Origin: a virus
IMG/VR virus record: IMGVR_UViG_3300009168_000095
Location: 1 to 28,199 of that record
DNA: 28,199 nucleotides
Reading direction: 5' to 3' (one strand)
The notes under the pieces are model-generated. The model was not told the DNA's origin and did no database searches. It was given only the letters and a program-made list of their open reading frames with translations. Within the stretch, counting starts at the first letter, position 1. Each line of letters begins with the position of its first letter. Below are positions 1 through 28,199 of the stretch, one piece after another. The translations under genes and the position numbers were made by a program.

Positions 1-129
1 AGCGCACGCTCCTGCTGATGATGCGTTGGCATGGAGTTTATCAGCGAGCAAAGAGGGCGCACGTTCTTCTGCGGCTTTCTTGGCTTCCAGATGTTTGAAA
101 ACTAAATCTTCAATTTTCGGTAGGGTCAT
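1..129 (-). CDS. hypothetical protein, N-terminal part (runs off left edge)
   Basis: An ATG at 129 opens 43 codons that continue past the left edge, so only the N-terminus is visible. The start MTLPKIEDLVF is preceded by AAAGGAA at Shine-Dalgarno distance. The visible part is helical and rich in Ala, Lys and Glu, and no domain can be assigned. It is the last visible gene of the leftward operon and follows the 139-480 gene by 9 nt. Confidence 0.6.
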   Translation of the reverse strand, partial: MTLPKIEDLVFKHLEAKKAAEERAPSLLADKLHANASSAGACA

Positions 130-138
130 TTGATTCCT

Positions 139-480
139 TTAGAAGTTACTAGGTAGAGTTTCCTCAAGGTGGCGCAACATACTCTGTTGCACGCTAATGG
201 TTGTTTGAATCGCCCGTAAACGCTCTCTATAGGCATCCCGCGTTGCTTCTGCGATACGAGCCTCACGCATGAATTGAGCGACGATTAACACGGCTTCTGA
301 TTCACGCTGCTTCTGAGTTCCTTCACCGACCGAGAGAAAGGCTTTAGCCCACTCTACATCGTAGGTGCTACGCTTCTCAGCGGCATCTTTAATGGCTGAT
401 TCATAGCCGACGATAGCGGCACGAAGCGCGGAGATAAGGCGCGTTAGTTCGTTGTTGATAGTGATTAACTCGTTAGCCAT
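139..480 (-). CDS. small coiled-coil phage protein
   Basis: 113 aa, almost entirely helical with heptad-like spacing and no membrane segment. The central stretch (about residues 35-60, around YDVEWAKAFL and the following Lys/Arg/Glu run) and the C-terminal pattern of a long amphipathic helix resemble a widespread class of small phage coiled-coil proteins of unknown role, often found among early genes. The ATG at 480 has GAGG upstream, inside the end of the preceding gene, whose stop immediately abuts this start. Function is unknown; the family resemblance is from memory. Confidence 0.75.
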   Translation of the reverse strand: MANELITINNELTRLISALRAAIVGYESAIKDAAEKRSTYDVEWAKAFLSVGEGTQKQRESEAVLIVAQFMREARIAEATRDAYRERLRAIQTTISVQQSMLRHLEETLPSNF

Positions 481-666
481 TTAATCCTCGTCAGCGGCGG
501 CACACTCAGCACAAGGTTCTAGTGCGGAACAAAGTCCATTAGGCCACACACCGAGCGCAAACACGTCTTCATAGACTCGATACGCTTCATCCACATCACC
601 GTATTGAGAGGTTTCAACCTCACGGCGGGATAGATCGTCAACAAGGGATTTAGTTGATTGGTACAT
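481..666 (-). CDS. hypothetical protein
   Basis: 61 aa starting MYQSTKSLVDDL. I chose the ATG at 666 because it overlaps the stop of the upstream gene as TAATG, the usual coupling in this operon, and AAAGGAG lies about 10 nt upstream. The protein is acidic and ends with a CAEC-type Cys pair near the C-terminus (about residues 49-57), too few residues for a full zinc site. No family recognised. Confidence 0.65.
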   Translation of the reverse strand: MYQSTKSLVDDLSRREVETSQYGDVDEAYRVYEDVFALGVWPNGLCSALEPCAECAAADED

Positions 667-932
667 TATTCGGCGTCTCCTTTTACCTCGATACATTTCC
701 TCCCCTCACACCCCTCAAGCGCGTCGAACATCTCTTGAATCTTGATAACTCGCCGCTGGCCGTTCCACTCTACGGTTATCGTCTCAGCCACGTTAAGCAC
801 CAAGAGAAAGTCCGATTGTGGCGCAGGGGGAGCAGTGATCGTAATGGTGTCAGCCTTTAGTTTCTGCGCTTGAACGGCCATGCTTCCGACCATCACGGCA
901 AATAACGCTTGTACTGCGGTTCTTCGATTCAT
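666..932 (-). CDS. secreted or periplasmic small protein with Tat-like leader
   Basis: 88 aa. The N-terminus MNRRTAVQALFAVMVGSMAV has a twin arginine followed by a hydrophobic core and a possible AxA signal-peptidase site (VQA, near residue 22), so export is likely. The mature part is a short beta-rich domain with two Cys (CEGRKC) near the C-terminus that could form a disulfide. The ATG overlaps the upstream stop as ATGA, with GGAG 8 nt upstream. Function unknown. Two other ORFs in the window (6914-7456 and 5779-5838) begin with the same MNRR plus hydrophobic run. Confidence 0.65.
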   Translation of the reverse strand: MNRRTAVQALFAVMVGSMAVQAQKLKADTITITAPPAPQSDFLLVLNVAETITVEWNGQRRVIKIQEMFDALEGCEGRKCIEVKGDAE

Positions 933-1135
933 CGGTAATACTCCTCCAGACTAATTCCCAACCCTTGCGCATCCGCTACTCCAAAGCAATCCTGGCACAC
1001 GAGCTTTCCACCTTCCATTACTCCACAGTAAACATCTGTACATCTGAACCATCCTTCATGCTCAGGACAGAAATGACGTTGAGTTGGAAAGATTGCTGAA
1101 TGTAGGACAGCAGCGCGTGTTTGTTCTGAGGGCAT
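929..1135 (-). CDS. small Cys/His-rich (zinc-binding) protein
   Basis: 68 aa. Residues 20-50 carry FCPEH, CTDVYC and CQDC, enough Cys/His ligands for a zinc ribbon. GGAG precedes the ATG at 1135 and lies at the end of the preceding 48-aa gene. The last bases overlap the next start as ATGA. It is one of about a dozen tiny zinc-ribbon proteins in this genome. Specific function unknown. Confidence 0.65.
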   Translation of the reverse strand: MPSEQTRAAVLHSAIFPTQRHFCPEHEGWFRCTDVYCGVMEGGKLVCQDCFGVADAQGLGISLEEYYR

Positions 1136-1144
1136 TTCAATCTC

Positions 1145-1291
1145 CTACTTGAGTCTATGGGTTAGGGGATCGTCCAACATCGCGGATACTTCTCTGACAG
1201 CTTCGTTAAAGCCCGCTCGATAGCCTGAGACATCCCCGATAACGAAGCCTACAAGCCCTGCGGCGATAGTAATCAAGATGTAGGTTGTCAT
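1145..1291 (-). CDS. 48-aa single-pass membrane microprotein
   Basis: ATG at 1291, stop TAG at 1145-1147. The first 20 residues are hydrophobic (TYILITIAAGLVGFVIG) and form one membrane segment. A short soluble tail with basic and acidic residues follows, ending HRLK. The start overlaps the stop of the 1291-1560 gene as TAATG, which strongly supports translation. It is too short for common ORF cut-offs. No homologue is recognised; it could be a small membrane anchor or a host-envelope modulator. Confidence 0.65.
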   Translation of the reverse strand: MTTYILITIAAGLVGFVIGDVSGYRAGFNEAVREVSAMLDDPLTHRLK

Positions 1292-1560
1292 TAGATTCTC
1301 TCAAATACGTGAAAGACTAAACCTTCAAATGTTAGTTGATAAGTACCGATGTATTTGCGACTTGTGAGCGGGCGCATTTCGTGACCCGTTCCGTAGATTT
1401 CGATATGCCGATCTTCCTTCGGGCGGGCATCATCAACAACGGCCCACAAGCAAGGAATGTCATATTGGATTTGCACCGTCAGAATCTCTGCGCCTATCGG
1501 CATTGACAAGTCTTGCCCGTCAATGGTTCGCAGCGGGTACTTCCAAATCGTTTTAGCCAT
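1291..1560 (-). CDS. conserved phage protein, DUF7352-like
   Basis: 89 aa. The pattern IWKYPL near the start, then M-P-x-GAEIL-V-Q, PCLWAVVD, IYGTGHE, YIGTYQ and a terminal VFHVFE matches my recollection of a small all-beta phage/bacterial family (DUF7352 type) found across many phages; its function is unknown. A strong SD (AAGGAGAAGG) lies just before the ATG, overlapping the stop of the upstream 31-aa gene. Fairly confident of the family type, not of a role. Confidence 0.75.
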   Translation of the reverse strand: MAKTIWKYPLRTIDGQDLSMPIGAEILTVQIQYDIPCLWAVVDDARPKEDRHIEIYGTGHEMRPLTSRKYIGTYQLTFEGLVFHVFERI

Positions 1561-1569
1561 ACCTTCTCC

Positions 1570-1665
1570 TTATGAAACCGCCCACAGTAAAGCCGCATAA
1601 GCGACTACAATTAAAATCACTACTGCTAGCCCAAAGCAGTCTTGTTGAAAGTTACTTTTGTCCAT
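1570..1665 (-). CDS. 31-aa membrane microprotein
   Basis: ATG at 1665, stop TAA at 1570-1572. After an N-terminal MDKSNFQQDC the rest is a single hydrophobic helix (LAVVILIVVAYAALLW) ending VS. The stop codon lies directly beside the AAGGAG of the next gene, so the two are likely co-translated. No homologue recognised. The position in a gene-dense operon and the clean hydrophobic segment argue that it is real. Confidence 0.5.
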   Translation of the reverse strand: MDKSNFQQDCFGLAVVILIVVAYAALLWAVS

Positions 1666-1674
1666 TTTGCCCCC

Positions 1675-2244
1675 TTAGTATCGTCGTTCCCGCGTGTTGC
1701 GCTCACACCACGCAGACGTTCGACCGCCGACAGCCAATGACTTGCGGTATCGCTTCTTTAGCGCGGCTATCTCAGCCGCTTGGTCGCTATTCGGCACGTC
1801 CGGCCAAATGTCGAAGTAAACAAAGTGATACTTCTTGGCGGGCGGTTCCCATGTATGTACGTCAGCCTCAACAATGGTCAGTTTGGGATTGTCGTATAAT
1901 GGCCCAATGAGCGCGATAACGTCAGCAGAACGCTCCAGCACTGTAACGCTGGCAACGTCAGACTGTTTCAGCAAAGGTTCAATGATTAACCCAAGACCTA
2001 AACCCGCAATCAAGACGTGTCCGAAGGCTCTGTTCACAAAGTCTTGGTTGGTGTAGATTTCAAACTCCGCGTCAGTCATCCACAAACGCCCGTCGATGAA
2101 CAAGCGCGTGTAAGTCTTGGCGGTGAGCGGTTGACCGTCTCTCGCCGCCCTCATGCGGGTTAGCATGTCGGGGGAATCGTGAACTACCTTTGCCGCGCCA
2201 AATGACGCCGCAGGGACTCGCTTATGTAAAGTTCCAGCTCTCAT
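1675..2244 (-). CDS. SAM-dependent methyltransferase-like (spermidine-synthase fold)
   Basis: 189 aa. Residues 77-86 carry a glycine-rich motif I (IAGLGLGLI), residues 101-104 end the next strand with an acidic residue (TVLE), D128 follows an IVEAD strand, and FDIWPD (144-149) occupies the motif-IV position. This is the Rossmann core of spermidine-synthase-like methyltransferases. Upstream, RLWMTDAEFE (about 53-62) resembles phage members of this family. I chose ATG 2244 over an in-frame TTG at 2256 because GGAG sits 6 nt before it. The substrate is unknown; phage enzymes of this type could modify DNA, protein or small molecules. Confidence 0.75.
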   Translation of the reverse strand: MRAGTLHKRVPAASFGAAKVVHDSPDMLTRMRAARDGQPLTAKTYTRLFIDGRLWMTDAEFEIYTNQDFVNRAFGHVLIAGLGLGLIIEPLLKQSDVASVTVLERSADVIALIGPLYDNPKLTIVEADVHTWEPPAKKYHFVYFDIWPDVPNSDQAAEIAALKKRYRKSLAVGGRTSAWCERNTRERRY

Positions 2245-2267
2245 TGTTTTCTCCAATCAAAGGTGAT

Positions 2268-2384
2268 TTACCAAACCTCCCGCAGGATATTAAACCCCAC
2301 CACCATGAACCAGAGGATGACTAGCACGATGCCCACGCGGGCAACGGTAGGTAAGTTGAAGAAGCTATCTAGTAAGCGGTTCAT
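2268..2384 (-). CDS. 38-aa single-pass membrane microprotein
   Basis: ATG at 2384, TAA at 2268-2270. After MNRLLDSFFNLPTVARV comes a hydrophobic helix (GIVLVILWFMVVGF) and a short tail. The start overlaps the stop of the 2381-2620 gene as ATGA, typical of this operon. No family recognised. Confidence 0.6.
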   Translation of the reverse strand: MNRLLDSFFNLPTVARVGIVLVILWFMVVGFNILREVW

Positions 2385-2620
2385 TCTTCGTAATCTCCTC
2401 TCACTATTCTTGGTTCATCATCTACCTCAGTAGCCCGCTGCTTCCACTTATCTATGGCTTTGTCTCGGTTGTAGTCCGTAGGGCCAGCAGCTTCACAGCG
2501 GTCACAAGTGACGTAGAAGAACTCGCGGCCAGAAAAAGTAGCTATCCCCCGCTCACGCTCTCGTGCTACATCTAGGTCAGGTGAGCCGCAAAAGGCGCAG
2601 AATCCTAGTTCATTAGGCAT
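2381..2620 (-). CDS. Lar-like zinc-ribbon protein
   Basis: 79 aa. CAFCGSP near residue 8, then a spacer, then YVTCDRCEAAGP, then AIDKWKQR, matches the Lar (restriction-alleviation) architecture: two Cys pairs, the second followed by a short helix ending in a conserved W. Lar of Rac prophage modulates type I restriction, but many phage relatives are uncharacterised, so anti-restriction is only a hypothesis here. ATG at 2620 has GGAG 8 nt upstream inside the preceding gene. A second Lar-like gene lies at 4698-4928. Confidence 0.75.
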   Translation of the reverse strand: MPNELGFCAFCGSPDLDVARERERGIATFSGREFFYVTCDRCEAAGPTDYNRDKAIDKWKQRATEVDDEPRIVRGDYEE

Positions 2621-2622
2621 CC

Positions 2623-2793
2623 CTATTCTCCTTCATCTTCCAAGTCGTCAGCTCCATAAACTCGATTACATAACTCACAGTAGTAGCCCGATTCCCAATA
2701 GGATTCGCGTCCACCATCAGGAGCCACAACCCCCGTGTCATACTGCCCGCTGACGGGTTCCAAGTCGGCGTGACCTTTGGGACATTTACTCAT
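2623..2793 (-). CDS. 56-aa zinc-ribbon-like protein
   Basis: ATG at 2793, TAG at 2623-2625. CPKGH at residues 4-8 and CELC around residues 39-42 form a plausible Cys/His zinc site; the tail is acidic. The start lies 8 nt inside the 3' end of the upstream gene and the SD of the next gene lies in its last codons, consistent with an operon. No family assignment. Confidence 0.6.
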   Translation of the reverse strand: MSKCPKGHADLEPVSGQYDTGVVAPDGGRESYWESGYYCELCNRVYGADDLEDEGE

Positions 2794-3016
2794 TGCTCAC
2801 ATCCTTTGGTTCCCACAAAGCCCCTTCTAGGCCGCAAGGGTAGACCGCCGAAGAATTACTTCCTTGCCGCATACTTGAGCAGTAGGGCATCGTGGACACT
2901 CCGCTGACTAGATCAACAGCGGCAACGGTCGGCTGCGAGCATTGCGGCGCGTCATAAAAAGCCGCCGCACTTGGCACGCACCACTTACAGTCTTTACAGA
3001 ATTTAAGTTCAGCCAT
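2786..3016 (-). CDS. Cys-rich small protein, first gene of the leftward operon
   Basis: 76 aa starting MAELKFCKDCKWC. Additional Cys occur at QCSQP, YCSSM and YPCGLEG, giving a probable zinc-binding fold; the C-terminal G-ALWEPK pattern is seen in small phage proteins with an N-terminal KFCKDCKW motif. Although the frame is open further upstream, ATG 3016 has AAAGGAAAA at the right distance and lies downstream of a good promoter (3047-3076), so the longer form is unlikely. Function unknown. Confidence 0.7.
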   Translation of the reverse strand: MAELKFCKDCKWCVPSAAAFYDAPQCSQPTVAAVDLVSGVSTMPYCSSMRQGSNSSAVYPCGLEGALWEPKDVSNE

Positions 3017-3046
3017 GTTTGTTTTCCTTTCAATCGAAGCAAGCGA

Positions 3047-3076
3047 ACAGTAGCACGGATAGGAAAGACATGTCAA
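3047..3076 (-). promoter_or_regulatory. leftward sigma70-like promoter with possible operator
   Basis: On the minus strand TTGACA (3076-3071) is followed after 18 nt by TACTGT (3052-3047). It reads into the leftward operon starting at 3016. An 8-bp palindrome, GACATGTC (3067-3074), overlaps the -35 box and could bind the adjacent XRE regulator (inference). Confidence 0.6.
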
Positions 3077-3106
3077 GCATCGTTTACAAGAAATAGTAAT
3101 CTTGCG

Positions 3107-3136
3107 TTGACAAGACAGGACGTGACGTGCTAGGGT
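3107..3136 (+). promoter_or_regulatory. rightward promoter for XRE regulator (leaderless)
   Basis: TTGACA (3107-3112), an 18-nt spacer, then TAGGGT (3131-3136). The ATG of the regulator is 7 nt after the -10 box and no SD is visible, so the transcript is probably leaderless or nearly so. It is divergent from the promoter at 3047-3076; the two -35 boxes form an inverted TGTCAA/TTGACA pair. Confidence 0.55.
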
Positions 3137-3143
3137 TGGGCCT

Positions 3144-3359
3144 ATGTTCATCAGCGAAATCAAGATAGACGCAGGGAAGCTGAAGGGGGCACGCGGTTTA
3201 CGCAAGCCTTCTGAGGTGGCGCGGGAGATCGGGATTACCCGTCAGCACTTGTGGCAAATAGAATCTGGACGGGCGAAACCTTCGGGAGAGATTCTAGCCA
3301 AGCTCTGCTGGCTCTACGGAAAGCCCATTCAGGAGTTCACTTCTAACGAGTCTAAGTGA
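3144..3359 (+). CDS. XRE/Cro-type HTH transcriptional regulator
   Basis: 71 aa. Residues 22-45 form a classic HTH (PSEVAREIGITRQHLWQIES), followed by GRAKPSGEILAKLCWLY, typical of Cro/CI-type DNA-binding domains. There is no dimerisation or peptidase domain, so it is a minimal single-domain repressor or antirepressor-type switch. It sits between divergent promoters and probably regulates one or both. There is no SD upstream; the start lies 7 nt downstream of a -10 hexamer, as in leaderless repressor mRNAs such as lambda cI. Confidence 0.85.
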   Translation: MFISEIKIDAGKLKGARGLRKPSEVAREIGITRQHLWQIESGRAKPSGEILAKLCWLYGKPIQEFTSNESK

Positions 3360-3389
3360 AGGTTAGCGAGACTAAGAAAGGTGGCGTAG

Positions 3390-3680
3390 ATGGATAAGAC
3401 AGAGTTGTTGCGATACGAACTTGCGGGGAGTGATTGGTGGGTGTCGCTGATTTCGTGGGGTTGGGCGCAGACGCTCGTTGCTCGTTATTTCGCGTGGAAG
3501 ATAAACCGAAAGTTCGCGGCATTGGAGAGAGTGCGGCAGCGATCCATCTTGGTCGGCGCGGCTATCCGGCGGGGAGTGGTAGTTCGCGGCATGAGCGATT
3601 CAGACATGGACTATCTCAACTCAGCCATCCGGCGCGAGTGGAATACGCCAGAAGAAGACAAGGCGTGGAAACATCTATGA
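3390..3680 (+). CDS. hypothetical protein
   Basis: 96 aa starting MDKTELLRYE, with AAAGGTGG upstream. Residues 15-33 (DWWVSLISWGWAQTLVARYF) are aromatic and amphipathic, possibly membrane-associated; the rest is basic then acidic. The stop overlaps the next ATG as ATGA. A longer overlapping frame covers the same DNA but only its last 29 codons look real. No family recognised. Confidence 0.6.
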   Translation: MDKTELLRYELAGSDWWVSLISWGWAQTLVARYFAWKINRKFAALERVRQRSILVGAAIRRGVVVRGMSDSDMDYLNSAIRREWNTPEEDKAWKHL

Positions 3681-3766
3681 AACATCTACTAACACTAACT
3701 TCTATTCCTCTGTTGGTACTTTTAGTTTCGGTGGTGAATCTGATTACCCCAAAGGAGTGGGAATGA
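3677..3766 (+). CDS. 29-aa membrane microprotein
   Basis: ATG 3677 overlaps the upstream stop (ATGA), and the TGA at 3764-3766 overlaps the next ATG at 3763. The peptide is MKHLLTLTSIPLLVLLVSVV followed by NLITPKEWE: a single hydrophobic segment with a short polar tail, resembling a signal or anchor peptide. Coupling at both ends supports expression. Function unknown. Confidence 0.5.
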   Translation: MKHLLTLTSIPLLVLLVSVVNLITPKEWE

Positions 3767-4005
3767 AGGCATTTGCTGACTTAGCCGATCTTCCAGAAGA
3801 TGATCGAATTGCGATCATTGGTAAAACCGCAGAGGGCGGGCAGCGAGTCGCATTTGTGGTTGAGGATCACGCTAAAGCTGATCGCTATGTTGAGAAGCTA
3901 ACAAAACGATTTCGGGTGTCAGTCGCCAAGCGATTAAATGGGCCAGTTAAGAACACAATTAGCGTGATTGTTACGAGACGATCTGAAGCGAAGGAGAACC
4001 TATGA
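3763..4005 (+). CDS. hypothetical protein
   Basis: 80 aa, mixed alpha/beta (IAIIGKTAEGGQRVAFVVED, then a helix with Lys/Arg, then VSVIVTRR-like strands). I chose ATG 3763, 5 nt after AAAGGAG, over the in-frame GTG 3757 that lies in the SD. It overlaps its neighbours by ATGA on both sides. No recognised family. Confidence 0.6.
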   Translation: MKAFADLADLPEDDRIAIIGKTAEGGQRVAFVVEDHAKADRYVEKLTKRFRVSVAKRLNGPVKNTISVIVTRRSEAKENL

Positions 4006-4484
4006 GCGGGAACGTAAAGGTCTGCACAACAAGTGGCGAGCCTGTCGATAAGGTGCGCGCCGAACAGACAGAAACCGAGGGTCAGCACAAAGCCTACTTA
4101 GTGCTCTGCGCCGAAGAACGGGAGAAAGGGTTTGTTCGGCCCTACCGTGATAGGTACAGACATGTGGGCCGTTCTATCTGTGGAAAGATGGCCGATAGTT
4201 CCCCGTTGCTTGGCGGGCCGCGTTCTATTTGTAGCGATGACTTCGAGCACGATGGCGAGCACGGCATACAAACCCGAACAGTTACCCAACCAGAGCACGC
4301 GCAAATAGAGAACACTCACAGACTGGGCGGTTGCGGTTCTGTTACCACAATGGGTCGCGCCCTAAGTGAAACTTATGCACGTGACCCGAAGTTCTACGGC
4401 GCAACCTTTTGCTGTCACTGCAATCAGCATTTACCTGTGGCTGAATTTGTTTGGGACGTTGACGGCGAAGTGGTTGGTTCTTAG
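4002..4484 (+). CDS. conserved phage protein with C-terminal zinc motif
   Basis: 160 aa. The C-terminal half carries GFVRPYRDRYRHVGR, then CGSVTTMGRALSETYARDP, FYGATFCCHCNQHLPVAEFVW and a terminal VGS. I recall this arrangement from small phage/prophage proteins of unknown function. FCCHC plus HLP could form a zinc site. The middle (residues 60-105) is Cys-containing and less ordered. ATGA overlap with the upstream gene. Its role is not known; the early-operon position suggests host takeover or DNA metabolism. Confidence 0.7.
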   Translation: MSGNVKVCTTSGEPVDKVRAEQTETEGQHKAYLVLCAEEREKGFVRPYRDRYRHVGRSICGKMADSSPLLGGPRSICSDDFEHDGEHGIQTRTVTQPEHAQIENTHRLGGCGSVTTMGRALSETYARDPKFYGATFCCHCNQHLPVAEFVWDVDGEVVGS

Positions 4485-4524
4485 TTTCTCTGGTGGCCTT
4501 AAACCAGCAGAGACGGAGATAGAA

Positions 4525-4701
4525 ATGGGTGAGTCGGAACACTATAAGGAGATTCTGAAAGCCGCTAAGAGTGGCCGGATCGCCGCTTGGCTGGTCTACA
4601 TGGTGATGTTGCTGCTTTTTATTGTTACGTGGGTTGGAATATCCACGATGGAGCAGCGAATAGTTGATCGACTAGACCGCATTGAAAGGAAACTGCCGTG
4701 A
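4525..4701 (+). CDS. 58-aa membrane protein
   Basis: I chose ATG 4525 because GGAG lies about 6 nt upstream; the frame is open further 5', but that part overlaps the 4002-4484 gene in another frame. An amphipathic N-terminus (HYKEILKAAKSGRIAAW) leads into a membrane helix (LVYMVMLLLFIVTWVG) and a C-terminal charged helix (RIVDRLDRIERK) that may be a coiled coil. Possibly a small inner-membrane effector; function unknown. Confidence 0.6.
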   Translation: MGESEHYKEILKAAKSGRIAAWLVYMVMLLLFIVTWVGISTMEQRIVDRLDRIERKLP

Positions 4702-4928
4702 CTAATCCAGAGGGGGAGCGGGAGAAACTGTTGAACTGCCCGTTTTGCGGATCGGCAGCGGGTAAGGCTTTTGTGCCGTCAAGTGATCCGCGAACAAACG
4801 GGCGCGGCGATCTGTGGATCATCGGTTGTCAAGATGCGGAGTGCGCCACTGGTTTCGTGTCGTCCAATATCGATGATTCAATCAAGCGTTGGAATGCACG
4901 ATCAGACATGCAGGAGCAGCAGAAGTAA
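4698..4928 (+). CDS. Lar-like zinc-ribbon protein
   Basis: 76 aa from a GTG start that overlaps the upstream stop (GTGA). CPFCGSAAG at residues 14-22, then IIGCQDAECATGF, then DSIKRWNAR, is the Lar-type arrangement of two Cys pairs followed by a W/N/R helix. Restriction alleviation is documented for Lar of Rac prophage but not for most relatives. It is the second Lar-like protein in this window (see 2381-2620). Confidence 0.75.
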   Translation: MTNPEGEREKLLNCPFCGSAAGKAFVPSSDPRTNGRGDLWIIGCQDAECATGFVSSNIDDSIKRWNARSDMQEQQK

Positions 4929-5237
4929 ATGGAAACCAAACCAAAAACTGAGAGCGCAACGACTGTTCAATTCGTTGGGGGCTACGCAGATGGGCGTATC
5001 GTTGAGTTATTCGGGCCATTGCCTGACATGTATAGATGTCCCGTTCCTGACCGCACCAGAGGGTTCACGGCTCCCTTAGTTTTCGATCCAGCACGACTGC
5101 CGCAAGAGGATGATTATGTACTTATTCCGCTATTTGGCAAGAAGTTCTACGTCGAAAGACGTTTACTGCAAATGGCGAACGACACAGCACGAACAACCGA
5201 TAATCCCTTGATAGGACACTTGGCAGAACTAAAATGA
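4929..5237 (+). CDS. hypothetical protein
   Basis: 102 aa; ATG directly follows the preceding TAA. An N-terminal beta segment (VQFVGGYADGRIVELFG) is followed by a Pro-rich middle and YVLIPLFGKKFYVERR. No transmembrane segment or Cys cluster. Not recognised. Confidence 0.6.
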   Translation: METKPKTESATTVQFVGGYADGRIVELFGPLPDMYRCPVPDRTRGFTAPLVFDPARLPQEDDYVLIPLFGKKFYVERRLLQMANDTARTTDNPLIGHLAELK

Positions 5238-5238
5238 A

Positions 5239-5433
5239 ATGAAACGCAATCCCAATAACTCTCAACGCCTGGAAGAATCTCTCACAGTTGCTTGTCCGTA
5301 CTGTCGCGCTAGGATTGGAGAGTCATGTTGGGGAATCAGCAGTTTCAGCGGCAAGCCCGTAAAGAAACCACACGTGCCCCACAAGGGGAGGGTATTGGCT
5401 TTAGTAGCACAGAGGTTGAAGGAGAAGGAATGA
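5239..5433 (+). CDS. phage zinc-finger protein (CPxC...GxxC...H...H type)
   Basis: 64 aa. VACPYCRARIGESCW, then a basic spacer and PHVPHKGR, matches small phage zinc fingers with a CxxC, a third Cys and one or two His, thought to bind nucleic acid. The C-terminal helix is basic. The TGA overlaps the next ATG (ATGA). Specific role unknown. Confidence 0.7.
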   Translation: MKRNPNNSQRLEESLTVACPYCRARIGESCWGISSFSGKPVKKPHVPHKGRVLALVAQRLKEKE

Positions 5434-5597
5434 CATTGACGTTGTGGGTAATTTGGGTAGCTACGGCGATGGTGGCTGCAATTATGAATGTTTCCATTTG
5501 GGAGCGATATGGAATGCGGATAGCCGCCCGTTCAGTCCTAGCAACCCTCTGTGGCCTCATTGCGGGTATTATCTGCATGACGTTGGAGGCGAAATGA
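5430..5597 (+). CDS. 55-aa two-helix membrane protein
   Basis: ATG 5430 is preceded by AAGGAGAAGG and overlaps the upstream stop. Two hydrophobic segments, about residues 3-22 and 34-51, are separated by WERYGMRIAARS. The overall shape is holin-like or antiholin-like, but the gene is far from the endolysin, so lysis is only one possibility. Overlaps the next gene by ATGA. Confidence 0.6.
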   Translation: MTLTLWVIWVATAMVAAIMNVSIWERYGMRIAARSVLATLCGLIAGIICMTLEAK

Positions 5598-5782
5598 GCA
5601 AGGAGCTAATTTCTCACACGCGCATCGTGAACGATTTAGAAATCTACGTTGATGATGAAGTTGCAGATGACGAGGTTGAGGTTGATTTCTTTCTTCCGCG
5701 CCATAAGCATCGAGTGACAGTTAAACTAAAAACCAAAGACGTACTACCTGAACTATGGGCGCGACTTCAGGAACAACCATGA
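5594..5782 (+). CDS. small acidic protein
   Basis: 62 aa. A strongly acidic centre (YVDDEVADDEVEVDFF) is followed by a basic patch (RHKHRVTVKLKTK). It could be a small DNA mimic or adaptor, but nothing specific is recognisable. ATGA overlaps at both ends place it in the same translational chain. Confidence 0.6.
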   Translation: MSKELISHTRIVNDLEIYVDDEVADDEVEVDFFLPRHKHRVTVKLKTKDVLPELWARLQEQP

Positions 5783-5838
5783 ACAGAAGAAGGTTTCTTG
5801 AACTACTAGCCTTAGCAAGTGCGGGGAGTGTGGAATGA
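5779..5838 (+). CDS. 19-aa ORF resembling a truncated Tat leader
   Basis: ATG 5779 and TGA 5836-5838 each overlap a neighbour as ATGA. The peptide MNRRRFLELLALASAGSVE looks like the n- and h-region of a Tat signal peptide with nothing behind it. It could be a translational linker, a remnant of an exported protein, or a functional micropeptide. The double coupling is the only evidence that it is translated. Confidence 0.35.
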   Translation: MNRRRFLELLALASAGSVE

Positions 5839-6017
5839 CTGACGTTAAGGAGCCACTTAAACAAGTTTGCCCGCGCTGTGAAACAACCTTCTGGAGTTAT
5901 CGCCCGTGGCCGAGCTGCGGAGCGTGTCTGACTGAGAAAGAACACGATCATCTTATCGCTACTGCTCCGTTTCAACCCGTCCCTCTGCTTATCTGGCTAC
6001 AACAACATCAGAACTAA
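5835..6017 (+). CDS. 60-aa zinc-ribbon protein
   Basis: CPRCETTFW near residue 12 and PSCGACL near residue 27 give two Cys pairs, a compact zinc ribbon, followed by a hydrophobic/aromatic tail ending LIWLQQHQN. Starts by ATGA overlap. Last of the tightly coupled chain before the nuclease gene. No specific function. Confidence 0.6.
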   Translation: MTDVKEPLKQVCPRCETTFWSYRPWPSCGACLTEKEHDHLIATAPFQPVPLLIWLQQHQN

Positions 6018-6041
6018 ATCCCTTCGTTTGAAGGGCTTCAA

Positions 6042-6050
6042 TGGTAAAAT
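6042..6050 (+). promoter_or_regulatory. extended -10 promoter before nuclease gene
   Basis: TGGTAAAAT is an extended -10 (TGn plus TAAAAT at 6045-6050). The ATG at 6058 lies 7 nt further on, so the transcript may be leaderless. A short hairpin, CCCTTC-GTTT-GAAGGG (6020-6035), sits just upstream and may attenuate read-through from the preceding operon. Confidence 0.4.
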
Positions 6051-6057
6051 GCAGGCA

Positions 6058-6507
6058 ATGAAAAAGCTCGCTAGCCACGTTCTTATTGACCGTCGCAAGA
6101 CGCTAAACCTCAAAACCACCTTAGCTGAAAAGCAGTTTCAGTCGCGCTTGCGGAGACATGGCATCAGGCATTACGCGCAGGTTGTAATCGGGCCGTTCAT
6201 CGCTGACTTTGTAATACCAGACCGTTTGCTGGTCATCGAGATCGATGGCGGGATTCATTCGAGCGTGGCGGCGAGAGCGTATGACGCGCAGCGTACCGAA
6301 TACCTCAGAGATAAAGGATTCTCGGTCGTTCGTGTGGTCAACGAGAATGTCAAGACTTGGCCGCTACAGACCATTGATCAATACCCCGTCATCATGGGCA
6401 AACGATTGAAAGAGTACAAGCGTATCATTGGCGAGTTAAGCAACGAGCGGCAAGAGCCAAGCGTTGCGATGTCGGCCAATCCAACACTCATAGACTGTCC
6501 GTTCTAG
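6058..6507 (+). CDS. DUF559-type PD-(D/E)xK endonuclease
   Basis: 149 aa. E24 (LAEKQF), D50 (FIADFVIP) and the E61-I-D63 strand followed by GGIH form the core of the Vsr-like/DUF559 PD-(D/E)xK nuclease fold; the next helix contains YDAQRTEYLRDKGF, which is diagnostic for DUF559. Such proteins are found in phages and mobile elements and probably nick or repair DNA. I favour ATG 6058, placed 7 nt after a -10 box; ATG 6049 in the same frame is possible. The last 20 residues are not part of the domain. Confidence 0.85.
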   Translation: MKKLASHVLIDRRKTLNLKTTLAEKQFQSRLRRHGIRHYAQVVIGPFIADFVIPDRLLVIEIDGGIHSSVAARAYDAQRTEYLRDKGFSVVRVVNENVKTWPLQTIDQYPVIMGKRLKEYKRIIGELSNERQEPSVAMSANPTLIDCPF

Positions 6508-6562
6508 ATCGGTTAGCCGCTTGGCGGTCTCCCGTGTGTTTGGCGGTAATGTCACAAAACCA

Positions 6563-6591
6563 TTGCCAATTAGACCACCTACGGTCATAAT
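6563..6591 (+). promoter_or_regulatory. sigma70-like promoter of the lysis-type module
   Basis: TTGCCA (6563-6568), a 17-nt spacer, then CATAAT (6586-6591), about 40 nt ahead of the TTG start at 6635. The 127-nt gap before 6635 otherwise holds a small CCGC-TTG-GCGG hairpin (about 6516-6526) and no convincing ORF. Confidence 0.5.
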
Positions 6592-6634
6592 GCGCGGCGA
6601 AACGTAGGACTCAGCCCTCAAGGAGACTAACGAC

Positions 6635-6913
6635 TTGTTCACACTTCCCTCAACGGCAACGCAGTGGCTACAAGGTTTAATTGCTGCTGTAATCGGCGGC
6701 GGCGCATCGGCGGGGCAATCATGGTTAGCGATGAGTACCGCACATGCCATTGGTATTGACGTTCCCGTGCTTAATTTTAAGGCGTTAGGAATAATCATGC
6801 TGAGTGCCGCGCTCGCATCCATGTTGGCTTTTCTCGCCAAGTCACCAATACCCACCACCACGAAGTCAACGACTTTAACGGTGACGCAAGAAACTATTGA
6901 TGGAAGGACTTAA
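6635..6913 (+). CDS. putative holin-like membrane protein
   Basis: 92 aa from a TTG start with AAGGAGA 8 nt upstream. Two hydrophobic segments, about residues 9-30 (GLIAAVIGGGASAG) and 46-68 (ALGIIMLSAALASMLAFLA), are followed by a Thr-rich tail. The size, topology and place at the head of the block that ends with an endolysin fit a holin, but other membrane proteins downstream (7972, 8299, 9594) are equally possible holins. Confidence 0.6.
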   Translation: MFTLPSTATQWLQGLIAAVIGGGASAGQSWLAMSTAHAIGIDVPVLNFKALGIIMLSAALASMLAFLAKSPIPTTTKSTTLTVTQETIDGRT

Positions 6914-7456
6914 ATGAACAGACGCCAACTTCTTAAACGCGGAGCGATGTCAGCGGGCGTTTTAATTGCTACTCCCACCCTTTTACTTCAAACAGCTTGT
7001 GGCAGCACTAAACAATTAGTTAAGTGGACAGCGGTACTTATCGGAGTCTTGCGTGATGTCTCACCGATACTGACGGACATAGGCGCACCCAACATCGTTG
7101 CTCTCATCGCCAAAGCATTACCTATTGCGGAACGACTCAAGAAAGCCTTTGAAGACAACGACAACGTAGCCACGCTCGACCTACTCGACAATCTCATCAA
7201 TCCACAAACCGGAGTCATCGTAGAAATTGCTAACGCAGTCGGCGCATTAGCTAATGATGGGCGCAAGAAACTTGTGCTTGGGCTGTTAGCCATTGGGCAA
7301 GTAGCGTTACACTTGATTGCCGCCCAAATTCAGAACGATGTTCCAGCAACGGCAGTATCAGGAGCGCGGCGAGCGCGTCCACGAGCCACGAACGCGGTTG
7401 AGAGAGCAGCAAATAGTAAGGCGTTAGAGAACGCATTTAACGGCACTAGGTTCTAA
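6914..7456 (+). CDS. Tat-exported envelope or lipoprotein-like protein
   Basis: 180 aa; ATG immediately follows the preceding TAA. The leader NRRQLLKRGAMSAGVLIATP is a good twin-arginine signal, and TAC-G at residues 28-30 resembles a lipobox, though with Gln at -3. The mature protein is helical and Ala/Leu/Ile rich (bundle-like), with an Arg-rich patch near residues 151-165. It may associate with the host envelope, for example in superinfection exclusion or lysis control. Function not known. Confidence 0.65.
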   Translation: MNRRQLLKRGAMSAGVLIATPTLLLQTACGSTKQLVKWTAVLIGVLRDVSPILTDIGAPNIVALIAKALPIAERLKKAFEDNDNVATLDLLDNLINPQTGVIVEIANAVGALANDGRKKLVLGLLAIGQVALHLIAAQIQNDVPATAVSGARRARPRATNAVERAANSKALENAFNGTRF

Positions 7457-7460
7457 AGCC

Positions 7461-7667
7461 ATGACGATTTTACTAGACATCCCCGCAAAGGGAACGCTCC
7501 AATACTTACTGTCAGCCTTTCTCGGTGCATATAACCGCAGGTCAGACATAATGGAGCGAGCGGTCAGAGTAGACGAACGTATTCGAGCACAGATAGAGAA
7601 GCTAGACACGGCAGGTGAAGCCCTCAAGGAAACAGTAGAAAACAATCAACCGAACATAGGAGAATAA
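7461..7667 (+). CDS. small helical protein
   Basis: 68 aa, MTILLDIPAKG then LQYLLSAFLGAY, followed by an amphipathic, probably coiled-coil helix ending in NNQPNIGE. The SD is weak; it lies 4 nt after the previous stop. Its tail resembles that of the next gene (NNQP versus NNAP), so the two may be distant duplicates. Function unknown. Confidence 0.6.
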   Translation: MTILLDIPAKGTLQYLLSAFLGAYNRRSDIMERAVRVDERIRAQIEKLDTAGEALKETVENNQPNIGE

Positions 7668-7668
7668 A

Positions 7669-7878
7669 ATGGCAAATCAGGACATAACCGCACTCGAAAC
7701 CGAAGTCTCTGAAACAGTTGGCATCATGGAATCAGCGAAGGCTTTGATTGATGGATTTGCGGCACGACTCGCAGAAGCGGGCGTTGATCCGGCAAAGCTG
7801 GAAGCATTGAGAACCGACCTTGACTCCCATTCAACAGCCCTAGCCGAGGCAGTTGCGAACAACGCTCCGTCTGTCTAA
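7669..7878 (+). CDS. small coiled-coil phage protein
   Basis: 69 aa. ITALETEVSETVGIMESA, then a helix containing GVDPAKLEAL and an Ala-rich end, matches a common class of tiny phage proteins near lysis or tail genes, of unknown function. AGGAG precedes ATG 7669. Two predicted helices are separated by a Gly/Pro turn; no membrane segment. Confidence 0.7.
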   Translation: MANQDITALETEVSETVGIMESAKALIDGFAARLAEAGVDPAKLEALRTDLDSHSTALAEAVANNAPSV

Positions 7879-7883
7879 CGACT

Positions 7884-7959
7884 TTTGCAGGGATTGGCGG
7901 CTTGCCACTTTTCGGAGACGATAGCCAGAACTAAACTTGGTACGTTCGATTCCTGCAAA
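7884..7959 (+). ncRNA. candidate structured RNA element
   Basis: TTTGCAGG (7884-7891) is perfectly complementary to CCTGCAAA (7952-7959). Inside are TGGC-GGCTT-GCCA (7895-7907) and TCG-GAGA-CGA (7912-7921, a GNRA-type loop). Total length is about 76 nt. It has a TTCGATT-like loop sequence reminiscent of a tRNA T-arm, but the arms do not fit a tRNA. It lies between two small genes; the downstream start at 7972 lacks an SD. Confidence 0.35.
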
Positions 7960-7971
7960 TACCTTCAACTA

Positions 7972-8187
7972 ATGTCTGAAACTGTGCAGATAGCTTTAAT
8001 AGTATCAATCGCCCCGACCGTAGCAGCGATAGCGGGTTTGATTGTCTCGTTCAGAAACACGCAGAAGCTAAACACGATGCACATTGACATTAACTCACGC
8101 CTTTCCGCAGCATTGAAAAGTGAGCGAGCGTTAGGAGTAGAAGAAGGCCGAAGATTTCAGACCGAAGACAACGACGTAAAAGCGTAA
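7972..8187 (+). CDS. 71-aa membrane protein
   Basis: I start at ATG 7972 (MSETVQIAL); the frame is open back to a TTG at 7885, but that part overlaps an inverted-repeat element and has no SD. One transmembrane helix (IALIVSIAPTVAAIAGLIVS, residues 7-26) is followed by a charged soluble domain. An ATACCT hexamer 7 nt upstream may give a leaderless message. Topology fits a pinholin or spanin-like accessory protein, not proven. Confidence 0.55.
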   Translation: MSETVQIALIVSIAPTVAAIAGLIVSFRNTQKLNTMHIDINSRLSAALKSERALGVEEGRRFQTEDNDVKA

Positions 8188-8194
8188 ACAAGAT

Positions 8195-8282
8195 TCACGG
8201 GACGTTTGGTGATCCGAAACGCAGTTACCGTTTAAAGAGAGCGGTAACAGCAAAAGATTAACCTGAAGAGAGCGTCCCGTGA
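8195..8282 (+). ncRNA. candidate structured RNA with closing 10-bp stem
   Basis: TCACGGGACG (8195-8204) pairs perfectly with CGTCCCGTGA (8273-8282). Enclosed are GTTTGG-TGAT-CCGAAAC (8204-8220, one bulge) and GTTACCG (8224-8230) pairing with CGGTAAC (8242-8248). It fills almost the entire 111-nt gap between two membrane-protein genes. It could be an sRNA, a riboregulator of the next gene, or a DNA site. No known family recognised. Confidence 0.45.
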
Positions 8283-8298
8283 GTAACTTAAAGCCCCA

Positions 8299-8568
8299 AT
8301 GTTCAAAATCAACCTTGAAAGATTTGACGCTAGAGAACTTGGAGCGTTACTCGCTCTCTGTACTGCATGTGCAGTTGTCACGATAGCGATCATCGGCATG
8401 ATCTTCAGACCACCACAGCCAGAAGGTCGCGAGGCCGTTTATCACATAGTTAGTTCCCTGGTAGGACTTGCCGCAGGGTTATTAGGTGGTGGCGCAGCCG
8501 GATTTGCGCTCGCGTCCAAGAAAGAGCAAGCGAAGAAAGAGGAAGTCAATGGAACTGACGCTAAATAA
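8299..8568 (+). CDS. putative holin (two transmembrane segments)
   Basis: 89 aa. Hydrophobic segments at about 15-37 (LGALLALCTACAVVTIAIIG) and 52-72 (SSLVGLAAGLLGGGAAGFAL), then a Lys/Glu-rich C-terminus, are typical of class II holins. It overlaps the start of the endolysin gene by 20 nt, the expected neighbour. The start has no good SD; the structured element 8195-8282 lies 16 nt upstream and might control it. Confidence 0.65.
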   Translation: MFKINLERFDARELGALLALCTACAVVTIAIIGMIFRPPQPEGREAVYHIVSSLVGLAAGLLGGGAAGFALASKKEQAKKEEVNGTDAK

Positions 8569-9076
8569 TCTTGCCAACATAATGACTGGATGTTCAGTGT
8601 CGAAGCTGGAGACCTATCTTCCGTTTCTCAATGCCGCAATGGAAGAAGGCGAGATAGACACACCCTTACGACAAGCAATGTTCCTCGCCCAGCTAGGCCA
8701 CGAAAGCATGAGTTTCCGCTACATGGAAGAAATAGCATCCGGCGCAGCCTATGAAGGGCGTAAGGACTTAGGAAATACTCACACCGGAGACGGTAAGAGA
8801 TTCAAGGGCCGAGGCCCAATCCAACTAACAGGCAGAGCGAACTACAAGGCCGCAGGGGACGCGTTAGGCGTGGACTTTATCAACAGTCCTGAGATAGCAG
8901 CATTCCCTGAATACGGCTTTAGAACGGCTGTTTGGTTCTGGGGTACACGTAACCTGAACGTCCCGTCGGACGCAGGGGACATCAAGACTGTGACTAAGAA
9001 GATCAACGGGGGATTAACGGGTTTTGATGATCGCAAGGCGCGATATGCAAAGGCAAAGAAAGAGTTAGGAGTCTAA
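8549..9076 (+). CDS. GH19-family endolysin (chitinase-like muramidase)
   Basis: 175 aa starting MELTLNNLAN. LAQLGHESMSFRYMEE (residues 46-61) holds the GH19 catalytic Glu (E52, in HES), and GRGPIQLTGRANY (87-99) is the signature substrate-groove motif; a W-W-x-R-N-like segment and a C-terminal KKINGG follow. GH19 phage enzymes degrade peptidoglycan for lysis. There is no signal peptide, so it needs a holin, consistent with the overlapping upstream gene. I chose ATG 8549 over a longer open frame that overlaps the membrane protein; GAAAGAGGAAG lies upstream. Confidence 0.93.
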   Translation: MELTLNNLANIMTGCSVSKLETYLPFLNAAMEEGEIDTPLRQAMFLAQLGHESMSFRYMEEIASGAAYEGRKDLGNTHTGDGKRFKGRGPIQLTGRANYKAAGDALGVDFINSPEIAAFPEYGFRTAVWFWGTRNLNVPSDAGDIKTVTKKINGGLTGFDDRKARYAKAKKELGV

Positions 9077-9077
9077 T

Positions 9078-9263
9078 ATGGCAACATTCGCATATTCATG
9101 GCTATTTCCGTTAATGCAAGTGAGAGAAGCAATGCAGCATCAGCACTCATTCGCGCTTGAAAGCGAAGGCAAACCAACTTGTTACTGTGGAACTAATACC
9201 ATCGAAGCAAGCAGGGAAGTTGACTGCATTGTGTTCGAGTTACCGATTATGTTTGTAGGGTAA
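9078..9263 (+). CDS. hypothetical protein
   Basis: 61 aa, MATFAYSWLFP then a His-rich patch (QHQH) and CYCG. TTAGGAG precedes ATG 9078, two bases after the endolysin stop, so it is likely co-transcribed with it. Possibly a lysis accessory protein; not recognised. Confidence 0.55.
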   Translation: MATFAYSWLFPLMQVREAMQHQHSFALESEGKPTCYCGTNTIEASREVDCIVFELPIMFVG

Positions 9264-9593
9264 AAGTCAACGCGACGACACCAGATAAAGCGTTCTCACC
9301 CCTGAGAATTATCCGATGCCGCCCCGATTAGGTTGCCAATGTATACAGTGTGCGAGTAAAACCTAACTTAGAAAAGGTTACGAAATCAAGTAGAAAGCGT
9401 ACAAAGTAACAACGAATTTGAAACGATCTAGCTAACTCTGAAAGCCTATGATGAGGGAATGAGACCGCAAATTAAACTACATGAAGTCGCAAACCCCCTA
9501 CAGTCCAGCACCATTGCCGCCCCTCAACCGTTGCATGGTTCATTGGATGGGGCATTGGCGCGGTGGTTCCTGCCTCGCAAGGAGACACGTGTA
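9264..9593 (+). other. 330-nt region without a confident gene
   Basis: It holds a perfect hairpin, TTCTCA-CCCC-TGAGAA (9293-9308), and an inverted repeat TTAGGTT (9328-9334)/AACCTAA (9360-9366). TATGAT (9447-9452) lies 6 nt before an ATG at 9459 that opens in frame with the next gene. That would add 45 residues of low-complexity character; I prefer the SD-preceded ATG at 9594, but a leaderless start at 9459 is possible. Confidence 0.4.
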
Positions 9594-9857
9594 ATGGCTG
9601 AAGAATCGACTAGAGGTGGCTTATTCATACCTTACCCGCTTCTAGCTATCATGCTCACGCTCACGTTGGCTTTAAGCGGCGGAATCATTGGTTTGTACAC
9701 GCAGTTATCAGCAATGAATACAACGATGATCTTGCGGGACGCTGACTATCAGCGACAAGTGAGAGAGTTGAAAGAAAAAGCCGATCAAATGGAAGTTTAT
9801 CTGCATAACGACCGCGAACGAATCGCAAGACTCGAAGCGGTTAAACAGCGTAACTAG
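9594..9857 (+). CDS. membrane-anchored coiled-coil protein
   Basis: 87 aa from ATG 9594 with AAGGAG about 10 nt upstream. A transmembrane helix (PLLAIMLTLTLALSGGIIGL, about 15-34) is followed by a long charged helix (RQVRELKEKADQMEVYLHND). An N-terminal anchor with a periplasmic coiled coil resembles an i-spanin (Rz-like), or a structural anchor. No embedded o-spanin was found. An in-frame upstream ATG at 9459 would give 132 aa. Confidence 0.6.
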   Translation: MAEESTRGGLFIPYPLLAIMLTLTLALSGGIIGLYTQLSAMNTTMILRDADYQRQVRELKEKADQMEVYLHNDRERIARLEAVKQRN

Positions 9858-9869
9858 GAGATTCCCCCA

Positions 9870-10103
9870 ATGGGCGGATTAGCTTGTAAAACAAAAGTGA
9901 TCATCAACGGTGGGGCAGTCCAGGATTTAGCTAACCGACTGTGCTATCAAGTAGAAGAAGCCGAGTACTCATCGCTTACAGATGAGCAATGGACAAACGT
10001 AATCAAGCACCTCAACGCGGCAGAAGAATCAATGTGCAGAGCACAGCGATCCTACCTTGAAGCGTTAGGATTTACAGGGCCGTGGCCTAAATCGCTTTCA
10101 TAA
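9870..10103 (+). CDS. hypothetical protein
   Basis: 77 aa, with GGAG upstream of ATG 9870. Helical, mildly acidic, with three scattered Cys (LACK, LCYQ, MCRA); ends GFTGPWPKSLS. It lies between two membrane-protein genes in the lysis-type block. Not recognised. Confidence 0.6.
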   Translation: MGGLACKTKVIINGGAVQDLANRLCYQVEEAEYSSLTDEQWTNVIKHLNAAEESMCRAQRSYLEALGFTGPWPKSLS

Positions 10104-10118
10104 AGGAGTAACCCGATC

Positions 10119-10340
10119 ATGTTGCTATTACTCGCAGTCGGCGCAGGTACTTTACTAACGCTGGCGATCTATCTAATCATCTTTTTACTAATCTTCTGGC
10201 TGTTCTATTATATCATCAATAACCTTGCACCGGAGCCGTTCCGCAAGATTCTCAACGTGGTGCTGATAGTGATCTTCGTAATCGTGCTCTGCTATTTCCT
10301 GTTGGGCTTGGTTGGCGGCGCACCGAGCTTGAGGCTATAG
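10119..10340 (+). CDS. small integral membrane protein
   Basis: 73 aa with AAAGGAG about 10 nt upstream. Two strong hydrophobic helices (about 3-35 and 44-66) flank NNLAPEPFRKI. The motif P-x-x-x-R-K-I-L-N-V-V before the second helix is common in small phage and bacterial membrane proteins of the Thivi_2564 kind (from memory). Last plus-strand gene before the convergent minus operon. Role unknown. Confidence 0.65.
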   Translation: MLLLLAVGAGTLLTLAIYLIIFLLIFWLFYYIINNLAPEPFRKILNVVLIVIFVIVLCYFLLGLVGGAPSLRL

Positions 10341-10352
10341 CAGAGCAGTTTG

Positions 10353-10592
10353 TTAGAGCGTTTTTAAGCGAGCCAAAACAGCATCCACAAAGCGCATTCT
10401 CATTTCTGTTTGTTCGTCGCTTTCATCATCCCAAAAGAGATAGCAAGCCTTATCCCCTGTTTTAGTCTTCCAGCCCGCGTCAATAACGCCTAGGATCGCG
10501 CCACTAACCGCGCCGGATGAGTACACGCGATCCTTATTGCCCTCAAGAATGCTAATAACTGCGTCCAAGTCGTCAAGGATAGCGTGACTCAT
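10353..10592 (-). CDS. hypothetical protein
   Basis: 79 aa, MSHAILDDLDAVISIL, with a central Gly/Ala segment and an acidic DDESDEQTE patch. Convergent with the plus-strand gene ending at 10340, 12 nt away. The start overlaps the stop of the 10589-10783 gene (ATGA). Not recognised. Confidence 0.6.
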   Translation of the reverse strand: MSHAILDDLDAVISILEGNKDRVYSSGAVSGAILGVIDAGWKTKTGDKACYLFWDDESDEQTEMRMRFVDAVLARLKTL

Positions 10593-10783
10593 GTTGTTAC
10601 CGCCTTTCTCGGTCTCCCTAAAGCCCTGGGATAGTTCCTTACCAGTTCAGCTTGTTTCTCAGTCAAGACAAAGACTCTCCCGATCTGTTTCGGTTTAATG
10701 TTCAAGAGTCTAATCCTATTGGTTAGTTGTCGTTGTTTAACCTTTAGTTCAGCTTCTAGGTCTTTTGTTGTGATATAATTCAT
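10589..10783 (-). CDS. small DNA-binding (winged-helix/excisionase-like) protein
   Basis: 64 aa. ITTKDLEAELKVKQRQLTNRIRLLNIKPKQ reads as a small winged-helix module (helix, turn, recognition helix, then KPKQIGRVFVLT wing), followed by GRPRK, an AT-hook-like tail. This organisation suits an excisionase-type or small repressor-type DNA binder. AAAGGAC precedes the ATG at 10783. Confidence 0.6.
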   Translation of the reverse strand: MNYITTKDLEAELKVKQRQLTNRIRLLNIKPKQIGRVFVLTEKQAELVRNYPRALGRPRKAVTT

Positions 10784-10833
10784 TCGTGTCCTTTCGGTGT
10801 AACTTGCTTATAATTGCTCAGTAGTTCTTTGAA

Positions 10834-11028
10834 TTACGCTCTTTGCTCCCCGTCGTCAGGTTCTTTCCATTCGTTGCAGTTGTCACAGTCAAAGCACTCG
10901 GTGTTGCCGTCGCTTGCATCGTGTCGTCCGCAAGGATGGTTGCAAGAGGCGCAACGAAGATCGCAGTCGGACGGATCGCCCCAATGTCGGCAAAACGGGC
11001 CGCTCTCGTAGTTTTCCCAGTCAGCCAT
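10834..11028 (-). CDS. Cys-rich zinc protein
   Basis: 64 aa starting MADWENYESG. CRHW, CDLRCASC, HPCGRH, CFDCDNC give eight or more ligands, enough for two zinc sites. ATG 11028 was chosen because a full GGAGGTG sits 8 nt upstream; the in-frame TTG at 11034 is too close to it. Acidic overall. Function unknown. Confidence 0.65.
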   Translation of the reverse strand: MADWENYESGPFCRHWGDPSDCDLRCASCNHPCGRHDASDGNTECFDCDNCNEWKEPDDGEQRA

Positions 11029-11035
11029 TTTCAAT

Positions 11036-11428
11036 TCACCTCCGTTCTGCCACTTCTTCTAGTACAGCGTCTAAGTCTGCTAGAATCTCGTTGTCGTCGT
11101 CACAGTCAGCGTTCTTTGAGTCCACGACGCCCTGAGAGACGTTTTCAGGTATTGGTTGAGGGTTAGTACCATTCAGAGCAGCCCGCGCTATATTGCCCGC
11201 GCAACGATGACCGTCAGCAACATCAACGCTGCTTACTTCGTAGGACTGATGCGGATGTTCGGCAATCTCGCGTAAGGCGGATTCTAGTTCACTAATACGT
11301 GCTAGTAGTTGCTCTCTGTCGTTTGGTTCTTTAGTGACAGCGGCGTGTCCGTCGCGGTGAAAGCCGCATCTCACACAGAATAATTGTGGTGCGCGGAAAC
11401 TGTCGCAACCCTCAGTAATCGTAGTCAT
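11036..11428 (-). CDS. hypothetical protein with N-terminal zinc motif and coiled coil
   Basis: 130 aa. FCVRCGFHRDGH (residues 17-28) is a CxxC...H...H zinc motif; EQLLARISELESALREIAEHP (39-59) is a coiled coil; an acidic C-terminus (CDDDNEILADLDAVLEEV) follows. The centre, R-C-A-G-N-I-A-R-A-A-L-N-G, is typical of small phage proteins with an 'ARAAL' helix. GAAGGAG lies upstream of ATG 11428. Role unknown. Confidence 0.65.
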   Translation of the reverse strand: MTTITEGCDSFRAPQLFCVRCGFHRDGHAAVTKEPNDREQLLARISELESALREIAEHPHQSYEVSSVDVADGHRCAGNIARAALNGTNPQPIPENVSQGVVDSKNADCDDDNEILADLDAVLEEVAERR

Positions 11429-11472
11429 AACTACTCTTTCTCCTTCTTCGTCGTCATAGTTTAAGGTTACAA

Positions 11473-11503
11473 AGCGGCTGAATTGATAACCGTAGCAGCC
11501 GCT
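11473..11503 (-). terminator. hairpin between minus-strand genes
   Basis: AGCGGCTG (11473-11480) pairs with CAGCCGCT (11496-11503), an 8-bp GC-rich stem with a 15-nt loop that contains competing CCGTAG/CTACGG arms. It lies in the 135-nt gap downstream of the 11564-12037 gene. There is no T-run in the minus direction, so it may be an attenuator or processing site rather than a true terminator. Confidence 0.35.
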
Positions 11504-11563
11504 ACTACGGACTTGAAGAACTAGAGCGATAGTTTACGTGTACCGCTAACACGACAAGCGGGA

Positions 11564-12037
11564 TCAGACGCTCGCTTGTATTTCCTCAAGAGTTTGGCAC
11601 TCATACTTGGCGCAACACTCATCACAAGATTTACAGTGGTCACAAGTTGCTGGCTTAAAGCACGTCTCACATTCGTCGTCTTCGTCGTCGCTTTTTTCTT
11701 CCTCTTTGTCCACTTCTTCGATATAATGCTCAGCAATTTCATAGAAGTTGACTTCAGAGATAGCCGCACCAAGCAAGTCAGCGAACATGGAAGCGGATTG
11801 ATTAGCCGAGTCCAGCATTTCTTGTGCGGACTCCTCAATTTGTTCTTTGATTAGCGCGGCCAACGTATTGATAGCGGCTTGCTCGCGTGTCTGATAGGAT
11901 TCGGCTTCAGCTTCGTTGTAAACCTCTTGCGCGGCTTCCTGCCAATAGGCTTGCGATCCTTCGTCGTTATCGAGCCACAAGTTGACGTTCCAGGTTTCGT
12001 AATTAGTCCATCCGTTGTAAGTTTTATCGTTTGACAT
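11564..12037 (-). CDS. conserved phage protein, DUF7249-like, with C-terminal zinc cluster
   Basis: 157 aa. The N-terminus YNGWTNYETWNVNLWLDNDEG is the hallmark of a widespread phage/plasmid family (DUF7249 type) of unknown function. A long helix, L-K-E-Q-I-E-E, and a central FADLLGAAISEVNFYEIAEH segment are also typical. This copy carries an additional acidic linker and a Cys-rich tail (CETCFKPATCDHCKSCDECC, about 126-145). GAGAGGAT is upstream of ATG 12037. Family confidence high, function unknown. Confidence 0.85.
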   Translation of the reverse strand: MSNDKTYNGWTNYETWNVNLWLDNDEGSQAYWQEAAQEVYNEAEAESYQTREQAAINTLAALIKEQIEESAQEMLDSANQSASMFADLLGAAISEVNFYEIAEHYIEEVDKEEEKSDDEDDECETCFKPATCDHCKSCDECCAKYECQTLEEIQASV

Positions 12038-12103
12038 GAGCTGATCCTCTCATCTAGTTTTGTACTCTCTCAGAGTAAATAAAGGGTTTAGGCGTTCTTT
12101 TCG

Positions 12104-12329
12104 TTAAGGCTTGGATGTCGGCGTAGAGAGTTTGCCAATGCTTTTGTCGAATGCGTTTAATTCGGCATTAACCTCTTTTTGAGCCTTTAGCGCGTCACGC
12201 TTATTGCCCGATGTCCACCGTTTTCAATACCCAATGCGAAGCGCGATATGGACGCAATCGCGTGCTTACTTCGATATTCCAGCCTCCGTTTTGGTCCTTG
12301 GATATTCTGGTGTCTGTTCGTTTACGCAT
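12104..12329 (-). pseudogene. small conserved-type gene with single-base frameshift
   Basis: ATG at 12329 (GAGG upstream, 8-nt overlap with the neighbouring gene) encodes 42 residues ending KTVDIGQ and stops at 12201-12203. Removing one G from the GGG at 12209-12207 (minus strand) continues the frame as IGNKRDALKAQKEVNAEL to a TAA at 12104-12106, giving a coherent 74-aa protein: a beta N-terminus with GGWNIEVSTR, then a coiled-coil tail. The distal part has no start codon of its own. Either a sequencing indel, a pseudogene or a +1 frameshift. Confidence 0.5.
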
Positions 12330-12567
12330 TGAAATAACCTCGTGGTAAGATTGAAACGATCGCTTGAGGCTTTAATTCAGGCTTGAAGGTTGAGCTATTA
12401 GCCAACGACATATACGGAGCATCCTTGTCGTTGGTGAGCCAAACAGTTTGCGGCAAGCGCGACGAATCAGCTTCGACATGAGCGAGCACTAAAGCATCGC
12501 AGTAAATCTCTTGTCGCTTAGTTCTCTTGCTTGAAAACCGCTTACCTGTTGTGAATTGCGTGTGCAT
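12322..12567 (-). CDS. hypothetical protein
   Basis: 81 aa starting MHTQFTTGKR. ATG 12567 has AAGGAG 11 nt upstream; a TTG at 12591 in the same frame lies before that SD and is less likely. Basic N-terminus, then beta-rich with DALVLAHVEAD, VWLTND and IVSILPRGYF. Not recognised. Confidence 0.6.
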   Translation of the reverse strand: MHTQFTTGKRFSSKRTKRQEIYCDALVLAHVEADSSRLPQTVWLTNDKDAPYMSLANSSTFKPELKPQAIVSILPRGYFNA

Positions 12568-12634
12568 GGTAACTATTTCTCCTTCTTTCAATTAGGGTTA
12601 GATAACTCAATAAGAAGCAATCGCGGTTAAGTGG

Positions 12635-12787
12635 TTAATTCCCAAGCGCGTTACATGCTGCGCTTGCGCTTTCGAAGCTGGTAAAGTCAAAGCCGAACCA
12701 GCATTTTTGTTTCGGATCGTACAAGTCGAATTTGCCGTCTGACTCGCATATCCAATAGCCGTTGACTTCTGTGCAATTACTTGGCAT
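12635..12787 (-). CDS. 50-aa small protein
   Basis: ATG at 12787 with GGAG 6 nt upstream; TAA at 12635-12637. The sequence alternates aromatic and polar residues (NGYWICESDGKFDLYDP, then KCWFGFDF, then a helical ASAACNAL end). It looks like a beta-hairpin plus a helix, similar in style to small phage proteins with a 'ggy..wds.gkf.iyd' pattern. Function unknown. Confidence 0.6.
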   Translation of the reverse strand: MPSNCTEVNGYWICESDGKFDLYDPKQKCWFGFDFTSFESASAACNALGN

Positions 12788-12795
12788 TTTGTCTC

Positions 12796-13005
12796 CTAGA
12801 AGTAGATGTGATCGTAGGCTAACAAGCCCTTGATTGTTTCTTCGTCGCCTTTGTCGAGTGCCTTAATCAAGTCAGTCATTTCATCGGAGACGAAGCACTG
12901 TGAACGACCTTTGGTAACATGTCCACGAGACGCCATGTTTTCAAGGACTTTGTAGGCTTTGGAGTAGCAATGCTGTGCTCCTGACCATTCTGGAAGGTTA
13001 CTCAT
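12796..13005 (-). CDS. hypothetical protein
   Basis: 69 aa, MSNLPEWSGAQHCYSKAYKV, helical. AAAGGC lies upstream. The C-terminus MTDLIKALDKGDEETIKGLL suggests a short helical hairpin. Preceded by a 110-nt gap with palindromic regulatory-looking DNA. Not recognised. Confidence 0.6.
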   Translation of the reverse strand: MSNLPEWSGAQHCYSKAYKVLENMASRGHVTKGRSQCFVSDEMTDLIKALDKGDEETIKGLLAYDHIYF

Positions 13006-13069
13006 AAAATGATGCCTTTCTGCGATTGCTTTCTTATTCGGTTATCAAACAACTATTTAGCCTCATCAG

Positions 13070-13109
13070 TGACTGCATTACAGTCAGAACGTGGTATAAT
13101 CACCACGTT
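13070..13109. promoter_or_regulatory. double palindrome around a consensus -10 element
   Basis: TGACTG-CATTA-CAGTCA (13070-13086) is followed immediately by AACGTGGT-ATAATC-ACCACGTT (13088-13109), each a perfect inverted repeat. The second contains TGGTATAAT (extended consensus -10, plus strand) and is followed by TTTT. It could be a bidirectional terminator between minus genes, or an operator on a plus-strand antisense promoter. Confidence 0.45.
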
Positions 13110-13115
13110 TTCGGC

Positions 13116-13373
13116 TTAGACTAGATTGTGAATATGCGGCAAACGACGCGTAAAGTTCTTAGGATCACTCGAATCTCCACCGAGCCATTCTTGTTGCGGA
13201 TGAGACATATAAGCCAATGATCCAAGCGACTGTTGAATGTCTACAATATCGCGGCCTAAGCGAAATGCTTCGTTATCCCAAGCGAGCGTGAACATCGCAT
13301 CCAGTCGCGTTTTCATCTCGCGCAATTCGCTCTCAATTGCGTCATATTGTTCAATGGTTAGTGTGTTGGTCAT
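13116..13373 (-). CDS. hypothetical helical protein
   Basis: 85 aa, MTNTLTIEQYDAIESEL then a helix-rich body (MKTRLDAMFTLAWD) and a C-terminus ending LPHIHNLV. No Cys or membrane segment. Its SD is weak. Second gene of the leftward operon. Not recognised. Confidence 0.6.
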   Translation of the reverse strand: MTNTLTIEQYDAIESELREMKTRLDAMFTLAWDNEAFRLGRDIVDIQQSLGSLAYMSHPQQEWLGGDSSDPKNFTRRLPHIHNLV

Positions 13374-13414
13374 TGGTTATCTAACTCCTTTGTTGTTTCA
13401 ATTCTCGAACTGGT

Positions 13415-13639
13415 TTAGCTCAGTGAAGTTGCTACATGACGCGAGATGTAAGCCATTGCCTCATCCAGCGTAACGCCGAAAGAAAGGCTATTTGCATAAG
13501 TGATGCGGATTAAATTGCCGCTAAGTGGCGTAACAGTAAAAGACTTCGCCCAATCCGGTCTCTGTGAAAGCGCGACATCAAAACGATGTGCTAGATTAGG
13601 AACGGGGCAAGACGTGGTAATAGTTGAACGAGTATCCAT
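13415..13639 (-). CDS. hypothetical protein, first gene of leftward operon
   Basis: 74 aa; AAAGGAG 5 nt upstream of ATG 13639. Mixed alpha/beta, with WAKSFTVTPLSGNLIRITYA and a helical C-terminus (TLDEAMAYISRHV). It lies 38 nt downstream of a strong promoter/operator, so it should be the most directly controlled gene of this block. No family recognised. Confidence 0.6.
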   Translation of the reverse strand: MDTRSTITTSCPVPNLAHRFDVALSQRPDWAKSFTVTPLSGNLIRITYANSLSFGVTLDEAMAYISRHVATSLS

Positions 13640-13676
13640 GAAATCTCCTTTATCAAGTAAGCATCGAACAAGTACG

Positions 13677-13709
13677 CTTATACTCTCATCGGTATTGATA
13701 CGTCAATAC
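13677..13709 (-). promoter_or_regulatory. leftward promoter overlapped by 18-bp palindromic operator
   Basis: Minus strand: TTGACG (13706-13701), 18-nt spacer, TATAAG (13682-13677). GTATTGATACGTCAATAC (13692-13709) is an inverted repeat of two 7-bp arms around TACG and covers the -35 box, as expected for a repressor operator. It would control the 13639-to-10353 operon. No second copy was seen by eye. Confidence 0.6.
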
Positions 13710-13775
13710 AATTCTTCTCTCAAGAGCATTATTAAAGCGCGATACTGTTCGCCCTTTGTACGCCAATAAAAGAAC

Positions 13776-13805
13776 TTGCTAAAACATTGAGTAAATTGCT
13801 AAGGT
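13776..13805 (+). promoter_or_regulatory. rightward promoter, leaderless start
   Basis: TTGCTA (13776-13781), 18-nt spacer, TAAGGT (13800-13805), then 7 nt to ATG 13813. No SD precedes that ATG. Divergent from the promoter at 13677-13706. Confidence 0.45.
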
Positions 13806-13812
13806 TTAGCGC

Positions 13813-14274
13813 ATGAGTGCAGTACTTGAGCAAGAACGGCCAACAAACGCGCTACAACGCCGACCTCACGAGTACTACTCACCCGAACGCAAAGCTGAAG
13901 TCCTAAGCCTCCTAGACGCAAACCAGGGCAACCTCAGACTCACAGCAAAAGATACTGGCGTTGACAAGGAAACTATCCGCTATTGGATTCAAAACCGCCA
14001 CAAATACGCCGAACTTCAACCTAAAAAGCTAATTGATCTTGCTCAAATTGCTGAAGATAACGCCCGTAAACTCGGAATTAACATCTCCACAATGGACTTG
14101 TCAGAAGTACCATTGAACCATCAGGCAACAGCATTCGGGATAATGATCGACAAAATGCAGCTTTTACGGGGTTTACCGACCAATATCACCGAATCGGTAG
14201 AACGCCAAGATGTAACCGTGATCCTTCAGACAGCTCTCAGCGATGCAATCGACATAACACCTGAACGTGAGTAG
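13813..14274 (+). CDS. HTH protein, possible terminase small subunit
   Basis: 153 aa. Residues 24-62 (PERKAEVLSLLDANQGNLRL then AKDTGVDKETIRYWIQNR) form a transposase/terminase-type helix-turn-helix. A second helical region contains LNHQATAFGIMIDKMQLLRG, a pattern seen in small-terminase-like phage proteins (A-x-G-I-x-I-D-K-x-x-L-L-x-G). It is the first gene of the rightward morphogenesis block although terL is 10 kb away, so a regulatory role remains possible. The start follows a -10 box by 7 nt with no SD. Confidence 0.65.
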   Translation: MSAVLEQERPTNALQRRPHEYYSPERKAEVLSLLDANQGNLRLTAKDTGVDKETIRYWIQNRHKYAELQPKKLIDLAQIAEDNARKLGINISTMDLSEVPLNHQATAFGIMIDKMQLLRGLPTNITESVERQDVTVILQTALSDAIDITPERE

Positions 14275-14597
14275 ATACTAGATGTTGTGGTTTCAACACA
14301 TCTGCCTTGATTCGTAAGTTATGTTGCCTCATGTAATACCGCTAACACCTACGCTTACACACACTTAGCACGTTTAACACAGTTAACATAATGACAATTA
14401 TCAGACGCGTTCTTGGTTGAACGGGGTGGGTGGGAGATCGATCTTTCCGGCTGGATTGCCAGGACGACCCGCCTCCTTTCGCGACCCACGCGTCGATCTA
14501 ACGGTCGCCTTTAGCGTATTGCGAGAGGTTCGTTTGGGGAAGCCTTTCAAAGAAACATGTTGACGGTGGGCGGTGGACGGAGTACGATACACGGCAT
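14275..14597 (+). other. 323-nt intergenic region
   Basis: It starts with a hairpin right after the upstream stop (AGATGTTG-TGGTTT-CAACA, closing with TCT after a 2-nt bulge, 14280-14302), probably a transcript end. The middle is AT-rich with direct and inverted short repeats (GTTTAACACAGTTAAC); the right third holds the promoter at 14560-14588. A minus-strand reading frame at 14401-14592 (63 codons from GTG) is basic and has no SD; I do not call it. A packaging or replication site is possible but unproven. Confidence 0.4.
14560..14588 (+). promoter_or_regulatory. sigma70-like promoter
   Basis: TTGACG (14560-14565), 17-nt spacer, TACGAT (14583-14588). ATG 14598 is 9 nt downstream, so the message would start about 1-3 nt before the codon. 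No SD is present. Confidence 0.5.
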
Positions 14598-15020
14598 ATG
14601 GAATACCAAAGTAAGAGTTACCGATTGGATGAAGAAGTGGTGAATTGGCTGGAGAGCTTAAAACTGCTTCATGGGAGCGTGAACAAGGCGTTGCGGGATG
14701 TAATGGAGCGGGTTGGGGCGCGGGGGGCAGTTGGAACGATAACGGTTAATTCTGAGAAGAAGACCGCGACTGTTAATTTGCTGACTGAGGACTTTGATCC
14801 GCGCTCGATTGAGGGAGTTTCCACTGGCTTCCCGCCGAAAAAGGTATCTGCGGGCTATTCCTGCGAGTGTAAGCACAATGCGGTGCATCACACGGGGCGG
14901 AGGTTCCTGTCGGAGCGGCGGGGAGATACGCTTTGTCCCGATTGCATTGAGAGTGGACACGATGGGGAGCCGCGAGATTGTCGAGAATGTCCAAATGGAG
15001 AAGGAACAGGAGCGTTATGA
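14598..15020 (+). CDS. RHH-like N-terminus plus zinc-binding C-terminus
   Basis: 140 aa. The first 40 residues (SKSYRLDEEVVNWLESLK, then a second helix) resemble a ribbon-helix-helix DNA-binding module. A central beta segment is followed by a C-terminal zinc cluster: CECKHNAVHH, then CPDC, then CRECPNG. Probably a nucleic-acid-binding regulator; near-leaderless start (see promoter 14560-14588). Ends with ATGA overlap to the next gene. Confidence 0.6.
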   Translation: MEYQSKSYRLDEEVVNWLESLKLLHGSVNKALRDVMERVGARGAVGTITVNSEKKTATVNLLTEDFDPRSIEGVSTGFPPKKVSAGYSCECKHNAVHHTGRRFLSERRGDTLCPDCIESGHDGEPRDCRECPNGEGTGAL

Positions 15021-15376
15021 TGTCAAATAGCGAGTTAACCACCGCAATTTTAGCAAAAATCGAAGAAACAAGCACGTTTATTCACGATTCTGACCAAAGA
15101 TCAGCGTTGGGGATGGCGCGGTCGTGGATTAATCACGGGAAGTTGGATACGTGGAATCCAGAGCGGCACAAGGACATGATTGAGTACCCAAAGCGCGACC
15201 AGTTGGCGAAGGATTTAGTGGCGATTCTGGAGGAGAGCGGAGCCGAGGAAGAAGAAATGGTGGCCGCGCTAAAAGAGACCCGTGACAAGATCAATGCGCC
15301 GTATTTTGACCCGAACTCAAATGGGGCGCAGGGCAAAAACCCGAATTTCAAGAAGAAGAAGGGTGAAAATGGATAG
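15017..15376 (+). CDS. hypothetical helical protein
   Basis: 119 aa starting MMSNSELTTAI (ATG 15017 overlaps the upstream stop; ATG 15020 is also possible, AGGAG lies upstream). Helical, acidic in the middle (EESGAEEEEMVAALKE) and with a very basic tail (NPNFKKKKGENG). The tail may be a nucleic-acid contact. Not recognised. Confidence 0.6.
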   Translation: MMSNSELTTAILAKIEETSTFIHDSDQRSALGMARSWINHGKLDTWNPERHKDMIEYPKRDQLAKDLVAILEESGAEEEEMVAALKETRDKINAPYFDPNSNGAQGKNPNFKKKKGENG

Positions 15377-15482
15377 TGACGACGTTGACGCCTTGAGCAG
15401 TTTATTTGGCTGCATATTTCAGTTAGTTTTGGCGATTGTGATTTTGGTAGTGGCGATCCATTTTGCGGCGAAGTATTGGTAG
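15369..15482 (+). CDS. 37-aa membrane microprotein
   Basis: ATG 15369 lies inside the 3' end of the preceding gene. MDSDDVDALSSLFG precedes a hydrophobic helix (CIFQLVLAIVILVVAIHFAA) ending KYW. AAGAAGAAGGG is upstream. Function unknown. Confidence 0.55.
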   Translation: MDSDDVDALSSLFGCIFQLVLAIVILVVAIHFAAKYW

Positions 15483-15512
15483 GGAAGGACGTAAACAAGA
15501 AAGGATAAAATC

Positions 15513-15737
15513 ATGGGCTGGTGTAGTGGTACAGAAGTGTTTGACCAGATTGCGGCCATCGTGTTGAGCGATAAACCGCTTGATAAAAAGGCCACGCTCA
15601 AGGCGGTGATTGAGTCACTTGAAAACAGTGATTGGGACTGTCAATCGGATAGCTGGTATTGGGATAATCCCGTTGTGCAGGAAATTATGCGCGAGCTGCA
15701 TCCCGCTTGGTTTGAAGATGAGGTAGACAGCAATTAA
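15513..15737 (+). CDS. conserved small phage protein (MGWCSGT family)
   Basis: 74 aa. MGWCSGTEVFDQIA at the start, then SLENSDWDCQSDSWYWD and ELHPAWFEDE, are recognisable features of a widespread small phage/bacterial protein family with no known function. AGAAAGG lies upstream. Length matches the family. Confident of the family, not of a role. Confidence 0.8.
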   Translation: MGWCSGTEVFDQIAAIVLSDKPLDKKATLKAVIESLENSDWDCQSDSWYWDNPVVQEIMRELHPAWFEDEVDSN

Positions 15738-15756
15738 GTGTTAGGGGGAGCGTAAA

Positions 15757-16237
15757 ATGCTGAAGAATGCAGGACTTTATCGAATCCATTGGGAAGAATC
15801 TGCGGGAGGCGGCACATCTTTGGCCGCTGTGGGGGTTCAATCCTGATGGTTCACAGTGGATTGCGCCGACGAATTGGGTGAACGGGCCGTTGCCGCTCGA
15901 TAAAATCGTGGATATTCGGTACATGGAGAAGATTGTTACCGAAGTGGACGAAGCTGAATTTCCGGTGGCAGTGCTTGGAGAGCGTCCGGTGGTGGAAATC
16001 GACTTGTGTTTCTCCGTTATTGATCAAGGAGTGATTGACTTGGCCTATCGAGAGGTCTTGCAGCAGTTCAAGCAGAACCGCATGGGCGTAGACATCTTGA
16101 TTAAGCGGGTGCCAACCACGATTGGGCCACCACGTCTAATTTGCGACTACGGGCAAATTTATGAAGCGTTGGTCGATGTTTTGCAGATGTCAAAGAACGC
16201 TGAAATTACTGAGCATATTAGCATAAAAGAGGGATAA
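15757..16237 (+). pseudogene. frameshifted gene; N-terminal part in another frame
   Basis: ATG 15757 (GGGGGAG 6 nt upstream) encodes MLKNAGLYRIHWEESAGGGT then SLAAVG, reading into a GGGGG run at 15831-15835 and stopping at 15844-15846. Dropping one G joins it to the downstream frame FNPDGSQWIAPTNWVNGP, giving the Y-R-x-x-W...G-G-T-S-L-A-A-V-G...W-x-A-P-T-N-W pattern of a phage protein family I recognise. The rest (about 120 residues, to 16237) is alpha/beta and open. ATG 15767 in the downstream frame has no SD. Sequencing indel or genuine frameshift. Confidence 0.65.
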
Positions 16238-16456
16238 ATGCCGTTAATATCGGATGGTAGAAGCCGTGGAGATTTGGCAACGGGGGAGTGGAATAAGCAC
16301 AGCCCGCTTCCCGTTTGTAAAGGTTGCGGCCAAGTCATTGAAACGATGTGGGCGATCCCTGCTCATATAGATCATCGTCCGTTTGAGGTAATTTACCCTG
16401 AGCGCGATGGCCGAATGAATTTCAAGATTTACGGTAATGACACGTCAGGAGAGTGA
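16238..16456 (+). CDS. small zinc-motif protein
   Basis: 72 aa; ATG directly after the previous TAA. CKGCGQVIETMW (residues 27-38) plus HIDH (47-50) form a plausible CxxC...HxxH zinc site. Ends in IYGNDTSGE. Function unknown. Confidence 0.6.
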   Translation: MPLISDGRSRGDLATGEWNKHSPLPVCKGCGQVIETMWAIPAHIDHRPFEVIYPERDGRMNFKIYGNDTSGE

Positions 16457-16462
16457 GGGCAA

Positions 16463-16684
16463 GTGAAAATTATTATCCGACAAGGTAAAACGAGTCGCTG
16501 GCTAGAGTGGCCCTTTAATCTGGTGGGGAGTCGTGCTGATTTACGCCAACTTGCGGAGATGATTTTAGAGCAAACCCGCGATGAGAACTTTAGCTACGGA
16601 ACGCTCTACATTCAGCCACGCTACATCTTTGGCGAACCCAATACCGCGCCTTCGCCGTGGGAGCCTGAATTGTCAAACAACTAG
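16463..16684 (+). CDS. hypothetical protein
   Basis: 73 aa from GTG 16463, with GGAGAGTGAGG upstream. KIIIRQGKTSRWLEWPFN then a helix (RADLRQLAEMILEQTRD) and a strand (YGTLYIQP), a small alpha/beta fold. Not recognised. Confidence 0.55.
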   Translation: MKIIIRQGKTSRWLEWPFNLVGSRADLRQLAEMILEQTRDENFSYGTLYIQPRYIFGEPNTAPSPWEPELSNN

Positions 16685-16737
16685 TGAGCATTTTACCACG
16701 TAACAGAGATGTAAGTGGGTATTAATAAGGAGAGCGG

Positions 16738-16965
16738 ATGAGCGAAGAATTACCCTTAGTTCCACCCAAAAGAACCATTGAATGCCCGCACTTGATTTCG
16801 GCCACCTTGGGCAACGTAGCCTTCTGTACGATGTGCGGAGTGAAATGGCGAGCGCGAGACACCTGCGACCACGGAGTCTCGTTGCGTGACCGTTGTTATG
16901 AATGCGCACCGCGTCAGATGGCTTGGTGGCAGCGATTTTTGGCGCGACTGTCAAATAGCAAGTAG
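16738..16965 (+). CDS. zinc-ribbon protein
   Basis: 75 aa with AAGGAGAG just upstream. CPHL, CTMCGVKW, CDHG and CYEC supply two zinc sites (about residues 17-60). The C-terminus MAWWQRFLARLS is amphipathic. Possibly nucleic-acid binding. Not assigned to a family. Confidence 0.65.
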   Translation: MSEELPLVPPKRTIECPHLISATLGNVAFCTMCGVKWRARDTCDHGVSLRDRCYECAPRQMAWWQRFLARLSNSK

Positions 16966-16976
16966 GAGAGTAATTT

Positions 16977-17158
16977 GTGACCAAGAAACCCAAGCGAAGC
17001 CGAACGTCACGGCGCAACCTGAAGCGGTTGAGTCAGCCACAGTTGGTCGAACGTCGCCTACGTCGCAGGTGGAGACAGCGGAAGTGTCTCGGCCACTTGA
17101 TAGACCAATTCTGGAATCAACCGAGTGGATGGGAGTGGTTGACTCGTTCTTTTCCTAA
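16977..17158 (+). pseudogene. probable gene with frameshift near its start
   Basis: GTG 16977 has GGAGAG 6 nt upstream, but its own frame is an improbable Arg-rich peptide continuing to 17165. One extra A in AAGAAACCC (16983-16991) switches to the frame reading MTKKTQAKPNVTAQPEAVES with GNN-rich codons and ending at 17158 in MGVVDSFFS. That frame has no ATG/GTG/TTG of its own in the right place. So either a one-base sequencing deletion or a real start-proximal frameshift; low-complexity Thr/Pro/Glu protein of unknown role. Confidence 0.4.
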
Positions 17159-17264
17159 TCCATAATGGCTTTATCATCCTAAAATCAGAAAGGACTGCTG
17201 CTTAGAGTAAAATTGTACGGAAAAGTTGGAGATGAGGGCCGCTTTCGGGTGGCTCTCGTCGTCT

Positions 17265-17366
17265 ATGGAGAGCACTAAAGCAAAACTTGTTGATTTAATC
17301 TGGCACACGCATTACACTCCGCTCCGTGCAGCTAGCCACGCAACCAGCGTTTGCGGCTGTGATTAA
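17265..17366 (+). CDS. possible 33-aa leader ORF coupled to the scaffold gene
   Basis: ATG 17265 to TAA 17364-17366, overlapping the scaffold ATG as TAATG. The peptide (MESTKAKLVDLIWHTHYTPL... ending CGCD) has no recognisable domain, and there is no SD; an in-frame ATG at 17232 would lengthen it to 44 aa. A GC-rich hairpin (17235-17256) overlaps that region. It may serve only to couple translation to the next gene, which itself lacks an SD. The rest of 17159-17264 shows no gene. Confidence 0.3.
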   Translation: MESTKAKLVDLIWHTHYTPLRAASHATSVCGCD

Positions 17367-18922
17367 TGAGTCAGTCAGAAAGTTCTATCGGGGCTAATAC
17401 CAGCGCACCGTCCGACGCTGGAGTCGCATCGACCGTGGGAGCACCTGAAAGCTCAAGCCCCTCCACGCAGGACACATCTCTCGCTCCACAGAGCACGGCT
17501 AGCACTCCTACTGCTGAGAATGTTCAAGGTAGTCAACCTTCAAGCGATACTGAGACCGATTTTCTTGACCAGTTACCTTCTATTGACGAATTGAAGGCGC
17601 AGGCAGGACAAGGAATCAAGTACGCCGATGCGTTGGCAAGTCTGAAGGGGGCATTTGACCCGCTAAAGGCCAATTATAAAGAACTTCAATCTAAATATCA
17701 GCCTTATCAAGACGTTTTATCGCGTTTTGAGCAGCCTGAACAACTGCAAGAAGTTCTAGGATTCCGAGACAGCATAATTGCGTGGGAGAACGATCCCGTA
17801 ACAGGGGAACCCGTTCCTGCGCCGAATGTGCAGTTTTTACAGGAAAAGTACCGCTCACACGCGGACTATCTCGTTGCTGATTTATTGAATTTGCCCACGG
17901 TTGACCCCGAAACGGGTCGAGAAGTGCCGAGGGCGGATTTGATCCTTGAAGCGTGGCGGGATTCACCTGAAAGACGTGCTCATGTAGCAAAAGTCTTGGG
18001 ATTAGTTGAGCCATCGGCTATCGCCCCACAGTGGCAACCGACTGAAGAAGAATTAAGCCTCGTTCGTCCTGAATTGCAGGATGTTTATCGGAAATTACCT
18101 TACGAAGAACGTGAGGAATTGAAGCTGAACAGCCCTGAATTCATCAATCGAGCGTTGGAGAAAGAGCAATTCCAACAGCAGTTGATTGAGCGCGACAAGC
18201 AAACGCAAGAAGCGCAGAAACAACAGGCCCAACAGCGTGAACAATATCTCAATTCCCAAGCCCAACAAGCAGGAACTGAGTATGTAAACACGCAACTTAA
18301 TCAGGCGTTGACCACTTTCCACGAATCGGTTGTGCAACAGTGCAACTTCATCAAACCGCTTGATCCGGCAAACCTCCCACAAGGGGTTACACCGGAGCAG
18401 GCCGCGCAAATGAACCAGCAAATTGCTTCGTCGAACAAAGCTGAGGCTGCTCAGATAACAGGACTCGTGGTGAGTCTGTTTAACCCGCAGACACAGGCTT
18501 ATGTACTGCCTCTCTTGAAAGAGATCGGGGCAGTGGACGACAAGATGTTGAGTCAGATGGAAAAGGCGGCAAGCGCGTTTGGGAACAACGGCAGAAATTA
18601 CGGGAATCTGAATTATCGTCAACAGTTACAGACGAACGGCAACGGTTATCAGCCGAGCGCGGACGTAACGGGGATGAATAATGAAGCCCAGAGAGCGTTG
18701 AAAACCATGATTGGCTACGCGAACCAGATTCGCGGGAAACTGATGGAGCAACGCAGTAATTTCTTCAGTTTGAAGGCCACTGAGCATAATCAAACCTTGA
18801 ACGGCGCAGGAACGGTGCGACCCCCCATCAACGGAACGGGCTACAATCCTACTACCGCGCCTCCGGTTCAATTACCCTCTGGAAAACTAACCAGAGCGGA
18901 TATTGACCGCCTCTACGGTTAA
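17366..18922 (+). CDS. capsid scaffolding-like protein
   Basis: 518 aa, immediately upstream of the major capsid gene, the usual scaffold position. The first 65 residues are disordered (Ser/Thr/Pro rich), followed by alternating acidic helical segments, a Gln/Glu/Lys coiled coil around residues 260-305 (EKEQFQQQLIERDKQTQEAQ), and an Asn/Gly/Gln-rich tail ending RADIDRLYG, a short C-terminal helix suited to capsid contact. Acidic, helical and disordered at the N-terminus fits a scaffold protein. No protease or transmembrane segments. Assignment rests mostly on context and composition. Confidence 0.7.
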   Translation: MSQSESSIGANTSAPSDAGVASTVGAPESSSPSTQDTSLAPQSTASTPTAENVQGSQPSSDTETDFLDQLPSIDELKAQAGQGIKYADALASLKGAFDPLKANYKELQSKYQPYQDVLSRFEQPEQLQEVLGFRDSIIAWENDPVTGEPVPAPNVQFLQEKYRSHADYLVADLLNLPTVDPETGREVPRADLILEAWRDSPERRAHVAKVLGLVEPSAIAPQWQPTEEELSLVRPELQDVYRKLPYEEREELKLNSPEFINRALEKEQFQQQLIERDKQTQEAQKQQAQQREQYLNSQAQQAGTEYVNTQLNQALTTFHESVVQQCNFIKPLDPANLPQGVTPEQAAQMNQQIASSNKAEAAQITGLVVSLFNPQTQAYVLPLLKEIGAVDDKMLSQMEKAASAFGNNGRNYGNLNYRQQLQTNGNGYQPSADVTGMNNEAQRALKTMIGYANQIRGKLMEQRSNFFSLKATEHNQTLNGAGTVRPPINGTGYNPTTAPPVQLPSGKLTRADIDRLYG

Positions 18923-18935
18923 ATAGGAGAGAATC

Positions 18936-20237
18936 ATGCCAGAAGTCGATACCGTATCTAATTGGGTGGATTTTTATTCCCAACAGCTAATCCGCGCCAA
19001 GGATTGGTCAATTTTAGCCGCCCCCTTTTGGAATTCCCTCGGTGAAGTAACGACCGCCGAAGAAGTTTCGCAACGTGGCGCACGTCTTTATTTCGTGAAA
19101 AACCAAGCAGGCGGCGATTCACTGCCGACTATTGCCAACCCCGACAACAACCGCGCTATTCCACCGCAGTCAGACAGCATGTGGGCAGTTCCACAGATGT
19201 CCACTACTACTGCTGTGCTTGATTATTCCCTGATGGTCGATGCAGGTGGCGCAAATGGCCCCAAGAAGGCCAACGCCATGTTCACAATTCAGGAAATCAT
19301 CTCACAGACCGTGGATGCCTTTGCCCAACGCCAAGAATACTATTCTATGGGTAACGGCAGTGCAGCAATGGCGTTTTCAGCGGGCAGTATTGCCGCTCCT
19401 GGCGCAGGTCAGACCTTGACTTGCACTACGTCTGCTGCCGCGACTCCAGGACAGACCAAGGGCGCAGTCAGGCTGAAGGCGAATCAGTATTATCAGTCCT
19501 ACGACACGACCACTGGTTTGCCCGAAGGAACCTTCCTCGTTACGAGTTCCAACAACAAAACCACCGCAACTATCACCTTGTTGAGCGGTATCATCACTTC
19601 GGGAAACCCGATCACTATTGTTGGGGGCTACAATGGTGCTCCTATGGGAGTCTCAGGACTGATTGATGACAACAACCGCATCGTTCAGGGTCGAGATTCC
19701 AGCGTGGACACCATTCTTAACTGCCCCTCGGTTGACTTGAACGGAACAAAGTTCACGGTCAGCGACCGCGAGACAGTCAAGACCCAACTCGTAGTTCGCA
19801 ACTTGAGCAAGTCGGAGCGCGGTGGTCTAAACAACCTCGTCACTCCAGGCTTGATGAGCGACCTCCGCAAACAGGGTTACGGCTTCCACCGCACCAACGG
19901 CGACGAACCCGTAGTTGACATCGCAGGCGGCTACAAAGATGCAGACGGTACACGCATCATGGAAATGTCGAATTGGGAAGAAGATCGCTCAACCTTCTGG
20001 AAGGGTGACGCACTTCAGAAGCACACTCAGTTTCCAATCGGTGATCTGATGCCCAACGGCAACAACCTCGATTGGTGGAATCTCCCAGGTGTCAACGGTA
20101 CAGGTTCACGCTCGTACTACAGGCAATGGGGGACAAGCTACACCTGTGCCCTTGTTAATCCTAACTGTGTCACCACAGTTAAACGCAGTTCGTTGACAGG
20201 GATCGTCACCCAGGTATCAATCGGAGCCGGAAACTAA
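18936..20237 (+). CDS. major capsid protein
   Basis: 433 aa, AGGAG 7 nt upstream. The N-terminal VSNWVDFYSQQLIRAKDWS is a long amphipathic helix as in HK97-fold shells; the region around residues 125-260 is Gly/Ala/Thr rich with beta segments; the C-terminal domain (about 263-433) is beta-rich with a final VTTVKRSSLTGIVTQ strand. Size, place after the scaffold-like gene and before a small structural gene, and composition support the call. No known phage family was identified by name. Confidence 0.75.
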   Translation: MPEVDTVSNWVDFYSQQLIRAKDWSILAAPFWNSLGEVTTAEEVSQRGARLYFVKNQAGGDSLPTIANPDNNRAIPPQSDSMWAVPQMSTTTAVLDYSLMVDAGGANGPKKANAMFTIQEIISQTVDAFAQRQEYYSMGNGSAAMAFSAGSIAAPGAGQTLTCTTSAAATPGQTKGAVRLKANQYYQSYDTTTGLPEGTFLVTSSNNKTTATITLLSGIITSGNPITIVGGYNGAPMGVSGLIDDNNRIVQGRDSSVDTILNCPSVDLNGTKFTVSDRETVKTQLVVRNLSKSERGGLNNLVTPGLMSDLRKQGYGFHRTNGDEPVVDIAGGYKDADGTRIMEMSNWEEDRSTFWKGDALQKHTQFPIGDLMPNGNNLDWWNLPGVNGTGSRSYYRQWGTSYTCALVNPNCVTTVKRSSLTGIVTQVSIGAGN

Positions 20238-20248
20238 GGAGGAATCGC

Positions 20249-20500
20249 ATGGCTTATACAACAGCAGCCGCTCCTTATCAGATTGGCCCTGGATCGAATG
20301 ATAATTCGTCGGGGATGATCTTTGAGGACATCACCGTAACCGGAGCCGGAGACACGACCGGAACGTACACAACCAAGTACGTCAAGCAACCCGTTTATGT
20401 CGTCGGCCCGTTTACTTACAGCATTTCGGGCCAAGTGGTCACGCTTGGCAGCGCGTCCTTAACGGGAGTTGAGGCAGCACGAATAGTCGGATTCGCATGA
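20249..20500 (+). CDS. small head decoration or stabilisation protein candidate
   Basis: 83 aa, AAGGAGG upstream. All-beta and Thr/Gly/Ser rich with no charged clusters (GDTTGTYTTKYVKQPVYVVG). Position just after the major capsid protein suggests a capsid decoration or minor head protein. Ends with ATGA overlap to the next gene. Confidence 0.55.
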   Translation: MAYTTAAAPYQIGPGSNDNSSGMIFEDITVTGAGDTTGTYTTKYVKQPVYVVGPFTYSISGQVVTLGSASLTGVEAARIVGFA

Positions 20501-21237
20501 TCATCAAGCCACGCGACGGGGCGGAAAGTTGGCAACCCAACGAACCGCCCCCAAGCAACTTCGACCAAGCCGCGTATCAGCAGAAAATCGACAAGATCGT
20601 CGGTACTAAAGATACGCGGCCCATCATTAAACTCGCGTGGGCACCAGAGGAATTTCGTTGGTGGCCCATTCGGGTAGATGAAGAAGAACCCAAGGGTTAT
20701 GTCTTTCCGATCTTTCACGCTTACACGACCGCTGAAGGGAAGTTGGTAGCTGCGCCTCGGTGGGTACTCTTAGAACGGATTGAGCCTGCGCAGTATGCCC
20801 CGACACCGCAGTTTTGGGAGAGCAAGCGGTATCAGTTTGACGACGGTTCATTGTGGGACTTGACGGGGCCAGTTCCCGACGAGAAGTACATTGAATTACG
20901 TTGCCACTCGCACCATGACGGAATCTGTTGTGCGTGCATTGGAACGACATGTGAATGTGGAATTGAATATGCTCATTGTTGGGGTAGGTACGCAGAGCCG
21001 GATGAGCATCTGTTAAATTGGATACGGCAAAAGAATTGGGAAGCACAACATGATAATGACGTGCAACCCGACGCTGATGCGCGGTACTTTTCGGCTCCGC
21101 AAAGTCAGGCTGATTACAAGTCGGAGATTGTAAATCGGCAGGAGCAGCAGAAAGAAGATCGGCGCAAGTACAACGATTACATGTTAGACCATTGGGAACG
21201 TAAACCTGTTTCGACCGTAGGCCCAACTAGGGCATAA
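20497..21237 (+). CDS. hypothetical virion-region protein with Cys/His cluster
   Basis: 246 aa. An N-terminal disordered Pro/Gln region, then an aromatic beta domain (FRWWPIRVDEEEPKGYVFPI), then CHSHHDGICCACIGTTCECG around residues 134-153, giving many Cys/His for metal binding or disulfides, and a charged C-terminal helix. The cluster is unlike usual head proteins. Encoded by ATGA overlap after the decoration candidate. Function unknown. Confidence 0.55.
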   Translation: MIIKPRDGAESWQPNEPPPSNFDQAAYQQKIDKIVGTKDTRPIIKLAWAPEEFRWWPIRVDEEEPKGYVFPIFHAYTTAEGKLVAAPRWVLLERIEPAQYAPTPQFWESKRYQFDDGSLWDLTGPVPDEKYIELRCHSHHDGICCACIGTTCECGIEYAHCWGRYAEPDEHLLNWIRQKNWEAQHDNDVQPDADARYFSAPQSQADYKSEIVNRQEQQKEDRRKYNDYMLDHWERKPVSTVGPTRA

Positions 21238-21247
21238 AGGACATTTG

Positions 21248-22474
21248 ATGTCGCAAGTTTTAGAAGTCAGTCAAGGTTATCCGGTAGAAGGTCGGCCCTT
21301 TGAGCCACCACAACTCAGTCGGCAGAACGAGCAACCCCGTTACATCACCTTTGTTGGCAGTCTCGTTGAGGCAAGTGTTGCTCTCGACCGCCCGTGGACA
21401 AAGGGCGGGGGCATTGAAATCGGCAATCCTTGTCTGCGGTACACAAAGAACTTTGTCCGCAAAGGTCGGATTACTCCGGTACTGAAAGACGTTCACGATT
21501 GGGTAACTCAAGACTATTGGGAGAAAGCGACGGGCAGGGACGCGAGTTATTTTCCGCGCCAAGTTCCCGCAGGCTATGTATCTCCACTGAACGAGAGTGG
21601 ACATCCTAGCCCTATCAGAGCCATGTACGGCAAGATCGCAGTACCTGGGGAGCAGATGGATTCGATTCTCAATGGTTCTGCCAACATCCTTGACCGCACG
21701 CGACGAGGAGTGGTGGAACTGACCGAGTTAGCGGGGCACGAATACAATCCGCAAGACTTGGGTGACGGGATTGTTACCGACCCGACGATTTGGAAGATTC
21801 AACGAACGATTCTGCCTGACTATCCATTCATTATGAAAGATGGTCAGCCAACGGTGTTGTTGGATGACATTGAAGAAGTCCTGCTTGATGCACAGCGACA
21901 TACATCGTTGCGGTCGATTGTGGACAAGTATCTGACTTCGCTGAATCAGTTCCGCGACTTCGCTAAAGGGTCAGTTGATCAGACTCACTATCGGATGAAA
22001 GAGTCGGCGGTGAAGTCGGATTCCGGCTACATCTGGAAGTACACTGAACTTGATTTCGTGTTGATGGAGCAGTTGGGTGTTCAGCGTCAAGACAGAGAGA
22101 TTCGCCAAGCGAACAAGGCCCAACCAAACGAGCGGTTGGAGAACATGTTCGAGCAGTGGTTAGCGATTCAGATTGAGGAGAAGCAGGCTAACCTTGAGCG
22201 ACAGAAGCAGTTTGCAGTTGACCAGAACACGATGGCCGCAGCCCCGATTCAAGACAAAGGATTCGACGGGCAATCTGGTTATTCGGGCTATTCAGGGGAA
22301 GTGGTGACAAATGCCACAGCCCAAGGCCAAGAGGAAATCGCCGTAGCGATGGCTGATACGATGCACACATGCGAGTGTGGGAAAGAATTCGACACCGCGC
22401 AGGGCATTTCAATGCACAAGGCTCGTTGGTGTGAACTGCTAAACAAGACAGAGACGGGAGAAGACAACGCCTAA
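21248..22474 (+). CDS. large virion-region protein with C-terminal zinc finger
   Basis: 408 aa; ATG 21248 with AAAGGAC upstream (an in-frame TTG at 21245 is within the spacer). Mixed alpha/beta, long helical region residues 200-320 with Gln/Glu/Lys. Residues about 378-398 read CECGKEFDTAQGISMHKARW then C, a C-x-C...H...C finger resembling the C2H2 type but with Cys in the last position. Preceded by a Gly/Ser/Tyr low-complexity stretch (SGYSGYSG). Structural or head-completion role inferred only from location. Confidence 0.5.
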   Translation: MSQVLEVSQGYPVEGRPFEPPQLSRQNEQPRYITFVGSLVEASVALDRPWTKGGGIEIGNPCLRYTKNFVRKGRITPVLKDVHDWVTQDYWEKATGRDASYFPRQVPAGYVSPLNESGHPSPIRAMYGKIAVPGEQMDSILNGSANILDRTRRGVVELTELAGHEYNPQDLGDGIVTDPTIWKIQRTILPDYPFIMKDGQPTVLLDDIEEVLLDAQRHTSLRSIVDKYLTSLNQFRDFAKGSVDQTHYRMKESAVKSDSGYIWKYTELDFVLMEQLGVQRQDREIRQANKAQPNERLENMFEQWLAIQIEEKQANLERQKQFAVDQNTMAAAPIQDKGFDGQSGYSGYSGEVVTNATAQGQEEIAVAMADTMHTCECGKEFDTAQGISMHKARWCELLNKTETGEDNA

Positions 22475-22514
22475 TCTCTACGACATCGGAACCAACACGC
22501 GAGTTCGACTCGGA

Positions 22515-23228
22515 ATGCCACGGTCAGAGGCTCCGACAGAACTCGCTGTGTTGAATCAGAACTGCTCGCAGATTAGAAATCTCAAGAAGTTCAAGCGAGC
22601 CACGGGCAATCCGTGGGACTTCAACGACCTTGTGTTGGAGACTTCGGCTGACGAATCCACCTACCAAATTAGTCAGACCGATTTTGGGCAACCTCTCGCG
22701 GTGCTAACGTGGGCACCCGAACTCTCCACTTGGACACCTCGTTTAATCAAAATCTTTGAACCGCAGAACTTGGTGCTAAACATTCCCACAGTGGGGAATA
22801 ATACCTTAGCGAGTTACGCTTATTTACCGTGGGACGGTTCTAACTGCACCGCTCAACGGTGTGCCTTCTATTGGCGCAACAACGTGCCTTTTATCGAGTT
22901 TTGGCCCGCACCGACAACTTCGATAGCGTCTTATAAAATTCGCTACCTTCAGAACAGTAACAACTTAAATACCATCTCTCTAAATGAAGCCCCTTTGCAG
23001 AATGACGATTGCGATCTTGTTGAAATCCGTTCTGCGCTTGCGTTGCTTCCGTTGACGCAATGGATGGCTGAAGAAGGGGACGGTTTGGCTTACAACGCGA
23101 ACAAACGTAAGGAACTCGCGGCAAGTTTGGGCGCAGAAGAACAAGAAGCCACACGATTGTTTGAAGCAATGGCGCGACAAACTACGGGGCCAAGAATGTA
23201 TCAACGATGGAATCCGACAGTGGGCTAA
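22515..23228 (+). CDS. phage head-tail adaptor-like protein (start uncertain)
   Basis: 237 aa from ATG 22515, but the frame is open and protein-like upstream to 22443, reading PNLYDIGTNTRVRLG just before the ATG. GGGAG (22456-22460) sits 6 nt before an ACG at 22467, which overlaps the previous gene's stop, suggesting a non-AUG start or a C-for-T error. The body has a beta domain (LAVLTWAPELSTWTPRLIKI) followed by helices (VEIRSALALLPLTQWMAEEG) and a helical end. Size and position after head genes fit a connector/adaptor, but the family is not recognised with certainty. Confidence 0.55.
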   Translation: MPRSEAPTELAVLNQNCSQIRNLKKFKRATGNPWDFNDLVLETSADESTYQISQTDFGQPLAVLTWAPELSTWTPRLIKIFEPQNLVLNIPTVGNNTLASYAYLPWDGSNCTAQRCAFYWRNNVPFIEFWPAPTTSIASYKIRYLQNSNNLNTISLNEAPLQNDDCDLVEIRSALALLPLTQWMAEEGDGLAYNANKRKELAASLGAEEQEATRLFEAMARQTTGPRMYQRWNPTVG

Positions 23229-23504
23229 ATGCAGACCTCACCGCTAAAAAACGGCGATAAACTTCCCGATCATCCTAGCGACACCACCGCTTTACAAATA
23301 ACCAAGTACGGACGAGTTTTTGACGCAACCGATGGGCTAGAGTTACTGCCTAATCTCCACCGAACTGAGATCGGAATGTTACGGGGTGGAGAAAGAGGCG
23401 GTCTATCTCATTTGTACAGATTTCACATCGAATCCGGCCACATTTTTCACACACGAGCGGCGGCTGTAGTTGAGGTAGAATGTGAAAGTATTGACTCTGA
23501 ATAG
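23229..23504 (+). CDS. hypothetical protein
   Basis: 91 aa; ATG directly after the previous TAA. Beta-rich with a Gly/Arg loop (GMLRGGERGGLSHLYRFHIE) and no Cys cluster. It lies just before the unusual non-coding region 23505-23743. Not recognised. Confidence 0.55.
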   Translation: MQTSPLKNGDKLPDHPSDTTALQITKYGRVFDATDGLELLPNLHRTEIGMLRGGERGGLSHLYRFHIESGHIFHTRAAAVVEVECESIDSE

Positions 23505-23522
23505 CGAATAGAGTAGATTGCT

Positions 23523-23620
23523 CCCGCCGACCAAGATTGAATGGCGTGGGCTTTGTTTTTAGCCTTAACAGATTCCAGATACTTAGACCAAAATCGTCCG
23601 CGCTTGTCTTGGTCGGCAGG
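23523..23620 (+). ncRNA. candidate structured RNA upstream of the pentamer array
   Basis: CCCGCCGACCAAGA (23523-23536) pairs with TCTTGGTCGGCAGG (23607-23620) at 13 of 14 positions, including an unbroken 11-bp stem. It encloses 70 nt with a small GGCT...AGCC hairpin (about 23550-23566). No supported ORF lies within. It is followed by the 5-nt-phased array (23657-23721) and the RAMP-like gene, presumably on the same transcript. Confidence 0.5.
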
Positions 23621-23656
23621 CTCTAACGAAGGTCGGGTGTCTGGAATTTGTTTTTC

Positions 23657-23721
23657 AGGGAGTGGCGTGGTGCGCTGGTTTAGGGTTGGCATAGGTCAGT
23701 TCCGGCTTGGTATGGTGCGCT
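23657..23721 (+). repeat. degenerate pentanucleotide-phased array, upstream copy
   Basis: G occurs at 12 of 13 positions spaced exactly 5 nt (23659 to 23719). Pentamers follow an NNGGY tendency, such as GTGGC, GTGGT, AGGGT, TAGGT, CCGGC, TTGGT and ATGGT, with GCGCT twice. It is not a simple tandem repeat, since the other positions vary. The 5-nt period is incompatible with codons. It ends about 8 nt before the SD (AAGGAG) of the 23744 gene. Confidence 0.65.
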
Positions 23722-23743
23722 ATTCCTCTAAGGAGAATCTGTT

Positions 23744-24379
23744 ATGGCTACAGCAAAAGCAAAACTAGAAGCATTGAGTCCGGTGTCAAACGATGCCGCA
23801 GAAACGATTTCATTTGAGGAACCGTATATCGTGACGGTTCAGATTGAAGGCACTGCGCCGATTCTTTTCCATCGGTGGTCTTGTGAAGACGTGGAAGCCA
23901 AGGCCAACGCAAAGAAGAACTCCAAAGCTAAGAAAACCGACAATGTGGAGTCCTACATCTATCGCAATGAGTTGAATCAAATCTGTTTGCCAGGTGAGTA
24001 CGTGCGGCAGACAATTATTCATGCCGCGAAGTTCAAGCAAGACCCGCGTTCACCTCGTAAATCGGCAATGGACTTGTTCAAGGCGTCGATTGTGGCGTTG
24101 ACCGAACTCGCACCGTTGAATGGTGGTACAGAAACGTGGGATTACATTGACCAACGACGAGTAGTGATTCAGCGGGCAGCTATCACGCGAATGCGGCCCG
24201 CGTTTGCGAAAGGATGGACAGCAGAGATGGATTTCTCGATTCTCTGTCCTGAGTATGTTGATCCACATTTGTTTAATGAGGTGTTGGCTCTATCTGGAAA
24301 GTTGATCGGCACAGCAGATGGTCGCCCTAGTTATGGACGATTTCAAGTGAACAAGTGCTCTGTAGTTGGGCTTGCTTAG
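23744..24379 (+). CDS. RAMP/Cas7-like nucleic-acid-binding protein (candidate)
   Basis: 211 aa; AAGGAG 9 nt upstream of ATG. Features in order: a first strand YIVTVQIEGTAPILFHRW (28-45); a Lys/Ala-rich loop (51-66); CLPGEYVRQTIIHAAK (81-96), similar in layout to the 'PGSSLKGALR' helix of RAMP proteins; a basic segment PRSPRK (101-106); a run of conserved-looking Arg (RRVVIQRAAITRMRP, 138-152); and LIGTADGRPSYGRFQV (187-202), like the Gly-rich IG...GYGRF loop-strand of Cas7/Csm3-type RAMPs. Flanked on both sides by 5-nt-phased arrays. No CRISPR genes are adjacent. An alternative is a single-strand annealing or unrelated ferredoxin-like protein. Confidence 0.55.
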   Translation: MATAKAKLEALSPVSNDAAETISFEEPYIVTVQIEGTAPILFHRWSCEDVEAKANAKKNSKAKKTDNVESYIYRNELNQICLPGEYVRQTIIHAAKFKQDPRSPRKSAMDLFKASIVALTELAPLNGGTETWDYIDQRRVVIQRAAITRMRPAFAKGWTAEMDFSILCPEYVDPHLFNEVLALSGKLIGTADGRPSYGRFQVNKCSVVGLA

Positions 24380-24571
24380 GTTATGGCTAATTCAGCCACG
24401 GTCGGCTAGGTATCGTTGTGTTGTGGTATGCCGAGCAGTGGTGAGGGTGGCTGCGGAATGTTCCGCTTTGGTCTTGCAACGGTGAGGCGTGGCCTTATAA
24501 GGAGAGTTGCGGTGAGGTATGGAACGGCGAGCTGAGCATGGTCGTGTTGGGGTTCGGTTTGGTCAGGTAAG
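24379..24571 (+). repeat. degenerate pentanucleotide-phased array, downstream copy
   Basis: Starting at the stop codon, G occupies 18 of 19 positions from 24380 to 24470 in steps of 5, then, after a 1-nt phase slip near 24475-24480, 18 of 19 from 24481 to 24571. Units follow NG(G/C/T)(T/C)N, such as CGGTC, TGGTA, AGGGT, CGGTG, AGGTA and CGGTT. The units are degenerate, with no ORF. The array runs into the terminator-like hairpin at 24570-24609. The match to the upstream array is in period, consensus and strand. Confidence 0.75.
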
Positions 24572-24609
24572 AAAGAGCTAAGATAAGATTCATTATCTTG
24601 GCTCTTTCT
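24570..24609 (+). terminator. 17-bp hairpin, probable transcription terminator
   Basis: AGAAAGAGCTAAGATAA (24570-24586), 6-nt loop, TTATCTTGGCTCTTTCT (24593-24609): 17 pairs with a single G-U wobble. The 3' flank is pyrimidine-rich (CTATTGT) rather than a pure T-run. It likely ends the array transcript and may act in both directions. Confidence 0.65.
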
Positions 24610-24613
24610 ATTG

Positions 24614-24619
24614 TATACT
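24614..24619 (+). promoter_or_regulatory. -10 element of the terminase gene
   Basis: TATACT lies 7 nt before the ATG at 24627. There is no SD, suggesting a leaderless transcript. No good -35 box is visible because the spacer position falls in the hairpin 24570-24609. Confidence 0.4.
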
Positions 24620-24626
24620 CAACGAA

Positions 24627-26675
24627 ATGCCTAAGTTGACGAGGGAAGAAACTCAAACACTCTTTAGAGCTTTAGAGATTTCTTCTTTGTCCGAGATCGA
24701 TGATGATTGGGTAGGCCAGTTTCTCTCCAAACTCAACGACCCTGTAAAGAAAGCCGCGTGGAATCAACTTCTCGGAATCATCGAAGAATTCCGTCCTGAA
24801 GAATACAAACGCCTCAACAACTTCGCCAAGAACAACAAGGGAATGCTGCTGGAGTTCCAAGGATGGGAACGCTGGTTAAAGACTCTGGGAGCGCAGACCT
24901 TTACCCGCGACTTTGCCCCGATTCAAAAGAGATTTTGGGATTGGAATTGGCGAGCGTTGCTGAAGATTCGCAAGAACGTCCCGCTTGATCCGAAAGAGAT
25001 GGTTGGCTTTTTACCATGGTCCAGGGAGACGGGGAAAAGTTCAGTAACCGAGTGGGCGTGCATTGCCGAAGGAGCCTTGCTCAGAGGCGGGTATGTCATC
25101 TTCTACTCAGGCAAGCAATCGCAAGCAGAGGAACACGTTACTTCAATCCGTGACCGCATTGAATCTGAGCATGTCAGTGACCTTTATCCGTGGTTAGGGA
25201 AGCCCAAGGTCGGCGCACACGGAAACAAGTTTGGATGGGGTAAAGAGTTCCTGATGACGAGTGGTGGTTGGGCCATCCGACCTGTTGGAGCTGATGTAGC
25301 GATACGCGGCGGTAAGACACTCAACCTTAGACCAACGCTGATCGTGGTAGACGACCTTGATGAACTCGGTGAGTCACCCGTTGTGGTCGAACACAAGGAA
25401 CAGATTCTCACTCGCTCAATTCTGCCGATGGGGAATGACAAAACTCGTGTACTTGTCCCGCAGAATCCCATTCACGCGAACTCAGTAGTCAATCGAATGC
25501 TGACGGGCGTGTCACTTGCGTTGGCGATTAGAACCGTGTTCGGGGAGTTGAATGATGACGGTTCAATGTCCACTCGTCCTGTACCTGCGGTGCGCGACTT
25601 TGCTTACGAAGTCCGCCAAACCGATGAAGGCCCATTCTCTAAAATCACTCAAGGCGAAACGAACTGGCCTGGGATTACGATAGAAGGTTGGGAGCGAACT
25701 CTTAATCGTGTTGGGCCACTAGCATTCGAGAGCGAATACCAACACCGACTCGACGTAATGTTAGAGGAAAGGGTTCTTCCCGAATACGATGACAGGGTGC
25801 TACGGACGAATCTGATTTCGTGGAGTCAATATGAAACAATGTATGGGACTCGTCGGATTCCGAGTGATTGGATTTGTGATGTTGGTTGCGATATTGGATA
25901 TTCGGTAGGCCATCGAACTGCGTTTACATTTCTCACGCGAGCACCGCACGGCGCACCTCTAGCGGGAAGTATTTTTCGTTATCGAGGATGTGTATTCACG
26001 GCTACCACGATTGGAGAAATGAGCACATCAGTAAAAGCCCGTCTATGGCCTGATGAAAACCTTCAGCGGGAATGGTTGAGTCACGAGAAGTTAGGCGAGC
26101 GGCTAGTGCTTAATCGAGAGCATGGTTGGCACTTCCAGACGTGCGAAAGTGCAAAAACCGCAGGAATTCCGCAATGGAGGCACTTTCTCAAGTCTGATAA
26201 GACGCAGCCGCATCCATTTCACCGAGATGAAAAAAGTGTAGATGGCTTGTGGAAGATTGGTCGTCCAGCATGGTTTGATGTTGTGGACGATGACCAGTTC
26301 TTTCAACCCTATGATGACCGTGGATTAAAGGTGCATCGTGACCAAGCATTTAATTGGCGACTAAAGCCTGAGAAGCTGACGGAAAGCGGGCTGACTATTC
26401 AGCAGCCTATGAAGGCAGACGAAGATTCCTGCGACGCTACGAGAATGTGTACAGCCGCTCCAAATTTTGGGCCAACTATGCGAGGAATGACCCAATATGA
26501 AAAGGTGCAAGCCATTATCCCGCAGGGCTATCATGTTAATGAGTTAGTCAAACGTGTTGACTTAGACCCTAACCAACAACACATGACTGGTCAGATGGCA
26601 ACCTTTTTAGCGAGAAAAACATTAGGCTTGGATAAGCCTAAATTAGTTGATCCATGGGGCCAGCCGATAAGGTAA
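24627..26675 (+). CDS. terL: terminase large subunit
   Basis: 682 aa, the DNA-packaging ATPase and nuclease. Residues 130-139 (PWSRETGKSS) are the Walker A-like loop, LIVVDDLDE (238-246) is Walker B with the catalytic acid, and LVPQNP (276-281) suits the coupling motif. The nuclease domain begins near D418 (CDVGCDIGYS, with D422), after the FESEYQ motif (367-372). The 110-residue N-terminal extension before the ATPase is helical and longer than usual. The gene is far from the small-terminase candidate at 13813 and downstream of the head genes, an uncommon order. It starts 18 nt after a strong hairpin. Confidence 0.93.
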   Translation: MPKLTREETQTLFRALEISSLSEIDDDWVGQFLSKLNDPVKKAAWNQLLGIIEEFRPEEYKRLNNFAKNNKGMLLEFQGWERWLKTLGAQTFTRDFAPIQKRFWDWNWRALLKIRKNVPLDPKEMVGFLPWSRETGKSSVTEWACIAEGALLRGGYVIFYSGKQSQAEEHVTSIRDRIESEHVSDLYPWLGKPKVGAHGNKFGWGKEFLMTSGGWAIRPVGADVAIRGGKTLNLRPTLIVVDDLDELGESPVVVEHKEQILTRSILPMGNDKTRVLVPQNPIHANSVVNRMLTGVSLALAIRTVFGELNDDGSMSTRPVPAVRDFAYEVRQTDEGPFSKITQGETNWPGITIEGWERTLNRVGPLAFESEYQHRLDVMLEERVLPEYDDRVLRTNLISWSQYETMYGTRRIPSDWICDVGCDIGYSVGHRTAFTFLTRAPHGAPLAGSIFRYRGCVFTATTIGEMSTSVKARLWPDENLQREWLSHEKLGERLVLNREHGWHFQTCESAKTAGIPQWRHFLKSDKTQPHPFHRDEKSVDGLWKIGRPAWFDVVDDDQFFQPYDDRGLKVHRDQAFNWRLKPEKLTESGLTIQQPMKADEDSCDATRMCTAAPNFGPTMRGMTQYEKVQAIIPQGYHVNELVKRVDLDPNQQHMTGQMATFLARKTLGLDKPKLVDPWGQPIR

Positions 26676-26683
26676 AATAGAAC

Positions 26684-26717
26684 GGCTCAACCAAAGGCGT
26701 GAACCTTTGAGTGAGCC
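26684..26717 (+). terminator. hairpin after terL
   Basis: GGCTCA (26684-26689) pairs with TGAGCC (26712-26717) and CAAAGG (26692-26697) with CCTTTG (26704-26709), separated by a small internal loop; the apical loop is CGTGAA. There is no T-run after it. It may be a terminator or an RNA-processing site between terL and the homing-type gene. Confidence 0.45.
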
Positions 26718-26747
26718 TTGCCAACACTTCTTGATGGAGACAAGATC

Positions 26748-27413
26748 ATGCCAGCTAAATCTAAAATAACTCTTGGCGATCAATTTGGAAAGCTCACTGT
26801 GAGTATCTTTCTTGGTATTCGTAATAAAGAGCGATGGTGGGAGTGCATTTGCGAGTGCGGTAAAACCGTTGAGCGAACTACGGGACAGTTAAGACGACGA
26901 CGTTCTTGTGGTTGCTTGCGTGGAAAGAACGGTATTAAGCATGGAATGTCTGAGAGTGATGAGTTTGTTATTTGGCACACAATGAAGGCACGTTGTTATA
27001 ACCCGAAAGCCACTGGATATGAAAGATACGGAGGAGCGGGAATATCAATGTCTGATGAATGGCGCGATGATTTTATGGCATTTTATAATCATATAGGGCC
27101 ACGTCCATCAAAAAGACATTCCGTAGATCGTTGGCCGAATCCAAGTGGCAATTATGAACCGAATAATGTTCGGTGGGCCACCAAAGAGGAACAGGGACGT
27201 AATAAAAGAACGAATGTAATTTTCACTCTGAACGGGGAGTCTAAGACTTGTATTGAGTGGAGTGAGATTCTTGGAATTAAGCCAATGACTTTGCAAGGGC
27301 GTAAATACCATGGGTGGTCGGATGAAGAAATACTCACGACACCGACACTTAAACAAGGAAGGAGAAAAAACAGTGTTGGAAGATATGAAATCCCTGACGG
27401 AAGCGGTAAATAG
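26748..27413 (+). CDS. HNH/NUMOD-type homing endonuclease-like protein
   Basis: 221 aa; ATG 26748 was chosen because GGAG lies upstream. Residues 33-56 hold CICEC and CGC Cys groups (zinc ribbon). IWHTMKARCYNPKATGYERY (75-94) and EWRDDFMAFYNHIGPRPS are typical of the family; HSVDRW followed by GNYEPNNVRWAT (124-145) is the catalytic HNH-like region. The C-terminal NGESKTCIEWSEILGI...GW (162-190) is a NUMOD/IENR1-like DNA-binding repeat. Such genes are free-standing mobile endonucleases often inserted next to terL. Probably a selfish element. Confidence 0.85.
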   Translation: MPAKSKITLGDQFGKLTVSIFLGIRNKERWWECICECGKTVERTTGQLRRRRSCGCLRGKNGIKHGMSESDEFVIWHTMKARCYNPKATGYERYGGAGISMSDEWRDDFMAFYNHIGPRPSKRHSVDRWPNPSGNYEPNNVRWATKEEQGRNKRTNVIFTLNGESKTCIEWSEILGIKPMTLQGRKYHGWSDEEILTTPTLKQGRRKNSVGRYEIPDGSGK

Positions 27414-27933
27414 ATTTGCGTTTGATTGGTGCGGGCATCGCTCAACCTGTGTGTTGTCATCCGCAGCCCTTGTCCACGTCTTACGGGAATTGGGCTATGA
27501 CGCGATGCCGTTGCGGGTTCGTTGCTCAGTACATTCTTCTGAGCCTAGACAAACAGGAACGGTGCTTGGGTCAGACGGAGATGGGTGCCGACAAGCCGCT
27601 GCGGGGCCGGATATGTGGCATGGACATCTAGTAGTAATTGCGGAGAACCGATTCTTGCTTGATCCGTCCATTGACCAAGTGAGTGAAGGAGAAGAATGTA
27701 ATCGCTGGATGAACGTGCCGCCATTAGCAGTGGAAGTGAGTGAACGATTTATCCGTGGTGAAGAAGGGTTTTCATTTCAACATGGAAATGCCAATCTTTA
27801 CTATAACGCACGACGACGACAAGTAGGATTTCTATCTGCGCCTGACTGGAAACGTCCGTCACATTGGATGCCCGTGGCGCGTCAAGTGTTAAACGAGACT
27901 AAAATCGTTGCTAAACAGTCGCATGTGACATAA
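27373..27933 (+). CDS. papain/transglutaminase-like hydrolase candidate
   Basis: 186 aa from GTG 27373, 8 nt after AAGGAAGGAG; it starts inside the 3' end of the homing-type gene, in another frame. CVLSSAALVHVLRELGYDA (26-44) places a Cys at the start of a helix, WHGHLVVIAENRFLLDPSID (82-101) supplies His and Asp, the order of a transglutaminase or arylamine-acetyltransferase-like triad. C-terminal sequence is beta-rich with Trp and Tyr. Substrate unknown; fold assignment from motif order only. Confidence 0.65.
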   Translation: MLEDMKSLTEAVNRFAFDWCGHRSTCVLSSAALVHVLRELGYDAMPLRVRCSVHSSEPRQTGTVLGSDGDGCRQAAAGPDMWHGHLVVIAENRFLLDPSIDQVSEGEECNRWMNVPPLAVEVSERFIRGEEGFSFQHGNANLYYNARRRQVGFLSAPDWKRPSHWMPVARQVLNETKIVAKQSHVT

Positions 27934-27944
27934 ACTGCGCGGTG

Positions 27945-28118
27945 ATGCCTTACCGGAGCGCAAGTCAAAGAAGATTTTTTCATTCTAGTGGAGCGGCAAA
28001 AGCAGGGATTACGCTCAAACAAGTGAAAGAATTTGACGCGGCAAGTAAGGACATGAAATTACCAGAAAAGAAGATTAAAAAGCGTGGCTTGAAGCACGTA
28101 AAAATTGGGGGAAAATAA
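27945..28118 (+). CDS. 57-aa small basic phage protein
   Basis: ATG 27945, TAA 28116-28118. MPYRSASQRRFFHSSGAAKA followed by ITLKQVKEFDAASK and a Lys-rich LPEKKIKKRG tail matches a style of small basic phage protein often in morphogenesis regions (SKAQ/SASQRRFF start, LPE motif). The SD is weak. Role unknown. Confidence 0.6.
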   Translation: MPYRSASQRRFFHSSGAAKAGITLKQVKEFDAASKDMKLPEKKIKKRGLKHVKIGGK

Positions 28119-28120
28119 TT

Positions 28121-28199
28121 ATGCCAGGTCTCACGACGTACACCGCAGATAACAGGCAGACAAGCGCATTGGTCGGCTATGCGATTTTGCAGGCGTTTG
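28121..28199 (+). CDS. start of a further protein (runs off right edge)
   Basis: ATG 28121, GGGGGA at SD distance, reads MPGLTTYTADNRQTSALVGY then AILQAF to the end of the window. Only 26 codons are visible, so no function can be assigned; by position it may be another virion gene. Confidence 0.5.
   Translation, partial: MPGLTTYTADNRQTSALVGYAILQAF

Follow-up and report, generated by a model that had tools for sequence, protein, structure and literature searches.

How would a ribosome begin the small gene ahead of the endolysin in a phage lysis operon when that gene has no Shine-Dalgarno sequence (SD) and the gap in front of it is taken up by RNA structure? The question is raised by the window, the whole 28,199-base virus record of an uncultured phage analysed here. 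An earlier note on this DNA had described a compact structured element filling the gap (8188-8298) before a small SD-less gene. We confirmed this element, here called B, finding that it is real and more regular than the earlier note saw, as another gap of this phage and one in a related phage follow its plan.

The lysis operon and its relatives

A GH19 endolysin gene lies directly downstream of the SD-less holin-like gene, bearing out the lysis-module setting proposed previously. The features on which the argument draws are these:

6563-6591, plus strand: likely lysis-operon promoter, TTGCCA-17-CATAAT, sigma-70-like, inside a 41-nt stretch identical to L003
7669-7878, plus strand: 69-aa ORF with the SD AGGAG, upstream of element A
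7884-7959, plus strand: element A, the second structured gap, closed by a stem of 12 bp or more (TTTGCAGGGATT/GATTCCTGCAAA), homologous to L003 5906-5992
7972-8187, plus strand: 71-aa ORF with one hydrophobic segment and no SD, between A and B
8185-8187, plus strand: UAA stop of ORF 7972-8187, exactly 5 nt before the stem of B
8193-8284, plus strand: element B, a rod-like RNA hairpin of 92 nt (15-bp closing stem 8193-8207/8270-8284; z -7.65)
8299-8568, plus strand: 89-aa holin-like protein with hydrophobic segments (by eye) and no SD, its start supported by the L003 homologue
8549-9076, plus strand: endolysin with a GH19 chitinase-like domain and an SD

Here L003 denotes the lysis-module piece of G002 (IMGVR_UViG_3300012038_000181, 72.5 kb), a relative whose proteins share 72% (holin-like, over the full alignment), 87% (endolysin) and 78% (terminase) identity with those of the window. 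Another record, G001 (IMGVR_UViG_3300027743_000002, 74.7 kb), is identical to the window across the lysis module. Scans of viral and bacterial contigs with the holin-like protein, ORF 7972, the endolysin, the terminase and the DNA pattern of element A as queries found the module only in these two records, and phage records searched with the DNA or the holin-like protein gave no match. None of the isolated phages in the collection is close to the window; the terminase matched isolated phages only at 28% identity, in two Streptomyces phages.

The 41-nt stretch (window 6562-6602, L003 4312-4352) sits just upstream of the first lysis-operon gene, and its flanks have diverged, so that we regard it as a likely conserved promoter. 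Small ORFs follow at 6635, 6914 (with a lipoprotein-like product, judged by eye), 7461, 7669, 7972 and 8299, and then the GH19 endolysin at 8549. A homologue of ORF 7972-8187 was not found in G002. We also confirmed that ATG 8299 has no SD; this start is supported by the L003 homologue, whose identity with the protein sets in at M1, and the next Met is residue 34. The hydrophobic segments of the product and the place of its gene make the label "holin-like" plausible, but PHROG and Pfam gave no match for the protein. Elsewhere, HNH-endonuclease-like ORFs (by eye) lie between other genes, at L035 7525-8031 and L032 5459-6001 (both minus strand) and at 26748-27413 of the window.

Predicted folds of the two gaps

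The closing stem reported earlier for B, TCACGGGACG (8195-8204) with CGTCCCGTGA (8273-8282), is 100% complementary across 68 intervening nt, and it grows outward through A8193-U8284 and U8194-G8283 and inward by three pairs to reach 15 bp. Perfect 10-bp arms alone are not unusual, with seven inverted pairs of at least 10 nt within 120 nt in the window; it is the whole fold that stands out. Within the stem follow the helices GGU/ACC, GAUC/GAUU and GC/GC and an apical 10-bp hairpin, GUUACCGUUU-AAAGA-GAGCGGUAAC, giving a minimum free energy (MFE) of -39.5 kcal/mol against -17.8 +/- 2.8 in dinucleotide shuffles (z -7.65), none of which, out of 200, folded as well. By raw MFE, B ranks third among all 92-nt windows on both strands, and its gap has the lowest z (-5.94) among 71 gap folds of this phage and its relative. 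The opposite strand folds too (z -5.2), as hairpins should, with the plus strand being the coding strand of the operon. The multi-branched shape suggested in the earlier note did not hold up: a two-hairpin multiloop reaches -29.2 kcal/mol, 10 worse than the single unbranched rod.

Searches for known elements were negative. A tRNA/tmRNA search found none, and the terminator scan did not list B as an intrinsic terminator, its tail being AACTTAAAG, with no GC-rich hairpin followed by a T run. A coding reading across B is unlikely, as UAA at 8284 closes the frame of the downstream gene. Only one copy of B was found, 100% identical; we rejected a 25-nt partial copy in G001 as a chance match, and no other relative of B was found in either phage.

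Element A occupies the gap before ORF 7972, one gene upstream of B, and its homologue at L003 5906-5992 lies directly before the same holin-like gene in the relative (alignment z 6.0 against shuffles), which has neither ORF 7972 nor element B. Between A and L003, 12 of 12 pairs of the A-type stem are kept through 6 substitutions: A-U becomes G-C and G-C becomes A-U (both doubly compensatory), and two further changes are one-sided. In a simulation, six random transition-biased substitutions retained all pairs in 0.9% of cases (chance about 0.009); a shuffle control on this alignment (127/500) is powerless with two rows. These compensatory changes indicate a probably conserved structure for A, as judged from two sequences. 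The fold z of the A-type copies alone is modest (-2.2 to -2.3), and their interior is partly conserved (ATTGGCGG, GACGA and ACGTT). A coding reading of A, from an in-frame TTG in the stem, is unlikely: the translations of A and L003 agree at few residues, whereas the DNA agrees well (by eye). The sequences of A and B show no significant similarity against real-gap controls, and the two are either very diverged or else convergent.

Several apparent further elements were set aside. The remaining matches to the A-type DNA pattern on contigs are due to chance, at sites that look like coding sequence, and a match at L032 5741 sits in an HNH-like gene. Neither L007 nor L008, two contigs whose endolysin is 50% identical, matched the pattern, and L007 showed no comparable gap. 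At L003 4658-4828, what looked like a gap element falls outside the 25 most structured gaps. Scans for the same layout in both phages and a third yielded one long leader hairpin in G002; the other hits were chance matches in coding DNA.

Other structured stretches were observed along the way. In G002, a 98-nt leader hairpin on L036 (minus strand 11591-11688; plus 8313-8410) has a near-continuous 23-bp closing stem and -45 kcal/mol; it lies between an apparent intrinsic terminator upstream and a gene whose product begins MSNELKQ, and that protein has no homologue in the parts of G001 examined. Between convergent genes at L033 6343-6433 lies a strong hairpin that resembles a terminator (z -5.1). 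In the window, two long, G/T-rich gaps with GGTATGGT-like repeats fold strongly, 23505-23743 (z -4.2), before gene 23744, and 24380-24626 (z -3.4), before the terminase gene at 24627; a 17-bp hairpin (24570-24609) forms the end of the latter, leaving 17 nt up to the terminase start, which has no SD.

A common layout and a possible route to initiation

Elements A and B and the L003 counterpart follow one plan: UAA, exactly 5 nt, a closing stem of 12-17 bp, 8-14 nt and an SD-less AUG, the spacing from stem to AUG being 12 nt in A, 8 nt in L003 and 14 nt in B. As A and its L003 homologue are not independent, this amounts to no more than two independent cases. On either side of the stem, none of the three sites has an SD-antiSD energy stronger than -1.9 kcal/mol, whereas neighbouring genes reach -5.5 to -7.3 kcal/mol, and we found no split SD 5' of the hairpin (duplex energies of 0.4, -1.9 and -0.1 kcal/mol at the three sites). 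Genes of the window called with a simple script have a strong SD in 43 of 54 cases; SD-less genes without such a hairpin also occur there, for example at 15767. Sequestration of an SD or AUG in a helix of B was not found, the AUG region at 8299 ranking 6/94 for accessibility; the start at 7972 ranks 15/94, and the L003 start is only at the median.

The element probably exerts a local control on translation. Our preferred reading, tentative and with a probability of roughly 0.35, is that the intercistronic hairpin shortens the stop-to-start distance, letting the holin-like gene be initiated by coupling and independently of an SD. The features just described (predicted fold, common layout, absent SD, the accessibility of the starts that follow A and B, and the compensation seen in the A-type stem) are computed, and from them we infer a role in translation and any influence on the timing of lysis. 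Element B would act in cis as a hairpin in the polycistronic lysis mRNA, not as an independent RNA. With its 92 nt folded as a rod, 5 nt and 14 nt would be left, so that UAA and AUG would lie about 19 nt apart across the hairpin base instead of 111 nt; in the three elements this distance would be 13-19 nt. Because no SD is present before or after the hairpin, initiation at the mostly unpaired start region would rely mainly on ribosomes that have just terminated upstream, either by coupled reinitiation or through local melting of the stem base. The expected outcome would be a low holin-like output tied to translation of the upstream cistron. Element A may act likewise one gene earlier, and the relative's A-type element would do so directly before the same holin-like gene.

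Over the full stop-to-start distance of 93-111 nt, ordinary reinitiation would be expected to be poor in the absence of an SD, and in an E. coli reporter SD-less reinitiation was <3% at 40 nt separation (PMC2268962). Hairpins that shorten a distance have a precedent in T4 genes 25 and 38, where a hairpin between a split SD and the AUG reduces their effective separation (PMC3014915); there the SD lies 5' of the hairpin, whereas none was found here, and the hairpins here are far larger. Both f1 and MS2 provide known cases of coupling via hairpins close to a start, and in the MS2/fr coat/lysis and f1 VII/IX pairs translation of a weak lysis or small gene depends on upstream termination, as it would here; f1 gene IX also has a long hairpin close upstream of its start (PMC12548453). 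In MS2, fr and f1, however, the ORFs overlap, whereas here the hairpin fills a gap of 93-111 nt and begins 5 nt after the stop. In one screen, structure just downstream of the stop codon correlated negatively with coupling (PMC12548453), so that the hairpin could insulate instead.

A point against coupling is that the stem of B, for which no diverged homologue was found, has no covariation support. We know of no experiment in which ribosomes pass from stop to start over the base of a hairpin like this. A broader proposal, that phages carry a class of hairpins substituting for the SD, in which a rod fixed 5 nt after the stop is crossed at its base by a ribosome that reinitiates at an AUG with no SD, a device that lysis operons would use repeatedly to set the holin dose, we consider doubtful.

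Other readings of the hairpins

The elements could instead be sites for RNase III or another endonuclease, with a cut in the duplex separating and stabilising the cistrons of the lysis mRNA. A long, imperfect intercistronic rod with two helices of about 10-15 bp, internal loops and a small apical loop, and with its geometry repeated in two gaps and in the relative, is in keeping with such a role. T7 offers the nearest likeness, as irregular hairpins in the gaps of its polycistronic early mRNA are RNase III sites; the genes downstream of those sites keep their SDs, however, whereas all three downstream genes here have none, and we rate a processing site as rather unlikely, though a live rival to coupling, as is the reading that follows.

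An inhibitory leader, which would silence the lysis gene on read-through mRNA until a later transcript beginning inside or after the hairpin escapes it, is unlikely too, and somewhat more so. RNA structure does adjoin the lysis gene, but the start region is not sequestered (6/94, as above), and a scan that phage-specific promoters would escape turned up no sigma-70-like promoter from 6591 to the hairpin. The sdi stem-loop of the lambda S holin gene is likewise an RNA structure at a holin start, but it governs the balance between two nearby starts, and the gene here has a single one. In T4 gene e, the model for such a leader, RNA structure also precedes a lysis gene and represses it ~100-fold, but it does so with the SD and AUG sequestered (PMC3014915), whereas the gene here has no SD and its AUG is mostly unpaired.

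With comparably low odds, the hairpins might be structural filler or the remnant of a mobile hairpin or gene insertion, with no present function. The joint absence of ORF 7972-8187 and B from L003 implies that gene and hairpin were gained or lost together, and B has no relative elsewhere in either phage, both of which fit a neutral insertion; the covariation of the A-type stem and the exactly repeated layout argue for selection instead.

We hold it to be quite improbable that the elements are ligand-binding riboswitches, ribozymes or protein-binding operators (for example, for repression by a phage protein). Binding sites could lie in B's internal loops and in the interior that A and L003 partly conserve, but the A/L003 likeness may be plain relatedness, and the interiors of A and B have no significant common sequence, though shared regulation would predict it. 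The earlier note had recognised no known riboswitch family, and we agree: Rfam gave no match at the gathering threshold and, even at E 10, only a chance snoRNA. Its suggestion of a riboregulator timing lysis remains a conjecture; a ligand-sensing one is unsupported, and nothing points to an aptamer. Programmed ribosomal bypassing of the T4 gene 60 type, fusing neighbouring ORFs over the hairpin, is very improbable: a stop codon, a hairpin and another gene do follow one another, and B offers a take-off GCG and, at 8293, an in-frame GCC to which it could form a weak pairing, but a matching in-frame landing codon is absent in L003, none precedes the start in A, and conservation of the holin-like protein begins exactly at the AUG.

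The amount of holin sets the time of lysis. Were the hairpins processing sites or neutral, the finding would be ordinary. If, as in the preferred reading of stop-to-start coupling, the hairpin replaces the SD, it would provide a compact, portable means of tying holin output to the upstream gene, and because the layout is shared by two gaps and by two phages, the idea is directly testable.
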